From Halobacteriales archaeon QS_4_69_31 (GTDB lineage Archaea > Halobacteriota > Halobacteria > Halobacteriales > Haloarculaceae), in assembly GCA_003021655.1 (NCBI GenBank), contig PXRP01000023.1:1-64000 (forward strand): a stretch of 64,000 nt of DNA, written 5' to 3'. The notes below the pieces were generated by a model, which did no database searches, was not told the DNA's origin, and saw only the letters and a list, made by a program, of their open reading frames with translations. Shown in pieces: positions 1 to 64,000 of this stretch. How positions within the stretch are numbered: position 1 is the first letter of the stretch; each line of letters starts with the position of its first letter. The position numbers were made by a program, and so were the translations under genes.

Positions 1-715
1 TGTAGTGGACCTCGGAGTTCTCCTCGGCGATGATGAGCGTGTGCTCGAACTGGCCCATCCCGTCGGAGTTCATCCGGAAGTACGCCTGGACGGGCATGTC
101 GACGGTCGTGTCCTCGGGGACGTAGACGAACGAGCCGCCCGACCAGACCGCGCCGTGCAGCGCCGCGAACTTGTTGTCGCTGGGCGGCACGGCCTTGGTC
201 ATGAAGTACTCCCTGACGGTCTCCTCGTGTTCCTGGACGGCCTTGTCCATGTCACAGAAGACGACGCCTTTCTCCTCCCAGCGCTCCTGCATGTTCTGGT
301 AGACGATCTCGGACTCGTACTGGGCGCCCACGCCCGAGAGGGCGTTCTTCTCGGCTTCCGGGATGCCCAGCTTGTCGAAGGTGTCCTGGATCTCCTCGGG
401 GAGGTCCTCCCAGTTCTCGGCGCCGCCGCGGGTCTCGATGTCCGGCCGGATGTACGGGACGATCTCGTCGACGTCGACCTCCGAGAGGTCGGGCGCGCCC
501 GGCCAGCCGTCGGGCATCGGCATCTGCTTGAACTGTTCGAGCGCGCGCAGGCGCCGGTCGAGCATCCACTCGGGCTCGCCTTTGTCCTCGGAGATGACCC
601 TGACCGTCTCCTCGGTCAGACCCTTCTTCGTCTCGAAGGCCGACTTCTCCTCTTTCTTGAACTCGAAGCGCTTCTCCGTGTCGGTCTCTTTCAGGTGTTC
701 TTGGTCTGAGCTCAT
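1..715 (-). CDS. sufB: SufB, Fe-S cluster scaffold protein (partial, C-terminus outside window)
   Basis: The first 238 residues of SufB, a core of the SUF scaffold that builds Fe-S clusters in the cytoplasm with SufC and SufD. The reading frame runs off the left edge. The text matches SufB: a start followed by a charged N-terminus, then YIRPDIETRGG, AEKNALSGVGAQYES and GAVWSGGSFVYVPEDT. The ATG lies 3 bases after the sufC stop, so the two are co-transcribed and probably translationally coupled. The catalytic C-terminal beta-helix cannot be judged. Identification is firm. Confidence 0.93.
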   Translation of the reverse strand, partial: MSSDQEHLKETDTEKRFEFKKEEKSAFETKKGLTEETVRVISEDKGEPEWMLDRRLRALEQFKQMPMPDGWPGAPDLSEVDVDEIVPYIRPDIETRGGAENWEDLPEEIQDTFDKLGIPEAEKNALSGVGAQYESEIVYQNMQERWEEKGVVFCDMDKAVQEHEETVREYFMTKAVPPSDNKFAALHGAVWSGGSFVYVPEDTTVDMPVQAYFRMNSDGMGQFEHTLIIAEENSEVHY

Positions 716-718
716 GGT

Positions 719-1639
719 TTAGGCTGCCTCGTAGACTTCCTCGCGGACCCAGTCGTACCCCTCGTCCTCGAGGGTCTCGGCCAGTTCCGGCCCGCCGGAC
801 TTGGCGACCGCGCCGTCTATCATGACGTGGACGTGGTCCGGTTCGACGTAGTCGAGGATCCGCTGGTAGTGGGTGATCTGGAGGGTGCCCGCACCCTGCT
901 CGTCGCGCAGGGCGTTGATGCCGGTCGAGACGTCCTGCAGGCGGTCGATGTCCAGCCCGGAGTCGATCTCGTCGAGGACGGCGATAGACGGCTCCAGCAC
1001 CGCGGCCTGGAGCACCTCGTTCTGTTTCTTCTCGCCGCCCGAGAAGCCCGCGTTGAGATAGCGGTTGGCGAACTCCTCGTCCATGTCGAGTTGCTCCATC
1101 TTCTCCTGGAGGATCGACTGGAACTCGGCGACGCCGACCTCACCCTCGTCGGCGGGGCCCTCCATCGGCGACGTCTCGTAGCCGGCGGCGTCCTCCTGGG
1201 TCTCGGCTTCCTCCTCGTCTTCGTCCTCGTCCTCGAAGAGTTCCTCGCGCTCCTCGAGTTTGGCGTTCAGCGCCGTCCGGAGGAAGTTCACCATCGTGAC
1301 GCCCTCTATCTCCGCGGGGTACTGGAAGCCCAGAAAGACCCCAAGCGCCGCCCGCTCGTTGGGTTCGAGCTCGAGCAGGTCCCAGCTCCGCATGTCCGCC
1401 GGGACCTCCATGTCATCGAACTCGTCTTCCTCAAGGTGGAGGGTGACCTCGCCGCCCGTGACCTCGTAGGCCGGGTGGCCGGCGATGACCTTCGCCAGCG
1501 TCGACTTCCCGCTCCCGTTGGGACCCATCAGTGCGTGGATCTCGCCCGACGCGACTTCCAGGTCCACGCCACGCAGGATCGTCTCGCCGCCGTCCTCTGC
1601 CACCTTCGCCTGAAGGTCGTCTATTTCGAGTACTGCCAT
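719..1639 (-). CDS. sufC: SufC, ATPase of the SUF Fe-S assembly complex
   Basis: ABC-type ATPase that drives the SufBCD scaffold. Visible: Walker A GPNGSGKST (about residue 40), signature GFSGGEKKQNEV, Walker B IAVLDEIDSGLD and the switch histidine in QITHYQ. At 306 residues it is about 50 longer than bacterial SufC; the extra length is an insertion of almost pure Asp/Glu around residues 130-175, just before the signature helix. The start is the ATG of MAVLEIDD; an in-frame ATG 24 bases upstream would add a leader with no family counterpart. A TATA-like ACTATTATC lies at about 1674-1684. First gene of a sufCB operon. Confidence 0.95.
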   Translation of the reverse strand: MAVLEIDDLQAKVAEDGGETILRGVDLEVASGEIHALMGPNGSGKSTLAKVIAGHPAYEVTGGEVTLHLEEDEFDDMEVPADMRSWDLLELEPNERAALGVFLGFQYPAEIEGVTMVNFLRTALNAKLEEREELFEDEDEDEEEAETQEDAAGYETSPMEGPADEGEVGVAEFQSILQEKMEQLDMDEEFANRYLNAGFSGGEKKQNEVLQAAVLEPSIAVLDEIDSGLDIDRLQDVSTGINALRDEQGAGTLQITHYQRILDYVEPDHVHVMIDGAVAKSGGPELAETLEDEGYDWVREEVYEAA

Positions 1640-1916
1640 AGTGTTTTGGTCAACCGAAAACACGGCCGTGACGCTGATAATAGTTTCGGGTTCCCCCGAC
1701 TCGTTTTTTGAATGTACAAAATTATTTCCCGAAGCCCGAACGATACCGACTCACCACCCTCGAACGGGGGAGCTGGCGCCCCCTGGATTCGTCCCGCGTG
1801 GTCGCACTCGGACGGCCCCTCCTGGATGGACGGGGCGCTCCCGAGGAGCCGGCTGCGAGCGGGACCGGCCCGGTCGCGGCCAGGACGCCGCCGCGACCGG
1901 GGGTGTCGAGGCCGAT

Positions 1917-4628
1917 TTACATGAAGTTCCCGAGGCCGGTCTGTTCCTGGCCGCTCTTGACCTCCTCCCAGGAGACGTCGAGCGCTTCGAGGATGCGCGC
2001 GATGGGGCCCTTGAGGGTCTTGTCGAGCATCTTGTTCCAGTCGACCTCGAACTCCTCGGGGACCTGGTCGTCGTACTCGAAGCAGATGACCCCGTCGTCG
2101 GCCGCCACCTCCCGCTTGAATTCCCCGTACAGCGGGTCCTCGGCCGGGTCGAGGCCCGTCTCGTCTTCGATGCGGCGGAAAAAGGCCGGGTGGACGTTCT
2201 CCAGGTAGAGCCGTTTCGGCTTGGACCCGTTGCCGAAGTTCGTGTCCAGGAGGAGGTTCGCGTACTTCGCGCCCCGGACCTGGGCCGTGTCCGTGTCGTA
2301 GTTGTCGAGGTTCTTCCCGATACCGCCCGGGATGCCCACCTCCTCCAGGCTGACGTTCCCCGCCTGGAAGTCCTCGATGACCTCGTGGACGTACTCTTTG
2401 ACGTCCTCGATGTCCTCGCCGTGGACGATCATCTCGATGACGTTGCGCTGGACCTCCTTGGTTATGGCCGCGATGTCCGAGCGCTGGTACTCGAAGCCCG
2501 TGATGTCGATGTCGTCGACCTCTTTGCCCTCCTTCCAGACGATGTGGCCCGCGTACCGTTTCTTCTTGCCCGCCTGGAAGAACCGCCGGTAGACCTTCTC
2601 GAACTCGATCTCGAAGCGGTGCTCCTCGGCGTCGAGTTCCTCCCGCGCGAACTCGTCGTAGGAGTCGTTGATCCGCGCTTCGAGTTCGAACGAGGCGTCG
2701 ATTATCTCCTCCGCAGACATATCGGTTCCAGGACTTATCATAACACTGTCAGTATCTCCGTAGATCACCTCGTAGCCGAACTCGTTGACGGTCTCCTGGG
2801 TGTAGTTGATGACCTCCCGACCGGTGGCGGTGACCGCCGCCGCGCTGTCCTTGTCGTACAGGCGGAACCGGTCCCATCCCGATACGCCGTACAGAGAATT
2901 CATTATTACCTTGACGCTTGCCTGCTGTCGGTCGTATATTTCGTACGCTTCAGTGCCTGATTCGTGCGAATCTCGGAGGTTTTTTTTCTCTTCGCGTTCT
3001 GTCAGAAGTTCGTCGATCATCTCCCGCATCATCCCCGGAGGTTCCGCGCGGAAGTGCTGGCCCGTCGGGGTGCGGAACGTCTCGCCGTCGTACGCCTCGG
3101 GGTCGACCATGGTCTCGGGCGAGGCGTTGGTCGTCCACATGCACATGGGGTACAGCGAGGCTAAATCTAGTACGCTGACATTTTCGCGGACGCCGGTGAT
3201 CGGTTCGAAGACAGCGCCGCCCTCGAACTCTTCGCCCGATTCGACGGTGCCCTTCGAGGGGAGGGCGAACTCGCCATGGGCCTTGTGGAGGACGTACATG
3301 TCGACGGCGTCGCCGGCGGTCGGGGCGTCTTCGAGTTTGCACCCGACGAAGGAGGCGACCTCCTGGAAGAAGGCGATGATGTCCTGCTTGCGGTCGAGTT
3401 CGACACACAGCTCCACGTCACGGAGGTTGTACTCCAGCAGGCGCTCGGGGTCGTCCTCCCACAGGTCCCCGATGTCGCCCGGGTACCGTTCCTTGCCGGC
3501 GCCGAGTTCGCGTTCACCGACGGCGTCGAGCCGGTAGGACTCCAGTTCCGTGAACTGTGTGGCCCTGTAGGCCCGCAGCAGGTCGAAGACGACCCGCCCC
3601 TTGATGTCGGGCCCCTGCCAGTCGCTGCGCCAGACCTCGTCGACCCGCGAGAGACGGTCGATGTCGAGGTCGTAGTCGTGGGTCGGGCTCTGGAGAGCCT
3701 CCATGCGGTCGAGCAGGTACGGGGCGTCGAAGTCGGCGAAGTTCCAGCCGCTGAGGATGTCGGGGTCCGTGGCCGCCAGGTAATCGACGAACGCCTCGAG
3801 CATCGCTTCCTCCTCCTCGAAGACGCGGACGTCGGCCTCGAAGTCCTCGACGAGGGGTTCGTAGGCCGCCAGTGCCGTCGGGCCGTCGACGCCCTCGGGG
3901 GACTGGTAGAGCCAGTTGACGTACTGGTCGGTGTAGGAGTCGTGGGAGGTGAGACAGACGATGGGCTCCTCGCCGTCCTCGGGGAAGCCCCGGCGGTCGT
4001 CGACCTCGATGTCGAAGAAGTTGACCCGGGGGGTGCCCTCGGCCTCGACGGCCTCGACCTCCTCGTGGGGGACGCGGACGACGCCGCTGTCTGTCCGCCG
4101 GTCGGGCACGCGGATGCCGTCGGTGATGTCCTTGTCGATGAGAAAGCGGTTGGGAAAGAGGATGTCGGCCTCGTAGTGGTCGAACTCGTCGCGGACCTGC
4201 CCGACGTCCCGCGGCGTGCGGCCGATTACTTTGACGAGTCGCTCGCCCCGTATCGACTCGAAGGGTTCGCCGTCGTCGTCAGTCTCGCGGTAGTCGACGA
4301 GGCCGTCGTACTGGGCGATTCGTTCGTCGTCGACCTCGTCGGCCGGGGCGTAGAAGTACGGTTCGAAGTCGTACACCTGGACGTGTTCGAGGTCGTCGTC
4401 GGCGGTCCGGCCGAAGACGTGGATGACGGGGAACTCGTCGTCGCCGCGTCCTTCGACCGTGTAGTCGACCTGTGTCACCGACACCGCGAGCGCGCCGTCC
4501 GCCTCGGGGAACCGTACCGAATCCGGGTCAACGACGGTGGTCGCGGTGTCGTCGTCGGCAACGGCGGCGGCCTCGGCGTCGGGCCGTCCGCCGCCTCCGT
4601 ACGCCCCCAAGTCCGCTTGCTCGGTCAT
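1917..4628 (-). CDS. polB: Family B replicative DNA polymerase (intein-free)
   Basis: Replicative DNA polymerase with 3'-5' proofreading, 903 residues. Exonuclease motifs: Exo I FFDIEVDD (about 207), Exo II WNFADFDAP (about 296), Exo III YNLRDVEL (about 401). Polymerase motifs: A DLASLYP (about 487), B MNSLYGVSG (about 577), C YGDTDSV (about 624). No intein is present, yet codon use becomes AT-rich at exactly the three usual intein sites, in GAA-AAT-to-TTA codons before motif A, a long tract before motif B and codons GGA-to-TCT around motif C. A TATA-like GTATTTTACGG at 4650-4660 sits 26 bases before the ATG, indicating a leaderless message. Single gene, not in an operon. Confidence 0.97.
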   Translation of the reverse strand: MTEQADLGAYGGGGRPDAEAAAVADDDTATTVVDPDSVRFPEADGALAVSVTQVDYTVEGRGDDEFPVIHVFGRTADDDLEHVQVYDFEPYFYAPADEVDDERIAQYDGLVDYRETDDDGEPFESIRGERLVKVIGRTPRDVGQVRDEFDHYEADILFPNRFLIDKDITDGIRVPDRRTDSGVVRVPHEEVEAVEAEGTPRVNFFDIEVDDRRGFPEDGEEPIVCLTSHDSYTDQYVNWLYQSPEGVDGPTALAAYEPLVEDFEADVRVFEEEEAMLEAFVDYLAATDPDILSGWNFADFDAPYLLDRMEALQSPTHDYDLDIDRLSRVDEVWRSDWQGPDIKGRVVFDLLRAYRATQFTELESYRLDAVGERELGAGKERYPGDIGDLWEDDPERLLEYNLRDVELCVELDRKQDIIAFFQEVASFVGCKLEDAPTAGDAVDMYVLHKAHGEFALPSKGTVESGEEFEGGAVFEPITGVRENVSVLDLASLYPMCMWTTNASPETMVDPEAYDGETFRTPTGQHFRAEPPGMMREMIDELLTEREEKKNLRDSHESGTEAYEIYDRQQASVKVIMNSLYGVSGWDRFRLYDKDSAAAVTATGREVINYTQETVNEFGYEVIYGDTDSVMISPGTDMSAEEIIDASFELEARINDSYDEFAREELDAEEHRFEIEFEKVYRRFFQAGKKKRYAGHIVWKEGKEVDDIDITGFEYQRSDIAAITKEVQRNVIEMIVHGEDIEDVKEYVHEVIEDFQAGNVSLEEVGIPGGIGKNLDNYDTDTAQVRGAKYANLLLDTNFGNGSKPKRLYLENVHPAFFRRIEDETGLDPAEDPLYGEFKREVAADDGVICFEYDDQVPEEFEVDWNKMLDKTLKGPIARILEALDVSWEEVKSGQEQTGLGNFM

Positions 4629-4738
4629 TGACGCGGATTGGATCGCACACCGTAAAATACTCGCGGTCGACCGACCCGTACAGTGTTGTCGCGGCCAGAA
4701 GATTCATGCCACACTGTGACAAACCCGCAGTCGAAGCC

Positions 4739-4948
4739 ATGACGGAACACTCGACGCAGGGCGACGCGGGGGACAGTGGCGAGCAAGTGCGACCGGTCGG
4801 CCCCGAACCGGTCGCGGCCGGGAGCGACGGCGAGGACGCGCGGACGGCGGCCTACGAACAGGAGGGCGTGGTGGTCCTCTACGACACCGAGAACCCGCTC
4901 GCGTGGATCGAGGCGGGCAACACGGTCGAAGTCGGGCAGATGGCCTGA
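4739..4948 (+). CDS. Small conserved haloarchaeal protein
   Basis: 69-residue acidic soluble protein. The N-terminal half is low-complexity; the C-terminal half has a clear conserved-looking core, EGVVVLYDTENPLAWI, followed by EAGNTVEVGQMA. It has no membrane segment and no catalytic motif that I recognise. It is divergent from polB, separated by 110 bases. A weak TATA candidate (GATTCATG) lies about 26 bases before the ATG. Small proteins with this YDTENPLAWI pattern occur widely in haloarchaea with no assigned function, as far as I recall; I give it no role. Confidence 0.7.
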   Translation: MTEHSTQGDAGDSGEQVRPVGPEPVAAGSDGEDARTAAYEQEGVVVLYDTENPLAWIEAGNTVEVGQMA

Positions 4949-5002
4949 CGCGACCGGTCCGCGACTGCCAACTCTTTTGACGACCAGCGGTCAACTGCGG
5001 AT

Positions 5003-5545
5003 GTGGTCCCGTCCGACGACGACGACAGCGACTTGCCCGAGGACGCCGAGCCGGAGCCACCGGACCTGGGCCCCGAGGTGCCCTCGGTCGACGTGCCCGG
5101 CCCCGACGAGGGCCTCACGGAGTCGCTGACCCCCGAGTCGGATGTCGACCCCGAGACACACCGCACCTTCTGGCGGCTGGTCGTCGTGGTCGACGTCGCG
5201 CTCCTCGCGCTGACGGTGGGTCCGATGCTCATCTACTTCGAGGGCGACTGGCGCCGTGGCCTCGCGATGGTCTCGCTCGGCCTGGTCGTCTCGGTCTACG
5301 GCCTCAGAACCTACCGGGGATACATGACCGACAACGCGGGAAACCAAGACGCGAGCGACCCCGAGAACGCGGAGAAAGAGGGGGCGATCGACCCCGAGGA
5401 AGGCGGGAAGGACGACGGGAGTGACGCCAACGACGCGGGGGCGGACGATGTGGCCGACCCAGAGGACGCGGAGACGGACGATGACTCGGGAACTGGCGAC
5501 GGGGCAGTCGAGGACGACAGGTCGGACCGACAGGTGGACGCCTGA
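5003..5545 (+). CDS. Two-pass membrane protein with acidic tails
   Basis: 180 residues. A disordered acidic N-terminus (about 1-50) is followed by HRTFWRL and two predicted membrane helices (about residues 55-76 and 83-100), the second ending in YGLRTYRGYM. The remaining 80 residues are an Asp/Glu/Ala/Gly-rich low-complexity tail of loosely repeated DPEDAE-like segments. The start is GTG: the overlapping ATG at 5001 is out of frame, and a TATA-like CTCTTTTGACG lies about 26 bases before the GTG. Follows the 69-residue gene on the same strand. The function is unknown; the acidic tail may simply be a salt-adapted linker. Confidence 0.65.
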   Translation: MVPSDDDDSDLPEDAEPEPPDLGPEVPSVDVPGPDEGLTESLTPESDVDPETHRTFWRLVVVVDVALLALTVGPMLIYFEGDWRRGLAMVSLGLVVSVYGLRTYRGYMTDNAGNQDASDPENAEKEGAIDPEEGGKDDGSDANDAGADDVADPEDAETDDDSGTGDGAVEDDRSDRQVDA

Positions 5546-5575
5546 CGGGAGTCGAACACCCAGGGTCGAACGGAA

Positions 5576-5640
5576 GGGGTGAACTACCCCGACCTACCGC
5601 GCTCGGGCCTACCCGGCCCTCGCTTGTTGAGGTCGGGGCT
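5576..5640 (-). ncRNA. Possible relic omega-RNA / right end of a TnpB (IS605-IS1341-type) element
   Basis: Read on the minus strand this stretch folds well: nine bases at 5630-5638 pair perfectly with 5587-5595 (CCCCGACCT/AGGTCGGGG), enclosing an inner hairpin GGGCC-GGGTA-GGCCC at 5605-5619. A second hairpin, GGGGT-GAACT-ACCCC, overlaps the outer edge at 5576-5590. In known TnpB elements the 3' end of tnpB overlaps a structured guide RNA that ends at the element boundary; the layout here matches. Whether it is transcribed is unknown, and no intact tnpB is present in the window. Confidence 0.4.
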
Positions 5641-5800
5641 TCCTGTTTCTGTGTCGGAGCTTGTACCCGACGTGGGCACAGTGGTTCCAGACTCCGCAGG
5701 CGGCTTCCCTTTACAGGCGGTTCGGAGTGTCCCACTCCTACCTGTTGGACACTCGGCCACAACCGCCGGCGCACGCTTTTTGTCGTCGTTCGAGAGAGCA
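5584..5800 (-). pseudogene. tnpB: C-terminal remnant of a TnpB-like nuclease
   Basis: Minus-strand frame ending in ETGSPDLNKRGPGRPERG and a stop at the structured right end. The ETGSP-x-LN pattern just before the stop is typical of C-termini of haloarchaeal TnpB proteins of the IS1341 group. The zinc-ribbon and RuvC motifs expected upstream are missing; beyond about 5800 the frame passes through short palindromes and shows no family resemblance. I read it as a remnant after loss of the rest of the element. The frame stays open to about 6009, but I see no evidence that this extension codes for anything. Confidence 0.45.
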
Positions 5801-5838
5801 AAGCTCTCTCGTGATGACGAAACGGCTTCGCCGTTTCG
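5791..5838. repeat. Two adjacent perfect palindromes
   Basis: 5791-5811 is a 9-base stem with an AAA loop (CGAGAGAGC/GCTCTCTCG). 5818-5838 is a second 9-base stem with a TTC loop (CGAAACGGC/GCCGTTTCG). Only six bases separate them. A third inverted repeat, ACTACCCC/GGGGTAGT, sits at 5879-5905. All three lie in the decayed TnpB region. They might be terminators, or target or integration features of small mobile elements; the sequence alone does not decide. Confidence 0.6.
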
Positions 5839-6047
5839 AACCACGTTTGAACGCCGGCGGAGACGTGGCGAGCATCGTACTACCCCGTTCGACCGCGGGG
5901 GTAGTAAACATGGCGGAGACCGTGTTTGCGAACTGTGCGGGCGCTGTATCCCCTCCCTACTCCGCTCCCTCCGGTCACTCCGTGGAGGAAGGGGGATTAG
6001 CGCCCTCACCGCAGAAGCTAACAGCCGCTGGAACGCAAGAGTCGTGT

Positions 6048-6482
6048 ATGCGGACAGTCAGCGACGAGTCCGGCGACAGGTACCTGTTGCTCAAGGAGTC
6101 GGGCGAGTCCTCGCTGGTCAGGGACCCGGAGACGGGCGAGACGCGACACGTCCCCAACGACCGCCTCTCAGTCGTCGAGGGCGAGTCGCCACTGGCGACG
6201 GCCGGGCGGGCGGTCCCCGACCATCTCCGTCGGGTCGTCACCGCGGTCCACGACGAGCGGGCGCTGGGCCTCCTGGTCACCGTGGACCGCCGCGCACCCG
6301 TCGACGTCAGGACGCTACTGGAGGCGACCGACTGCTGTGAGAGCGACCTCCACGGGATGCTCGCGGAGTTCCAGGCAGCGGGGCTGGTCGCGGAGACGGA
6401 CGTCTGCGGCGTCCGGGGCTACGAACCCACTGCCGACGGCGAGCGCGCGCTCGCGGCGCTGACCGAGGGCGGTCGGGACTGA
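6048..6482 (+). CDS. Predicted winged-helix DNA-binding protein
   Basis: 144 residues. The N-terminus (MRTVSDESGDRYLLLK, then SSLVRDPETGETR) resembles a short beta-sheet domain. Residues about 60-140 look like a winged helix of the MarR/ArsR sort: helices around ALGLLVTVDR and VRTLLEATDCCESDLHGML, then GLVAETDVCGVRGYEPT as the wing. A TATA-like GCTAACAGC lies about 26 bases before the ATG. It is the only intact gene between the TnpB remnant and rad50. A transcription regulator is likely by fold, but the target is unknown. Confidence 0.65.
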   Translation: MRTVSDESGDRYLLLKESGESSLVRDPETGETRHVPNDRLSVVEGESPLATAGRAVPDHLRRVVTAVHDERALGLLVTVDRRAPVDVRTLLEATDCCESDLHGMLAEFQAAGLVAETDVCGVRGYEPTADGERALAALTEGGRD

Positions 6483-6722
6483 GGCCCGTACGCGTCGCTG
6501 GTCATTGACACGTTCGTTCTGTGACTATCTTGGTGACTGTTCGGGTTTACAATGGGTCCAGGTACTGGCTCGACTGTATGGCAGGCGTAGGCCCGCGACC
6601 GTTTGCAGCCAGGGAGATATCTGACGAAGTACATAAAATTCCGCTACCAGACCGGATCCACCGACGAGAGATCGGACTGCTGGGGCTGTTGAGCGAGTTC
6701 GAGTAGTGCGCCCATCCAGGGC

Positions 6723-6817
6723 GGTCAGTCCGCCGGGAGGCACTCTGCCACGGTGGTCGGTCCGCGAGCAGTCACTCGGCGCGGGGAGGTCAGTCCGCGA
6801 GCAGTTGCTCGGCGGGG
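6723..6817. repeat. Three imperfect 30-33 bp tandem repeats overlapping the rad50 3' end
   Basis: Units at 6723-6754, 6755-6787 and 6788-6817 each begin GGTCAGTCCG or GGTCGGTCCG. The last unit is the coding end of rad50 (the codons for EQLLAD and the stop), so the array appears to have grown by duplicating the 3' end of the gene into the spacer. The remainder of the 307-base spacer (6483-6722) shows no gene that I can support. Confidence 0.7.
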
Positions 6818-9522
6818 TCCTCGCGCGTGACCGTCGAGCGGTTGGTCCGGGCGTCCTTCCGGACGCGGACGAGGTCCTCGGCGGCGCTGACCAGTTCCTC
6901 GTCGTGGCTGACGACGAGTATCTGCTCGACCCCGTACTCGCGCATCGTCTCGACGAGTTCGACCAGCTGTGAGACGTGTCCGGAGTCCAGAAAGACCGTC
7001 GGCTCGTCGAGGATGAGCGGCGGCAGCGGCGCGGCGTCCTCGATGCCCTCGGCGAGCAGCCGGTAGATCGCACACCGGAGACTGAGGTTGAACAGCGCAC
7101 GCTCGCCACCCGAGAGCTGTTCGGGGTCCAGGGGCTCCCCGTCTTTCTGGTGGACCGTCAGTTCGTACTCCCCGGAGAGTTCGATCCGGTCGTAGGAGTC
7201 GTTCTGGTAGACCAGCTCGAAGATCTCGTTGAGCATCGCCTCCAGGCTCTCGACGTTGCGCTGGCGCAGGTCCGCCCGCAGGTCGCCGTACATCCGCTGG
7301 AGAGTCTCGGCTTCCTCGTACAGCGAGTCGAGCCACTCGACGCGCTCGGCGAGGCGCTCGCGGCGTTCGCGCAACCGTTCGAGTTGCTCGATATCTTTTT
7401 TGACCGCGCCGACGCTCGCCTGCAGGTCGTCGCGGCGCTCCCGGAGGTCGTCCAGCCGCGGCTCGACCTGTTCGAGGTACTTTTCCGCGCGGTCGCGTTC
7501 CTCGCGGGCCGTCTCGACGCGTGACTCGTCGAACTCCTCGCGCAACTGGTCGCGGCGCTCGCGTTTCTCGACCAGTTGCTCGCGGCGCTCGTCGTTGAAC
7601 GACGCGAGTCGCTCGCGTTTCTCGCGCAGGCGGTCGACCTCCTCGCCCAACTCCGCGACCGTCTCCAGTGACTCCGCGACCCGTTCGAGGCGGTCGCGGC
7701 GTTCTCGCAGTTCCGTCCTGGCCGTTTCGTACTCGTCGATGCGCTCGCGGCAGGCCGCCGCCGCCTCCTCGTGGTCGCTCGCGGCCTCGCGTTTCTCGTC
7801 TGCCTGTGCCGCCAGGTCGTCGGCTTCCTCGCGCAGCGACTCGACGCTCTCCTCGCGCTCTTTCAGGCGGGACTCCCGCTCGGAGACCAGTTGCTCGACG
7901 TTCTCGCGTTGGGTCCGGGTCTCCGCGACCTCGCTTTCGACCTCGACGAGGCGCTCTGCCCGGTCGAGGCGCTCGGCGAGGCGTTCGCGCTCCTCCCGGG
8001 CCTCCTCGAGCTTCGATTCGAGGTCGGCGAGGCGCTCGCGGTCCTCGTCGATGGTGTCGACGTGGGGTGCGCCCTCGACGTCCTGGCCACATTCGGGGCA
8101 CTTGCCGGCCTCGAGGAGCGCCTCGGTCTCGGCGATGGCCTCGCGCTGGGTCTCGACCTCGGTCTCCAGTTGGGTCACACGCTCGCGGGCCTCTGTCAGG
8201 TCCGCGGCGACCGACTCGCGGAACGACTCGGCCTCGCCGAACGCGACCGAGGCCTCGACCCCGGAGGCGAGGTCCTCGAACTCCGCCTCCCGGTTCTCGG
8301 CCGTCGCGGCGAGGTCCGCGACGTCCTCGCGGCGCTCGGCCAGCGTCTCGCGGGTCTCCTCTAACTCGGTTTCCAGCTCGTCGGCCTCCTCGCGTGCCTC
8401 GCGTGCCTGTCGTTCGCGGTCCTCGGCCTGCTCTCTGAGCGTCTCGGCCTTGCTTTCCTGTTCGTTCTTGTCGACGCGTTCCTCCGCGATGTCGTCCCGG
8501 CGGTCCTCGGCCTCGGCCTCGACGGCCTCGATTTCGGCCGCGACCGCGTCGGGGTCGACCGCGTCCGGGTCGGCCCCCTCGGGATCCGCGGTCTCGCCAT
8601 CGCCCGTCTCCAGGTCCGTTTCGGCCAGCAGGTCAGCGAGGTCCTCGCGGACCGACGCACGCTCGGCCTGTCGGTCGTCGACCCGGTCGGCAAGGTCCTC
8701 GCGTTCGCGCTCGGTCTCGGAGACCTGCTCGCGTAGCTCATCGATGTCCGATTCGAGGTCGGCCAGTTCCGCGCGGTTGTCCTCGTACTCGTCGAGCAGG
8801 TCCTGGGCCCGGTCGCGGGTCTCGACTGCCTTCTCGCGCTGTTCCTCCAGGTTCGCTATCTCCTCTGTGGCCTCCGCGAGGTCGCTCTCAAGGGCGTTGA
8901 GCCGGTCGTGGAGGTCCTTCTGTTCCTTATCGGCGACCTGTTCGTCGAGCTGGGAGAGCGCCCCGCGCTTGTCCTCGCGGACGCGCCCGACGCCGCGGCG
9001 GGCGTCGCTGGCGCGCTCGCGGTACTCCTCCAGTTTCCCCAGTTGCAGGAGGGAGTCGAGCATGTCCTGGCGCTGGCCTGGCGAGGCGTTGATGAGTTTG
9101 TTGACCTCGCCCTGGCGGACGTACGCGCAGTTGACGAACGCCTCGGCGTCCATCCGGAGCAACTCCTCGACGTAGCCGCGGACGTCGCGAGCGCCCTCGA
9201 CGGTCCCGTCGGGCGTCTCGAGAACGCACTTGTCCGTCGACGGCGTCTCGCCGGTGGCACGGACCCGGCGTTCGACGTGGTACTCAGTGCCGTCGTGAGT
9301 GAACCAGAGTTCGACTTCGGTCTTGTCCGCGCCGATCGTGACGACCTCGTCCAGGGTGCCCGCGAGCGCCCGCGAGCCGTACAGCGCGAAGAAACACGCC
9401 TCCAGCAACGAGGACTTCCCGCTGCCGTTCAGCCCGTAGATCACCGTCACGCCCCCGCGGAGGGTCAGGTCCGCGTCGCCGTAACACTTGAAGTTCGAGA
9501 GCCTGAGGCGGTCGAATCTCAC
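6790..9522 (-). CDS. rad50: Rad50, DNA double-strand-break repair ATPase
   Basis: SMC-like ATPase that with Mre11 tethers and processes DNA ends, 910 residues. Walker A is at the N-terminus (GLNGSGKSS, about residue 30). Long coiled coils of charged residues flank a zinc hook CPECGQD at about 475. The C-terminal half-site has the signature LSGGERALF and Walker [14 protein letters not shown]. The start ATG overlaps the stop of mre11 by three bases, giving tight coupling. Length and domain order are normal. The 3' end is repeated twice in the downstream spacer. Confidence 0.97.
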
Positions 9523-10829
9523 ACGAAATCCTCCAGCGTGCCGTCGACTGCCTCGCCGTCCGCCTCCGCCGAACCGGAGTCGTCGTCTGCCTCTCCTGAA
9601 GCAGAATCGTCGTCCGTCGCCGCCGAAGCGGTATCACCGTCCGAGTCCGCCGAACCGGAATCGTCCTCCCCCGGGACGCCCTCGTCGTTCGCCGGGGCGG
9701 CCGCCGCGCTGACGGGAGCCGTCTCGAACAGCGAGGGGTCGCCGTCCTCGACGAGGTCACGGACGTGGGATTCGACCTCGCTGTCGACGTTTGAGTCGGC
9801 GACCTTGCTCTCGCGGACGGTCTCGTCGATGTCGCGGGCGGCGGTGCTGAGTCCGAGGTCACGCACCCGTTCGCGCACCGCGTCGTCGGGGTCGGCGAAA
9901 CTGACCTCGCGTGCGCTCTCCTCGGGCGTTTCGCGGCGGTCGGTGACGCGGGCGACCAGCGCCCCGGATTCGAGGGCCTGCTCCTCGATGGTCGCCGGCG
10001 TGACCGGGTCGCCGTCGCCCTCGATAGTGACGACGACGACGGCGTCTTCGAGGTTGTACTGGGCGACGCGCTGTCGGACGCGCTCGGTCCCCTCGCACTC
10101 GCCGAGTTCGGCATCGACGAAGACGAACTCCCGGGTGTCGATCCCGCGGCGGCGGATGTCCACGTCGCCGTCGAATTCGACGAGGTTGTAGCCGCGCTCC
10201 TCGCGTTCGGCGGCGCTCGCGCGCTCGGTCGACCCGCAGTAGGTCACCCACGTGTCCCCGACCTGTGCCGTCTCGGGGTGGTGGTTGTCACCCAGGAGGA
10301 CGGCGTCGAACGCCACGTCGGCGGGCTCGGTGATTTCGCAGGTGTCCCACTCGCCGAAGTCGAACGGTTCGAACAGGCCGTGGGTCACCAGGGCGGCGTG
10401 GTCGGCGTCGTGGGGGGCGAAGTCGGGTTCGAAGGCGTCCCGCCGGGAGCGTGGCACGAAATCGAGCCCGTAGAACGCCGTGTCGCCGACGACGACCGGC
10501 TCGGGGCCGAGTCGGCGGGCCAGCCCCAGCGACTCGTAGAGGTCGAGCCACTGGCCCGAGCGTTTGGCCTCGTGGTTGCCGACGACGGCCAGAAACGGGA
10601 TTCCGGCCGATTCGAGAGTTCTGAGCACTGAGAGCGCACCCATGATCTCGCCCAGGTCCGGCCGGCGGTCGTGAAAGAGGTCGCCGGCGTGGACGACCGC
10701 GTCGACGTCCCCGTCGACGGCGTCGTCGGCCACCTGCTGGAACGCGTCGAGGAAGTCCCGCTTTCGCTCCGGCCGGTGATACTGACGGTAGCCGAGGTGT
10801 GTGTCCCCGGTGTGTATCACGCGCGTCAT
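9519..10829 (-). CDS. mre11: Mre11, DNA repair exonuclease
   Basis: Manganese-dependent nuclease partner of Rad50, 436 residues. All calcineurin-like phosphoesterase motifs are visible: GDTHLG (residue 8 onward), [23 protein letters not shown] and GDNHH. The last 75 residues are a disordered Asp/Ser/Ala-rich tail ending EDFV, of the kind haloarchaea add to cytosolic enzymes. A TATA-like CTCTTTAGGG at about 10850-10859 puts transcription at the ATG. First gene of mre11-rad50. Confidence 0.97.
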
Positions 10830-10950
10830 CTGCCCTGTGTTAGTCCACCACGCCCTAAAGAGGTTGGTCGTGTCGCAAAACGGTCTAGAGTTTCGGATTG
10901 AGCAGGAACTGGTCGTTCACGGTACGCTCATCTAACGCTCTTAGAACTCC

Positions 10951-10965
10951 GTGCACCTGGTGCAC
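10951..10965. promoter_or_regulatory. Perfect 7-bp inverted repeat, candidate operator
   Basis: GTGCACC-T-GGTGCAC, arms of seven bases around a single T, in the 269-base spacer between mre11 and the RAD55-like gene. It is followed by GCTGTTGCAAC, a weaker dyad. It lies about 122 bases upstream of the mre11 start and 134 bases beyond the stop of the other gene. Short-spaced dyads like this are often protein-binding sites; nothing here shows which protein. The rest of this spacer holds no gene I can support. Confidence 0.35.
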
Positions 10966-11098
10966 GCTGTTGCAACGCCGTGATAGGCGGCGGTGTGAAA
11001 GCATCTGTACCACCCCCGGAAGCAAACTCTAATGTCAACGAGTTAGACAGGATTCCTGCAACACGCCCGTTCGGGAGTCGACCGGGTCTCGCGCAGCC

Positions 11099-11800
11099 TC
11101 AGATAGCCCGGCTGCGGTCCGTGTAGACCTTCGCCTTGTCGACGCGGACTGTCATCTTCTCGAAGATGATGGGGCCGCGGCGGTTTTTCGGGATTGTCAC
11201 TTCCATCGCGAGGTTATCGTCGTTGTCGGTGACCAGGTCGATGTTCCAGACCGTGTCCGCTATCGTCATGGTCGTCTCGCGCAACTTCGGCGGCTCGCCG
11301 AAGTCCAGACAATGGAACAGTCCCAGGCCGTCGACCTCGCGCAGTCGGGCACCGACGCTCCGGAGCAACCGCTGATACGCCGACCGACTCTCGCTGCTTT
11401 CCAGCACGTTCATCGGGTCGACGACGACGTTCCGGCTGTCGTCTATCGAGTAGACGATGTCGTTGACTTCGTCCAGGATCCGTTCCCTGTCTGTCGTGCT
11501 CGCCGAATAGATACTGCTATCCGTAAAGGCGTGTAGCATATTGTTCTTCTGTTTGACGCCGCCGATCTCCTCGATCGTGACGTCCATCGAGCCGCCGCCG
11601 ACCTGCGTCAGTTCGTCTGCCACCGCCGACCGAGGCCGGAGCGTCGAGAGGTACGTCGTGGGTCGCTGTCGCATGAGCTGGTACAGGAGGCGGGAACTGG
11701 GCGCGTCCGGTGGCGAGACTACAGCGACCAGGTTGCCGGCGGTCAGCCCTCCCTGGAGCCGCTGGTCGATCGCGTCGATCCCGGTCGACAGCGTCTTCAT
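11099..11800 (-). CDS. RAD55/KaiC-like RecA-fold protein with degenerate Walker A
   Basis: 233 residues beginning LSTGIDAIDQRLQGGLTAGNLVAVV, cut here to the pattern TGIDAIDQRLQGG, the entry to the RecA/KaiC fold. The P-loop that should follow is SPPDAPSSRLLY, with no GKT/S, so ATP binding is doubtful. A Walker B-like strand NVVVDPMNVLE follows at about 120, and the C-terminus is strand-rich (MEVTIPKNRRGP). It overlaps the upstream 47-residue gene by an ATGA junction. Such RAD55-family proteins are common in haloarchaea and are linked to signalling or DNA-related roles; I cannot assign one. Confidence 0.75.
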   Translation of the reverse strand: MKTLSTGIDAIDQRLQGGLTAGNLVAVVSPPDAPSSRLLYQLMRQRPTTYLSTLRPRSAVADELTQVGGGSMDVTIEEIGGVKQKNNMLHAFTDSSIYSASTTDRERILDEVNDIVYSIDDSRNVVVDPMNVLESSESRSAYQRLLRSVGARLREVDGLGLFHCLDFGEPPKLRETTMTIADTVWNIDLVTDNDDNLAMEVTIPKNRRGPIIFEKMTVRVDKAKVYTDRSRAI

Positions 11801-11940
11801 ACCGTCTCCTCCTCCCGAACGCGCTCCAGCAACTGGAGCGCTTCACGAACGTGGTGTTTGCACTGTTGCTGTTCGTCCGTCGATACTGCCTGCTTGAGAT
11901 GATCCATGGTCGACTCACAGACCGTGCCTTTCCCACCCAT
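11797..11940 (-). CDS. Small helical protein, first gene of the RAD55-like operon
   Basis: 47 residues: MGGKGTVCESTMDHLKQAVS, then a glutamine/lysine-rich helix with CKHHVREALQLLERV. The stop TGA overlaps the ATG of the RAD55-like gene. The start at 11940 is favoured over an upstream in-frame ATG because a TATA-like AGTATAAGTA (about 11963-11972) lies 26 bases ahead. The single Cys-x-His-His could bind metal but this is speculative. Its partner is probably the RAD55-like protein. Confidence 0.6.
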   Translation of the reverse strand: MGGKGTVCESTMDHLKQAVSTDEQQQCKHHVREALQLLERVREEETV

Positions 11941-12268
11941 AACACTCCATGATGAATTGTTGTACTTATACTTCATGGATAGAATCAGGCGTTTGTTCAG
12001 ACCTACTGAGTATTTATTTTCACTGTCAGTTTCTCCGCGACCGACTGGTCCTCGCATCGATCCGGTAGAATCCTCCAGACCAACAGTCAGCGTACACGAC
12101 GTGTGGCAGAAAGCACAGACAGAGGGGTTTCGAGGGACATCGGTATCGGCTATGAACTCTGGTCCGTGTCGGACGTCCCATCGCCAGCACGTCAGTGGAC
12201 AGTTCTCGACCCGCCGACACTATCTGGGAGCCATCCGGGCCGTCTTCTACCCGGTGGCGCGGCCTTCG
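11941..12268. other. Intergenic region, relatively AT-rich, no gene seen
   Basis: The 328 bases between the RAD55-like operon and the thioesterase gene hold the operon's promoter at the left end and an AT-richer stretch (about 11955-12030, including GAGTATTTATTTTC). No frame on either strand looks coding by codon use. Confidence 0.5.
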
Positions 12269-12673
12269 TCAGGCGTCGAGCCCCTCGTACTCGGCGATCC
12301 GCTCGCGCCACTGTTCGGGGAGCGGCCGGGTCTCCCCTGTCGCGGGGTCGACGGCAACGAGCGTCGTCTCGGCCTCCGCGACGAGTCGTCCCCCGTGTTC
12401 GACCTCGTAGTTCATCGTCACGCTGGAATCACCGAGGCGGGACACCCAGACGCGGACGGTCACGCTGGTCGGGGTACGGACCGAATCCCGGAAGTCGATA
12501 GAGAGCGATGCGACGACGGCGGGGAACTCGTCGACGCTCTCGACGCCAAGCACCTCGACGACGTACCCGACCCGCGCCTGCTCGACGTAGGTCCCGTAGA
12601 CGGCGTTGTTGACGTGCCCGTAGGTATCCAGGTCGTTGTATCGCACCTCGACTTCCTGCTCGAAACGGCTCAT
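12269..12673 (-). CDS. Acyl-CoA thioesterase, 4-hydroxybenzoyl-CoA thioesterase (hotdog) family
   Basis: 134 residues, a single hotdog domain of the YbgC/4HBT type that hydrolyses acyl-CoA thioesters. The active-site region is near the N-terminus: YNDLDTYGHVNNAVY, with the catalytic Asp in the NDLDTYGHVNN motif. The start ATG (MSRFEQEVEV) is set by the family and by GGTTTTTCC at about 12693-12701, some 26 bases upstream. Natural substrate not predictable. Confidence 0.88.
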   Translation of the reverse strand: MSRFEQEVEVRYNDLDTYGHVNNAVYGTYVEQARVGYVVEVLGVESVDEFPAVVASLSIDFRDSVRTPTSVTVRVWVSRLGDSSVTMNYEVEHGGRLVAEAETTLVAVDPATGETRPLPEQWRERIAEYEGLDA

Positions 12674-12782
12674 GCCGGCGGGAGGGACCCGAGTCGGAAA
12701 AACCGATCCGTTCGCGCCGGCTGTCCGGTTGGGGGCGTGCCGGACCGACGCTCGTATGGGAGCGGGGCCACAACACTCGCGC

Positions 12783-12930
12783 ATGGAGGGGCACACCCGT
12801 GACCCGAGCGTCGAGCCCCCGGCCGGCTCGCCGACCGGCCGGGACCCCGAGGCCGGACGGTGGGAACACGCCACCTGCCGGCGCGTACCACAAATCACAC
12901 GACTGTTTCGAGAATGTTTGGTCGAGTGTG
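12783..12930 (+). pseudogene. Broken duplicate of the adjacent DUF309 gene
   Basis: Starts like the intact neighbour (GHTRDPS.. PTGRDPEAGRWEHAT against DHTRDPT.. [15 protein letters not shown]). At about 12881 a 38-base segment present in the intact gene is missing, shifting the frame; the next conserved piece, SHDCFENVW, continues in another frame (intact: SHDCFESEW). The deleted stretch is bounded by short CCGG repeats, as expected of slippage. After about 12930 similarity fades. Confidence 0.8.
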
Positions 12931-12980
12931 AACAGATCGTACCGTCAGGGAAGCGGGTTCGAGCGGCCAGCAACTAACCT

Positions 12981-13466
12981 ATGAACGACCATACACGGGA
13001 CCCCACTGTAGGCCCACCGATCTCAGGGAACCCGACCGGGTGGAACCCGGAAACCGGGAAATGGGACCACGCTACCCTTCGGCGGGCGGTGGTTCACGGT
13101 GTCCGGCTATATAATTCCGGCGCGCTCCATGAATCGCACGACTGCTTCGAATCAGAGTGGTATAACTACGGGAACGGGACCACCGAAAGCGCCTTCGCTC
13201 ACGGAATGGTGCAAGTCGCGGCGGGCGTGTACAAGCACTTTGACTTTGAGAATGACGACGGTATGTGTAACCTCTTCGAGACGGCGTTACAATATCTCCA
13301 CAGCGTCCCGAATGACTACTACGGGGTCGACGTTCTCGGCGTCAGAACCACGCTCACGAACGCGCTTAACGATCCAACCGTGTTAGACGGGTGGCGGATC
13401 GAACTCGACGGGGAGCGACCGGAAGCCCGACCGGAGGATTACGAACACGCTGAAAGCCTCGAATGA
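12981..13466 (+). CDS. DUF309 family protein
   Basis: 161 residues. The DUF309 core motif is plain: [13 protein letters not shown] (about residue 50), followed by a helix with [13 protein letters not shown] and a C-terminal helical segment. The family is a small all-helical protein of unknown function in archaea and bacteria. The gene is AT-richer than its neighbours (TATATAATTCCGG, TATAACTACGG), which suggests a separate history. A broken copy lies just upstream, so the intact copy may rely on the promoter of that copy; I see no good TATA box within 40 bases of its own start. Confidence 0.85.
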
Positions 13467-13582
13467 GGCTACTCTGGAACGCCTGGCCGAGGGGGTTCCC
13501 ACAGTGCCGAAGGCGCGAGAAAACCCTCTTAGGAAAAACACGGTCCGGAACGCTTGTTACGCGGGCCACCCCACAGACGGGC

Positions 13583-14125
13583 ATGGGACTGTTCCGCTCG
13601 GGCGAGGTGGTCGGTATCGCCGAGGCCGCGCTGGAGTTCGCGCTGGAGGCCTCCGCGGACGCCCACCCCGACGAGTACATGGGCTTTCTGCGCGGCGAGG
13701 ACGCCGCGAAGTACGACCTCGACGACGAGGGGACCGTCCTGACGGACGTGCTCGTCATCCCCGGGACGACTTCCAACCCCGTCAGCGCGACGGTCAAGAC
13801 CAACATGATCCCCAACGACGTGCGCGCCGCCGGGTCGATCCACTCCCACCCAAACGGCGTCCTCCGGCCCAGCGACGCCGACCTCCAGACGTTCGGTCGC
13901 GGCGACGTCCACATCATCGTCGGCGCGCCCTACGGGAAGACCGACTGGCAGGCGTTCGACCCGCAGGGCAACCCCGTCGACCTGCCGGTCGTCGAGGTCG
14001 AACTGCCCGAGGAGGAGTTCTTCGATTTCACCCAGGCGGACATCGACGAGGAACTGCTCGAGGAGGGCGTCGACCGCCGCGCGGACCCCCTCGACGGCCC
14101 CGACGACGAGTGGGGACAGCGATGA
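13583..14125 (+). CDS. JAMM/MPN metalloprotease, candidate SAMP-removing protease
   Basis: 180 residues. The JAMM zinc signature is complete: [14 protein letters not shown] fits HxH-x7-S-x2-D, and the upstream catalytic glutamate is in PDEYMGFL. It belongs with the archaeal JAMM proteins that remove ubiquitin-like SAMP modifiers (HvJAMM1 in Haloferax). The start ATG (MGLFRSGEV) is chosen because the frame upstream is not protein-like. The acidic C-terminus ends EWGQR. The stop overlaps the ribL ATG (ATGA), so the two are translated together. Substrate inferred from family only. Confidence 0.85.
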
Positions 14126-14583
14126 GCGAGGAAGGCGCGACCGGCCCGGCGCGGGACGGTGTCGTCGTCGCCCAGGGCACCTTCGACGTCCTCCACCCCG
14201 GCCACCTCCACTACCTGCAGGACGCGGCCGCGATGGGCGACCGACTCGTGGTGATCGTCGCCCGCTCGGGCAACGTCACCCACAAGGCCGCGCCGGTCGT
14301 CCCCGGCCCGCAGCGCCGCGAGATGGTCGCCGGCCTCGACCCCGTCGACGAGGCGCGTCTGGGCCACCCCGAGGACATCTTCGTCCCCATCGAGGAACTG
14401 GACCCGGCGGTCATCGCGCTGGGTTTCGACCAGCACCACGACGAGGACGCGATCCGAGCGGCGCTGGCCGAGCGCGGCATCGACTGCGAGGTGCGCCGGG
14501 CGACGAAGTACGAGGCCGAGTACCCGGACGCCCTGCTCTCGACGGGTGACATCGTCGACCGGATCCTCGACGAGCGCGCGTGA
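14122..14583 (+). CDS. ribL: RibL-type FAD synthetase (nucleotidyltransferase)
   Basis: 153 residues. Cytidylyltransferase-like fold with [14 protein letters not shown] (HxGH motif) near residue 25, [12 protein letters not shown], and a C-terminal [10 protein letters not shown] in place of the ISSTxIR motif. The size and sequence match archaeal RibL, which adenylates FMN to FAD; glycerol-3-phosphate cytidylyltransferases are the near alternative. ribH lies 1.3 kb away, supporting a flavin role. It shares an ATGA overlap with the JAMM gene. Confidence 0.8.
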
Positions 14584-14716
14584 CCGGCCGGGCCGCCGGC
14601 CGCGATCCATACCGACGCTCGCGTCTCACCCGCCGCTCTCGGGCACGCTCGACGGCGCGCGCCACTGCGTGGACGGAATTCCAGACACGAACCGCCGGAG
14701 AGTTCGACGTCGGCCG

Positions 14717-15868
14717 TTACAGCAGGTCGTGTTCGGCCAGTCGTTGGACCCCCTCGCGGAGGCGGTCCTCGCTGTTGGCGTAGGCGAGACGGACCCACCC
14801 GGAGGTGCCGAACGCGCTCCCGGGGACCGTCGCCACGTGGGCCTTTTCGATGGCCTCCTCGGCCCAGGCGACGTCGTCGTCCCACACCGGGACCATCAGG
14901 TAGAACGCGCCCTCGGGCGTCGGGACCTCCGTGCCGTACTCGGCGAACAGGTCGACGAGCATGTCACGGCGCTGCTGGAAGGCCCGGCGCATCTCCTCGA
15001 CGGCGTCGTCGGTGTTTTCGAGGGCTTCGACACCGGCGTGCTGGACGAAGTTGACGGCGCAGGTCACCGAGTGGCCGTGGATCTTGCCGGCCTGGTCGAC
15101 GACCTCCTCGGGCGCGGCGTAGTAGCCCAACCGCCAGCCGGTCATCGCGTAGGCCTTCGAGAAGCCGTTGAACGTGATAGTGCGGTCGCGCATCCCGTCC
15201 AGCGTGCCGAGGCTCGTCGACTCGACGCCGTCGTAGGTGATCTCCTTGTAGATCTCGTCGGAGAAGACGGTGATGTGGTTCTCGACGGCGACGTCGCGGA
15301 CGCCCGCCAGCGCTTCGTCGGAGTAGACCGCGCCGTGGGGGTTGCCCGGCGAGTTCACGACGAGGTAGTCGGTGTCCTCGGAGACGGCCGCCGCGAGGTC
15401 GTCCACGGCGGGTTCGAGCGCGAAGTCGTACTTCGCGGTGTCGACCCGCGTGATGTCGGCCCCGACGACCTTCGCCATGGCCTCGTAGGAGACCCACGCC
15501 GGGTCCAGGAGGACGACCTCGTCGCCCTCCTCGGCGAGGGTCTGGAAGACCTCGAAGAGGCCCTGCTTGCCCCCCGGCGTCACCATGACGTTGTCGGTGC
15601 CGTACTGGTCGAGGCCGCCGTCGTGGAGTTTGTCGACGATGGCCCGCTTGAGGGCGGGGATGCCGCTGGAGGGCGTATAGCCGGTGTGGCCGGCGTCGAG
15701 CGCCTCCTTGGCGGCGGTCTTGATGTTCTCGGGCGTGTCGAAGTCGACGATGTCGCCGACGCTGAGGTCGACGACATCGACGCCCTCGGATCCGAGTTCG
15801 GAGGCCTTGTTGCTTATCGCGACCGTCGCGCTCGGTTCGATCCGTCTGACGCGTTCAGTGAAGTCCAT
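14717..15868 (-). CDS. PLP-dependent class I aminotransferase (aspartate aminotransferase-like)
   Basis: 383 residues, fold type I. Visible: GYTPSSGIPALK near residue 65, NSPGNPHGAVYS (substrate-carboxylate and PLP contacts), FSDEIYKEITYDG, and the PLP lysine in NGFSKAYAMTGWRLGY. It transfers amino groups between amino and 2-oxo acids; aspartate is the likeliest donor but aromatic or alanine specificity cannot be excluded. It starts 3 bases after the ribH stop, so it is the second gene of a ribH operon. The C-terminus is normal. Confidence 0.9.
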   Translation of the reverse strand: MDFTERVRRIEPSATVAISNKASELGSEGVDVVDLSVGDIVDFDTPENIKTAAKEALDAGHTGYTPSSGIPALKRAIVDKLHDGGLDQYGTDNVMVTPGGKQGLFEVFQTLAEEGDEVVLLDPAWVSYEAMAKVVGADITRVDTAKYDFALEPAVDDLAAAVSEDTDYLVVNSPGNPHGAVYSDEALAGVRDVAVENHITVFSDEIYKEITYDGVESTSLGTLDGMRDRTITFNGFSKAYAMTGWRLGYYAAPEEVVDQAGKIHGHSVTCAVNFVQHAGVEALENTDDAVEEMRRAFQQRRDMLVDLFAEYGTEVPTPEGAFYLMVPVWDDDVAWAEEAIEKAHVATVPGSAFGTSGWVRLAYANSEDRLREGVQRLAEHDLL

Positions 15869-15871
15869 GTC

Positions 15872-16279
15872 TCAGAGTTCCTCCACGAGGTCGACCGCGC
15901 TGTCGACGGCCCTGGCGCCGTATGTGACGCGGGCTTCGGCCTCGGCCCGGCTCATCCCGGGGCCGATGATGCCCAGCGTGACGGGCGTGTCGCGGTCGAG
16001 GCTCACGTCCGTCAGCCCCCGGGCGGCGGCGTCGGCTATCACCTGGTCGTGGTCGGTGTCGCCGGTGACGACCGCCCCGAGGACGGCGACGGCGTCGATG
16101 TCGTCGCGGCGGGCCAGCCGGTCCGCGGCCAGCGGCGTGTCGTAGGAGCCGGGTACCTCGACGGTCGCGACGACCTCGGCGTCGCGCTCGCGCGCCTGCT
16201 CGCGAGCATGACGCTCCATCTCGCCGATGACCGTCCCGGACTTGTCGAACTGCGCCACCACCAGACCGAGCCGTACCAT
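15872..16279 (-). CDS. ribH: 6,7-dimethyl-8-ribityllumazine synthase
   Basis: 135 residues. Condenses the ribityl-pyrimidine with dihydroxybutanone phosphate in the penultimate step of riboflavin synthesis. Family features: VAQFDKSGT at the N-terminus, EVPGSYDTPLAA, AVAVLGAVVTGDTDHDQ (family G-x-VI-x-G-x-T-x-HF, here with DHDQ), and GIIGPGMSRAEAEAR. A TATA-like CTTTTTACGC (about 16300-16309) is 26 bases upstream; the next gene is divergent from the same spacer. Confidence 0.92.
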   Translation of the reverse strand: MVRLGLVVAQFDKSGTVIGEMERHAREQARERDAEVVATVEVPGSYDTPLAADRLARRDDIDAVAVLGAVVTGDTDHDQVIADAAARGLTDVSLDRDTPVTLGIIGPGMSRAEAEARVTYGARAVDSAVDLVEEL

Positions 16280-16380
16280 GTCCGGGCGGTAGAATCGCGC
16301 GTAAAAAGAACTACCGAACCCGCGAGCGACTCCCGTCCCGAACCAGAAGGATTCTAAGTTGTCCCGCGCTGTGGCCGATA

Positions 16381-18132
16381 ATGGCGACCGTCGACGAGGT
16401 AGCGCCGTCTCTCAACCGGGTCCAGGCCCTGCTGGCACGGTTCGGGCTCGACCGGGTCCACGTCGCGGTCTTCGAGATAGTCGTCGTCGCGCTGGTCGCC
16501 CGGCTCTACGACCTGGGCGGTCGCGTCGCCCACTGGGACGAGGCCCGCGTCGCCTACTGGACGCTCGATTTCATCGAGACCGGTGCCTTCGAGTACCGCC
16601 CGATCATCCACGGCCCCTTCTACCACCACGTCAACAAACTCCTCTTCGGGGTCGTCGGGGCCTCCGACGCGAGCATGCGGCTCGTGGTGGCCGTCGCCGG
16701 CGGGCTCTTCCCGCTGGTCGCGCTCCTGTTTCGCGACCGACTGCGCGACCTCGAAGTCGTCGCGCTGGCGTTTTTCCTCGCGTTCAACCCCGTTTTGCTC
16801 TACTACTCCCGGTTCATGCGCGGCGACCCGCTGGTCGCGATGTTCATGTTCACCGCCTTCGCGCTGTTCGTCCGCGCGTTCGACACGCGCCGCGTGGGCT
16901 ATCTCCACGCCGGCGTCGTCTTCACCGCGCTCGGGTTCACCGTCAAGGAGAACGCCCTGCTGTACCTGGTCTGCTGGGCCGGCGCGGGCGCGCTGGTCGT
17001 CGACCACCGCTTCCTGCGCCGGGACGGCCGCGGGTGGGAGTGGCCCGGCGCCCTCTACGACGGCGTCGGGCGCGCCTGGCGCCTGCTGAGACGCCGGTGG
17101 CTGACGCCCGTCGTCGCGGCCGTCGAGTTCCTGGTCGTGGTCGTCTACTTCTACGCCCCCCGGGTCGGCCCCGGCTCCGAGTCCGGGGTCGGCCTCTGGC
17201 GGGTCCTCGACGACCCGACGGTGGCGCCCGCGGTCGGCTACGCCGCGACGGTCGGCTCCTGGCAGGACTTCTGGGGGCTGTGGATCCGCGGCGGCCACCA
17301 GGACCACTCGTACATCCCGTACATGGGCGATTTCCTCCTGACGATGGCCTACGGCGCGCTCGCGCTGTCCCTGCTCGCGCTCGTCGGCTTCCTGGCCGAC
17401 CGCTACACCGGGGACGGCCCCTCGACGCTCGTCTCGGCCTGTTTCTACTGGGGGTTCGCCTCGGTGCTTGGCTACCCGCTGGTCACCGACATCATGGCGC
17501 CGTGGGCCGTCGTCAACGCGGTCGTCCCGCTGGCGGTCCCGGCCGCGGTCGGCCTCGCGCTGGCCGTCCGCTGGGGGCACCGGGCCGTCTCCCGGCGGGA
17601 CCTCGTCGCCGCGGGCATCACCGGCTTCGCGCTGGTCGTCGTCGTCGGGCAGATCGCCGCCGCCGGTGCCGTCGGGACCTACCTCAGCCCCCAGTCCGAG
17701 AGCAACGAACTCGTTCAGTACGCCCAGCCCGCGGGTGACATCGACCCGGTGATGGACCTGCTGGCCGAGACCGCACCCGGCCACGAGGGGACCGACGTCC
17801 TCCTCTACGGCGAGTACCTCGTCGACGGCGACGAGGGGCCGGTCCCGCGCGAACCCGCGTGTGCGAAGTGGTTCAACTCGCTCCCCCTGCCGTGGTACTT
17901 CAGCAAGGCCGACGCAGACGTGACCTGTGCCGAGAACGCCGCCGGCGCCGGCACCCTCGTCTCGGAGTCCCAGCCCGTGCTCGTCGTCGTCAAGGCCGAC
18001 CAGGACACCGACGTCAGGCCCTCCCTCCAGGACTACGTGCAACGGACCCACCGGCTCCGCGCCTGGGGGACGCGGACGCACTTCTACGTCCACCAGCGGT
18101 ACGCCGACCGGCTCCCGCCGGCCGAGGAGTGA
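16381..18132 (+). CDS. Multi-pass membrane protein, Agl23/TIGR03663-type glycosyltransferase-like
   Basis: 583 residues with about 10-12 predicted membrane helices and an extracytoplasmic C-terminal part (from about residue 440). The first loop has HWDEARVAYWTLDF and IIHGPFYHHVNK, the acidic DE loop and His-rich segment of dolichyl-phosphate-sugar-using GT-C transferases. This pattern fits the haloarchaeal family named for flippase-associated Agl23, tied to lipid-linked sugar handling in N-glycosylation. No other glycosylation gene is nearby. Promoter candidate TTCTAAGTT at about 16352-16360. Confidence 0.8.
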   Translation: MATVDEVAPSLNRVQALLARFGLDRVHVAVFEIVVVALVARLYDLGGRVAHWDEARVAYWTLDFIETGAFEYRPIIHGPFYHHVNKLLFGVVGASDASMRLVVAVAGGLFPLVALLFRDRLRDLEVVALAFFLAFNPVLLYYSRFMRGDPLVAMFMFTAFALFVRAFDTRRVGYLHAGVVFTALGFTVKENALLYLVCWAGAGALVVDHRFLRRDGRGWEWPGALYDGVGRAWRLLRRRWLTPVVAAVEFLVVVVYFYAPRVGPGSESGVGLWRVLDDPTVAPAVGYAATVGSWQDFWGLWIRGGHQDHSYIPYMGDFLLTMAYGALALSLLALVGFLADRYTGDGPSTLVSACFYWGFASVLGYPLVTDIMAPWAVVNAVVPLAVPAAVGLALAVRWGHRAVSRRDLVAAGITGFALVVVVGQIAAAGAVGTYLSPQSESNELVQYAQPAGDIDPVMDLLAETAPGHEGTDVLLYGEYLVDGDEGPVPREPACAKWFNSLPLPWYFSKADADVTCAENAAGAGTLVSESQPVLVVVKADQDTDVRPSLQDYVQRTHRLRAWGTRTHFYVHQRYADRLPPAEE

Positions 18133-18283
18133 CGCCCCCGGCGGTCCGCTCCAGTCGAGCAGCGACTGCCCCCGACGCTGGGTCGCCGGTCTGAGCGGGT
18201 CGAGGAGCGGCCACCGGAGCGACACGAGTCCGCCCCGGTCGAGACGGATACGCTTATTCCGGGTCGCGGGCAAGCCGGGCGTG

Positions 18284-19474
18284 ATGACACTCGCTTCGCC
18301 AGGGCCGACGCTGGGCGTCGTCGGCGGCGGCCAGCTGGGCCGGATGCTCGGGGAGGCCGCCGCGCCGCTGGGCGTAGCGGTGGTCGTCAGCGACCCGACG
18401 CCGGACGCGCCGGCCGCGCCGACCACCCGCGACCAGGTCGTCGGCGGCTTCGACGACCCCGGGACGGTCCGCGAACTCGCAGAACGTGCCGATTACCTCA
18501 CCTTCGAGATCGAACTCGCCGACCCCGACCTCCTGGAGTCGGTCGCCGCCGAGTTCGACGTCCCGGTCCACCCCGACCCCGACACGCTCCGGACCATCGA
18601 GGACAAACTCGTCCAGAAGCGCCGTCTCGAAGACGCGGGCGTGCCGGTCCCCGCGTTCCGGGCGGTCGACTCGGTCGCGGACCTCCACGACGCCGGCGAG
18701 GACCTGGGCTACCCGCTCATGCTCAAGGCCCGCCGGGGCGGGTACGACGGCCGGGGCAACGTCCCCGTCGAGTCGCCCGCCGACGCCGCGGACGCGTTCG
18801 CCGAAATCGTCGAGGCCGCACAGGGCGCGAGTCCCGACGACCCGGCCGGCGTCGCGATGGCCGAGGAGATGGTCGACTTCGAGCGCGAACTCGCGGTGAT
18901 GGGCTGTCTGGGCGAGGGCGAACGGGACACCTTCCCCGTCACCGAGACGGTCCACCGCGAGGAGATCCTCCGCGAGACGGTCTCGCCCGCCCGCGCCGAC
19001 GAGGCCGTCCGCGAGCGCGCCCGCGAGGTCGCGCTCGACGTGCTCGACGTCATGTCGGGCCGGGGCGTCTACGGGATCGAACTGTTCCAGGGCCCCGACG
19101 ACGAGGTCCTCCTCAACGAGATCGCCCCTCGCCCGCACAACTCCGGCCACTGGACCATCGAGGGGTGTCACACCTCGCAGTTCGAACAGCACGTCCGCGC
19201 CGTGACCGGACGGGCGCTCGGCGACACCGGCCGCCGCGCGCCGACCGTCTCGACGAACGTTCTGGGGGACGTCGAGGAGCGCCAGGAAGCGACGCTCCAC
19301 GGCGAGGGGCGGGTCTTCGAGACGCCGCGGGCCCACCTCCACTGGTACGGCAAACGCGAGGTGTACCGCCTGCGCAAGATGGGCCACGTCACGCTCGTCG
19401 GCGAGACCGACGCCGAGACGGACGACCTGCTGGCCGACGCCAGGCGCCTGCGCGAGGACCTCACGTTCGCGTGA
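18284..19474 (+). CDS. purK: PurK, N5-carboxyaminoimidazole ribonucleotide synthase
   Basis: 396 residues, ATP-grasp enzyme that carboxylates AIR with bicarbonate and ATP. Visible: GVVGGGQLGRMLGEAA at the N-terminus, DKLVQKRRLEDAG (about 105), LKARRGGYDGRGN (ATP-grasp loop), FERELAVMG, and EIAPRPHNSGHWTIEGC (metal and nucleotide site). The ATG follows a GTG; TATA-like GCTTATTCC at 18252-18260 supports the ATG at 18284. purE lies 0.55 kb downstream on the same strand, with a membrane gene between on the other strand. Confidence 0.94.
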   Translation: MTLASPGPTLGVVGGGQLGRMLGEAAAPLGVAVVVSDPTPDAPAAPTTRDQVVGGFDDPGTVRELAERADYLTFEIELADPDLLESVAAEFDVPVHPDPDTLRTIEDKLVQKRRLEDAGVPVPAFRAVDSVADLHDAGEDLGYPLMLKARRGGYDGRGNVPVESPADAADAFAEIVEAAQGASPDDPAGVAMAEEMVDFERELAVMGCLGEGERDTFPVTETVHREEILRETVSPARADEAVRERAREVALDVLDVMSGRGVYGIELFQGPDDEVLLNEIAPRPHNSGHWTIEGCHTSQFEQHVRAVTGRALGDTGRRAPTVSTNVLGDVEERQEATLHGEGRVFETPRAHLHWYGKREVYRLRKMGHVTLVGETDAETDDLLADARRLREDLTFA

Positions 19475-19485
19475 CCGGGGCCAGT

Positions 19486-19881
19486 TCAGTCGTCCGCGGT
19501 GTCGCCGTCCCCACGGTCGGGTTCGGTGCCGGCGGGGGCAGTGCCCTCGCCCGACCGCTCGAACCGGGTCGTAGCCGTCCCTATCCCGGCCGCGACACCC
19601 CCGAGCGCGACGCCGGCGAAGAGCAGCGTGACTGCCATGACCAATCCCACCGGGAGCGGGTCGAGTGCGAAAACCGTGGCCGACGCGGCGAGTCCCAGGA
19701 ACGCGCCCATGAACCCGTCCCACTTCGTCCTCTCGTAACTACTCGCTCCATCGTTCGCGCGGTCGGGCAGTCCCGCTCGCGCACCGAGATACGCCCCGGC
19801 CGCGACAGTCCAGACCAGTCCGTTCCAGAGACTTACTTTCGTGACGGCCCCCGTCTCGACGGCCGACCTCGCCAGGAGCAC
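19486..19881 (-). CDS. Small membrane protein
   Basis: 131 residues with about three hydrophobic segments (SLWNGLVWTVAAGAYLG, FMGAFLGLAASATVFAL and VGLVMAVTLLFAGVALGG) and a hydrophilic acidic tail. It lies convergent to purK with a gap of 11 bases, and divergent from purE. The first codon at 19881 is GTG and I see no clear promoter, so the start is uncertain. No family recognised. Confidence 0.5.
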   Translation of the reverse strand: MLLARSAVETGAVTKVSLWNGLVWTVAAGAYLGARAGLPDRANDGASSYERTKWDGFMGAFLGLAASATVFALDPLPVGLVMAVTLLFAGVALGGVAAGIGTATTRFERSGEGTAPAGTEPDRGDGDTADD

Positions 19882-20030
19882 GGACAGACCGGCGGCCGCC
19901 CATCGGGTCCGCGGTCGTCGTCGAACGGGCCAGCAGGGAGCGGGCCGACGCCAGGGGGTCCCCGATGGCGGCCGTCGGGGACTGATCCCTAACGGGAACG
20001 CTTACGGTCGGACCCGACCCAGGGGCGAAC

Positions 20031-20681
20031 ATGACCGCCGATTCCGTCCAGTCGCTGATAGACCAGCTCCACGAGGAGGCCGCGCTGGACCTGCCAGACG
20101 CCGAGACGCCCGAGGTGGGCATCGTCATGGGGTCGGACTCGGACCTGCCGACGATGGCCGGCGGACAGGGGAAACGGCCCGGGGCCTCCGCCGCCCTCGC
20201 GGAGGAACTTGGCTTCGCCGAACAGACCGACTACGAGAACCCGCCTGAGGCGCGGTTCACCTTCGAGACGTTCGTGGTCTCGGCCCACCGCACCCCCGAG
20301 TTGATGTACGCCTACGCCGAGACGGCCGAACAGCGGGGGCTCGACGTGATCATCGCGGGCGCCGGCGGGAAGTCGGCGGACCTGCCAAACATGACCGCTT
20401 CCATCGCCTATCCGCTGCCTGTTATCGGCGTTCCCGTCCAGGAGAAGTCCGTCGACTCCGTGATCGGGATGCCCCAGGGCGCGCCGATCACCGCCGTCGA
20501 CGCCGGCAAGTCGTTCAACGCGGCGCTCACGGCGGCCCAGATACTCTCCCGTCAGCACCCCGAGTTGCGCGAGCGCCTCGTCGAGTACCACCGCGACCTC
20601 CAGGAGGGCGTCGGCGACGTCTCGCGGGACCTGCACGAACTCGGGACGCCCGGGTTCAAGGACGCCTACTGGGAGGAGTGA
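20031..20681 (+). CDS. purE: PurE, N5-CAIR mutase
   Basis: 216 residues. Rearranges N5-CAIR to CAIR after PurK. Family motifs: VGIVMGSDSDLPTM (phosphate-binding, about residue 38), FVVSAHRTPELMYAY, and AGAGGKSADLPNMTAS. Longer than bacterial PurE (about 160) through an N-terminal helix, a charged insertion after GSDSDLPTM and a C-terminal extension, all common in haloarchaea. TATA-like GCTTACGG (about 19998-20005) is 26 bases upstream. Confidence 0.94.
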   Translation: MTADSVQSLIDQLHEEAALDLPDAETPEVGIVMGSDSDLPTMAGGQGKRPGASAALAEELGFAEQTDYENPPEARFTFETFVVSAHRTPELMYAYAETAEQRGLDVIIAGAGGKSADLPNMTASIAYPLPVIGVPVQEKSVDSVIGMPQGAPITAVDAGKSFNAALTAAQILSRQHPELRERLVEYHRDLQEGVGDVSRDLHELGTPGFKDAYWEE

Positions 20682-20767
20682 GTCTTCGGTGGGGTCGGGG
20701 TCCCGTCGTTCGCCCGCTTTCGCCGTCGTTGAGGGCTGTGGGCCGGAGGACCCATAGGGGTTCGCCG

Positions 20768-21091
20768 ATGGGGAAACTGGAGCAACGACACCACACCGAG
20801 TTGTGGCTGTTCGCGTTTCTCACGTTCGTGGTCGGTGACTCGGTGACGACCGCGCTCGGGCTGAGCGGCGGCGCGGTCGAGCACAACCCGCTCGGGGCGG
20901 CGGTCCTCGAACACGGGGGCCGTGCCGGGATGGTCGTCTTCAAGTCCGCTGTCCTGCTCGCGCTGTACGGGTTCTACTACGCGTTCGACAGGGCGACGCC
21001 GTACGACGTCGACGACGTGGCGGCGCTGCTGGTCGCGGGACTGGGGCGTGTCGTCACGGGCTGGAACGCCTACGTCATCGTCCTGCTCTGA
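20768..21091 (+). CDS. Small membrane protein, DUF5658-like
   Basis: 107 residues with three hydrophobic segments. The sequence GDSVTTALGLSGGAVEHNP (aspartate and Thr-Thr in a helix followed by E-x-NP) is the pattern I associate with DUF5658 membrane proteins. The ATG of MGKLEQRHH is chosen; upstream frame is not membrane-like. Lies between purE and the nuo operon. Function unknown. Confidence 0.7.
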   Translation: MGKLEQRHHTELWLFAFLTFVVGDSVTTALGLSGGAVEHNPLGAAVLEHGGRAGMVVFKSAVLLALYGFYYAFDRATPYDVDDVAALLVAGLGRVVTGWNAYVIVLL

Positions 21092-21230
21092 GCGGGTTAG
21101 TCGACCGTAGACAGGGTCGAACGACCGTGATGGGGGTCGGTCGATTGTGGCCGGTGTCGACCCCGGGACCTGCGGGAGCGCCGCCCGCCGACGCAGGCGG
21201 GAAATTCGACGGCACGGGCCAACAATCAAC

Positions 21231-21240
21231 CCTTATATGC
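21231..21240 (+). promoter_or_regulatory. Promoter of the nuo operon (TATA box)
   Basis: CCTTATATGC, an excellent haloarchaeal TATA box preceded by the purine-rich/CAACC stretch expected at the TFB-recognition element. It lies 33-42 bases before the nuoA ATG, giving a leader of about 10 bases. Confidence 0.6.
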
Positions 21241-21272
21241 CACCACCTCAAACCGTCACACGATAGAGACAC

Positions 21273-21686
21273 ATGAGCAACCCATGGATAGCCATCGGGG
21301 CGCTGGCGCTGGTCGCGGTCGTCATCCCGGTGAGTATGCTGACGATGTCGCGGCTGTTGCGGCCGAGCGTCCCCGAGCAGGGGAAACGAGCCGTCTACGA
21401 GAGCGGCGAGGTGCCGACCGGCGACACGCGAATCAGGTTCAATATCCAGTACTACATGGTGGCGTTGTTGTTCGTCGTCTTCGACATCGAGACCGTTCTC
21501 ATCTTCCCGTGGACGGTCATCTACCGCGACGCCGTCGCGAACGTCGGGCTGGCGAGGGTGCTGTTGCCGATGCTGGCGTTCATCGGCGTGCTCGTCGTCG
21601 CGCTCGCCTGGGCGTGGCGCAACGGCGCAGTCAGGTGGGTCCGCAGTCCGCGGACCACGGCACAACGGGTGGACCGGAAATCATGA
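21273..21686 (+). CDS. nuoA: NuoA, membrane subunit of the Nuo (complex I) proton pump
   Basis: 137 residues, three membrane helices. Family motifs: YESGEVPTGDTRIRFNIQYY (the conserved loop before helix 2) and FDIETVLIFPW (acidic DxE in helix 2). First gene of the operon; its TGA overlaps the nuoB ATG (ATGA). Confidence 0.95.
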   Translation: MSNPWIAIGALALVAVVIPVSMLTMSRLLRPSVPEQGKRAVYESGEVPTGDTRIRFNIQYYMVALLFVVFDIETVLIFPWTVIYRDAVANVGLARVLLPMLAFIGVLVVALAWAWRNGAVRWVRSPRTTAQRVDRKS

Positions 21687-22375
21687 GCAGCGACAACCAG
21701 ACCGCAGACGGCAGGATCGAGTCGACCCAGGACGCCCGGATGGGCGAGGGCGTCGACAGCCGCTTCAACTCGACGCTCAGGGAGGCGTTCGGCTCGTCGC
21801 CGTTTATCCTCACGAAGTTCGACCAGTTCATGAACTGGGTCCGGGGCTCCTCGATGTTCATGCTACAGTTCGGGATCGCCTGCTGTAGTATCGAGATGAT
21901 GCACACCTACGCGGTCAAACACGACCTCGACCGCTTCGGCGCGGGCGTCCCGCGGGCGTCCCCGCGACAGGCCGACGTCATCATCGTTCCCGGCACCATC
22001 GTCTCGAAGTTCGCCCCCCGGATGAAGCGGGTCTACGACCAGATGCCCGAACCCAAGTTCGTCGTCTCGATGGGGTCGTGTACCATCTCGGGCGGCCCGT
22101 TCCAGGAAGGGTACAACGTCATCAAGGGTGCCGAGGAGGTCATCCCGGTCGACATCCACGTGCCGGGCTGTCCGCCCCGCCCCGAGGCGCTGGTCTACGG
22201 CGTCGCCAAACTCCAGGAGCGCATCGCCAACGGCGAGTCCGCGCCGGTGACGGTCAAACCCTACGAACTCGAACAGTTCGGCGACCTCGAAGGGGACGAA
22301 CTCGTCGAGAAACTCGCCGACCAGGTCGACGAGGACGACCTCGTGATGCGGTACAACTGGGCTGAATCGCCATGA
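21683..22375 (+). CDS. nuoB: NuoB, carrier of Fe-S cluster N2
   Basis: 230 residues. Peripheral arm subunit that passes electrons to the quinone. The four cluster cysteines are visible in FGIACCSIEMM, SMGSCTISGG and PGCPPRPEAL. An acidic N-terminal 35-residue extension and an acidic C-terminus are haloarchaeal additions. Overlaps nuoA by ATGA. Confidence 0.96.
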   Translation: MSSDNQTADGRIESTQDARMGEGVDSRFNSTLREAFGSSPFILTKFDQFMNWVRGSSMFMLQFGIACCSIEMMHTYAVKHDLDRFGAGVPRASPRQADVIIVPGTIVSKFAPRMKRVYDQMPEPKFVVSMGSCTISGGPFQEGYNVIKGAEEVIPVDIHVPGCPPRPEALVYGVAKLQERIANGESAPVTVKPYELEQFGDLEGDELVEKLADQVDEDDLVMRYNWAESP

Positions 22376-22388
22376 CAGGAGGCAAGCT

Positions 22389-24083
22389 ATGAGTCTGGAG
22401 GACCCCGACACGGGCGCGATAGAACCGGCCGAGGAGACCGCAGTCGGCGTCACCGACGAGGGGCTTGACTACGACGCACTCGCCGACCTGCTCGGCGACC
22501 GGCTGCTCGACCGCGAGGAACACGTCAACGCCGAGGGGTTCGTGGTCCGGCCCGACGAGGTCCGGTCGGTACTTTTCGATTTGCGCGACGAGGCCGGCTT
22601 CGACCACCTCTCGTGTGTCACCGCACAGGAGTACGACGACCGTTACGAGTCTCTCTACCACCTCAAGAAGTACGGTGCACCGACACAGGAGCTGTCGGTG
22701 GTCGTCCCCACGGCGAAAGACGAGCCGGTCAGCGAGTCGGCGAACCCGGTCTACCGGACCGCCGACTGGCACGAGCGCGAGGCCTACGACCTCGTGGGCG
22801 TCGAGTACGAGGACCACCCCGACCTGCGCCGGATCCTGTTGCCCGAGACCTGGCAGGGCCACCCGCTCGGCCAGGACTTCGACGGCGAGGAACCGCAGAT
22901 CGTCACCCTCCGCGAGCACGCCAACCCCCTCCAGGAGGACCACCGCGGCGACGACGCGGACACGATGTTCGTCAACATCGGCCCCCACCACCCCGCGACC
23001 CACGGCGTGCTCCACCTGAAGACGGTGCTCGACGGCGAGCAGGTCGCGGACGTCGACCCCGACATCGGCTACCTCCACCGGTGCGAGGAGCAGATGTGCC
23101 AGCAGAGCACCTACCGCCACCAGATCATGCCCTACCCCGACAGGTGGGACTACATCTCGGCGGGCATCCTCAACGAGTGGGCCTACGCGCGCGCCGCGGA
23201 GGACCTGGCCGGCATCGACGTCCCGGAGTACGCCCAGATCATCCGCACTATGTCGGCCGAGCTGTGCCGGATCGCGGCCCACCTGCTCGCGATGGGGACG
23301 TTCGCGCTGGACGTCTACGGCGACTTCACCGCCATCTTCATGTACGCCGTCCAGGACCGCGAGCGCGTCCAGAAGATCCTCGAGGACCTCACCGGCCAGC
23401 GGCTGATGTTCAACTACCTGCGGCTGGGCGGGGTCGCCTGGGACATCCCCGAGCCACGCGAGGAGTTCTTCGAGAAGACGCGGGACCTGCTCGATGACAT
23501 GCCCGAGCGGCTCGCCGAGTACCACGACCTGGTCACCTCCAACGAGATCTTCCAGCTCCGGTGTGTCGACACGGGCGTGTTGCCCCCCGAGGAGGCCAAG
23601 TCCTTCGGGGCGACCGGGCCCGTCGCGCGCGGCTCGGGCATCGATTACGACCTCCGCCGGGACGACCCCTACGGCCACTACGACCAGCTCGACTGGGACG
23701 TCATCACCGAGGAGGGCTGTGACAACTACGCCCGGGTGCTGGTCCGCCTGCGCGAGGTCGAACAGTCCGCGCGGATCATCGAGCAGTGTGTCGACCTGCT
23801 CGAAGACTGGCCCGAGGACGAACGCGAGATCCAGGCCAACGTCCCGCGGACGCTCCGGCCCGACCCGGACACCGAGGTCTACCGCGCTGTCGAGGCCGCC
23901 AAGGGCGAACTGGGCATCTACATGCGCTCGGACGGGACCGACCAGCCCGCCCGGTTCAAGATCCGGAGCCCGTGTTTCTCGAACCTCCAGACCCTGCCGG
24001 TCATGTCCGAGGGCGAGTATATCCCCGACATGATCGCCTCGCTGGGGAGCCTGGACATCGTGCTCGGAGAGGTGGACAGATGA
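22389..24083 (+). CDS. nuoCD: NuoCD fusion, quinone-binding subunits of Nuo
   Basis: 564 residues. Residues about 20-165 are NuoC (YHLKKYGAPT, REAYDLVGVEYEDHPDLRRI), and about 190-564 are NuoD/49-kDa (NIGPHHPATHGVLH, HRCEEQMCQQSTYRH, RLGGVAWDIP, ending VLGEVDR). Fused C and D subunits are normal in several lineages. The GPHHPATHG loop shapes the quinone site. The stop overlaps the nuoH start by ATGA. Confidence 0.95.
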   Translation: MSLEDPDTGAIEPAEETAVGVTDEGLDYDALADLLGDRLLDREEHVNAEGFVVRPDEVRSVLFDLRDEAGFDHLSCVTAQEYDDRYESLYHLKKYGAPTQELSVVVPTAKDEPVSESANPVYRTADWHEREAYDLVGVEYEDHPDLRRILLPETWQGHPLGQDFDGEEPQIVTLREHANPLQEDHRGDDADTMFVNIGPHHPATHGVLHLKTVLDGEQVADVDPDIGYLHRCEEQMCQQSTYRHQIMPYPDRWDYISAGILNEWAYARAAEDLAGIDVPEYAQIIRTMSAELCRIAAHLLAMGTFALDVYGDFTAIFMYAVQDRERVQKILEDLTGQRLMFNYLRLGGVAWDIPEPREEFFEKTRDLLDDMPERLAEYHDLVTSNEIFQLRCVDTGVLPPEEAKSFGATGPVARGSGIDYDLRRDDPYGHYDQLDWDVITEEGCDNYARVLVRLREVEQSARIIEQCVDLLEDWPEDEREIQANVPRTLRPDPDTEVYRAVEAAKGELGIYMRSDGTDQPARFKIRSPCFSNLQTLPVMSEGEYIPDMIASLGSLDIVLGEVDR

Positions 24084-25144
24084 TCCCGCTGCAGTCCGCG
24101 ACGCCCCTGCCGTCGGCCATCGCGGAGTTGCTCGGCCTGGACCCCTCGAATCCGGCCGTGCTGTTCGTGCTGGCGTTCGTCGCCGCCGGCGCCATCGTGT
24201 CGGTGATGCTGGGGATGACTGCGGTGCTTGGCATCTGGGGCAAGCGGAAGATCACCGCGGCGTTCACCGACCGGATCGCGGTGAACCGCCACGGGCCGTT
24301 CGGGCTGCTCATCATCCCGGCCGACGCCGTCCGGCTGCTCTCGAAGGAACTCATCGTCCCCGAGGGCGTCGACCGGCCGGCGTGGGACCTCGCGCCGCTG
24401 GTGGTCGCCAGTTCGGCGCTGCTTGGGTTTGCTGTCATCCCGTTCGGCAACGGCGTCCAGATCGCCGACCCCGAGATCGGGCTGGCCTACGTGCTCGCGA
24501 CGGCCTCGATCGCGTCGCTGGGGCTGTTGATGGCCGGCTACGCCTCGAACAACAAGTACTCGTTTCTCGGCGGGCTCCGCGCGGTCGCACAGAACCTCGC
24601 CTACGAGATCCCGCTGGTGTTGACCGCCGCGTCGGTGGTCATCTTCGCGGGGTCGCTCCAGCTGTCGACAATCGTCGCGTCCCAGAGCGAGACGCTGGTG
24701 TCGCTGGGCGGGGTCGCCATCCCGTCGTGGTACGCCTTCGTCAACCCCTTCGCGTTCGTCCTGTTCATGGCGGCGAACCTCGCGGAGGTCGGGCGCAACC
24801 CCTTCGACATCCCCGAGGCACCGACCGAGATCGTCGCCGGTTACCAGACCGAGTACTCGTCGGTGTACTTCGTGCTTATTTACCTCGGCGAGTTCATCCA
24901 CATCTTCCTCGGTGGGGCCATCGTCGCGACCATCTTCCTGGGCGGTGGCGCCGGGCCGGTCCTGCCGGGTATCGTCTGGTTCTTCATCAAGATGACCGCG
25001 GTCTACCTGTTCACCCAGTGGGCGCGCTCGGCCGTCCCGCGGCTGCGCATCGACCAGCTCATCGAGATCGGCTGGAAGGGCATGCTCGTGCTCTCGTTCG
25101 CGAACCTGGTCCTGACGGCCGTCATCGTCGGGGTGATCCAGTGA
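24080..25144 (+). CDS. nuoH: NuoH, membrane subunit at the quinone channel
   Basis: 354 residues, about eight membrane helices. Family motifs: KRKITAAFTDRIAVNRHGPFG (loop 1), AEVGRNPFDIPEAPTEIVAGY (the E/D-rich conserved loop, shortened here) and FIKMTAVYLFTQWARSAVPRLR near the C-terminus. The start is the ATG at the ATGA overlap with nuoCD. Confidence 0.95.
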   Translation: MIPLQSATPLPSAIAELLGLDPSNPAVLFVLAFVAAGAIVSVMLGMTAVLGIWGKRKITAAFTDRIAVNRHGPFGLLIIPADAVRLLSKELIVPEGVDRPAWDLAPLVVASSALLGFAVIPFGNGVQIADPEIGLAYVLATASIASLGLLMAGYASNNKYSFLGGLRAVAQNLAYEIPLVLTAASVVIFAGSLQLSTIVASQSETLVSLGGVAIPSWYAFVNPFAFVLFMAANLAEVGRNPFDIPEAPTEIVAGYQTEYSSVYFVLIYLGEFIHIFLGGAIVATIFLGGGAGPVLPGIVWFFIKMTAVYLFTQWARSAVPRLRIDQLIEIGWKGMLVLSFANLVLTAVIVGVIQ

Positions 25145-25188
25145 TGGCCCCGACCGGCCCCGCGACAACCGCAGGTGATACGTCATGA
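25144..25188 (+). CDS. 14-codon mini-ORF bridging nuoH and nuoI
   Basis: ATG at 25144 overlaps the TGA of nuoH by one base, and its own TGA at 25186-25188 overlaps the ATG of nuoI. It would encode MAPTGPATTAGDTS. It exactly fills the 40-base gap so that ribosomes could be handed from one gene to the next without a break. Whether the peptide has any role is unknown; it may be a pure coupling device. Confidence 0.35.
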   Translation: MAPTGPATTAGDTS

Positions 25189-25646
25189 TAGGCATCCTCA
25201 AATCGATGGCAACGACGATGAAACACGCGCTCGACGGCAAGACGTTCACCGTCGAGTACCCCGAGGACGAACCGGAGGTCAGCCCCCGGTTCCGGGGCGT
25301 CCACAAGTTCAGCCAGGAGCGGTGCATCTGGTGTCGCCAGTGCGAGAACGTCTGTCCGAACAACACCATCCAGATCGTCACCGACGAGCAGCGCAACGGC
25401 GAACAGTACAACCTGCACATCGGCCAGTGTATCTACTGTCGGCTCTGCGAGGAGGTCTGTCCCGTCGACGCCATCATCCTCACGCAGAACTTCGAGTGGA
25501 CCGCCGACACCAAAGACGAGTTCGCCCTCGACATGGAACAGCTCAAGAACGTCCCCTGGTACAAGGACATCGACCCGCTGGAGTCGCGCGAACCCGATAG
25601 AGGCGTGTGGATCGGCGAGGGCGAGGGCGAAGTCGACTACCAGTAA
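25185..25646 (+). CDS. nuoI: NuoI, two-[4Fe-4S] ferredoxin-like subunit
   Basis: 153 residues. Two CxxCxxCxxxCP motifs: CIWCRQCENVCP at about residue 46 and CIYCRLCEEVCP at about 82, carrying clusters N6a and N6b. Without NuoEFG this subunit is the probable entry point for electrons, for example from ferredoxin. Last gene before the operon is interrupted by the ABC relic. Confidence 0.95.
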   Translation: MIGILKSMATTMKHALDGKTFTVEYPEDEPEVSPRFRGVHKFSQERCIWCRQCENVCPNNTIQIVTDEQRNGEQYNLHIGQCIYCRLCEEVCPVDAIILTQNFEWTADTKDEFALDMEQLKNVPWYKDIDPLESREPDRGVWIGEGEGEVDYQ

Positions 25647-25767
25647 CCGGGACCGCCAGCACGCCCGGATGCTGGCGGTTCGCGAGCTCTCACCTCCTGG
25701 AGTGTCGACCGGGCGACCGCACGCCGGGGGCCGCGACGGCGGCCGATCCCGGCGGTCGTGAAATTTC

Positions 25768-25777
25768 GCTTTTATTT
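25768..25777 (+). promoter_or_regulatory. Promoter-like TATA box inside the nuo cluster
   Basis: CTTTTATTTA, 24-33 bases ahead of the ATG of the ABC relic, is a strong TATA candidate in an otherwise GC-rich spacer. It probably belonged to the lost transporter and could still drive nuoJ-N. A second candidate, GATAAGAG at about 26190, lies just before nuoJ1. Confidence 0.4.
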
Positions 25778-25800
25778 ACCCGGCCGCCGGACCCTCCGTA

Positions 25801-26050
25801 TGGACGCGGTCGTGGCCAACGGTGTGTCGAAGCGAACGGGGCGGGGAAGTCGACGTTCATCAACGTCCTGCTGGACTTCGTGAAACCGTCGGACAGTTCC
25901 GTCGAGATATCCGGCACGGACTGTCAGACCGACGGCGTCGAGGCCGCCCCCGTCTCCGTCGACTGGTGGATGGGCCTCCTCGTGCTGGTCGCGTGGTCGG
26001 TGGTCCCGCTTGCGGTCGGCTTCTCCCGGTTCGGGACCGCCGACCTGTGA
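25801..26050 (+). pseudogene. Remnant of an ABC-2 transporter (ATPase start plus permease end)
   Basis: Begins MDAVVANGVSKR, the usual N-terminus of an ABC ATPase. A gap and frameshift follow, then ANGAGKSTFINVLLDFVKPSD (Walker A region), SVEISGTDC, and after another gap a permease C-terminus: WMGLLVLVAWSVVPLAVG, FSRFGTADL and stop. So both genes of an exporter have been collapsed by internal deletions into about 250 bases. It sits between nuoI and nuoJ on the operon's strand. Confidence 0.75.
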
Positions 26051-26077
26051 CCGGTCGGGGGTCCGGGAGGGTCCTGT

Positions 26078-26130
26078 CAGTGAGGGGAGAGACGTCTTTT
26101 CAGTGAGAGAGACGTCTTTTCAGTGAGAGA
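26078..26130. repeat. 20-bp perfect tandem repeat, with a degenerate third copy
   Basis: GACGTCTTTTCAGTGAGAGA occurs twice without a gap (26091-26110 and 26111-26130). A degenerate partial copy (TCAGTGAGGGGAGA) precedes them. The array follows the stop of the ABC relic by about 40 bases and lies 83 bases before nuoJ1. Confidence 0.85.
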
Positions 26131-26212
26131 GAGGATCCGGACGCGGGGCCGCCCGCGCGCGGACGGATAAGGAAATCTTCAAAGGGCGTCCGATAAGAGT
26201 CTCACAGTAACG

Positions 26213-26482
26213 ATGGTGCTCGAATCGATCGCGTTTGCGCTGTTCGCCATTGTCACGGTGGGGAGCAGTCTGGGCGTCGTGTTGATGCGTCGCGTCTGGC
26301 ACTCGGCGCTCATGCTGGGCGTGGCGCTTCTGAGCGTCGCCGTCCACTACGTCATGTTACGCGCCGAGTTCATCGCCGCGATGCAGATCCTGGTGTACGT
26401 CGGCGGCGTGCTCATCCTCATCACCTTCGCTATCATGCTCACCGAACGGGTCGACGAGCCCGAGAGCGAGGTGGCGACATGA
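26213..26482 (+). CDS. nuoJ1: NuoJ, N-terminal half (split subunit)
   Basis: 89 residues: the first three helices of NuoJ, with HSALMLGVALLSVAVHYVML (cut) and QILVYVGGVLILITFAIML, the conserved pi-bulge helix. Overlaps the next gene by ATGA. NuoJ is encoded as two proteins here, as in other haloarchaea. First nuo gene after the interruption, so it needs transcription through or from within the relic. Confidence 0.88.
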   Translation: MVLESIAFALFAIVTVGSSLGVVLMRRVWHSALMLGVALLSVAVHYVMLRAEFIAAMQILVYVGGVLILITFAIMLTERVDEPESEVAT

Positions 26483-26922
26483 CGACTCGCCCGCGCCTCG
26501 TCACCGACGTCAACTACCGCAACGGCGCCGCGGCGGTGGCGCTCTTTGCCGTCATGGCCTGGACGTTCGTGACGGCCCAATTCCCGGCGCCGCTGGGGTT
26601 CGGCGAGGGCTCTATCACGGCGACCATCGGCTACGCGATGTTCGACCTCCTGGAGCAGGTCCCCGACGGGCACGGGGAGACCGAGGGGTTCCTGGTGGCG
26701 TTTCTCGTCGTCGCCGTCGTGCTCGACGCCGCGCTCGACGGCGCCGTGATGCTCGCGCGCCGCGAGGAGGACGACAGCGTCGTCACGGCCCTGGCCGACG
26801 GCGGCCGGCGCGCACTCGGCGCGGGGGCTGCCGACGAATCCGGCTCCGACCCGGGCGACGCCGGCTCGGGAGCCGCCGGCCCCGACGCGGGTGACGCCGG
26901 CACGGACGGGGGTGAGAGTTGA
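26479..26922 (+). CDS. nuoJ2: NuoJ, C-terminal half (split subunit)
   Basis: 147 residues: two membrane helices (AAAVALFAVMAWTFV and FLVAFLVVAVVLDAALDGA) corresponding to the last helices of NuoJ, then a 60-residue Asp/Gly/Ala-rich tail of repeats such as GDAGSGAAGPDAGDAG. The segment IGYAMFDLLEQVPDG links the helices. Overlaps both neighbours by shared stop/start bases. Confidence 0.82.
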   Translation: MTTRPRLVTDVNYRNGAAAVALFAVMAWTFVTAQFPAPLGFGEGSITATIGYAMFDLLEQVPDGHGETEGFLVAFLVVAVVLDAALDGAVMLARREEDDSVVTALADGGRRALGAGAADESGSDPGDAGSGAAGPDAGDAGTDGGES

Positions 26923-27227
26923 TGGCGATCCTCTCGGAGTTTTACCTGCTGCTGTCGGCGGCGGTGTTCTCTATCGGGCTGTACGGCATCCTCACCCGGA
27001 GTAACGCGCTGGTGTTCCTGATGTCGGTAGAGCTGATGTTGAACGCGGCGAACATCAACCTCGTCGCGTTCTCGTTTCACTACGGCAACGTCACCGGCCA
27101 GGTGTTCTCGCTTTTCACGATGGCGCTGGCCGCCGCCGAGGTGGCCATCGGCATCGGCATCGTGCTGGTTCTGTACCGCAACTTCGAGGACATCGACGTC
27201 ACGAAAGCCGCGACCATGAGGTGGTAA
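26922..27227 (+). CDS. nuoK: NuoK, antiporter-like-adjacent membrane subunit
   Basis: 101 residues, three helices. Contains LMSVELMLNAANINLVAF with the buried glutamate of helix 2 and AAAEVAIGIGIVLVLYRN with the second glutamate, both needed for proton transfer. The ATG at 26922 is preferred to an in-frame TTG one codon earlier. Confidence 0.95.
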   Translation: MAILSEFYLLLSAAVFSIGLYGILTRSNALVFLMSVELMLNAANINLVAFSFHYGNVTGQVFSLFTMALAAAEVAIGIGIVLVLYRNFEDIDVTKAATMRW

Positions 27228-27228
27228 G

Positions 27229-29295
27229 ATGGCAGGTGTCTACGACTTCGTTCCGGCGGTCGCGTTGCTCCCGTTCCTGGCCTTCGTGGTCTCGCTGTTC
27301 GCGGGCGAGTACATGCCCAAACGCGGCGCGGAGGCGGGGATCATCGCGACCGCGGGCTCGCTTGCGCTGTCGGTCTGGACGCTGCTGACCGTCGCCGGGA
27401 TCACGGGTCCGGCAACGAGCTTCAACGAGAACCTCTACACGTGGGTCGCCGGCGGCGAGGGCGCCGTGACGCTGAACTTCGGTATCCTGGTCGACCCGCT
27501 CTCGGCGCTGATGCTCGTCATCGTCTCGCTCATCGCGTTTCTGGTCCACGTCTTCTCGCTGGGCTACATGAACGACGAGGGCGAGACGGGCCTGCCCCGG
27601 TACTACGCCGGCCTGGGCCTGTTCTCGGCGAGCATGCTCGCGTTCGTCTTCTCGAACAACCTCCTGATGGCGTTCATGTTCTTCGAACTGGTGGGGCTGT
27701 GTTCGTATCTCCTCATCGGCTTCTGGTTCCGCGAGGCGGCCCCGCCCTCGGCCGCGAAGAAGGCGTTCCTGGTCACCCGCTTCGGGGACTACTTCTTCCT
27801 CATCGGCGTCGTCGGCGTCTTCGCCACCTTCGGGACAGGGCTGTTCGCGCCCGTCGAGGGTGCGGAGACGCTGGCCAGTTTCCCCGAACTCGCCGAGGAG
27901 GCCCTCGCCGGGAGCGCCGAGGAGGCCGGCGTCAACACCTTCGGCTACGACCCGGGGACGTGGTTCACGATCCTCGGACTGCTCGTGCTGGGTGGCGTGG
28001 TCGGCAAGTCGGCGCAGTTCCCGCTGCACACGTGGCTGCCCGACGCGATGGAGGGTCCGACGCCGGTCTCGGCGCTCATCCACGCGGCGACGATGGTCGC
28101 GGCCGGCGTCTACCTCGTCGCGCGGATGTACGGCTTCTATGCCCTCTCGCCGACGGCGCTGGCGGTCATCGCACTCATCGGCGGCTTCACGGCGCTGTTC
28201 GCGGCGACGATGGGCGTCGTCAAGCAGGAGCTCAAGCAGGTGCTGGCGTACTCGACCATCAGCCAGTACGGCTACATGATGCTCGCGCTGGGCGCGGGCG
28301 GGTACACCGCCGCAGTCTTCCACCTGACCACCCACGCCGTCTTCAAGGCGCTGCTGTTCCTCGGCGCGGGGTCGGTCATCATCGCGATGCACCACGAGGA
28401 GAACATGTGGACGATGGGCGGCCTGCGCGACCGGATGCCGGTCACCTACTACACCTTCCTCTCGGGGTCGCTCGCGCTGGCGGGGATCGTCCCGTTCGCG
28501 GGCTTCTGGTCGAAAGACGAGGTGCTGTTCGAGGCGCTGATCCACGGCCTCGGCTCGGAGGGCGCCATCGGCACCCTGCTCCTGGTGGGCTACGCGATGG
28601 GGCTCGTGGCGGTGTTTTTCACTGCCTTCTACACGTTCCGGATGGTCTTTTTGACCTTCCACGGCGAGCCACGGACGGACACGGCCCGGGACCCCGAGCC
28701 AGTCCGCTGGAACGTGAAAGGGCCGCTGACGGTGCTGGGCATCGGCGCGGCGACGGTCGGGTTCATCAACATGGTCCCGGTCGCCGAGGTGACCGGCCGC
28801 GAGATCGACTACCTGCACAAGTGGCTCGCCCACGGCGACATTAGCGTGACGACGACCGAACACTACGGCGAACTGCTCCACACGTTCGCGGGGGTCGACC
28901 CGGCGGAACTGGGGCCGGTCGCGCCGGGCGCGGTGTCGCTGGTGCTGGCGCTGGCCGGCGTCGGGGCGGCCTGGAAACTGTACAACGTCCCCGACCCCGA
29001 GGAACACACGGACAAGCTGGGAGGCGCGAAGACAGTGCTCATGCACAACTACTACCTGGACGAGTTCCAGGTCTGGCTGGCGACGGGTGTGACGGTGCCG
29101 CTCGCGCGGGCGGCAGACAAGTTCGACCAGGGCGTCGTCGACGGCGTCGTCAACGGCATCAGTAGCGTGAGCCTCTTCGGCGGCTCGCGCTTCCGGCGGA
29201 TCCAGTCGGGCGTCGTGACGAACTACGCGACGCTGATGACGCTGTCACTGGTGCTGTTGCTGGTCGTGTTCGTCGTCGCGGGGGGTGTCGTCTGA
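27229..29295 (+). CDS. nuoL: NuoL, antiporter-like proton-pumping subunit
   Basis: 688 residues, about 16 membrane helices. Family landmarks: SLGYMNDEGE, FFELVGLCSYLLIGFW, KSAQFPLHTWLPDAMEGPTP (cut; discontinuous helix with catalytic lysine and the PDAMEGPTPVSALIH loop), KQVLAYSTISQYGYMML and GFWSKDEVLFE. The long C-terminal lateral helix region is present. Starts one base after the nuoK stop. Confidence 0.95.
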   Translation: MAGVYDFVPAVALLPFLAFVVSLFAGEYMPKRGAEAGIIATAGSLALSVWTLLTVAGITGPATSFNENLYTWVAGGEGAVTLNFGILVDPLSALMLVIVSLIAFLVHVFSLGYMNDEGETGLPRYYAGLGLFSASMLAFVFSNNLLMAFMFFELVGLCSYLLIGFWFREAAPPSAAKKAFLVTRFGDYFFLIGVVGVFATFGTGLFAPVEGAETLASFPELAEEALAGSAEEAGVNTFGYDPGTWFTILGLLVLGGVVGKSAQFPLHTWLPDAMEGPTPVSALIHAATMVAAGVYLVARMYGFYALSPTALAVIALIGGFTALFAATMGVVKQELKQVLAYSTISQYGYMMLALGAGGYTAAVFHLTTHAVFKALLFLGAGSVIIAMHHEENMWTMGGLRDRMPVTYYTFLSGSLALAGIVPFAGFWSKDEVLFEALIHGLGSEGAIGTLLLVGYAMGLVAVFFTAFYTFRMVFLTFHGEPRTDTARDPEPVRWNVKGPLTVLGIGAATVGFINMVPVAEVTGREIDYLHKWLAHGDISVTTTEHYGELLHTFAGVDPAELGPVAPGAVSLVLALAGVGAAWKLYNVPDPEEHTDKLGGAKTVLMHNYYLDEFQVWLATGVTVPLARAADKFDQGVVDGVVNGISSVSLFGGSRFRRIQSGVVTNYATLMTLSLVLLLVVFVVAGGVV

Positions 29296-30845
29296 TGGCG
29301 ATCGCCGGGCCGGTCGAGGCGCTGATGGCCGTGGCGCTCGTGGGCGCGTTCGTCGTCTTCCTCGCGCCCGACGACTCCGCCGGCCGCATCGCGACGCTGG
29401 TGAGTCTCGTCCCCGTCGCGGGGAGTCTCTGGATGTACGCCGTCTTCGACGGCAGCGGCAACGGCCTGCTGGGCGGTGACCTGGCCTTCGAGTCGTCGGC
29501 AGCCTGGATCGCGCTGGGTCGGTACGAGGTCGCCTGGCACGTCGGGCTGGACGGCATCAGCCTCCCGTTGCTCCTGTTGACGACGGTGCTGACGACGCTG
29601 GCGCTGGTCAGTTCCTGGACGCCCATCGACGAGCGCCAGTCGCAGTTCTACGGGCTGGTGTTGCTGATGGAGGCGAGCCTCATCGGCGTGTTCACCGCGC
29701 TCGATTTCTTCGTCTGGCTCGTCTTCTGGGAGTTCGTCCTCATCCCGATGTATTTCCTCATCGGCGTCTGGGGCGGCCCGCGCCGGAAGTACGCCGCCAT
29801 CAAGTTCTTCGTCTACACGAACGTGGCGACGCTGGTCATGTTCGTCGGGTTCATGGCGCTGGTCTTCGGGCTCGGCGACTCGGTCTCGTCGTTCGACCTG
29901 CCCGCCATCGCACAGGCCCTGCGGACGCCCGGCGAACTCGGGACGTTCTTCGGCATCGACCCCGGGACCCTCCGGCTGGTCGCGTTCACGCTCATGTTCG
30001 CCGGCTTCGCGGTGAAGGTCCCGGTGTTCCCGCTGCACACGTGGCTGCCCGACGCCCACGTCGAGGCGCCCACGCCGGTGAGCGTGCTGCTGGCGGGCGT
30101 GCTCCTGAAGATGGGGACCTACGCGCTGTTGCGGTTCAACTTCACGATGCTCCAGGAGACCGCGATAGCCAACGCGGGCGTCATCGTCGCGTTCGGCGTC
30201 GTGAGCGTCATCTACGGCGCGCTGCTGGCGCTGGCCCAGCAGGACCTCAAGCGGATCGTCGCCTACTCGTCTATCTCGTCGATGGGCTATGTCATCCTCG
30301 GGCTGGTGGCGTTTACCCCCTACGGGTTCGGCGGCGCCACGTTCCAGATGATCGCCCACGGCCTCATCTCGGGGCTGCTGTTCATGGTCGTCGGCGTCAT
30401 CTACAACGAGACCCACACCCGGATGGTCGGCGACATCTCGGGGATGGCCGACCGGATGCCCTGGACCGTGGGCGTGTTCGTCGCCGCGGCCTTCGGCTAC
30501 ATGGGACTGCCCCTGATGGCCGGGTTCGCCGGCGAGTACCTCATCTTCCAGGGCGCGTTCGCCTCGACGGTGATCCCCGCCGCGCCGCTCGTGACCGGGG
30601 TCGCCATGTTCGGCATCGTCATCGTCGCGGGCTACCTGCTGTGGGCGATGCAGCGCACCCTCTTTGGCGAGTACCGGCTGGCCACTGACTACGACGTCTC
30701 GCGCGCGCCCGTCCACGACGTGGTGCCACTCGTCGTGTTACTGGCGCTGGTCGTCGCGCTGGGCGTCCAGCCGCGGCTGGTCTACGACATGATACAGGAC
30801 GCCGTCAATCCGCTGCTCCACGGGGGTGTGCTGCCGTGGTGGTAG
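29295..30845 (+). CDS. nuoM: NuoM, antiporter-like proton-pumping subunit
   Basis: 516 residues, about 14 helices. Motifs: FWEFVLIPMYFLIGVWGG (key glutamate), KVPVFPLHTWLPDAHVEAPTP (cut) and KRIVAYSSISSMGYVILG. ATG overlaps the nuoL stop by one base; the gene's own stop lies within the first codons of nuoN. Confidence 0.95.
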   Translation: MAIAGPVEALMAVALVGAFVVFLAPDDSAGRIATLVSLVPVAGSLWMYAVFDGSGNGLLGGDLAFESSAAWIALGRYEVAWHVGLDGISLPLLLLTTVLTTLALVSSWTPIDERQSQFYGLVLLMEASLIGVFTALDFFVWLVFWEFVLIPMYFLIGVWGGPRRKYAAIKFFVYTNVATLVMFVGFMALVFGLGDSVSSFDLPAIAQALRTPGELGTFFGIDPGTLRLVAFTLMFAGFAVKVPVFPLHTWLPDAHVEAPTPVSVLLAGVLLKMGTYALLRFNFTMLQETAIANAGVIVAFGVVSVIYGALLALAQQDLKRIVAYSSISSMGYVILGLVAFTPYGFGGATFQMIAHGLISGLLFMVVGVIYNETHTRMVGDISGMADRMPWTVGVFVAAAFGYMGLPLMAGFAGEYLIFQGAFASTVIPAAPLVTGVAMFGIVIVAGYLLWAMQRTLFGEYRLATDYDVSRAPVHDVVPLVVLLALVVALGVQPRLVYDMIQDAVNPLLHGGVLPWW

Positions 30846-32362
30846 AGATCGGCGGCTTCGCGGTGGCCGACTGGGTCACGCTCGCGCCGACGCTGGTGCT
30901 GGTCGCGGCCTCGCTACTGGTCTTCCTCATCGACACGGTCGAACCCCGGCCGGGGTCGAGTTCCAACGCGGTGCTGGCGGCCGTGACGACTGTCGGGTCG
31001 CTCCTGGCGTTTTTGGTCGCGGGCTACCTGCTCGTGGTCGGCGTCGGCCAGGAGCGGGTGACCGGCCCGGTCTCGATGTTCAACGGCCAGCTCGTCGTCG
31101 ACGGGATGAGCCTCTTTTTCGTCGTCATCGTCGGCAGCGTGACCGCGCTGGTCGCGCTGGCGAGCTACGACTACCTCGCCGGGGAGGCCTACCAGGCCGA
31201 GTACTACGCGCTGGTCCTGCTCGCGGCGACCGGGATGTCGCTGATGGCCTCGGCCAACAGCCTGGCGACGGCCTTCGTCTGTCTGGAGCTGTCCAGCCTC
31301 CCCTCGTACGCGCTGGTGGCGTTCTACAAGGACAACCGCGGCAGCGTCGAGGCGAGCCTGAAGTACTTCCTCGTCGGCGCGCTCTCGTCGTCGGTGCTGG
31401 TCTACGGGATCAGCCTCGTCTACGCGGCCAGCGGCCGCCTGCAGTTCGGGGCGGTCGCCGAACAGCTCGGCGCCCGGCCCGAGTTCGCGGGCGTGCTCGG
31501 CGTGGGGGTCGTCATGGTCCTGCTCGGGTTCGCGTTCAAGACCGCGAGCGTCCCGTTTCACTTCTGGGCGCCGGAGGCCTACGAGGGCGCGCCGGCGCCG
31601 GTCTCGGCGTTTCTCTCGTCGGCCTCGAAGGCGGCCGGGTTCGTGCTCGCGTTCCGCCTGTTCCTGACGGCCTTCCCCGAGGTCGGGGGGCTGGCCGGGG
31701 GCGACCCCGCCGTCGACTGGGTCGTCGCGGTCCAGGTGCTGGCCGTCGTGACGATGTTCGTCGGCAACTTCGCGGCCGCCACCCAGGAGAAGGTCAAGCG
31801 GATGCTGGCCTACTCGTCGGTCGGTCACGCCGGCTACGTCCTCATCGGGTTGGCCGCCATCTCGGCGCCCGACAGCGGGTTCGTCCTCGGGGCGAGCATG
31901 ATGCACCTGCTCGTCTACGGCTTCATGAACACCGGCGCGTTCCTGTTCGTCGCGCTGGCCGAACAGTGGGGGATCGGCCGCACCTTCCAGGACTTCAACG
32001 GCCTGTCGACGCAGGCACCGCTGGCCTGTGCGGCGATGACCGTCTTCCTCTTCAGCCTGGCCGGCCTCCCCATCGGCGGCGGGTTCATCTCGAAGCTCTA
32101 CCTGCTGGCCGCGACGGCCAAGGCCGGCACCTGGCTGCTCGGCGCCGCGCTCATCGTCAACAGCGCCCTCTCGCTGTACTACTACTCGCGGGTCGTCAAG
32201 GCGATGTGGTTCGAGGAACCCGACGGAACCGTCGAGATAGAGAGCTACCCCACGTCGCTGTACGCCGCCGTCGTCATCGCGGCCGTCGCGACGGTCGTCC
32301 TGTTGCCCGCGTTCGGCCTGCTCTCGCCGAGCGCGTTCAACGCCGCGAGCGGCCTGTTCTGA
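30836..32362 (+). CDS. nuoN: NuoN, antiporter-like proton-pumping subunit
   Basis: 508 residues, about 14 helices. Motifs: CLELSSLPSYALVAF (glutamate), KTASVPFHFWAPEAYEGAPAP (cut) and KRMLAYSSVGHAGYVLIG. GTG start at 30836 overlaps nuoM by 10 bases; no ATG lies nearby that would keep the first helix. Last gene of the operon, followed after 16 bases by the end of a convergent gene. Confidence 0.94.
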   Translation: MVVEIGGFAVADWVTLAPTLVLVAASLLVFLIDTVEPRPGSSSNAVLAAVTTVGSLLAFLVAGYLLVVGVGQERVTGPVSMFNGQLVVDGMSLFFVVIVGSVTALVALASYDYLAGEAYQAEYYALVLLAATGMSLMASANSLATAFVCLELSSLPSYALVAFYKDNRGSVEASLKYFLVGALSSSVLVYGISLVYAASGRLQFGAVAEQLGARPEFAGVLGVGVVMVLLGFAFKTASVPFHFWAPEAYEGAPAPVSAFLSSASKAAGFVLAFRLFLTAFPEVGGLAGGDPAVDWVVAVQVLAVVTMFVGNFAAATQEKVKRMLAYSSVGHAGYVLIGLAAISAPDSGFVLGASMMHLLVYGFMNTGAFLFVALAEQWGIGRTFQDFNGLSTQAPLACAAMTVFLFSLAGLPIGGGFISKLYLLAATAKAGTWLLGAALIVNSALSLYYYSRVVKAMWFEEPDGTVEIESYPTSLYAAVVIAAVATVVLLPAFGLLSPSAFNAASGLF

Positions 32363-32378
32363 CAGGCCGTTACTCGAG

Positions 32379-33140
32379 TCAGGCCAACTCCACCCGTTGC
32401 CCGGGACCGATGACGAACTCCCCGTCGAGGTAGCTCCGGGCGAGCGCGCGCGACCCGAGGTCCAGCGCCCGGAGCCGCTGGGCCCGCTCGTGAGTGCCCA
32501 GTTCCAGCGACACCCGCTCGGTGTGGGGCCACAGCCCCATGCGGCCGTCGAGCGTGAGCCGCTCGCGCAGGAGCTGTCCGTCCTTGACGGTGTAGGACGC
32601 CCCCTCAAGAGACAGGTCCAGCGTCGGGGGTTTGCCGACGTCGAGTGTCAGCACGCCCTCGCCGTCGACGGCGAGGGTCGTCCGGCGGCCGGCGACGTGG
32701 TCGTCGTGGGTGATGTCGCCGACGACCTTCGGGTAGCCCCAGAAATCGACGCCAAGGGCCGTCGCCGACTCGCCGGTCACCGGGAGATACCAGACGTACC
32801 CCTCCGTGACCCCGTGGGTGAACACGGAGGCGTACGGCCAGGCGCGCTCGCCCGCCGGGACTGCCGGGAACTGGACGCTGACCTCGTCGTAGGGCTCGAC
32901 CGCGTCGTCGCCGACGCGGTGGTACTCGACAGAGAGCACCGTCACGGCCGCCCGCCGGGGCGTCGCTCTGACCGGCACCAGCCCCTCCGGGAGCAACTCA
33001 CTGACGCCCGCGTACGACGCCGAGAACACCGCTCCGTACACCGTCGCCTCCGTCACGAGCGGCAGTGAGACCGTCTCGCCGGTCGAGAGTTCGATCGGCT
33101 CGGCGCTCGTCCCGCCGGGTGGTGGCGTCGTCGTCGCCAT
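32379..33140 (-). CDS. Acetoacetate decarboxylase family protein
   Basis: 253 residues. The ADC fold shows in TATVYGAVFSASY, YDEVSVQFP, GVDFWGYPKVVGDITHDD (the conserved WG-x-PK loop) and a beta-rich C-terminus. The WGYPK lysine is the structural counterpart, but the catalytic lysine of true acetoacetate decarboxylase is not clearly present, so another reaction (aldolase-dehydratase-like) is possible. A CGTTTTTCTC box lies about 26 bases upstream. Convergent with nuoN. Confidence 0.78.
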   Translation of the reverse strand: MATTTPPPGGTSAEPIELSTGETVSLPLVTEATVYGAVFSASYAGVSELLPEGLVPVRATPRRAAVTVLSVEYHRVGDDAVEPYDEVSVQFPAVPAGERAWPYASVFTHGVTEGYVWYLPVTGESATALGVDFWGYPKVVGDITHDDHVAGRRTTLAVDGEGVLTLDVGKPPTLDLSLEGASYTVKDGQLLRERLTLDGRMGLWPHTERVSLELGTHERAQRLRALDLGSRALARSYLDGEFVIGPGQRVELA

Positions 33141-33185
33141 GCCCTCTCTTCGCCCGCGGGCGAGAAAAACGCTGGCCCGGCGGGC

Positions 33186-33429
33186 TACTCGACTGTCACC
33201 TCGACCCCGTCCAGGTAGTGGGTGGCGTCGGACTCCCAGGCGACGGCGACGCCGACGGCCAGCGAGAGCGTCTCGGGGACTCGTCGGGCGCCCACTCGAA
33301 GGCGTACTCGCGCCACCCCTCGGCGAGGTGGCGCGGTTCCCGCAGGCCGCCGTAGGGGGCGCCGTCTATCTCGTCCACCCCCGGCGCGGCCAGCGCACGA
33401 AGAACAGACTCTCCGAGCGCATCCTCCAC
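33186..33429 (-). pseudogene. Frameshifted C-terminal fragment, possible carbohydrate-binding-like domain
   Basis: Two minus-strand frames read as one protein end: GLREPRHLAEGWREYAFEW-APDESP, then after a one-base shift near 33278 ETLSLAVGVAVAWESDATHY and LDGVEVTVE with a stop at 33186. The pattern W-x-x-Y-x-F-E-W ... W-E-x-D-x-T-x-Y-x-D-x-V-E-V-T-V resembles the last strands of a jelly-roll binding domain. No upstream body of the gene is present. Function not assignable. Confidence 0.4.
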
Positions 33430-33483
33430 GAGTCCAACATGTACCCCGACCGCGTGAAGTTCCCCGTCAGCCGCAACCGGTGA
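33404..33483 (+). pseudogene. Possible C-terminal gene fragment, unidentified
   Basis: Plus-strand frame ending RILHESNMYPDRVKFPVSRN and a stop reads like a genuine protein end, with balanced composition unlike the arginine-rich frame before it. I could not place it in a family. It overlaps the edge of the minus-strand fragment, so at most one of the two was real at this point. Together they fill the 391-base gap between neighbouring genes. Confidence 0.25.
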
Positions 33484-33531
33484 CTGTCTCGACCGGCCGT
33501 CTGTCCCACCGTTCTCGCCGCCGTCGGATCT

Positions 33532-34254
33532 TCAGCCGTCGCTCGCGACGACGGTGTTCTCGAGGGTGCCGACGCCCTCGTAGGTGACCTCGACGGTGTC
33601 GCCGGGTTCGACGGAACCGGGGTTGGCGGGGCTCCCGAAGGCGATACAGTCGCCGGGGCGGAACGTGAACCGCCGCGAGAGGAAGGCGACGACCTCCCTC
33701 GGTTCGAACAGCATCAGTTCGGTGCTTGCCTCCTGTCGGCGCTCGCCGCTCACCAGCGTCTCCATCTCGACGTCGCCCGGGTCGAGGTCGGTCTCGATCC
33801 AGGGTCCGAGGGGCGCCGCCGTGTCGAAAGCCTTCCGGGCGGTCCGTCCCCCTTGGTCGAGCGCGTCCACGTCGTTGAGTATCGTGTACCCGCGGACCAC
33901 GTCGGGGACGGCCTCGGGCGCGACGTCCCGACAGCGCTCGTCGATGACCGCGACGAGTTCGCCGGCGTAGGTGAGTTCCCCGGTCCAGGGCGGGTACCGG
34001 ACCGGGTCGCCGGGGCCGACCAGCGCCGCCGGGGGCTTGATGAAAAAGTCCGGCTCCGCCGGGCGGTCGTAGTCCATCTGGTCGAGCGTCTCGGCGAAGT
34101 TGCGGCCGACGCAGTACAGCGCCGACGGCGAACACGGGTAGGTCAACTCCCCGTCGCGGCCGACGACGTACTCGCCGCTATCGGTCACGACGACGCCGTC
34201 ATCGTAGCGCCCACTGACGACACCCTCGGGTGTCTGTAACCGTGCCAATCGCAT
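33532..34254 (-). CDS. Fumarylacetoacetate hydrolase (FAH) family enzyme
   Basis: 240 residues. FAH fold: SALYCVGRNFAETLDQM, PDFFIKPPAALVGPGDPV, YAGELVAVIDERC (metal-binding E of the usual E-x-E is in GELVAV), GYTILNDVDALDQ, and CIAFGSPANPGSVEPGDTVE. Such enzymes cleave C-C bonds of diketo acids or decarboxylate oxaloacetate. The second metal glutamate seems replaced, so activity is less sure. Leaderless promoter candidate ACCTTTTCTG at about 34278-34287. Confidence 0.82.
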   Translation of the reverse strand: MRLARLQTPEGVVSGRYDDGVVVTDSGEYVVGRDGELTYPCSPSALYCVGRNFAETLDQMDYDRPAEPDFFIKPPAALVGPGDPVRYPPWTGELTYAGELVAVIDERCRDVAPEAVPDVVRGYTILNDVDALDQGGRTARKAFDTAAPLGPWIETDLDPGDVEMETLVSGERRQEASTELMLFEPREVVAFLSRRFTFRPGDCIAFGSPANPGSVEPGDTVEVTYEGVGTLENTVVASDG

Positions 34255-34347
34255 GGGCCGCGCTTGGACCCGCCACAGAAAAGGTCTGGCGACCCACGCC
34301 GGCCGGAGGGTCCGGCCACGGGCGTCGAGTGGCCCTCTGGACGGGTA

Positions 34348-37300
34348 CTACAGCCGTTCGGCGACGGCCTCGATGGGGTGGGGCGGGATGTCGGCGGCGT
34401 CGTCCCGGTCGCCCAGTTGCGACCGGCAGGAGCCGCCGGGCGCGACGACGCGGTCCCCGTCGCTCTCGTCGACCTGGTTGAACAGTATCGAGGCGATGGC
34501 CTTCGAGAGGTCGTAGTGTTCGTCGTGGTAGCCGAAGCTCCCGGCCATCCCACAGCAGGTGGTGTCCAGCGGGTCGACCTCGTAGCCGACGCGCCGGAGG
34601 ACGCCGACGGCGTGGTGGTCCTTGTTCGTCGCCGTCTGGTTGCAGTGGGCGTGGTAGGTCAGCGTCCCGGCGGCCCCGAGCGACCGGTCCGCGACGGGGA
34701 GTTCGTCGTCGAGTCGGGCGACGTCGAGGTACTCACAGACCCCGTAGGCGCTGTCGGCGACCCGCTCGACGGGGGCGCCGTCCAGCAGGTCGCGGTACTC
34801 GTCCTGGAACATGACCGCATCGGAGGGTTCGACGAAGACTACGTCCCACCCCTCGGCGACCAGCGGGTCGAGGGCGTCGACGTTCTCGCGGGCACGCTTT
34901 TCGGTCAGGTCGAGCATCCCCGTCGAGTAGGCGGCCCGTCCCGAGGGGGCGACGTCGTCCGGTATCGCGACGTGGACGCCGGCGGCCTCCAGCACCGCCA
35001 CGGCGGCCTCGCCCGCCGAGGGGTACGAGTAGTTCGTGTAGGTGTCGGGAAACAGGAGGACCCGGCGGTCGGCCTCGTCCGGGGGGACCTGCGAGCCGCC
35101 GCGGTCGTCGAACCACGATTCGAGGGTCCGCCGGCGGAACGGCGGCAGTTCCCGCTCGGGTGCGATGCCCAGCACCGACCGCATGACCGTCCGGGCGCCG
35201 GGGACCGCCGTCGCCCAGTTCGAGACCGGCGCCAGCGCCGACCCGAGCCGCGAGACGGCCTCGATGTTGGCAAAGAGGCGCTCCCGGAGCCCCGCGCCCT
35301 CGCGCTGGTGGTGTTCGTGTTTCATCTCCGTTTTGAGCTTGGCCATGTCGACCCCGGTCGGGCAGTCGCTCGCACAGCCCTTGCACCCGATACAGAGGTC
35401 CAGCACCTCCTTCTGGAACCGTTCTGTGTGGATCTCCTCGCGGGGGAGTTCGCCGCTGATGGCCGCCCGGAGGAGGTTCGCGCGGCCCCGCGTGGTCTGG
35501 ACCTCCTCGTCGGAGGCCCGCCAGGTCGGACACATCACGTCCGACCCGGTCTGGCGGCACGTCCCACAGCCGTTACAGAGTTCGACCAGCTGCGAGAAGC
35601 CCCCCTCCGCCTCGAAGTCGAGTTTCGTCTGGGGCTCTACGGACTCGTAGGCGGGGCCGTACCTGAGGTGTTCGCGCATGTCAGCGCCGACGCCGCGGTC
35701 GGCGTCGGGCCCGATGTCGTCGGGGCCGTCCCGGTAGACGACGTTCCCCGGGTGCATGAACCACTCCGGGTCGAATGCGGTCTTGAGTTCCTTGAACGCC
35801 GTCCAGAGCCGGTCGCCGTACATCTTGGGCGTGAACTCGGTCCGCGCCCGGCCGTCGCCGTGTTCGCCCGAGAAAGAGCCGTTGTACTCGAGCACGAGGT
35901 CGGTCACGTCATCGGCGATGCCGTGCATCGTCTCGACGCCGTCCTCGGTCTTGAGGTTCAAGACCGGCCGGATGTGGAGGGTCCCGGACCCGGCGTGGGC
36001 GAAGTAGGCCGCCGAGGTGCCGTGGTCGTCGAGTATCTCCTCGAACTCCCCGACGTAGTCGGCCAGTCGGGCCGGCGGCACGGTCGCGTCCTCGATGAAC
36101 GGGTAGGGCTTGGGGTCGCCGTCCATCGACATCAACAGCGGGATCGCGGCCTTCCTGAGCTTCCAGATGTCGGCTTGGTCGCTCTCGTCGTGGGCCTCGA
36201 CGACGGCGAACGCGTCGCCGCCCTCGACGAACCGTTCCGTGGTCGCCGCGATGGCCGCGTCGAAGTCGTCGTGGAGTTCGGAGTCGTACTCCAGCAGGAG
36301 CGCGGCCGCGGTCCCCCCGGGGACCTGTTCGACGTACTCGGCGTAGCCGTCCGACTCCGCCGCGAGCCGGAACACCTCGTCGTCCATGAGTTCGACGGCG
36401 CTGACGTCGTACTCCAGGGCAACGGGGACGGCCTCCATCGCCGTCCGCAGGTCCTCGAAACAGTAGAGCGCGAGCGCTGTCTCCCTGGGCAGCGTCACCA
36501 GGGAGAGTTCCGCCTCGACGACGACGCCCAGCGTCCCCTCGGCGCCGACGAACAGTTTCGCGAGGTTGATCACGCGCTCACCGTCGTCGTTCTCGTAGAC
36601 CACGCGGTCGAGGTTGTACCCCGACACCCGCCGCTTGAGGTCGGGGTACCGCGATTCGATCTCGTCGGCGTTGTCCTCGACGAGGTGGCGCACCGTCCGG
36701 TAGATCTCGGCCTCGCGGTCGTCTTTCGCGACGGTCTCCGCGAACTCCTCGGAGTCGATGACCACCTCGCGGGCCTCGATGACCGACCCGTCCGCGAGGA
36801 CGGCCGTCACCGCCTCGGTGTAGGCGTCGGTGATCCCGTAGCGGACCGAGTGGGCGCCCGTCGAGTTGTTGCCGATGCCGCCCCCGACGGTCGCGCGGTT
36901 CGACGACGCCGGGTCGGGCGCGAACTTCAGGCCGTAGTCGGCGAGTCGGTCGTCGAGGTCGTCCTGGACGACCCCGGGCCGGACTCTGGCGCGCTGGTCG
37001 TCCGGGCGGACCTCGAGGATGTCGTCGAAGTGCCGGGACATGTCCAAAACGACACAGCCGGGCCCGACCGTCTGGCCGGCCAGCGACGACCCCGCGCCGC
37101 GTGGCAGGATCGGCACCTCGTGGTCGGTCGCGACGTCGACCGCCGCGCGCACGTCGTCGACGTCTCTCGGATGGACGACCCCGGCCGGCCGTGCCTGGTA
37201 GATGCTGCCGTCGGTCGCGTAGAGGACCCGCGCGTACTCGTCGAACTCGACGTCCCCGGAGACCCGCGCCCTGAGGTCGGCCGCGAGGTCACGGTAGGCC

Positions 37301-37368
37301 GCCGCCTCCTCTCGCTCCACGCCGAGTTCCGCCGCCGACCACCTCGCGTCGACGTCTTCGGTCGCCAT
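34348..37368 (-). CDS. FAD- and Fe-S-containing D-2-hydroxyacid dehydrogenase (GlcD/Dld-GlpC fusion)
   Basis: 1006 residues. N-terminal FAD domain (about 50-210): VPILPRGAGSSLAGQTVG and ATVGGGIGNNSTGAHS; FAD-oxidase C-terminal domain to about 520; two ferredoxin motifs CNGCGTC (about 598) and CIGCKGCASDCP (about 663); two cysteine-rich CCG-type motifs with HAHCNQT (about 908) and CCGMAGSFGY (about 939). It would oxidise D-lactate, glycolate or D-2-hydroxyglutarate and pass electrons to the membrane or ferredoxin pool. The ATG at 37368 is preferred over one 48 bases upstream because GCTTTACTA (37388-37396) sits 26 bases ahead. Confidence 0.9.
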   Translation of the reverse strand: MATEDVDARWSAAELGVEREEAAAYRDLAADLRARVSGDVEFDEYARVLYATDGSIYQARPAGVVHPRDVDDVRAAVDVATDHEVPILPRGAGSSLAGQTVGPGCVVLDMSRHFDDILEVRPDDQRARVRPGVVQDDLDDRLADYGLKFAPDPASSNRATVGGGIGNNSTGAHSVRYGITDAYTEAVTAVLADGSVIEAREVVIDSEEFAETVAKDDREAEIYRTVRHLVEDNADEIESRYPDLKRRVSGYNLDRVVYENDDGERVINLAKLFVGAEGTLGVVVEAELSLVTLPRETALALYCFEDLRTAMEAVPVALEYDVSAVELMDDEVFRLAAESDGYAEYVEQVPGGTAAALLLEYDSELHDDFDAAIAATTERFVEGGDAFAVVEAHDESDQADIWKLRKAAIPLLMSMDGDPKPYPFIEDATVPPARLADYVGEFEEILDDHGTSAAYFAHAGSGTLHIRPVLNLKTEDGVETMHGIADDVTDLVLEYNGSFSGEHGDGRARTEFTPKMYGDRLWTAFKELKTAFDPEWFMHPGNVVYRDGPDDIGPDADRGVGADMREHLRYGPAYESVEPQTKLDFEAEGGFSQLVELCNGCGTCRQTGSDVMCPTWRASDEEVQTTRGRANLLRAAISGELPREEIHTERFQKEVLDLCIGCKGCASDCPTGVDMAKLKTEMKHEHHQREGAGLRERLFANIEAVSRLGSALAPVSNWATAVPGARTVMRSVLGIAPERELPPFRRRTLESWFDDRGGSQVPPDEADRRVLLFPDTYTNYSYPSAGEAAVAVLEAAGVHVAIPDDVAPSGRAAYSTGMLDLTEKRARENVDALDPLVAEGWDVVFVEPSDAVMFQDEYRDLLDGAPVERVADSAYGVCEYLDVARLDDELPVADRSLGAAGTLTYHAHCNQTATNKDHHAVGVLRRVGYEVDPLDTTCCGMAGSFGYHDEHYDLSKAIASILFNQVDESDGDRVVAPGGSCRSQLGDRDDAADIPPHPIEAVAERL

Positions 37369-37387
37369 ACTCGGGTAGACGAGCGCC

Positions 37388-37396
37388 TGGTAGTAA
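37388..37396 (-). promoter_or_regulatory. TATA box deciding the start of the FAD/Fe-S dehydrogenase
   Basis: GCTTTACTA on the minus strand, centred 26 bases before the ATG at 37368. It lies inside the alternative longer reading frame, which makes that longer start unlikely. Confidence 0.5.
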
Positions 37397-37417
37397 AGCC
37401 CGCGGGACGTGCTCACA

Positions 37418-37529
37418 CGGATCGCTCCCGGTTGGCGAACCGGGGCGGACGGCTCCCGGCGGGAGAATCGGAGCGGACTACTCTCGGTTGGTGAACCGGA
37501 GTGAATTACTCCCGGTGGGAGAGCAGGGA
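37418..37529. repeat. Four imperfect 28-bp tandem repeats, each able to form a hairpin
   Basis: Units at 37418-37445, 37446-37473, 37474-37501 and 37502-37529 begin CGGAT/CGGAC (the last TGAAT). Units 1 and 3 carry CGGTT-GGYG-AACCG stems; units 2 and 4 carry CTCCC-GGY-GGGAG stems. So the sequence differs between neighbouring units but a stem is kept in each. The array starts 52 bases beyond the P450 stop and ends before the promoter of the FAD/Fe-S gene. Confidence 0.8.
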
Positions 37530-37581
37530 CGGAGTACCGCCGTTCGAGCGCGCGAGCGACGCCCTCGCGCGGGCCTGTCCG

Positions 37582-38925
37582 TCACCGCTCGCGGACGCGC
37601 ATCTCCATCTCCTGGCGGGGGTGCATCGTCAGCGACGGCAGCAACTCCAGGGGCGTCTCGCCCTGGAAGTCGAGTTCGTAGTCGCTGACGACGGTGGCGA
37701 CGATGGTCTTCGCCTCCAGCAGGGAGAGGTGCTTGCCGATGCAGTGGCGCGGGCCGCCGCCGAACGGGAAGTACGCGAACCGCGGGCGGTCCTGCCGGCG
37801 GTCGGCGCTGAACCGCTCGGGGTCGAACGCCCCGGGGTCGTCCCAGTACCGCTCCGAGCGGTGGACGCCCCACTGGGGGAGCATGAGCGTCGCGCCCGCG
37901 GGCACGTCGTAGCCGGCGAGTTCGACCGGTTCGGTCGGCTCCCGGAAGACCGTAAACACGGGCGGGTAGAGCCGCATCGACTCGTTGATGACCCACTCCA
38001 GGTACTCGAACTCGCGGACGTGGTCCATCCCCGGCGTGTCGTCGCCGACGACGTCGTCGACCTCTGCCTGGACGCGGCGCTCGGCCTCCGGGTGCTCCGA
38101 GAGCAAAAAGAAGGTGTAGGTGAGCGTCAGCGCGGTCGTGTCGTGGCCGGCCAGCAACATCGTCATCATCTCGTCGCGCAACTGGTCGGGCGACTGGTCG
38201 CCCCGCTCCCGGGCCCGCATGAGGATAGAGAGGAAATCCATCGGGCCGCCCTCGCCGAAGGCGTCGCCCTCGGTGCCCCGGCGGGTCTCGACGATCTCCT
38301 CGATGACGTCTTCCAGGCGCGCGACGGCGGTTTCGAACTCGTCGTCGCCGGGCATGGGGACCCACTCCGGCATGGCGAAACGGAGCGGGTCGGGCTCGAA
38401 CCGCCGGCCCAGCGGTTCGAGTTGTTCCTCGATGACGTCGATCCGGCTCTCGGGCAGGTCGACGCCCATCATGAGGTCGAGGATGACGTTCAGCGTGACC
38501 CTGGCCATCCGGCTCTCGGCGTCGATGGTCTCGCCGTCGGTCCAGTCCGCGACCATCCGGTCGGCGTGGTCGGCGACCCGGTCGGCCATCCCGCCCAGTC
38601 TGGCCATGCTGAACGCGGGATTGGCGAGCTGGCGCTGCTGTTGCCAGGTGTCGCCCTCGCTGAGGAGCAACCCCTCGCCGAGCAGGTCCCCCAGGGCGTC
38701 GTTCTGGAAGTCCGGCTTCCGGAAGCGGTCCGCGTCCGAGACCAGCACCCGCTCGACGTCCTCGGGGCCGGTGAGCATGTACGTCTCCATCGGCCCCATA
38801 TCGAAGTGTGCGACCTCGCCGTAGGCCGATTCGAGCGTCTCGATGAACTCGAACGGGTCACGCGAGTACTGGCGGCTGGCCCCGAAGAGCGGTTCCCCCT
38901 TCGGTCCCGGTGGCGTTTTCGACAT
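37582..38925 (-). CDS. Cytochrome P450
   Basis: 447 residues, soluble P450 without membrane anchor. I-helix AGHDTTALTLTYTF, K-helix ESMR, PERF region, and the heme-binding loop FGGGPRHCIGKHLSLLEAK with the cysteine ligand. Similar to the haloarchaeal CYP174 type. Substrate unknown. No redox partner gene adjoins. Followed by the 28-bp hairpin array, which may act in termination. Confidence 0.93.
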   Translation of the reverse strand: MSKTPPGPKGEPLFGASRQYSRDPFEFIETLESAYGEVAHFDMGPMETYMLTGPEDVERVLVSDADRFRKPDFQNDALGDLLGEGLLLSEGDTWQQQRQLANPAFSMARLGGMADRVADHADRMVADWTDGETIDAESRMARVTLNVILDLMMGVDLPESRIDVIEEQLEPLGRRFEPDPLRFAMPEWVPMPGDDEFETAVARLEDVIEEIVETRRGTEGDAFGEGGPMDFLSILMRARERGDQSPDQLRDEMMTMLLAGHDTTALTLTYTFFLLSEHPEAERRVQAEVDDVVGDDTPGMDHVREFEYLEWVINESMRLYPPVFTVFREPTEPVELAGYDVPAGATLMLPQWGVHRSERYWDDPGAFDPERFSADRRQDRPRFAYFPFGGGPRHCIGKHLSLLEAKTIVATVVSDYELDFQGETPLELLPSLTMHPRQEMEMRVRER

Positions 38926-39024
38926 GCCCGGGGTTAGGACCCGACAGGCATCAAAGTCTCGGCGGGATCCGGCACCGTCTGCCGCCCAACGCGGGCTTTA
39001 GGCCCCGGCCGTCGAAGCGTGGCC

Positions 39025-39714
39025 ATGACACTCGACCGGACGCTCCCGGCTGACATCGAGGCCTACGCGGAGGCGATCGGTCCCGAACCAGACGAGATCT
39101 TAGCCGAGATGGGCGCACAGGCCGACCGCGAGGGGTTCCCCTACGTCGGGCCGGCGGTCGGCGGCTGGCTGGCCACCCTGGCCCGACTGACCGACGCCCG
39201 GCGCGTCTTCGAGTTCGGCTCGGGCTTTGGCTACTCCGCGTACTGGTTCGCCCGCGAACTCCCCGCGGACGGCGAGGTGGTCCTCACCGAGGTCGACGAG
39301 GACGAACTCGACGACGCCCGTGACTACTTCACGCGCGCGGACGTGGCGGCGACGGCGCGGTTCGAACTCGGGGACGCCATCGAGACCGTCGACGAGTACG
39401 AGGGGCCGTTCGACGTGGTATTGATCGACAACGAGAAACACCGCTACGCCGAGGCGTTCGCGGCCGCCCGTGAGAAGGTCGCACCCGGCGGAGTCGTCGC
39501 CGCCGACAACGCCGTCGCCGGCGGCAGTATCGACGTGACCGACCTGCGGGCGTATTTCGAGGCCGAGGGTCCGGACAGCGGGGCCGCCGTCGAGATGGAC
39601 GACATGACAGCCGGGATCGCGGAGTACGTCGAGACCGTCCGGGCGGACCCCGCCTTCGAGACGGTCCTGCTCCCGCTGGGCGAGGGCATCGCCGTCAGCC
39701 ACCGCGAGCACTGA
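39025..39714 (+). CDS. SAM-dependent O-methyltransferase
   Basis: 229 residues of the caffeoyl-CoA/catechol O-methyltransferase family. SAM-binding motif VFEFGSGFGYSAYWFA (about 62), acidic strand VVLTEVDEDELDDA, metal-binding DVVLIDNEKHRYAEAF and VVAADNAVAGG. The ATG (MTLDRTL) is chosen over a GTG two codons earlier because GCTTTAGGC lies 26 bases before it. Divergent from the P450 gene, with about 100 bases between, so co-regulation is possible. Confidence 0.88.
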   Translation: MTLDRTLPADIEAYAEAIGPEPDEILAEMGAQADREGFPYVGPAVGGWLATLARLTDARRVFEFGSGFGYSAYWFARELPADGEVVLTEVDEDELDDARDYFTRADVAATARFELGDAIETVDEYEGPFDVVLIDNEKHRYAEAFAAAREKVAPGGVVAADNAVAGGSIDVTDLRAYFEAEGPDSGAAVEMDDMTAGIAEYVETVRADPAFETVLLPLGEGIAVSHREH

Positions 39715-39750
39715 CCCAGTCTCGGAAACGAAAATCGCGGGGGACGGCTT

Positions 39751-40037
39751 ATGTCGCTCCTCCGGAAAGCCCCCGCCACGCGCACAGGATCGCCCACGAG
39801 TCTGAAGACCGACATCCGGAAGCTCGGGTTGTTCAACAGGATGGCCACGGAGGGCGGGAACACGGTCGCCGACCACCTCTCCCAGATGACGGGGATGGAG
39901 ACCGAGATGGAGAGGCCGACATGGCGCTGATGTTCGACTCCCGCGTCCAGGCCCCCGGGTCCGACGTCGACGTCAAGGTCTACACCTTCCCGGAACTCGC
40001 GGTGCTGGTCGAACTGATGCAGGACGTCGAGGTCTGA
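39751..40037 (+). pseudogene. cheC: cheC remnant with internal deletion
   Basis: First part (39751-39930) reads MSLLRK..., then TDIRKLGLFNRMATEGGNTV and ADHLSQMTGMETEME, the N-terminal helix of CheC. The frame then stops. A second piece (39921-40037) in another frame ends VDVKVYTFPELAVLVELMQ and DVEV-stop, consistent with a CheC-like last helix. The phosphatase core between them is lost. CheC is a CheY-phosphate phosphatase linked to chemotaxis and archaellum switching; no other che gene is in the window. Confidence 0.6.
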
Positions 40038-40105
40038 CCCCGACGCGGCCCTGACGGTCCCGGGCTGGCAAACAGTCATTACCGGCGGATCCGTAGTGGG
40101 GGTCG

Positions 40106-41758
40106 ATGCCCGGTGGCACACCACAGACCCTACGACCGTTTCTCTGGCGGGCCGCGAACCTCTACCCCGACAGGGAGGTCGTCGCGCGCACGGCGGGCGG
40201 GATCACGCGGTACGACTACGGCGAGATGGCCGACCGGACGGCCCGACTCGCGGGCGCGCTCGATGACGCGGGCCTGGTCGGCGAGCGGGTGGGGACCTTC
40301 TGCTGGAACCACCACCGACATTTCGAGACGTACTTCGGCGCGCCCGGCGTCGGCGCGCAGTTGCACACCATCAACCCGCTGTTGCCCGACGAACACATCC
40401 AGTACATCGTCGAGGACGCCGCCGACGGCCTGCTGTTCGTCGACCCGTCGCTGGCCGAGAAACTCGCGAGCGCGTACGACCCCGACGCGTTCACGTCGGT
40501 CGAGCAGTTCGTCGTGATGGGCGAGTCCGTGCCCGAGATCCCCTTCGGGCCGGTCACCGACTACGAGTCGTTCATCGAGGGGTACGCCACCGACTACGAC
40601 TGGCCGTCGCTGTCGGGCGACCGGCCCGCGGGACTGTGTTACACCTCGGGGACGACGGGCAAGCCCAAGGGCGTCGAGTACACCCAGCGGATGCTCTGGG
40701 CCCACACGATGGCGCTCCAGACGCCACAGGGGATCCCGGTCGCCGACGACGACGTGGTCATGCCCGTCGTGCCGATGTTCCACGTCAACGCCTGGGGGAT
40801 GCCCTACGCGATGACCGCCGGCGGCGCGAAACACGTCTACCCCGGCCCCGCGCCCGAGCCGGCCGACCTCGCCGCGCTGATAGAGGAGGAGGGCGTCACC
40901 CTCGCGGCGGGCGTCCCGACGGTCTGGATCGGCCTGCTGGAGTACGTCGAGGACAACGACATCGACCTCTCGACGCTGGACCGGCTGGTCGTCGGCGGCG
41001 CGGCCGCGCCCCGGTCGCTGTTCGAGGGGTTCGACCGCCACGGCGTCGACCTCGTCCACGCCTGGGGCATGACCGAGACCTCGCCAGTCGGGACGGTCGC
41101 ACACCTCAAGTCCGACCTCGAAGACGCCGACGCCGAGACCCGAATCGAGAAGCGCCTCACCCAGGGGCTGGTCGTCCCCGGGCTGGAGTTCCGGGTCGTC
41201 GACGACGAGGGGACCGAGGTGCCCTGGGACGGCGAGGCCTTCGGCGAGTTGCTCGTGCGCGGGCCGTGGGTGACCACGGAGTATTTCGCCCGGCCGGACG
41301 CGAGCGAGGAGTCCTTCGAGGGTGACTGGCTCCGGACCGGCGACATCGTCACCGTCGACGGCGACGGCTACGTCAAGGTCGTCGACCGGACGAAAGACGT
41401 CGTCAAGAGCGGCGGCGAGTGGATCTCATCCCAGGAACTGGAAAACACCGTCATGACCCACGAGGACGTCATCGAGGCGGCGGTCATCGGCGTCCCCCAC
41501 GAGCGCTGGCAGGAGCGGCCGGTCGCCGTCGTCGTCCCCGCTGAGGGGGCCGACCTCGAGACGCTGGCCGCGGAGTGTGCCGACCTGGTCCGCGCGGAGT
41601 ACCCCGACTGGTGGGTCCCCGACGACTTCCTCCGGATCGAGGAGATCCCCCGGACCGCCACCGGCAAGTTCGACAAGAAACGGCTCCGCGAGCGGTTCGG
41701 CGCCGACGCGGTCGAGGGCGAGGCACCCGCCGAGGCCGCCCCCGAGGCCGCCGAATAA
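40106..41758 (+). CDS. Acyl-CoA synthetase (AMP-forming, long- or medium-chain)
   Basis: 550 residues. ANL adenylating enzyme: CYTSGTTGKPKGVEYTQ (about 175), HVNAWGMPY, HAWGMTETSPVGTV, GDWLRTGDIVTVDGDGY, KSGGEWISSQELE hinge, and catalytic lysine in RTATGKFDKKRL. It activates a fatty acid to acyl-CoA. Next gene (61 bases on) is an acyl-CoA dehydrogenase with its own promoter, consistent with beta-oxidation. Alanine/glutamate tail at the C-terminus. Confidence 0.92.
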   Translation: MPGGTPQTLRPFLWRAANLYPDREVVARTAGGITRYDYGEMADRTARLAGALDDAGLVGERVGTFCWNHHRHFETYFGAPGVGAQLHTINPLLPDEHIQYIVEDAADGLLFVDPSLAEKLASAYDPDAFTSVEQFVVMGESVPEIPFGPVTDYESFIEGYATDYDWPSLSGDRPAGLCYTSGTTGKPKGVEYTQRMLWAHTMALQTPQGIPVADDDVVMPVVPMFHVNAWGMPYAMTAGGAKHVYPGPAPEPADLAALIEEEGVTLAAGVPTVWIGLLEYVEDNDIDLSTLDRLVVGGAAAPRSLFEGFDRHGVDLVHAWGMTETSPVGTVAHLKSDLEDADAETRIEKRLTQGLVVPGLEFRVVDDEGTEVPWDGEAFGELLVRGPWVTTEYFARPDASEESFEGDWLRTGDIVTVDGDGYVKVVDRTKDVVKSGGEWISSQELENTVMTHEDVIEAAVIGVPHERWQERPVAVVVPAEGADLETLAAECADLVRAEYPDWWVPDDFLRIEEIPRTATGKFDKKRLRERFGADAVEGEAPAEAAPEAAE

Positions 41759-41790
41759 ACCTAAAATCTGTTCCCTGTTGTTTCAGGACC

Positions 41791-41799
41791 TATATGACC
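41791..41799 (+). promoter_or_regulatory. TATA box of the acyl-CoA dehydrogenase gene
   Basis: TATATGACC, centred about 26 bases before the ATG at 41820, in the 61-base spacer after the acyl-CoA synthetase. Shows the dehydrogenase has its own leaderless transcript. Confidence 0.55.
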
Positions 41800-41819
41800 G
41801 TCGGGACCCCAGAGAGCGT

Positions 41820-42974
41820 ATGGAACTGTTAGACGACCGACCGGTGCCAGAGGAGGCGCTCGCGGTCAAAGAGGACGCACGGGAGTTCGCGGCCGAACAC
41901 ATCGCGCCGAACGCGGCCGAGTACTTCGAGTCGGGGGAGTACCCCCACGAGATCCTCCAGGCGGGGATGGACGCGGGGCTGGTCGCACAGGACATCAGCG
42001 AGGAGTACGGCGGCAGAGGGCTGTCGCTCCAGCAGGTGCTGGCCATCGCCGAGGAGTTCTACCGGGCCGACGCCGGCATCGCGCTGACGCTCCAGCTCGC
42101 GAGTTTCGGCGCCGAGATCCTCCAGGAACACGGCGACAACCACCTCAAGGAGGAGTTCCTGCGGCCGGTCGCCGAGAACGACCAGATCACCGGCCTTGCG
42201 GTCTCGGAACCCGAGACGGGCAGCGACCTGGCGGGGATGGCGACCACCGCGCGCAAGGACGGCGACGAGTGGGTCATCGACGGCGAGAAGTACTGGATCG
42301 GCAACGGGGTCGAGGCCGACTGGGTGACCGTCTACGCAAAGACCGGCTCGGACCCGACCAACCGCTACGGCAACTACTCGCTGTTCGTCGTGCCAACCGA
42401 CACCCCGGGGTACGACGCCGAGCACATCCCCGAGAAGATGGCCTTCCGCGCCTCCAAGCAGGCCCACATCACCTTCGAGGACTGTCGCGTCCCCGAGGAC
42501 CACCTCATCGGCGTCGAGGGCGCGGGGTTCTACATGCTCGCGGAGTTTTTCAACCGCGGACGCGTCGTGGTGGGCGGGCACGGCATCGGCCTGGCGGCGG
42601 CGGCCATCGAGGAAGCCCGGGAGTTCGTCCACGACCGGGAGGCGTTCGGCCGGACGGTCGACGAGTTCCAGGCCGTCCAGCACAAGCTGGCGGACATGCG
42701 CACCGAGTTCGAGGCCGCACGCGCGCTGAACTGGCGGGCCGCCGAACAGGTGGCCAACAACGACGACGCCGGCTTCTGGGCCGCGATGGCGAAACTCAAG
42801 TCCACGGAAACCGCCCGCGAGTGCGCCGAGAAGGGAATGCAACTCCACGGCGGCCGCTCGGTGCTGACCGATCGCCGGATCGCCCGCGTCTACCGGGACG
42901 TGCGCGTGCCGGTCATCTACGAAGGGGCCAACGACATCCAGCGCAACCTCGTCTACAACCAGTCGCCGCGGTGA
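41820..42974 (+). CDS. Acyl-CoA dehydrogenase
   Basis: 384 residues. FAD enzyme introducing the 2,3-double bond of acyl-CoA. Signature LAVSEPETGSDLAGM (about 130), KYWIGNGVEADW, GRSVLTDRRIARVYRDVRV (cut) with the region before the catalytic base, and the C-terminal IYEGANDIQRN. The catalytic glutamate corresponds to YEGANDIQ. Partner of the upstream acyl-CoA synthetase. Confidence 0.93.
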   Translation: MELLDDRPVPEEALAVKEDAREFAAEHIAPNAAEYFESGEYPHEILQAGMDAGLVAQDISEEYGGRGLSLQQVLAIAEEFYRADAGIALTLQLASFGAEILQEHGDNHLKEEFLRPVAENDQITGLAVSEPETGSDLAGMATTARKDGDEWVIDGEKYWIGNGVEADWVTVYAKTGSDPTNRYGNYSLFVVPTDTPGYDAEHIPEKMAFRASKQAHITFEDCRVPEDHLIGVEGAGFYMLAEFFNRGRVVVGGHGIGLAAAAIEEAREFVHDREAFGRTVDEFQAVQHKLADMRTEFEAARALNWRAAEQVANNDDAGFWAAMAKLKSTETARECAEKGMQLHGGRSVLTDRRIARVYRDVRVPVIYEGANDIQRNLVYNQSPR

Positions 42975-43337
42975 GAACTCGGCCCCGGCCCCCGCGGACG
43001 CACCATATACCCATTCAATGTCACGAAGGGCCGAAGCCCACTGTCCGGTCGATGCCAGGCCGGGACCGAAGCCGAACTCCGGTGCACACTCCGCCGGGTT
43101 GCCCTGGTAGGCAAGCGCATCGCGACTCGGAGAGTTCCCGATGCAGAGTACCGGGAGTTCGGGGCGGGAATCCACTCGCCGGGAACCGTGCGTGCGAGTC
43201 TCACCCGGGCCGGAATTCGGCCGCGAGACGCCTGCTACCTATCCTTCACGATTAATCAGGGGTGACGGAGTGGAAACGCTTTAGTCGCGCCCAGTCGTTT
43301 TTCACGTACGGCACCCGCACGGGGCCGACTAATATCC
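42975..43337. other. Intergenic region before korA, no gene seen
   Basis: 363 bases. No frame with haloarchaeal coding character on either strand. AT-richer patches at about 43007-43022 and 43240-43258. Promoter candidates for korA are GCTTTAGTCG (about 43278) and GTTTTTCACG (about 43295), which would give a leader of up to about 30 bases. Confidence 0.5.
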
Positions 43338-45230
43338 ATGACAGACCAGGAACTAATCTGGCGGATCGCTGGCGGCTCCGGCGACGGTATCGATTCGACC
43401 AGCCGGAACTTCGCCAAGGCCCTGATGCGATCGGGTCTGGACGTATTCACACACCGGCACTACCCGTCGCGTATCCGCGGCGGCCACACGTACGTCGAGG
43501 TGCGGGCGGCATCCGAGGAGGTGCGGTCCCGCGGCGACGGGTACAACGTCCTGCTGGCGCTGGGCGACAGTTTCGCCCGGAACCCACAGGAAGACGCCTA
43601 CTACGGCAAGGAGGAACTGAAGCCACTCACCGAGAACTTCGACGACCTCCGCGAGGGCGGGGTCATCATCTACGACGAGGGACTCATCGACGAGGAACAG
43701 GCCGAGGAGGTCGGACTCCACGAGAAAGCCGAGGAAAACGGCTGGTACGTCTATCCGGTCAACCTCCGCGCCATCGCCAAGGAACACGGCCGCGAGGTCA
43801 TGCGCAACAACGCCGGGATCGGCGTGATGTCGACGCTGCTGGACTTCGACACCTCCTACTACGAGGAGATCATCGGCGAGGTGTTCAACGAGGAGATCGC
43901 CGAGGCCAACCGGACCGTCATCCGGGACGGCGCCGGGACCGCCGAGGAGTTCGACGAGCACCCCGACCTCCAGATGCCCACCGCGGAGGAACACGACGAG
44001 GAGCAGGCGCTGGTCTCGGGGAGTGACGCCATCGCCTACGGCTCACTGGACGCCGGCTGTCGGTTCATCTCGGGCTATCCGATGACTCCGTGGACGGACG
44101 TGTTCACGATCATGTCCCAGAACCTCCCGAAGTTCGGGGGGATCTCCGAACAGGTCGAAGACGAGATCGCGGCCGCGTCGCTGGCGCTGGGGGCCTCCCA
44201 CGCCGGCGTCAAGGCCATGTCCGGCTCGTCGGGTGGCGGTTTCGCCCTGATGAGCGAGCCGCTGGGTCTCGCCGAGATGACCGAGACGCCGGTCGTGCTC
44301 GTCGAGGCGATGCGGGCCGGTCCCTCGACCGGCATGCCCACGAAACCCGAACAGGCCGACCTCGAACACGTCCTCTACACGAGCCAGGGCGACTCGACGC
44401 GGGTGGTGCTGGCCCCGGGCAACCACGAGGAGTGTTACGAGCAGATCCGGACGGCCTTCGAGATCGCCTACGACTACCAGATCCCGACAGTTCTCATCTA
44501 CGACCAGAAGCTCCAGGGCGAACTCCGGAACATCAACGTGAGCTTCTTCGACCGCGAGCCCGACGGGGACCCGGGCTCGGTGCTCACCGAGGACGAGATC
44601 GAGGAGGCAGCCCACCACAACTCCGGCAAGTTCCAGCGGTTCAACTACGACCGCGACAAGGAAGTCAGCCCGCGGACCGTCCCCGGACAGAAGGGCGGGC
44701 GCTACCTCGCGACCGGCAACGAACACAACGAGTCCGGTCACATCAGCGAGGACCCGACCAACCGCGTCCTCCAGATGGACAGCCGGCTCGGCAAGTTCGA
44801 GTACATCCGTGAGGAACTCGACGAGAAGGGCAACCAGACCCACTACGGGCCCGACGAGGCCCAGTACGGCATCATGACCTGGGGCAGCCACCAGGACACC
44901 GTCTTCGAGGCCGTCGACCGCCTCAACGAGGCCGGCCACTCCGTGAAGGCGCTGGGCGTCTCGGACATGATGCCCTACCCCGCCGAGGAGGTGACGGCGT
45001 TCCTCGAATCCGTCGAGGAGTGTCTCGTCGTCGAGATGAACGCGACCGGGCAGTTCCGCGGGCTCACCCAGAAGGAACTGGGCCGGTTCGGCCCCAAGCT
45101 GTCGAGCCTCCTTAAGTACAACGGCAACCCCTTCGAGCCCGCCGAGATCGTCGAGGGCTTCGAGACGAGCATCAACGGCGAGGAACTCGGCGACACGACC
45201 ATGAAGTACGTCCCAGCGGCAGGTGACTAA
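43338..45230 (+). CDS. korA: 2-oxoacid:ferredoxin oxidoreductase, alpha (gamma-alpha fusion)
   Basis: 630 residues. Residues about 1-195 are the gamma domain (WRIAGGSGDGID, HYPSRIRGGHTYVEVR), followed by the alpha domain with GCRFISGYPMTPWT, SEQVEDEIAAASLALGASHA and MSGSSGGGFALMSE, and a C-terminal transketolase-like domain. With KorB it decarboxylates 2-oxoglutarate or a related 2-oxoacid to the acyl-CoA and reduces ferredoxin. The pyruvate paralog is the alternative; the GYPMTPWT form favours Kor, though not decisively. Confidence 0.9.
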   Translation: MTDQELIWRIAGGSGDGIDSTSRNFAKALMRSGLDVFTHRHYPSRIRGGHTYVEVRAASEEVRSRGDGYNVLLALGDSFARNPQEDAYYGKEELKPLTENFDDLREGGVIIYDEGLIDEEQAEEVGLHEKAEENGWYVYPVNLRAIAKEHGREVMRNNAGIGVMSTLLDFDTSYYEEIIGEVFNEEIAEANRTVIRDGAGTAEEFDEHPDLQMPTAEEHDEEQALVSGSDAIAYGSLDAGCRFISGYPMTPWTDVFTIMSQNLPKFGGISEQVEDEIAAASLALGASHAGVKAMSGSSGGGFALMSEPLGLAEMTETPVVLVEAMRAGPSTGMPTKPEQADLEHVLYTSQGDSTRVVLAPGNHEECYEQIRTAFEIAYDYQIPTVLIYDQKLQGELRNINVSFFDREPDGDPGSVLTEDEIEEAAHHNSGKFQRFNYDRDKEVSPRTVPGQKGGRYLATGNEHNESGHISEDPTNRVLQMDSRLGKFEYIREELDEKGNQTHYGPDEAQYGIMTWGSHQDTVFEAVDRLNEAGHSVKALGVSDMMPYPAEEVTAFLESVEECLVVEMNATGQFRGLTQKELGRFGPKLSSLLKYNGNPFEPAEIVEGFETSINGEELGDTTMKYVPAAGD

Positions 45231-45232
45231 CT

Positions 45233-46168
45233 ATGAGTGCATTCACAGCGATCGGCGAGGACCGCGAGATCGACCAGAACGAGTTCACACCCGGCATCGA
45301 ACCCCAGGCAACCTGGTGTCCGGGCTGTGGCGACTTCAGCGTCCTCAAGGCGCTGAAACAGGCCATGCCCGAGGTCGGGCGCACCCCCGACGAGGTGTTG
45401 CTCTGTACCGGCATCGGCTGTTCGGGCAAGCTCAACAGCTACTTCGAGAGCTACGGCTTCCACACCATCCACGGGCGGTCGCTGCCCGTGGCTCGCGCGG
45501 CCAAGCTCGCCAACCCCGGCGTCGAGGTCATCGCCGCCGGCGGCGACGGCGACGGCTACGGCATCGGCGGGAACCACTTCATGCACACCGCCCGCGAGAA
45601 CCACGACATGACCTACATCGTGTTCAACAACGAGATATTCGGGCTCACGAAGGGCCAGACCTCGCCCACCAGCCCGAAGGGTCACAAGTCCAAGACCCAG
45701 CCCTCGGGCAGCGCAAAAGACCCCATCCGGCCGCTCTCGCTGGCGCTGGCCTCGGGGGCCTCCTACGTCGCCCGGACCGCGGCCGTCAACCCCAACCAGG
45801 CCGCCGACATCCTGGCGGAGGCGATTGAACACGACGGCTTCGCCCACGTTGACTTCCTCACGCAGTGTCCGACCTGGAACAAGGACGCCCGCCAGTACGT
45901 CCCCTACGTCGACGTCCAGCAGTCCGACGACTTCGAGTTCGACGTCACCGACCGCCAGGAGGCCGGCGAGATGATGTACGAGGTCGAGTCCAAGCTCTAC
46001 GAGGGCGAGGTGCTGACCGGCCGCTTCTACAAGAACGACCGCCCGAGCTACGGCGAGGAGAAACGCGCCACCGGCGAGATGCCCGAGGAACCCCTCGCCG
46101 AACGGTACTTCGACGAGGACGCCCAGTGGGAGCGCGCCGCCGACGAACTCATCGAAAAACACACCTGA
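45233..46168 (+). CDS. korB: 2-oxoacid:ferredoxin oxidoreductase, beta
   Basis: 311 residues. TPP-binding subunit: WCPGCGDFSVLKALKQAM, TGIGCSGKL, GGDGDGYGIGGNHF with downstream FNNEIFGLTKGQTSPTS (GDG...N motif for Mg-TPP), and LTQCPTWN. It has the cluster cysteines of the short beta subunit (CPGC, GIGC, QCPT). Two bases separate it from the korA stop. Reduced ferredoxin made here is the probable donor for the Nuo complex. Confidence 0.93.
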   Translation: MSAFTAIGEDREIDQNEFTPGIEPQATWCPGCGDFSVLKALKQAMPEVGRTPDEVLLCTGIGCSGKLNSYFESYGFHTIHGRSLPVARAAKLANPGVEVIAAGGDGDGYGIGGNHFMHTARENHDMTYIVFNNEIFGLTKGQTSPTSPKGHKSKTQPSGSAKDPIRPLSLALASGASYVARTAAVNPNQAADILAEAIEHDGFAHVDFLTQCPTWNKDARQYVPYVDVQQSDDFEFDVTDRQEAGEMMYEVESKLYEGEVLTGRFYKNDRPSYGEEKRATGEMPEEPLAERYFDEDAQWERAADELIEKHT

Positions 46169-46175
46169 GACGGCC

Positions 46176-46242
46176 GCTCCCGTGGCCGTTCGGCCTTCTG
46201 AGGACCGTGCTCCCGGTGGCCGGTCGGGCTTGTGAGGACCCC
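46176..46242. repeat. Two imperfect 33-34 bp tandem repeats after korB
   Basis: Units begin GCTCCCGTGGCCGTTCGG (46176) and GCTCCCGGTGGCCGGTCGG (46209), both running to GAGGACC. A degenerate third start, ACTTCCGGGGGTGTTCGG, follows. The first unit contains the hairpin GGCC-GTTC-GGCC, so the array may help terminate korAB. Confidence 0.7.
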
Positions 46243-46280
46243 ACTTCCGGGGGTGTTCGGAGGCGTTTACGGTTTCGCAA

Positions 46281-46289
46281 GATATTTTT
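46281..46289 (+). promoter_or_regulatory. TATA box of the Lrp-type regulator gene
   Basis: GATATTTTT, 24-32 bases before the ATG at 46313, in a markedly AT-rich 40-base stretch that also has AATTATGATAC just before the start, where an autoregulating Lrp protein could bind. Confidence 0.5.
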
Positions 46290-46312
46290 CTCGTGACGGC
46301 AAATTATGATAC

Positions 46313-46741
46313 ATGAGTGCCGAATCGACGGAAGAGCGCATTCTCTCTGTTCTGGAGGAGGACGCCCAGGCCTCCTACGCCGAGATCGCAGACAGGGTGG
46401 ACGTCTCAAAGCCCACGGTCCGCAAGTACATCCAGCGACTGGAGGAGGAGGGCGTCATTTTGGGGTACTCCGCGGACATCGACCCGAAGAAACTCCCGAC
46501 ACAGAGCATCGCGCTGGTGGGGTTGGACGTCGAGAGCGAGCGCTACGTCGAGGTGACCCGGGAACTCAAGGACGTTCCAGAGATCGAGGCGCTGTACACC
46601 TCCAGCGGGGACCACATGCTCATGGCCGAGGTCCGGGCCCAGGACGGCGACGCCGTTGGCGACGTGATCGAGACGACGATCCTCGACATCGAGGGCGTCA
46701 CGGCCGCCCACCCCTCCTTTCTCCAGGAACGCCTGAAGTGA
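46313..46741 (+). CDS. Lrp/AsnC-family transcription regulator
   Basis: 142 residues. N-terminal winged helix (RILSVLEEDAQASYAEIADR, then VSKPTVRKYIQRLEEEGVI) and a C-terminal RAM/ACT-like ligand domain (VGLDVESERYVEVTRELK, IEALYTSSGDHMLMAEV). Typical octameric feast/famine regulator sensing an amino acid or related metabolite. It lies downstream of korAB and may regulate the neighbouring metabolism, but that is inference. Confidence 0.88.
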   Translation: MSAESTEERILSVLEEDAQASYAEIADRVDVSKPTVRKYIQRLEEEGVILGYSADIDPKKLPTQSIALVGLDVESERYVEVTRELKDVPEIEALYTSSGDHMLMAEVRAQDGDAVGDVIETTILDIEGVTAAHPSFLQERLK

Positions 46742-46755
46742 CCGCCCGCATCGGG

Positions 46756-46808
46756 GACGGTCGCCGGGCATCCGCTCCGGGTGACGGTCGCCGGGCACCT
46801 ACTCCGGG
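46756..46808. repeat. Two 27-bp tandem repeats after the Lrp gene
   Basis: GACGGTCGCCGGGCA occurs at 46756-46770 and again at 46783-46797, each followed by a pyrimidine-rich stretch and CTCCGGG. The period is 27 bases. The array starts 14 bases after the stop codon. Confidence 0.75.
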
Positions 46809-46849
46809 AGAAGACTGGTTTTTTACTTGCGCTCGCACGAAGGGCGGGT

Positions 46850-48556
46850 ATGACCACCCGGGTGGTCCTGGGGTACGGGTCGCTGGCCCAGGCTGTCGTG
46901 AGTGCGCTCGCCGACCGGCCCGGGGAGCTACTCGTCGTCGCCGGGGACGAGACCGCCGTCGAAACGCTCCGGGAGGAGGGGATTGCGGCCGAGGTCGGCG
47001 ACATCACGGACCCGGCCGTCCTCCGCGAGCAGGCGAGTCCGGAGACAGTCGTCGTGGCCACCGACGACGGCCAGCGCAACGAGGCGGCCGCGGGGGCGAC
47101 ACGCCAGGCGTTCCCGGGGGCGTTCCTGCTCGTCTACGCCGGCACGGCCCCGCCGAAGTCCCGGACCGCGCGACTGAGCGCCCTGGCCGACGAGGTGGTC
47201 GACCCCGGTCGGGTGGCCGTCGACCACCTCGGCGCGGTGACCGGCGAGGGGGGCGTGCGGGCACGGAAGTTACTGAGCGTCCTGCGGGACCTCGACGGGC
47301 CGCTGGCGGTCGTGACCCACGACAACCCCGACCCGGACGCCATCGCGAGCGCCGTCGCGCTCCAGCGGCTCACCGAGCGGGCCGGCGGCGAGGGGGACAT
47401 CTGCTACTACGGGAACATCAGCCACCAGGAGAACCGCGCGTTCGTCAACCTCCTCGAGTTCGACCTCAGAAACCTGGAGGACGGTGCCGACGTCGAGGAG
47501 TACGCCGGCGTCGCGCTCGTCGACCACTCGCGGGCCGGCGTCAACGACGGCCTCCCGGAGGGGACCGACGTCGACATCGTCATCGACCACCACCCGCCGC
47601 GGCTCCCGGTCGAGGCGCGGTTCGTCGACCTCCGGAGCGACGTCGGCGCGACGAGCACGCTCCTGGTCGACTACTACCGGCGACTCGACGTGACGCCCGA
47701 CGAGGCGACCGCGACGGGGTTGCTGTTCGGCATCCGCGTCGACACCGACGAGTTCACCCGGGAGGTCTCGCCCGACGACTTCGAGGCCGCCGCCTTCCTG
47801 TTGCCCCGCGCCGACTTCGGGACGCTCGAGCGGATCGACTCGCCGAGCGTGAGCGCCGACACGCTCGCGACGATCGGGCGGGCGATCCGCAATCGCGAAC
47901 GCCACGGTCCGGCGCTGGTCAGCGGCGTCGGCTACCTCACCGACCGCGACGCCCTCGCGCAGGCCGCCGACCGACTGCTCGACCTGGAGGACGTGACCAC
48001 GACCTTCGTCTACGGGGTCGACGACGGGACCGTCTACGTCTCCGCCCGGGCGCGAGGCACCGACGTCGACCTCGGGGAGACGCTCCGCGAGGCGTTCGGC
48101 CAGATCGGCAGCGCCGGCGGCCACGCCGACATGGCCGGCGCACAGCTCTCGCTCGGACTCCTGGAGTCGGTCGACACCGACGACGAGTCGCTCGTCGAGG
48201 TGGTCGACGCCGTCGTCACCGACCGCTTTCTCGACGCGTTCGACTCCCGGACTCACCGGGTCATCCGGGACGTCTATCCCGACGACTTCCACGGCGGGGA
48301 CGAACTCGGGAGCGACGAGTACGTCCCCGACGACGCCAGGCCCGAAGACTCCAGTTCCGGCACCGCTCCCGACGAGAGACACGGTGATGGTGCTGGCCGG
48401 TCGGACCCGGACGGCGACGCAAAGAACCCGACCGAGGACGGCCAGGACTCGACAGACGACGATGGGGAGGCTGGCGGCGGAACGATGAGCGACGAGGGAT
48501 CGGACGGCGAGAGTGCGAGCGATGAGGGATCGGACAGCGAGAGGGCAGGCGAGTAG
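46850..48556 (+). CDS. TrkA_N-DHH-DHHA1 phosphoesterase
   Basis: 568 residues. An N-terminal Rossmann domain (VVLGYGSLAQAVVSAL, about 1-135) of the RCK/TrkA_N type is fused to a DHH phosphoesterase: VTHDNPDPDAIASA (about 150), ALVDHS, DIVIDHHPP (the DHH motif, about 245) and a DHHA1 C-terminal part with GSAGGHADMAGAQL. The last 90 residues are a disordered acidic tail with repeats of SDEGSD. By family it could hydrolyse cyclic di-AMP or short oligonucleotides. A TTTTTACTTG box lies 26 bases before the ATG. Confidence 0.85.
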   Translation: MTTRVVLGYGSLAQAVVSALADRPGELLVVAGDETAVETLREEGIAAEVGDITDPAVLREQASPETVVVATDDGQRNEAAAGATRQAFPGAFLLVYAGTAPPKSRTARLSALADEVVDPGRVAVDHLGAVTGEGGVRARKLLSVLRDLDGPLAVVTHDNPDPDAIASAVALQRLTERAGGEGDICYYGNISHQENRAFVNLLEFDLRNLEDGADVEEYAGVALVDHSRAGVNDGLPEGTDVDIVIDHHPPRLPVEARFVDLRSDVGATSTLLVDYYRRLDVTPDEATATGLLFGIRVDTDEFTREVSPDDFEAAAFLLPRADFGTLERIDSPSVSADTLATIGRAIRNRERHGPALVSGVGYLTDRDALAQAADRLLDLEDVTTTFVYGVDDGTVYVSARARGTDVDLGETLREAFGQIGSAGGHADMAGAQLSLGLLESVDTDDESLVEVVDAVVTDRFLDAFDSRTHRVIRDVYPDDFHGGDELGSDEYVPDDARPEDSSSGTAPDERHGDGAGRSDPDGDAKNPTEDGQDSTDDDGEAGGGTMSDEGSDGESASDEGSDSERAGE

Positions 48557-48664
48557 GGGTCGGACCCCTCGCCGGGCGTCGCCACTCGAGGGCCGTCGAG
48601 CGAGCGCGAGCCCGCCGGCCCGTCGACCCGGAAATTTTTCCACGTCGACGGCGTCGTGGCGGGT

Positions 48665-49459
48665 ATGGCGGACGAGGAGACCCCGATGGTGGGCGAGTAC
48701 ATGACCCGCGACGTCGATACGGTCTCGCTGACCGACACCGTCGGGACGGTCGCGCGCCGCATCGCCGAGAGCGACGAACACAGCGGGTACCCGGTCTGTG
48801 AGGGGCGCCGCGTCGTGGGCTTCGTCACCGCGAGCGACCTCCTGCTGGAGGGTGACTACCAGACCATCGAGCAGGTGATGGCGACCGACCTGCTCGTCGC
48901 ACACCCCGACATGAAAGTCGACGACGCGGCACGCGTCATCCTGCGGTCGGGCATCCAGAAACTCCCCGTCGTCGGCGACGACGACAACCTCGTCGGGATC
49001 ATCAGCAACGCCGACGTGATCCGCAGCCAGATCGAGCGCGCCACCCCGGGCAAGGTCGACAAACTGATGCGCACGCTGGAGTCGATCCACGGCGTCGCCG
49101 TGACCGAGACCCGCCGCGAGGTGGCGCTGTCGGACCTCCGGCCCACCCAGGGGAAGGTGTACGCCGACGAACTCGAGGGCCGGCGGTACGAACTCGAACG
49201 CGGCCTGGCCGAACCGCTCGTCGTCATCGACAACGACGGCGACCTGTTGCTCGCCGACGGCCACCACCGCGTGAAAGCCGCCGCCCGCCTCGGTATCGAC
49301 CGGATGGACGCCTACGTCCTCGTCATCGAACGCCGCGTCGACCTCGGGATGACCAAGACCGCCGAGAAAGAGGGCCTGCGGACCATCGACGACATCCAGG
49401 TCGTCGACTACGCTCACCACCCGCTGGTCAAGAAGACCCACCGGCTCCAGGATCCCTGA
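48665..49459 (+). CDS. CBS-pair protein fused to a ParB/Srx-like (SerK-like) domain
   Basis: 264 residues. Two CBS motifs (VGEYMTRDVDTVSLTDTVG and IEQVMATDLLVAHPDMKVDD) occupy residues about 8-125 and probably bind an adenine nucleotide. Residues about 150-225 are ParB/Srx-like: LRPTQGKVYADEL, ERGLAEPLVVIDNDG, LLADGHHRVKAAARLG. This fold includes archaeal SerK, an ADP-dependent free-serine kinase, as well as partition proteins; the lack of a DNA-binding domain favours the enzyme. TATA-like GAAATTTTTCC sits 26 bases before the ATG, which excludes an upstream GTG. Confidence 0.82.
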   Translation: MADEETPMVGEYMTRDVDTVSLTDTVGTVARRIAESDEHSGYPVCEGRRVVGFVTASDLLLEGDYQTIEQVMATDLLVAHPDMKVDDAARVILRSGIQKLPVVGDDDNLVGIISNADVIRSQIERATPGKVDKLMRTLESIHGVAVTETRREVALSDLRPTQGKVYADELEGRRYELERGLAEPLVVIDNDGDLLLADGHHRVKAAARLGIDRMDAYVLVIERRVDLGMTKTAEKEGLRTIDDIQVVDYAHHPLVKKTHRLQDP

Positions 49460-49682
49460 CCGACCGGGTGCTCTCTCGCCCCGTCTCGACGACCGTCAGG
49501 TCGTCGTCGAGTCGGACCGAGAGCCGTTCATCGTCGACGGGCACGTCGACCCGAATCCTGACGGGGTCGGTCGATTCCACCCCGGCAGCAGTGGTGCGCA
49601 GAAAGGGCAGCCCCGTCCAGGGTTCGGTCCGCAGGTCCCGGCCGTGGTCGTGGAGTTGTTTCCGAGTCCTATCAGGTTCCAA
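49428..49682 (-). CDS. Hypothetical protein
   Basis: Up to 84 residues from a TTG start. The middle (GLPFLRTTAAGVE, RIRVDVPVDDERLSVRL) alternates like a beta-sheet protein and has sensible composition. It overlaps the end of the convergent CBS gene by 32 bases. The palindromic-looking GACTATACG at 49706-49714 could serve as a promoter in both directions. A real gene is possible but not certain. Confidence 0.35.
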   Translation of the reverse strand: MEPDRTRKQLHDHGRDLRTEPWTGLPFLRTTAAGVESTDPVRIRVDVPVDDERLSVRLDDDLTVVETGRESTRSVRDPGAGGSS

Positions 49683-49706
49683 ACTGAACGGCCCTACAGG
49701 AAATGA

Positions 49707-49734
49707 CTATACGTCGACATCCCCTTCGGGAGGA
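49707..49734 (+). promoter_or_regulatory. TATA box and Shine-Dalgarno deciding the ABC ATPase start
   Basis: CTATACG at 49708-49714 lies about 26 bases before the ATG at 49739. GGGAGG at 49729-49734 is a rare strong Shine-Dalgarno five bases before the same ATG. Together they rule out the in-frame ATG at 49703. Confidence 0.5.
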
Positions 49735-49738
49735 TACG

Positions 49739-50878
49739 ATGACGACGACCCCTGATGCGGTCCCCGACGACAGGGCCGGCGAGTCCGCGGGCGCCGCCCC
49801 GGCGGCGCAACCGGGTACCGGCAGCGACCACGCGCTCGCGGTCCGGAACCTCTCGAAGACCTTCGGCAGCGGCGACGAGGCGGTCCGGGCCGTCGAGGAC
49901 GTGAACTTCGCGGTCGAACCGGGCACCGTCGTGGGTCTGCTCGGTCCCAACGGCGCCGGGAAAACGACGACGATCAAGTCCATCCTCGGGCTGGTCGTCC
50001 CGGACGCGGGCGAGGTCCGGGTCGCCGGCGTGGACGTCCGGGAGAGCGCGCGCGAGGCCTACCGCCACGTCGGCGCGATGCTCGAAGGCGCGCGCAACGT
50101 CTACTGGAAGCTGACCCCCAGAGAGAACATGGAGTTTTTCGCCGCCGTGGGCGACGAGGACCCCGCCGCGCTCCGCGAGCGCCACGACGCCCTGCTCGAC
50201 CAGCTCTCGCTGACCGAGAAGGCCGACGAGCCGGTCAACGACCTCTCGCAGGGCCAGAAACAGAAGGTCTCGCTGGCCTGTGCGCTGGCCCGCGACGTCG
50301 ACGTCGCACTCCTCGACGAGCCGACCCTCGGGCTGGACGTCGAGTCCAGCGTCGAACTCCGGCGGGAGATCCGCCGGCTGGCCGACAACGAGGAGACGAC
50401 CGTCGTCCTCTCCAGCCACGACATGGACGTCGTCGAGGACGTCTGTGACCGCGTCATCGTGATGAACGACGGCGGGGTCGTCGCGGACGATTCGGTGGCG
50501 AACCTCGTCGACGTGTTCCGCTCGCACGTCTACCGGGTGGACCTGGACGGGACACTCCCCGGGCGGGCCCGCGACCGACTGCGCGACCGGTACGACGCCC
50601 GTGAGTTCGAGCGGGTCGCGGGCGGGAACCCGGACGGCGAGCGGTTCGTCGTCTCGCTGGCCGAGCCGGCACGCCTCTATGACCTGATGGACGACCTCCG
50701 GGAGGCCGGCCTGACCGTCGTCGGCCTCGACTCGCTGGAGGCCGACCTGGAGTCGGCCTTCCTCGAACTGACCGACGGCGCCGCCGGACCGGACGGCGCC
50801 CGACCTGCCGGAGAGACGGGAGAGTCGCCGGCGGAGGGGGCGGCCCCCGCCGACGGGGGGGTGTCGGGTCGTGAGTGA
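49739..50878 (+). CDS. ABC-2 exporter ATP-binding protein
   Basis: 379 residues. Walker A GLLGPNGAGKTTT (about 70), signature LSQGQKQKV, Walker B VALLDEPTLGLD, and switch region VVLSSHDMDVVEDVCD. After the ATPase a C-terminal domain (about 270-350) and a disordered Gly/Glu/Ala tail follow. Overlaps the permease gene by eight bases. Multidrug, lipid or peptide export is possible; the cargo cannot be told. Confidence 0.9.
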   Translation: MTTTPDAVPDDRAGESAGAAPAAQPGTGSDHALAVRNLSKTFGSGDEAVRAVEDVNFAVEPGTVVGLLGPNGAGKTTTIKSILGLVVPDAGEVRVAGVDVRESAREAYRHVGAMLEGARNVYWKLTPRENMEFFAAVGDEDPAALRERHDALLDQLSLTEKADEPVNDLSQGQKQKVSLACALARDVDVALLDEPTLGLDVESSVELRREIRRLADNEETTVVLSSHDMDVVEDVCDRVIVMNDGGVVADDSVANLVDVFRSHVYRVDLDGTLPGRARDRLRDRYDAREFERVAGGNPDGERFVVSLAEPARLYDLMDDLREAGLTVVGLDSLEADLESAFLELTDGAAGPDGARPAGETGESPAEGAAPADGGVSGRE

Positions 50879-51740
50879 CGCGACCCCCGCGGCCGGTGAC
50901 GGGACCGCCGCGAGCCGCGCCCGCGCCACCGGCGGGGGCGACAGCCCCGGACGGGGGACCCGCGGGACGGGCGGCTACTGGACGCTGTTCGTTGCCATGG
51001 TCAAACACAGGGTCGCCCACCTCAGGCGGTATCCCGTGAACACGCTGTCGGGGCTGGCCAACGCGATGATCCTCTTCGCGGTCATCTTCTTCGGCGGCCG
51101 GGCGCTGGACAGCCGGGCGCTGGCCGACAGCCTCGAAGGGATCATCGTCGGCTTCTTCCTGTTTTCTATCGCGACGACGGCCTTCGCGGCCTCGGCGTGG
51201 GGCGTCACCCGCGAGTCCCAGTGGGGGACGCTCGAACAGCTGTACATGTCGCCGCTCGGGTTCGGGCCCGCGATGCTCACCCGGACGGTCGTCCGGCTCA
51301 TCGAGAGCTTCGTCTGGGGGGCCGGGACGCTGGCCTTCATGCTCCTGTTGACCGGCGAGACGCTCGCGTTCCCCGTGGTGACGCTCCTCGTCGTCGGCGT
51401 ACTGGCCGTGGCGCCGGCGCTCGGGATGGGCTTTGGCTTCGCCGCGCTGGCGTTACTGTACAAGCGCGTCGAGAACATCTTCCAGGTCGTCAACTTCGCG
51501 TTCGTCGGGCTGATTTCGGCGCCCGTCAGCGGGGTGGTCTGGGCGCGACTGCTCCCGGTCTCGCAGGGGAGTTACGTCCTGGGCCTCGTGATGCGGGAGG
51601 GCCGCCGGCTCTGGGAACTCCCGTCGACCGAACTCGGTCTGCTCGTCGCCACCGCGATCGGGTATTTCGTCGCCGGCTACGCCGTCTTCATGTGGGCCAG
51701 CAGGCGCGCCCGCGAGCAGGGACTGATGGGCCATTACTGA
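50871..51740 (+). CDS. ABC-2 type permease
   Basis: 289 residues with six membrane helices after a Gly/Thr/Ser-rich N-terminus. Contains GTLEQLYMSPLG, the coupling-helix pattern of ABC-2 (NodJ/daunorubicin-type) permeases, and KRVENIFQVVNFAFVGLIS. GTG start overlaps the ATPase stop. A near copy of its 3' end (GGGCCATTACTG, then GGGCCACTACTG at 51744-51755) follows at 16-base period. Confidence 0.88.
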   Translation: MSDATPAAGDGTAASRARATGGGDSPGRGTRGTGGYWTLFVAMVKHRVAHLRRYPVNTLSGLANAMILFAVIFFGGRALDSRALADSLEGIIVGFFLFSIATTAFAASAWGVTRESQWGTLEQLYMSPLGFGPAMLTRTVVRLIESFVWGAGTLAFMLLLTGETLAFPVVTLLVVGVLAVAPALGMGFGFAALALLYKRVENIFQVVNFAFVGLISAPVSGVVWARLLPVSQGSYVLGLVMREGRRLWELPSTELGLLVATAIGYFVAGYAVFMWASRRAREQGLMGHY

Positions 51741-51847
51741 CGAGGGCCACTACTGCAACCTGTCCACCCGCTAACGCTTCCGTCGCAAGTCAATCCGCAA
51801 CCAACACGAAAGCAGGCTTATCAGCACGTTTCGGTAACCGGTACGAT

Positions 51848-54022
51848 ATGGACGAGCGGACCGACGGGGCAGGTCCGGAGAGCGAGGTGGAGCCGACGGC
51901 CGAGGTGGAGGCCGACACCGGGACCGCTTCCGGCGAGGACGGACAGACGGGCGGGAAGACGACGCGCCGCCGGAGGCTCGAACAGTACGAGCGGATCGTC
52001 GAGACGGTCGACGACGGGGTCTACGTTCTCGACGAGGAGTTCAACATCGTGCGGGTCAACGACGCCGTCTCGGAGTTGACGGGCTACTCGCGGTCGGAGC
52101 TAGTCGGCGCGAACGCGGCACTGCTCGCCACCGAGGAGACGATAGACCAGGCCGCGGCGGTCAGCGAGGCCCTCAGGACGGGCGACGGGAGTGCGGCGAC
52201 GATCACGACGACGATTCAGACGGCTGACGGCGACGAACTCCCGGTCGAGACGCGGTTCTCGGTCTACGAATTCTCGGACGGGAGCTACGGACAGGTCGGC
52301 GTCGTCAGGGACATCTCCGACCGGCTCCGGTACGAGCGGACGCTGACGGCGCTGCACGACTCGACGCGGGAGTTGCTTCACGCCGAGACGCCGGCCGAGG
52401 TCTGCGACCTGGTCACGACCACCGCGACCGAGGTCATCGACCTCTCGGCGGCGGCCGTCTACCTCCTCGACGCCGAGGCGACCGCCCTGCGCCCCGAGGG
52501 GGCGGCAACCGACCGTCCCTCGTCGCTCCCCTCGCTTGACCCCGTCAGCCCCGGCGACGGGCCCGTCTGGGAGACGTTCGTCACGGGCGAGCGGCGGGTC
52601 GGCGCCGCGGTCCCGCCCGCAGAGGCGGGCGATGACGACTCGCCGGGTGGCGGGGTCTTCATCCCGCTCGGCGACCACGGCGTGTTCTCCGTCGCAGTCC
52701 CGGACGTCGACCGGGTCGACCCCGACACGATGGAACTCATCGACCTCGTGGCCGCCAGCGCCGAGGCGGCGCTCGAACGCGTCGACAGGGACGCCCGCCT
52801 GCGGGAGCGCGACCGCGAACTCCGCGAGCAGAACGAACAGCTCAGGCGCCTGGAGGGTATAAACGAGGTGATCCGCCGGATCGACCGCGCGGTCGTCGGC
52901 GCTGACTCGCCGGACGCGGTCGAGTCGGCTGTCTGTGAGGAGTTGGCCCGCTCGGAACTGTTCACCTTCGCGTGGATCGGCCGGGTTGATGGCACGGCCG
53001 TCGAGGCCGGCGCCTGGGCCGGCGACGGCTCGCAGTATCTCGACGCCGTCGACCGGTCGCTGGCGGGCGAGGGTGGCCCCCCGGCGGTCAGGACCGCACG
53101 GACCGGCGAGAAGACCGTCGTCCCCTCTGTCGTCGCGGACCTCCAGGCCGAGCCCTGGCGGAGCGAGGCCCTCTCCCGGAGGTTCCAGTCGGCCATCAGC
53201 GTGCCACTCAGGCGCAACGAGGCGACAGTCGGCGTCCTGACTGCCTTTACCTCCCGGCAGGGCGACGTGACCGAGCGGATGGGAGAGGTGTTCCGCGACC
53301 TCGGAGAGACTGTCTCGGACGCGTTGCGGGTCGCCGAGACCAAACAGTGGCTCTCTGCCGAGAGCGTCGTGGAACTCGACCTGGCGATACGGGCGCCCGA
53401 GAGCCCGCTGACGGCCCTCGCGACCGAGGTCGGGGCCGACCTCGTCCACGACGGCACTATCGCGACCGACGACGGGGCAAGCCGGACGTTCTTGCGCGTC
53501 GAAGGAGCGGACTTCGGGGCCGTCCGGGACGCCGCCCGCGAACAGGCCGCCGTCGAAACCGTCGAGAACCGGTCGGCCGACCCCGAAGACCCGCGCGTCG
53601 AACTCCACCTGTCCGCGCCGACGATCCCCGAGCGGGTGACCGACCAGGGGTCGCGGATCCAGTCGCTGACGGTCGGGGCCGACGAGACCGCGATGACGGT
53701 CCAGGTCCCGCTGACGGCGACTGTCCGCGACCTGGTCGAACGGCTCGACGCCGCCTACGAGTCCGCCCCCCTCCAGGCCCGCCGCGACCGGACCAGGCCC
53801 GCGCGGACGGCCGACGGCTTCCGGCTCGCCGTCCGCGAGGGTCTCACCGACCGACAGTGGCGGATCCTCCGGTCGGCGTACCTGAGCGGCTACTTCGACT
53901 GGCCGCGAACTACCACCGGCGAGGAGGTCGCCGACTCCTTCGACGTCTCCCAGCCGACGATCAACCGTCACCTGCGGGTGAGCGAACGCAAACTCCTCGC
54001 GCTCCTCTTCGAGGACGACTGA
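51848..54022 (+). CDS. PAS-GAF-GAF-Bat-HTH_10 sensor-regulator
   Basis: 724 residues, a haloarchaeal bacterio-opsin-activator-type regulator. Order: acidic N-terminus; PAS (about 45-160, DDGVYVLDEEFNIVRVND, GYSRSELVG); GAF (about 165-300); linker coiled coil RERDRELREQNEQLRRLE; second GAF (about 330-470); Bat domain (about 495-640); C-terminal HTH_10 with LTDRQWRILRSAYLSGYFDW and SQPTINRHLRVSERKLL. It senses a small signal by PAS/GAF and activates transcription. A GCTTATCA box sits about 28-36 bases before the ATG. Targets unknown; the ABC exporter and the HalOD1 gene flank it. Confidence 0.9.
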   Translation: MDERTDGAGPESEVEPTAEVEADTGTASGEDGQTGGKTTRRRRLEQYERIVETVDDGVYVLDEEFNIVRVNDAVSELTGYSRSELVGANAALLATEETIDQAAAVSEALRTGDGSAATITTTIQTADGDELPVETRFSVYEFSDGSYGQVGVVRDISDRLRYERTLTALHDSTRELLHAETPAEVCDLVTTTATEVIDLSAAAVYLLDAEATALRPEGAATDRPSSLPSLDPVSPGDGPVWETFVTGERRVGAAVPPAEAGDDDSPGGGVFIPLGDHGVFSVAVPDVDRVDPDTMELIDLVAASAEAALERVDRDARLRERDRELREQNEQLRRLEGINEVIRRIDRAVVGADSPDAVESAVCEELARSELFTFAWIGRVDGTAVEAGAWAGDGSQYLDAVDRSLAGEGGPPAVRTARTGEKTVVPSVVADLQAEPWRSEALSRRFQSAISVPLRRNEATVGVLTAFTSRQGDVTERMGEVFRDLGETVSDALRVAETKQWLSAESVVELDLAIRAPESPLTALATEVGADLVHDGTIATDDGASRTFLRVEGADFGAVRDAAREQAAVETVENRSADPEDPRVELHLSAPTIPERVTDQGSRIQSLTVGADETAMTVQVPLTATVRDLVERLDAAYESAPLQARRDRTRPARTADGFRLAVREGLTDRQWRILRSAYLSGYFDWPRTTTGEEVADSFDVSQPTINRHLRVSERKLLALLFEDD

Positions 54023-54123
54023 GACGCCACCCCCTGATTTATACATATATCCCCCGCCCGCCCGCCGGTGTATTCAGCTAGCGGTGAAAGCTACGGCGGC
54101 GGACTCGGTACGTGAAAGCGACT

Positions 54124-54417
54124 ATGGAGGAGTCACCAAACGTCTACGAAGCGAGCCCCGACGAGCGTGTGAGCAACGTGGTCGTCCGCGCGCTGGCGGA
54201 CGCGATGGGGACGACCCCGGCGGCGATGGACGTCCGACTGTACGATGTCGTCGACCCTGACGCACTGGACGCCCTGTTTTCCTCCGCCGGGAGCGGCGTC
54301 GACCCGCACGTGTCGTTCTCGATAGCCGGCAAACAGGTCGTCGTCGACGGCGACCGGCGGGTGCACGTCACTACCCGGAACGCCCCGGCAGGGACCGTCG
54401 AGCGCGCGACGCCCTGA
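54124..54417 (+). CDS. HalOD1 output-domain protein
   Basis: 97 residues, a stand-alone HalOD1 domain: VVVRALADAMGTTPAAMDVR, then LYDVVDPDALDALFSS and a C-terminal hairpin FSIAGKQVVVDGDRRVHV. HalOD1 is a haloarchaeal domain often attached to or near two-component-like regulators. ATG chosen over a GTG four codons earlier. Lies just after the sensor-regulator, a likely functional partner. AT-rich TTTATACATATATC at about 54037-54050 may be part of its promoter. Confidence 0.82.
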   Translation: MEESPNVYEASPDERVSNVVVRALADAMGTTPAAMDVRLYDVVDPDALDALFSSAGSGVDPHVSFSIAGKQVVVDGDRRVHVTTRNAPAGTVERATP

Positions 54418-55123
54418 TACCGAGGTCCGGCACGTCCGCGACGCAAGCGGCTCACGACGAGCGCGCCGGGTGTCGCGATTGGTCCCGAGCCCGGACCCCG
54501 GTCCCGGCGACACCGGCGCCAGACCGCGAGGAGGTGGTCGCAGTCACACTGAGGGGCTCCGTCGTCGGCGTCTGGGACGCGGTGGGCGTCGAGGACACGG
54601 TGACGTCGAGGACACGGTGGGCCCGGGGGCGTAGTCACACCGGCAGGCGTCGTTGTCGGTGGTGGGGACCAGTGGCAGTCGGGACGCTGTAGCCACGGCA
54701 GTCCAACCGGCAACAGTCATCCGCGGGGGCCCGGTCCTCGGTGACGACCTCCACTGTCGCGGTGATCGTGGACGTGAGGCCGTGTGCGTTCGATAAAGCT
54801 GTTCTTTACGAGTTATCGCGGGTCGGTTATCAGTGCCTTACTAGGGCACGCGGGTCGGTCGTTCGTGCTTTCCGGGGCGAACGTGGGTCGATTGCCTGAC
54901 GCGGCGACCCATCACGAAGGCGTCCGGCAACAAACCGGAAACGTAAATTGCACGGACCGCGAGGAGAGTGGCGTCCGACCGGCAAAAACGAATTTTTCTG
55001 TAGGTACCACTTACCCGGACATGGTTGCGAACTCCGGCTCGCTGGGTTCGGTGACAAAAAAGTACGACCATCATACTCGCGAGTACCGACTGTATACGAC
55101 CACGGACAGGCTCCGGGAGTACA
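54418..55123. other. 706-base intergenic region, no confident gene
   Basis: Holds a short 16-base direct repeat (CGTCGAGGACACGGTG at 54587-54602 and 54604-54619) and AT-richer patches at 54790-54840 and 54985-55010. One minus-strand frame between about 54450 and 54710 contains CDCDHLLAVW but is proline- and arginine-rich like a shadow frame. CTGTATACG at about 55090-55098 is the probable TATA box of the next gene. Possibly a decayed gene; I see no family. Confidence 0.45.
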
Positions 55124-56095
55124 ATGATGGCCACTAGCGACCAGGTCACGAGCGCGAGCGAACCGCTCCGTGCCGTCTCGGAGGTGGAACTGCCGGGGCG
55201 GGTCGACCGTTTAGTCGACGCCTACGAACGCACCTTCGACGACCGCGACCGCTTCCTCTGGAAGTGGATCTACTCGCTGTTCCCGGAGTTCACGCTCTCG
55301 TCGGTCCCCGACGAGCACGCGCGCCACGTCCGGACACAGAAGACGGTGCTGACGATGTACGTGACGGTACTCGACGACCTCCTGGAGAGCCACGGCGACC
55401 GCCAGACCTTCCGCGAGGCCCGCCGGCTCCACCGCGAGGGAGCCGCGCCCGACCCGTCGGCGGCGGGCGTCAACAGCGAGGCGGCCGCGTTCGTCGAGCG
55501 CGTCTGGACGGCTTTCGAGGAGGGCCTCGCCGAGGCACCCCGCCGCGAGGAGTTCGGCGACGTCTTCGTCTACGACCTCGACCAGACCGTCAACGCGGTC
55601 GAGTACAGCGCCGTCGTCTCGGAGAACCCGCGGATCGCGAACATCACCGGGGCGCGCCGCTACGACTCGCACAACATGGTCATGTTCCCGTACACCGACG
55701 TGGACCTGATGTATTCGCCGGCGTTCGAGCTGGCCGAGTTCGGCGTCCTCCGGGACATGGTCTGGGACCTCCAGGAGATGGCCCGCATCGGCAACTGGCT
55801 GACAACCTGGGAGCGGGAACTCGCTGAGGGCGACTACTCCGCGGGCGTCGTCGTCACTGCCCTCCAAGAGGGCGTCGTGACGCCCGCCGAACTGACCGGA
55901 GCCGACGACCACGAACCCATCGTCGAGCGGATCAGGGCCCACGGCATCGAGGAACGCTTCCGCCGGCGCTGGGACCGGCTCAACCGCTCGGTCAGGCGTC
56001 GCGGTTCCGGCGCCGACAGCGTCGACCTGGACGCCCTCGCCAGGGGGATGGAGACCGTCCTGGAGTACCACCTGGCCAGCGAGGGCCTGAAGTAA
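55124..56095 (+). CDS. Class I terpene-synthase-like protein
   Basis: 323 residues, nearly all helical. It shows the class I terpenoid cyclase pattern: DDLLE (84-88, the DDxxD/E metal site) on a helix TVLTMYVTVLDDLLESHG; NWLTTWERE at 224-232, fitting the NSE motif with N224, T228 and E232; and GARRYD at 177-181, placing an arginine 45-46 residues before the NSE asparagine as in the pyrophosphate sensor. The text after the NSE motif, LAEGDYSAGVVVTALQEG, is also family-like. It would ionise a prenyl diphosphate with three Mg ions. Product unknown. Promoter CTGTATACG lies 26 bases upstream. Two adjacent ATGs; either may start it. Confidence 0.68.
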   Translation: MMATSDQVTSASEPLRAVSEVELPGRVDRLVDAYERTFDDRDRFLWKWIYSLFPEFTLSSVPDEHARHVRTQKTVLTMYVTVLDDLLESHGDRQTFREARRLHREGAAPDPSAAGVNSEAAAFVERVWTAFEEGLAEAPRREEFGDVFVYDLDQTVNAVEYSAVVSENPRIANITGARRYDSHNMVMFPYTDVDLMYSPAFELAEFGVLRDMVWDLQEMARIGNWLTTWERELAEGDYSAGVVVTALQEGVVTPAELTGADDHEPIVERIRAHGIEERFRRRWDRLNRSVRRRGSGADSVDLDALARGMETVLEYHLASEGLK

Positions 56096-56194
56096 GACCT
56101 CGCCCCTTGCGGCGGCCCTGTGCTGTCCGTGACGGAAGGAGTAGGCGACGGCACCCGGTGACGCCCCGAACAACGCCCCACGGCGACGCCCGAA

Positions 56195-56203
56195 CCCTTA
56201 TGC
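56195..56203 (+). promoter_or_regulatory. TATA box deciding the methylmalonyl-CoA mutase start
   Basis: ACCCTTATG, centred about 26-28 bases before the ATG at 56227. An upstream in-frame ATG at about 56200 lies inside the box itself, so the true start is MFDDEDLASIRE. Confidence 0.5.
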
Positions 56204-56226
56204 GCGCCCCGGCAATATTTGCGCGC

Positions 56227-57927
56227 ATGTTCGACGACGAGGACCTCGCGTCGATCCGCGAGGCCCGCGAGGACTGGGAGGCCGAGACGCTAGACCCGGT
56301 TCTGGAAGGGTACGGCGAGCGCTCCGAACGGTTCGCGACGGTCTCGAACCACGAGGTCAACCGTCTCTACACCCCCGAGGACGTCGCCGACATCGACTAC
56401 GAGTCGGACCTGGGGTTCCCGGGCGAGCCGCCCTACACCCGCGGGGTCTACCCGACGGTGTACCGCGGGCGCACCTGGACGATGCGCCAGTTCGCCGGCT
56501 TCGGGACGCCCCGCGAGACAAACGAGCGCTTTCACTACCTCATCGACGAGGGCCAGACCGGACTCTCGACGGCCTTCGACATGCCGTCGCTGATGGGGCT
56601 GGACTCCGACGACCCGATGAGCGACGGCGAGGTCGGCAGGGAAGGGGTCGCCGTCGACACCCTGCGGGACATGGAGATAATCTTCGACGGGATCGACGTC
56701 GGCGAGGTCTCGACCTCCTTTACGATCAACCCCAGCGCCCCGGTGGTCTACGCGATGTACGTCGCCATTGCCGACCAGCAGGGCGTCCCCCGCGAGGAGA
56801 TTCGGGGCACGCTCCAGAACGACATGCTCAAGGAGTTCATCGCCCAGAAGGAGTGGGTCGTCCCACCCCGCCCTTCGCTGGACGTCGTCGTCGACACGGT
56901 CGAGTTCGCCGTCGAGGAGACCCCGAAGTTCAAACCGGTCTCTATCTCGGGGTATCACATCCGCGAGGCCGGGTCGACGGCGATACAGGAACTGGCCTTC
57001 ACGCTGGCGGACGGGCTGGCCTACGTCGAGGCCTGCCGCGAGCGCGGCCTCGACGTCGACGCGTTCGGGCCGCAACTCTCTTTTTTCTTCAACTCCCACA
57101 ACGCCATCTTCGAGGAGGTGGCGAAGTTCCGCGCGGGACGGCGTATCTGGGCGCGCCTGATGGACGAGTGGTACGACGCCGACGACGACGCCAGCAAGGC
57201 GATGAAGTTCCACACTCAGACGGCAGGCCAGTCGCTGACCGCCCAGCAACCCCTGAACAACGTGGTCCGCGTGACCATCCAGGCGCTGGCGGGCGTGCTC
57301 GGGGGGACCCAGAGCCTCCACACCAACAGCTTCGACGAGGCGCTGGCGCTCCCCAGCGAGGAGGCCGTCCGGGTCGCCCTGCGCACCCAGCAGATCATCG
57401 CCGAGGAGTCCGGCGCCGCCGACATCGTCGACCCCCTGGGCGGGAGTTTCGCCGTCGAGGCGCTCACCGACGAGGTCGAACAGGAGGCGATGGCCTACAT
57501 CGAGGAGATCCGCGAGATGGGCGACGGGTCGATGGTCGAGGGCGTGCTCTCGGGCATCGAGGACGGCTACTTCCACCGCGAGATCCAGGACGCGGCCTAT
57601 GAGTACCAGCAACGCGTCGAGGCCGGCGAGGAGGTGGTCGTCGGTGTCAACGCCTACACCGTCGAGGAGGAGACCGACCCCGACACCCTCAAAGTCGACG
57701 AGGCGGTACAGGAGAAACAGCGCTCGCGCTTGGCGGCGGTCACAGCCGAGCGCGACGACGAGGCCGTCGAGGCGGCGCTGGCTGCCGTCGACGAGGCTAT
57801 CGCGGACGACGACAACGTCATGCCGCCGATAATCGAGGCGGTCAAGGCCTACGCGACGATGGGCGAGATCATGGCCATCTTCGAGGACCACTACGGGAGC
57901 TACCAGGAGACCGTCAGAGTGGCCTGA
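56227..57927 (+). CDS. mcmA: Methylmalonyl-CoA mutase, large subunit (catalytic)
   Basis: 566 residues, the TIM-barrel subunit that interconverts methylmalonyl-CoA and succinyl-CoA with adenosylcobalamin. Motifs: YTRGVYPTVYRGRTWTMRQF (cut from family pattern), AGFGTPRETNERFHYL, GQTGLSTAFDMPSLMG, ISGYHIREAGSTAIQELAFT and TQTAGQSLTAQQP. The B12-binding domain is absent and must be a separate subunit encoded elsewhere. Serves propionyl-CoA use from odd-chain and branched substrates. Follows the terpene-synthase-like gene by 131 bases with its own promoter. Confidence 0.95.
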   Translation: MFDDEDLASIREAREDWEAETLDPVLEGYGERSERFATVSNHEVNRLYTPEDVADIDYESDLGFPGEPPYTRGVYPTVYRGRTWTMRQFAGFGTPRETNERFHYLIDEGQTGLSTAFDMPSLMGLDSDDPMSDGEVGREGVAVDTLRDMEIIFDGIDVGEVSTSFTINPSAPVVYAMYVAIADQQGVPREEIRGTLQNDMLKEFIAQKEWVVPPRPSLDVVVDTVEFAVEETPKFKPVSISGYHIREAGSTAIQELAFTLADGLAYVEACRERGLDVDAFGPQLSFFFNSHNAIFEEVAKFRAGRRIWARLMDEWYDADDDASKAMKFHTQTAGQSLTAQQPLNNVVRVTIQALAGVLGGTQSLHTNSFDEALALPSEEAVRVALRTQQIIAEESGAADIVDPLGGSFAVEALTDEVEQEAMAYIEEIREMGDGSMVEGVLSGIEDGYFHREIQDAAYEYQQRVEAGEEVVVGVNAYTVEEETDPDTLKVDEAVQEKQRSRLAAVTAERDDEAVEAALAAVDEAIADDDNVMPPIIEAVKAYATMGEIMAIFEDHYGSYQETVRVA

Positions 57928-57933
57928 GAGCGG

Positions 57934-58545
57934 TCACAGCACGTCCTTGTTCTTGAACCCGAGGTAGCCGACCACGGGAACGACGACCAGCCACGCGAGC
58001 AGGGCGGCGACGGCGTCGGCGTCGCCGGTCGCGACGGAGTCGGCTTCGGGGAGCGGGGTGGTGAGCAGCGGGAACTGTGGTCCCTCGTTGAACAGCGTGT
58101 CGAGCAGTTTCGCGTAGGCGTTCATCGGGTTGGCCCGCCCGGAGAAGTAGTACCACTCCGGGAACGGCCGTGCGGCGGTTTCGCCCGGCCCGCGGGTGAC
58201 CCGGAGACCGAGCCACTGGAGGACCATCCACCCCCCGCGAAAGAGGACGTGGGCGCTGATGATCCCCGCGGTCACGCTCGTCTCGCTGTCGAGGAAGGCC
58301 GACAGCGCGAGGCCGACCCCGAGAAAGACCAGCCCGTAGACCACGGTCGCGCCGACGAAAAGCAGGAAGCCGGCGGGCGAGGGCTCCTGGAGCAACGCCC
58401 CGGCGACGACGCCGAACACCGCGAGCCCGAACAGCAGCGAGCCGACGAAGACGGCCCCGCGGCTGCAGTACTTGCCGGCGTAGGCGTCCAGCCGGGAGTT
58501 GGGCAATCCCAGCAGGAACCGCACCGACCCGCTCTGACCGCCTCG
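57934..58545 (-). pseudogene. 5'-truncated ABC-2 permease
   Basis: About 200 residues that match the C-terminal two thirds of haloarchaeal ABC-2 permeases: SGSVRFLLGLPNSRLDAYAG, GVGLALSAFLDSETSVT, FSGRANPMNAYAKLLDTLFN, and a final helix ending GYLGFKNKDVL. Homology starts abruptly at SGSVRF, in the middle of the expected protein (the usual ER-ESGSVKFLLGLP segment lies near residue 90), and the acs promoter begins immediately beyond. So the N-terminal helices and the ATPase partner are gone. Convergent with mcmA, gap 6 bases. It might still be translated from an internal ATG at 58524. Confidence 0.7.
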
Positions 58546-58560
58546 GTGTCGCCCCCGGGA

Positions 58561-58569
58561 TTAAATTCA
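58561..58569 (+). promoter_or_regulatory. TATA box of acs
   Basis: TTAAATTCA lies 39-47 bases before the acs ATG, implying a leader of about 15-18 bases. An imperfect dyad CGAGCGAAGCGACTCG lies between it and the start. Confidence 0.5.
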
Positions 58570-58607
58570 TACCGGAGACGAGCGAAGCGACTCGCGGGTG
58601 AGTACTG

Positions 58608-60602
58608 ATGCCAGATGACACGCCACTGGAGTCCCGGCTAACCGAACAGGAGTACTTACAACCGCCGACCGAGTTCGTCGGCCAGGCCAACGCGACGGAC
58701 CCGTCGATCTACGACCGCTTCGACGACAACTACCCCGACGCCTTCGAGGAGTACGCCGAACTCTTAGACTGGGACGACCACTGGGACGAGGTGCTCGACG
58801 ACTCGAACCCGCCCTTCTACGAGTGGTTCGTCGGCGGGACGCTGAACGCCTCGTACAACTGCGTCGACCGGCACCTCGAGGAGCGTTCGAACCAGGCGGC
58901 GTTCATCTGGGAGGGGACCGACAGCGACGAGCGCGAGACGATCACCTACCAGGAACTGTATAACCGCGTCAACGAGACGGCCGCGGCCCTCCAGGAGGTC
59001 GGCGTCCGCGAAGACGAGGTCGTCACCTGCCACCTCCCGATGTTGCCCGCGTTGCCCGTGACGATGCTGGCCTGTGCCCGGATCGGGGCGCCCCACTCGG
59101 AGGTGTTCGCCGGCTTCTCGGCACAGGCGCTCGCCGACCGCATCGACGACGCCGGCTCCGAGGTCGTCGTCACCGTCGACGGCTACTACCGGCGCGGGGA
59201 GTTTCTCAACCACAAACAGAAGTGCGACGAGGCGCTCGAACACGCCGACACCGACGTCGAGACCGTCCTGCTGTGGACCCGCCACGACGACCTCCACCCC
59301 GAGGTCGAGGTCACGGAGGACGACCCCTACGTGCTGGTCGACGACCTGCTCGCGGAGAACGAGCGCGCCCGCGTCGACCCCGTCTCCCGGGACGCCGAGG
59401 ACACCCTCTTTCTGATGTACACCTCCGGCACGACGGGCCGGCCGAAGGGCTGTCAGCACCGTACCGGCGGCTATCTCGCGTACGCGACGGCCACCTCGAA
59501 GTACGTGCTGGACATCAAACCCGAGGACACCTACTGGTGTGCGGCGGACATCGGCTGGATCACCGGCCACTCGTATATCGTCTACGGGCCGCTGGCGCTC
59601 GGGACGACCTCGGTCATGTACGAGGACACGCCCGACCACCCCCACAAGGGACGGATCTGGGAGATCGCCGAGCGCTACGACGTGGACATCTTCCACACCT
59701 CGCCGACGGCGGTACGGATGTTCATGAAGTGGGGCCCGGAGCACATCGAGGAGTACGACTTCGACTTCCGGCACATGACCACGGTGGGCGAGCCCATCCA
59801 GCCCGAGGCGTGGCTGTGGTACTACAAGCACATCGGCGACGAGTCGGCGGTGATCGTCGACACGTGGTGGCAGACAGAGACCGGCGGTCACCTCATCACG
59901 AACCTGCCGGCGCTGCGAGACATGAAGCCCGGGTCGGCCGGCCTCCCCGCGCCGGGCATCCAGCCGGCGCTGTACGACGACAACGGCCAGCCGATGGAGC
60001 CCGCGAGCGGCAAGGCGGGCAACCTCGTCATCGAGAAGCCCTGGCCCGGGATGCTCCAGACGGTCTATGGCGACGACGAGCGGTTCATCGACGAGTACTG
60101 GCGGAACTTCTCGGACGTCGACAGCGACGACCCCGCCGACTGGGTGTACAAGGCCGGCGACGGCGCCGTCCACGAGAAAGACGGGTACTTCCGGATCCTG
60201 GGACGGCTCGACGACGTGATGAACGTGGCGGGCCACCGCCTCGGGACGATGGAACTGGAGTCGGCGGTCTCCGAGGTCGAGGACGTCGCCGAAGCGGCGG
60301 TCGCCGCCCGCAACCACGACGAGAAAGGCGAGGTGCCCGACGTCTACGTCGTCCTGCGGGAGGGCGTCGACGCCTCCGAGGCGGTCCGTGACCGCATCAT
60401 CGAGGCGGTCGAATCGGAGATCGGAGCCTTCGCGCGGCCGGCCCGGGTGGTCTTCGTCGACGACCTGCCCAAGACCCGCTCGGGCAAGATCATGCGCCGC
60501 CTGCTCGAGAACATCTCCAACGGCGACGAACTGGGCGACACCACCACGCTCCGTGACCCCACCGTCCCCGAGGAGATCCGCGACCAGATCCACGGGGACT
60601 GA
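58608..60602 (+). CDS. acs: Acetyl-CoA synthetase (AMP-forming)
   Basis: 664 residues. Two-step adenylation and thioesterification of acetate. Motifs: LMYTSGTTGRPKGCQHR (about 270), DTWWQTETGGH with the tryptophan limiting the acyl pocket to two carbons, YKAGDGAVHEKDGY, GRLDDVMNVAGHRLGTMELE hinge (cut), and the catalytic, acetylatable lysine in TRSGKIMRRLL. Own promoter; followed by a 26-bp repeat array. Confidence 0.95.
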   Translation: MPDDTPLESRLTEQEYLQPPTEFVGQANATDPSIYDRFDDNYPDAFEEYAELLDWDDHWDEVLDDSNPPFYEWFVGGTLNASYNCVDRHLEERSNQAAFIWEGTDSDERETITYQELYNRVNETAAALQEVGVREDEVVTCHLPMLPALPVTMLACARIGAPHSEVFAGFSAQALADRIDDAGSEVVVTVDGYYRRGEFLNHKQKCDEALEHADTDVETVLLWTRHDDLHPEVEVTEDDPYVLVDDLLAENERARVDPVSRDAEDTLFLMYTSGTTGRPKGCQHRTGGYLAYATATSKYVLDIKPEDTYWCAADIGWITGHSYIVYGPLALGTTSVMYEDTPDHPHKGRIWEIAERYDVDIFHTSPTAVRMFMKWGPEHIEEYDFDFRHMTTVGEPIQPEAWLWYYKHIGDESAVIVDTWWQTETGGHLITNLPALRDMKPGSAGLPAPGIQPALYDDNGQPMEPASGKAGNLVIEKPWPGMLQTVYGDDERFIDEYWRNFSDVDSDDPADWVYKAGDGAVHEKDGYFRILGRLDDVMNVAGHRLGTMELESAVSEVEDVAEAAVAARNHDEKGEVPDVYVVLREGVDASEAVRDRIIEAVESEIGAFARPARVVFVDDLPKTRSGKIMRRLLENISNGDELGDTTTLRDPTVPEEIRDQIHGD

Positions 60603-60620
60603 CAGTCCTGGTTTCGGGCC

Positions 60621-60757
60621 AGGGCCGACACTCCTCGCTTCGGCCGAGGGCCGACACTCCTCGCTTCGGCCGAGGGCCGACAGGTCGAGGGCCGACACTC
60701 CTCGCTTCGGCCGAGGGCCGACACTCCTCGCTTCGGTCGAGGGCCGACACTCCTCGC
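60621..60757. repeat. 26-bp tandem repeat array after acs
   Basis: The unit AGGGCCGACACTCCTCGCTT + CGGCCG occurs at 60621-60646, 60647-60672, 60688-60713 and 60714-60739 (one base changed), with a 15-base partial unit at 60673-60687 and a partial last unit from 60740. GGCC-GAG-GGCC forms a small dyad at each junction. The array lies between the convergent ends of acs and the 93-residue membrane gene. Confidence 0.92.
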
Positions 60758-60760
60758 CTG

Positions 60761-61042
60761 TCAGGTCACCCGGTCGTCGTCGAACCGCGCGACGTATCGC
60801 ACGAGCACGAGGAGAGCGCCCAGCCCGACGCCGACGGTCGTGACGCCGAACGCCACCATCCCGAGGATCGTCGGCGGGAGGTCGACGAGGAAAAACAGCG
60901 TCGGGTCCATCCCCTCGGGGTTGACGAACCCGAGCAACGCTCCCATCAGGCCCGCGACGGCGACGACGACCAGGTAGACGGCGAGGACGACCCGCCGGCC
61001 GGGGACGTCGGCCGTCGGCTCGCGGTCGAGGTTCGCGCTCAT
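60761..61042 (-). CDS. Two-pass small membrane protein next to coxA
   Basis: 93 residues: hydrophilic N-terminus, then RRVVLAVYLVVVAVAGLMGA and ILGMVAFGVTTVGVGLGALL as membrane segments, with a polar loop PEGMDPTLFFLVD. Divergent from a 38-residue gene, and in the same cluster as coxA, so a role in cytochrome oxidase assembly or stability is a fair guess. A TATA-like GGCTAACCA lies about 26 bases before the ATG. The stop abuts the repeat array. Confidence 0.75.
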   Translation of the reverse strand: MSANLDREPTADVPGRRVVLAVYLVVVAVAGLMGALLGFVNPEGMDPTLFFLVDLPPTILGMVAFGVTTVGVGLGALLVLVRYVARFDDDRVT

Positions 61043-61101
61043 ACCCGCCTTTGGGACCGCTCGGTGGTTAGCCTTTGTACTTCCAGTCCGTACGCCCCGG
61101 T

Positions 61102-61218
61102 ATGAGCGACACCCTCGACGACGCCCGCTTCTCCGAGAAGGAGCTGCTCTTGCTCGTGCTGGTCTCTATCGCTGTCATGATGAGCCTCTCCGCGTTCGTG
61201 CTCGTGGTCAACGGGTGA
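61102..61218 (+). CDS. 38-residue single-pass membrane protein
   Basis: MSDTLDDARFSEKELLLLVL starts an acidic stub followed by one hydrophobic helix to the C-terminus (SIAVMMSLSAFVLVVNG). It is preceded by TTTGTACTT about 26 bases before the ATG. Very short membrane subunits are common beside haloarchaeal cytochrome oxidase genes. It is convergent with coxA. Short but well-formed. Confidence 0.6.
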   Translation: MSDTLDDARFSEKELLLLVLVSIAVMMSLSAFVLVVNG

Positions 61219-61282
61219 CCGCGGAGTCGACCCCTCCACGTGAGCGGTCTTCGTCCGTCCGACCGCGAGCGGATCAGTCATT

Positions 61283-63169
61283 CTACTGGTCGCGACCGTC
61301 GTCCGCCGCATCCGGGTCGTCGCCGGTCGCGTTCGAATCGTCGCCGCCCGCCGCGGTCGGATCGTCGCCACCCGCTGCGTTCGGATCGTCACCGCTACCC
61401 GCCGGGTCCAGGTCGCCGGCGCTCGACTGGTCGCTCCCGCCGTCGGTGATCGCGGTCTCGATACGGCGTTCGTGCCAGGCGAACTCGCGGTCGTGCTGGC
61501 CGGTTTCGCGCAGGTCCCAGGGGTCGCCGTCCTCGACTCGCGGGCCTTCGAGCCAGGAGTTGACGAGGTTCCAGACGAAGACGACCTGTCCGACCAGCAG
61601 GAGCACCGCACCGATGGAGGCGGCCTGGTGGGACAGCGTCACGAGGTCCAGCGGCGCGATGGCCTCGTTGAACTGGTAGGTGGCGTACCGGCGGGGCATC
61701 CCCAGGTAGCCCAGGAACAGCATCGCGAAGAAAGTGATGTTGGTCCCGACCATCGACAGCCAGAAGTGGGCCTTGCCCAGCGTCCGCTGGTACATCCGGC
61801 CGGTGAAGACGGGGAACCAGTAGTAGATGCCGGCGAAGACGGCGAAGCCGATGGCGCCCATCACGATGTAGTGGAAGTGGCCGACGACGTAGTAGGTGTC
61901 GTGGAGCACCTGGTCGACCGGGATCGATGCGAGGAACACGCCCGTCACGCCGCCGAGGATGAAGTTCGAGACGAAGCCGATACAGAACAGCATCGGCGTC
62001 GTCAGCCGGATGCGGCCGTTCCACATCGTCGTGATCCAGTTGAACGTCTTGACCGCGCTCGGGATGGCGATGGCCAGCGAGACGGCCATGAACGACGCCC
62101 GCAGGCGCGGGTCGATGCCCGTGGTGAACATGTGGTGGGCCCACACGCCGAAGGAGAGCACGCCGATGGCCAGCGTCGAGTAGACGATGAACTTGAAGCC
62201 GAACAGCTTCCGGCCGGCGAACTTGGGCAGGATGTAACTGACCAGCCCCATCGGCGGGAGAACGAGAATGTACACCTCCGGGTGGCCGAAAAACCAGAAG
62301 AGGTGTTGCCAGAGGATGGGACCGCCGCCCTCCCCGACCGCGTAGAACGTCGTGGCGAGGTTCCTGTCGAGCAGGAGCATCACGATGGCGCTGCCCAACA
62401 GTGGGAACGCAAAGAGGATGAGCGCCGACTGGGTGAGGATGGTCCACGAGAAGATGTCGAGGTTCGCCCAGGTGACCGACTCGTCGCGCTCGGTGAAGAT
62501 GGTCGCGATGAAGTTGATCGCGCCCATCGTCGCGGAGACGCCGGTCAGGTGCAGGCCGAGCAACATCAGGTCGACGCCGGGGTTGGGCTGTTCGGCCGAC
62601 AGCGGCGTGTACATCGTCCAGGAGGTCTGTGCGGGTTCGATACCGACGCCCAGCGGCGCGGTGAAAAAGCCCACCCAGATGAGCAACGCGCCCGGGGGCA
62701 ACAGCCAGAACGCGATGGCGTTGATCCGCGGGAAGGCCATGTCGTCGGCGCCGATGAGCAGCGGCACGAAGTAGTTGGCGAAGGCCGCGATTATCGGCGT
62801 CCCGAACAGGAACAGCATCGTGATGCCGTGGCTCGTTAGAATGGAGTTGTAGAAGCTGTTGTCGACGATGGCGCCGCCGGGAGTGATGAGCTGGACGCGG
62901 ATGAGAAACGCCATGAGCCCGCCGACGGCGAACGCGACCACGGCGTAGGTCCCGTAGAGGAGGCCGATATCCTTGTGGTCGACCGTCGTCAGCCAGCGGA
63001 CGAGCCCGCCCGGTTTCTCGCGGCGGACCTCGCCGACGGCCTCGCCGTAGCCGCCGCTCCCGGCCGCCGGCCGGTACGAGCGCCAGTCCTCCACGCGGGA
63101 GAGAAAGACGGCGACGCCGACGAGGAAAACCCCCATCAGCACTGTCAGCGCGAGTTGCCCTGGGACCAT
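61283..63169 (-). CDS. coxA: Heme-copper cytochrome oxidase subunit I
   Basis: 628 residues, about 13-14 membrane helices. After an extra N-terminal helix the subunit I core begins TTVDHKDIGLLYG. Ligands: SHGITMLFLFG (low-spin heme His), WFFGHPEVYILVLPPMG (Cu-B His and cross-linked Tyr), AHHMF (two Cu-B His), and HDTYYVVGHFHYIVMG (heme-propionate and both heme His). The Glu of the FGHPEVY type A1 pattern is present. The last 80 residues are an acidic tail with repeats like GDDPNAAGGDDP. Promoter-like CATTCATTAG lies about 26 bases before the ATG. Confidence 0.95.
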   Translation of the reverse strand: MVPGQLALTVLMGVFLVGVAVFLSRVEDWRSYRPAAGSGGYGEAVGEVRREKPGGLVRWLTTVDHKDIGLLYGTYAVVAFAVGGLMAFLIRVQLITPGGAIVDNSFYNSILTSHGITMLFLFGTPIIAAFANYFVPLLIGADDMAFPRINAIAFWLLPPGALLIWVGFFTAPLGVGIEPAQTSWTMYTPLSAEQPNPGVDLMLLGLHLTGVSATMGAINFIATIFTERDESVTWANLDIFSWTILTQSALILFAFPLLGSAIVMLLLDRNLATTFYAVGEGGGPILWQHLFWFFGHPEVYILVLPPMGLVSYILPKFAGRKLFGFKFIVYSTLAIGVLSFGVWAHHMFTTGIDPRLRASFMAVSLAIAIPSAVKTFNWITTMWNGRIRLTTPMLFCIGFVSNFILGGVTGVFLASIPVDQVLHDTYYVVGHFHYIVMGAIGFAVFAGIYYWFPVFTGRMYQRTLGKAHFWLSMVGTNITFFAMLFLGYLGMPRRYATYQFNEAIAPLDLVTLSHQAASIGAVLLLVGQVVFVWNLVNSWLEGPRVEDGDPWDLRETGQHDREFAWHERRIETAITDGGSDQSSAGDLDPAGSGDDPNAAGGDDPTAAGGDDSNATGDDPDAADDGRDQ

Positions 63170-63326
63170 GTCGGGCTTCAGGGCTGGTGCCTAATGAATG
63201 GCTTGACTGCAACGCCGAAAATTTTCGCGTTTCGCCCTCTCTATCCGGGAAAATCGGGAGGATCGATGACGGGAAATACCGGCCGCTCGGCGGTCAGTAC
63301 GGCCGCGTCTACGACCCTGTCTGGCC

Positions 63327-63408
63327 GGGACCGACGTTCCGAACTGAGGACTCGGGACCGACGCTCCGAACTGGTGACTCGGGGCCGTCGACTCGGGGTG
63401 GCTGATTC
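63327..63408. repeat. Three 27-28 bp imperfect tandem repeats
   Basis: GGGACCGACGTTCCGAACTG at 63327, GGGACCGACGCTCCGAACTG at 63354 and a degenerate GGGGCCGTCGACTCGGGGTG at 63381; the first two units run 27 bases to GACTC. The array lies 22 bases beyond the stop of the 86-residue gene and upstream of coxA. The rest of this 261-base spacer holds the coxA promoter and no gene that I see. Confidence 0.8.
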
Positions 63409-63430
63409 GGGCGCAGTGACGCCCGCCTGC

Positions 63431-63691
63431 TCACTCGCCGGCGTCCTCTTCAGCGTCCTCGTCGGCTTGCTTCTCGGCAGTCGATATCGCCTTGCCGGAG
63501 TAGTAGGTCAGGACGACGAGCAAGAGCGCGGTCACGGCGACGATGGCGAACTGAAGGGTCGAGATGAGCGGGTCGAACCCCCACGGCGCGACGACGGCGA
63601 ACGCCACGAAGAAAAAGACCAGGATACCCAGCGGGATGACGTTGACCGTCAGGTCGAGCAACGTCTCGCGGTCGAAGATCCTCTCTGCCAT
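63431..63691 (-). CDS. Two-pass membrane protein, DUF6684-like
   Basis: 86 residues: ERIFDRETLLDLTVNVIPLG, then two membrane helices (FFFVAFAVVAPWGF and TLQFAIVAVTALLLVVLTYY) and an acidic tail. I believe this is the haloarchaeal DUF6684 family found near cytochrome oxidase genes. An own promoter is likely (CTATTGACC about 26 bases upstream on the minus strand). The frame is open without a stop all the way into corA because of a frameshift there. Confidence 0.7.
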   Translation of the reverse strand: MAERIFDRETLLDLTVNVIPLGILVFFFVAFAVVAPWGFDPLISTLQFAIVAVTALLLVVLTYYSGKAISTAEKQADEDAEEDAGE

Positions 63692-63777
63692 ACAGGGGGT
63701 TAGGCCAGAACGGTCAATAGGGTGTTGGTCCGTGTGGGGGGTTCCGGACCCGGGATACGGAGACAGCAGAACGGGAC

Positions 63778-64000
63778 TCAGATGTACTCCTGGCGGTTGG
63801 AAACAGAGCACCACGAGCGCGACCACCAGCATGCCGACCATGACAGCAGGGTAGCCGAAGGTCCAGCCCAGTTCGGGCATGTTGTAGGGTCCCCCGGTGA
63901 AGTCCATGCCGTAGACGCCGACGACGAAGGTGAGCGGGATGAAAAGGGTCGCGACGACGGTGAGCACCTTCATCACCTCGTTGGTCGACTGCGAGAGGGA
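63778..64000 (-). CDS. corA: CorA-type magnesium/cobalt transporter, C-terminal part (partial), frameshifted end
   Basis: Enters from the right edge: QSTNEVMKVLTVVATLFIPL, then TFVVGVYGMDF (the GMN signature as GMD), MPELGWTFGYPAVM and the last helix VALVVLCF. After CF the frame should end RRQEYI-stop; instead one extra base around 63793-63800 gives QPPGVHLSPV and bypasses the TGA whose complement is at 63778-63780. The frame then continues into the next gene. CorA moves Mg2+ through a pentameric pore; the change affects only the last few residues of the inner face. Confidence 0.8.

Follow-up and report, generated by a model that had tools for sequence, protein, structure and literature searches.

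Codons ending in A or T accumulate around the intein insertion sites of haloarchaeal replication genes, and this compositional halo occurs with or without a resident intein. In this report, we establish that the halo exists, that it centres on intein sites and varies with intein state, that distant genomes have its haplotypes in common, and that flanks are linked to inteins. We think it probable that the halos are the trace of the intein homing cycle, and that they mark hotspots of short-tract conversion between lineages. The case at hand is the intein-free polB of the window, by which we mean the whole stretch of 64,000 nucleotides analysed from Halobacteriales archaeon QS_4_69_31.

The polB gene of the window

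The product of this gene has the polymerase and exonuclease domains of family B, and the gene is free of inteins (Table 1). The fraction of third positions occupied by A or T (AT3) is 0.116 over the whole gene, yet A/T-ending codons reach maxima of 11/15, 12/20, 16/30 and 21/42, values that 0 of 2000 synonymous shuffles attained in windows of 15, 20, 30 and 42 codons. The maxima of AT3 fall at codons 539-585, which is site b, where the cluster lies before and across the site, and at codons 620-645, which is site c. A weaker cluster (GAA AAT gtc agc GTA CTA GAT TTA) terminates precisely at the pol-a site, and past it more than 25 codons lack A or T in the third position. The -1 codon of pol-a is AAG or AAA in 109 of 112 intein-free genes; that of the window polB encodes Ala. 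Among the 38 predicted genes of the window, the polB cluster is the strongest after two over-extended ORF starts are discounted: the higher AT3 clusters at 51197-54019 and 23786-25141 are the over-extended 5' ends of ORFs.

The preliminary description had claimed AT-rich codon tracts at the pol-a, pol-b and pol-c sites of an intein-free polB, and these tracts are real, lying beyond every synonymous shuffle. Its count of 6 of 8 A/T-ending codons before motif A was reproduced, as were the 11 of 15 at motif C and the tract of about 42 codons at motif B, half of them (21/42) A/T-ending; the reported run of eight A is also present. Its intein boundaries are right for pol-a (3159/3158) and pol-b (2898/2897). 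Its placement of pol-c at GDTD/SV is not: the insertion point is YGD/TDS (2754/2753), two codons upstream, because the inteins of relatives end ...LHN/TDS.

Table 1. Features of the window polB (positions in the window)
Feature	Position	Strand	Remarks
polB, family B DNA polymerase, 903 aa, intein-free	1917..4628	-	PF00136, PF03104
AT-rich tract a, codons 472-489	3162..3215	-	Stops at pol-a site 3159/3158; core GAAAATGTCAGCGTACTAGATTTA
Codon 490 GCC (Ala), -1 position of pol-a	3159..3161	-	Lys in nearly all relatives
AT-rich tract b, codons 540-582	2883..3011	-	Mainly upstream of pol-b site 2898/2897
AT-rich tract c, codons 624-642	2703..2759	-	Around pol-c site 2754/2753; core GGAGATACTGACAGTGTTATGATA

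The halo in relatives and control genes

AT-rich tracts at intein sites are not peculiar to the window polB. In 131 other haloarchaeal polB genes, AT3 around b and c exceeds the gene background by about 0.08-0.13 (p<1e-8, a nominal value that, like the others given here, overstates independence, as the genomes are phylogenetically related), and control stretches of the same genes have no such rise. At site a, a family-wide halo is all but lacking, in the genes with an a intein as well. The gene copies are a non-random sample of the class, the genomes having been picked as relatives of the window, and the junction alignments are based on tblastn. The AT3 halo survives amino-acid correction, and in corrected form it extends over about ±30 codons in polB (b and c), in DP2 (the PolII large subunit) and in MCM. 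In DP2, the excess spans -30 to +30 codons of the intein site and is 0.00 beyond; in MCM, it occupies codons 316-445, which contain the three intein sites of that gene. C>T and G>A both increase on both sides of the site, with no strand pattern.

No halo was found in RadA (a Walker ATPase) or EF-2 of the relatives, which are flat except at the 5' end. It is likewise missing at b/c in 33 intein-free polB genes of methanogens and relatives (-0.029), whose third positions are mostly GC-rich. In the genome of the window itself, the intein-free MCM gene has no halo. The DP2 gene of this genome still holds a LAGLIDADG intein with an AT3 of 0.29, and its extein has an AT3 of 0.40 in the upstream flank, 0.28 in the downstream flank and 0.06 in the remainder. 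This intein (in L132, 126-6062) is 493 aa long and carries an HTH-like insert with weak Pfam HTH matches.

Dependence on intein state

The halo of DP2 is 0.245 in intein-free genes (n=20), 0.158 in genes with a full-length intein (n=25) and a non-significant 0.051 where the intein is a mini-intein, about 180 aa long (n=21); these intein classes were set by length, and the mini-inteins are those without a homing endonuclease. Mini-intein genes differ from intein-free ones (p=2.5e-4; p=0.002 on genus means) and, by within-genus permutation, from all the rest (P=0.042). The difference between full-length and mini-intein genes is non-significant within genus (P=0.47). Under plain co-conversion, the strongest halo is expected in the alleles that hold inteins. 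This is not what we found, in that the intein-free DP2 genes exceed those with full-length inteins, and the overall polB halos of intein-bearing and intein-free genes are little apart (0.129 vs 0.096). The AT3 of DP2 inteins and that of their flanks are related by a trend only (rho 0.33, p=0.09).

Because mini-intein genes encode the same extein, the DP2 contrast is the strongest argument against protein constraint. Neither the conserved motif nor the protein accounts for the halo, and motif constraint in its simple form is refuted by the mini-intein DP2 genes and the methanogen polB genes. Since the halos centre on the sites, are weak or absent in mini-intein genes and are lacking in the intein-free methanogens and in control genes, the link of the tracts to inteins is well supported.

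Shared haplotypes and flank-intein linkage

Distant genomes, defined as pairs with less than 80% background amino-acid identity, share runs of identical codons that include at least four AT codons. For polB there are 170 such pairs, against 8.6 expected by column shuffling and 2 in a control region; for DP2 there are 35, against 5.0 expected and 0 in the control region. When at least five AT codons are demanded, 69 polB pairs are left, with 27 runs spanning site b and 11 spanning site c, the latter count being slightly inflated by a few genomes that were fetched for carrying the c string. In 30 of these 69 pairs, both members are intein-free. The identical strings in distant genomes rule out independent mutation as their source.

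The identity of polB-b inteins predicts codon identity in the surrounding 60 codons over and above the background (partial Mantel r=0.286, P=0.0005), with r near 0 in control stretches. The corresponding correlation in DP2 is weak (r=0.154, P=0.012), and one control region has a similar value (0.127). The flanks thus move with inteins and, apparently, also without them. That many of the strings span uninterrupted junctions, and that the DP2 halo is strongest in intein-free alleles, fits the spread of intein-free and possibly resistant haplotypes.

A same-genus relative and the age of the tracts

The genus is represented in our sample by two genomes in all, that of the window and QH_10_67_22 (G001, or L053), whose polB is 87% identical in amino acids to the window polB. 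In the sister gene, site a holds an intein of 402 aa and site b one of 397 aa; its c site is empty. The two genes have AT codons in common at 10 of 16 positions upstream of b, 8 of 10 around c and 2 of 9 at a. Being common to both genes, the tracts at b and c probably arose before the divergence from this intein-bearing sister. At the pol-b junction the codons are AAT TCT in the window and aac tcg in the sister.

The haplotype of tract a is the window genome's own; it is absent from the sister and matches another genus. Its core, GAAAATGTCAG[C/T]GTACTAGATTTA, occurs without mismatch (allowing the C/T wobble) in one other of 394 genomes of the class, G293. The core of tract c is exact in G294, and with up to two mismatches it is found in 17 of the 394 genomes, from 7 genera. 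The tracts are very uneven between relatives of the window polB.

The search for a donor

A viral contig of 134 kb (IMG/VR 3300021446_000176; L397/L437) encodes a PolB that is 58% identical to that of the window, with an AT3 of 0.40. It contains the c string GATACTGACAGTGTTATGATAAGT exactly, a match that is itself selected, as the contig was found by searching with that string; the informative point is that in 2.9 million contigs the sole match to the string lies in a PolB gene, at the homologous place. The viral and window genes agree at 14 of 19 codons around c, against 38 of 105 in the background. The viral PolB also has Ala before site a, like the window polB; its codons at a and b do not match those of the window. 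PolBs of cultured haloviruses are about 30% identical to this protein, which is of the cell-like haloarchaeal kind.

No DNA match to a donor of the tracts was found in cultured phages, and the pol-b string had no match in the viral search. Among plasmids, two polB genes match at 69-70% over a broad stretch that is not confined to the tracts. The search thus yielded no single AT-rich donor for all three tracts, and none for a and b; the matches are piecewise, with G294 and the viral PolB (at c only) for tract c, and G293 for tract a.

Other insertions in the polB genes of relatives

In two relatives, Halorussus litoreus (L044, 6974-10686) and Salinibaculum sp. KK48 (L047, 6800-10644), polB is split at one and the same place, after KKRYAG and before ITGFEYKRSD. 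Between the halves lies an ORF of about 290 aa that overlaps or adjoins the polB pieces at its ends. It has a NUMOD3 motif, the two copies have about 66% DNA identity, and by its sequence it looks like a free-standing homing endonuclease. Two further polB genes (L097, ~1640-2967; L070, ~5671-7001) hold an intein in the exonuclease domain (GWN/C...HN/C, near codon 298/299 of the window polB) and have no a or b intein. We take this to be, probably, the polB-d allele listed for Halobacteria.

Explanations of the halo

In the reading that we favour, the empty sites of haloarchaeal replication genes would be cut again and again by intein homing endonucleases. Homologous DNA from other lineages would serve to repair the breaks, and conversion would reach about 90 bp to each side. 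The templates would be AT-richer: alleles with an intein (co-conversion), or intein-free ones that are spared cutting. Synonymous A/T-ending codons could build up around the site in this way. In alleles locked by an immobile mini-intein, cutting would end and the halo would be lost. The window polB, though intein-free, would then have retained the halos of all three sites. That endonuclease cutting and conversion cause the halo, and where the AT-richer DNA comes from, are what we infer from these patterns.

A serious rival is that synonymous changes were selected in intein-free alleles against endonuclease cutting or donor pairing, with the immune haplotypes spreading between genera. Under this proposal, the window polB would be an immune allele. 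We judge it unlikely as the explanation of the halo, and it could be part of the same process as homing-driven conversion. It draws on the peak of the DP2 halo in intein-free alleles and on the identical AT strings that distant intein-free genes carry across uncut pol-b and pol-c junctions. The codons at the cut sites also bear on it. At +1 of site a, Ser is encoded by AGY in 42 of 111 intein-free alleles and in 0 of 18 intein-bearing ones (within-cluster P=0.0018); at site b, the counts are 18/78 and 1/52 (within-cluster P=0.0012). In the window polB, this serine codon is TCG at site a and TCT at site b. Further, the MCM-a footprint is AT-richer when the site is empty (P=0.011). Against selection for resistance, the halo, at about 90 bp per side, is broader than a LAGLIDADG recognition site, the excess specific to the footprint over the wider flank is non-significant at polB a, b and c, and homing endonucleases are reportedly tolerant of single synonymous changes (PMC3024317). 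The scarcity of AGY next to inteins has two readings: either AGY stops homing, or inteins always carry in their own TCN codon. That intein-free alleles of polB, DP2 and mcm, synonymously recoded and immune to the endonuclease, spread horizontally and have the AT-rich halo as their signature is a possibility that we entertain tentatively.

The preliminary description explained the window polB by invasion of all three sites from an AT-rich donor, through co-conversion, followed by the precise loss of the three inteins. Its premise of intein-linked tracts stands, on the centring of the halos, the flanks that travel with polB-b inteins and the AT strings in distant genomes. The triple invasion itself is one of several histories, and to our minds an improbable one; the recoded, homing-resistant allele that was also offered is a live alternative. 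The two inteins of the sister, the AT codons that it has in common with the window at b and c, and the flanks accompanying polB-b inteins are in keeping with invasion. However, the sister has no c intein, its pol-b junction codons differ, tract a is unlike the sister's and matches another genus, and loss by recombination with an empty allele normally replaces the flanks as well.

AT-biased errors of repair, accumulating near endonuclease breaks with no donor involved, would fit a halo that is highest at empty, cuttable sites and lowest with mini-inteins. We consider this very unlikely, since identical multi-codon AT strings in distant genomes require shared descent or transfer, and the C>T and G>A rises are bilateral; single-strand deamination after resection is ruled out by the absence of strand asymmetry. 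Least credible of all is that constraint on conserved active-site motifs (RNA structure, slow codons or amino-acid composition) accounts for the AT-richness, with no part played by inteins: as inteins lie in such motifs, their location by itself does not discriminate, but the halo outlasts amino-acid correction, has no counterpart in RadA, EF-2 or the methanogen polB genes, nearly vanishes in mini-intein DP2 genes with the same extein and is uneven among relatives.

Relation to known systems and significance

In Haloferax volcanii, which has an active polB homing endonuclease, inteins home in polB by gene conversion, for which flanking homology is required (PMC3024317), and co-conversion of a flanking residue is documented at MCM-d (PMC10643990); intein flow and the allele sites in Halobacteria have also been described (PMC4071816). 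The halo resembles co-conversion (PMC10643990, PMC3024317) in that short stretches of the host gene next to the insertion site either accompany it in its movement or are rewritten. The known cases, however, concern the codon beside the site or a laboratory construct, whereas the signal reported here is synonymous, extends ±30 codons, and is found in three genes, across genera and in intein-free alleles too. Searches of the open-licence literature turned up no description of a composition halo at intein sites. As the homing cycle of inteins (PMC1654191) would lead one to expect, the empty state, the full state with endonuclease and the degenerate mini-intein state behave differently here. That cycle concerns the element, whereas the halo is left in the host gene, as a record of the state. 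There is also a likeness to the drive-resistant target-site alleles of homing gene drives, in that synonymous recoding would protect an essential target from a homing nuclease; the difference is that resistance is here one possible reading of a codon pattern.

If homing is what left the halo, genome sequence alone would suffice to detect earlier attacks or exchanges in genes that have since lost or do not hold an intein, and the history of natural gene drives could be read in this way; synonymous sites close to intein sites are unsafe for phylogeny and for codon-usage studies. The contrast of empty, full and mini-intein alleles offers a direct test of the homing-cycle model. The same contrast tests whether hosts evolve resistance to natural homing drives by synonymous change, a current question in work on engineered drives. 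Should the immune alleles prove true, they would represent natural resistance, at the level of populations, to a natural gene drive.
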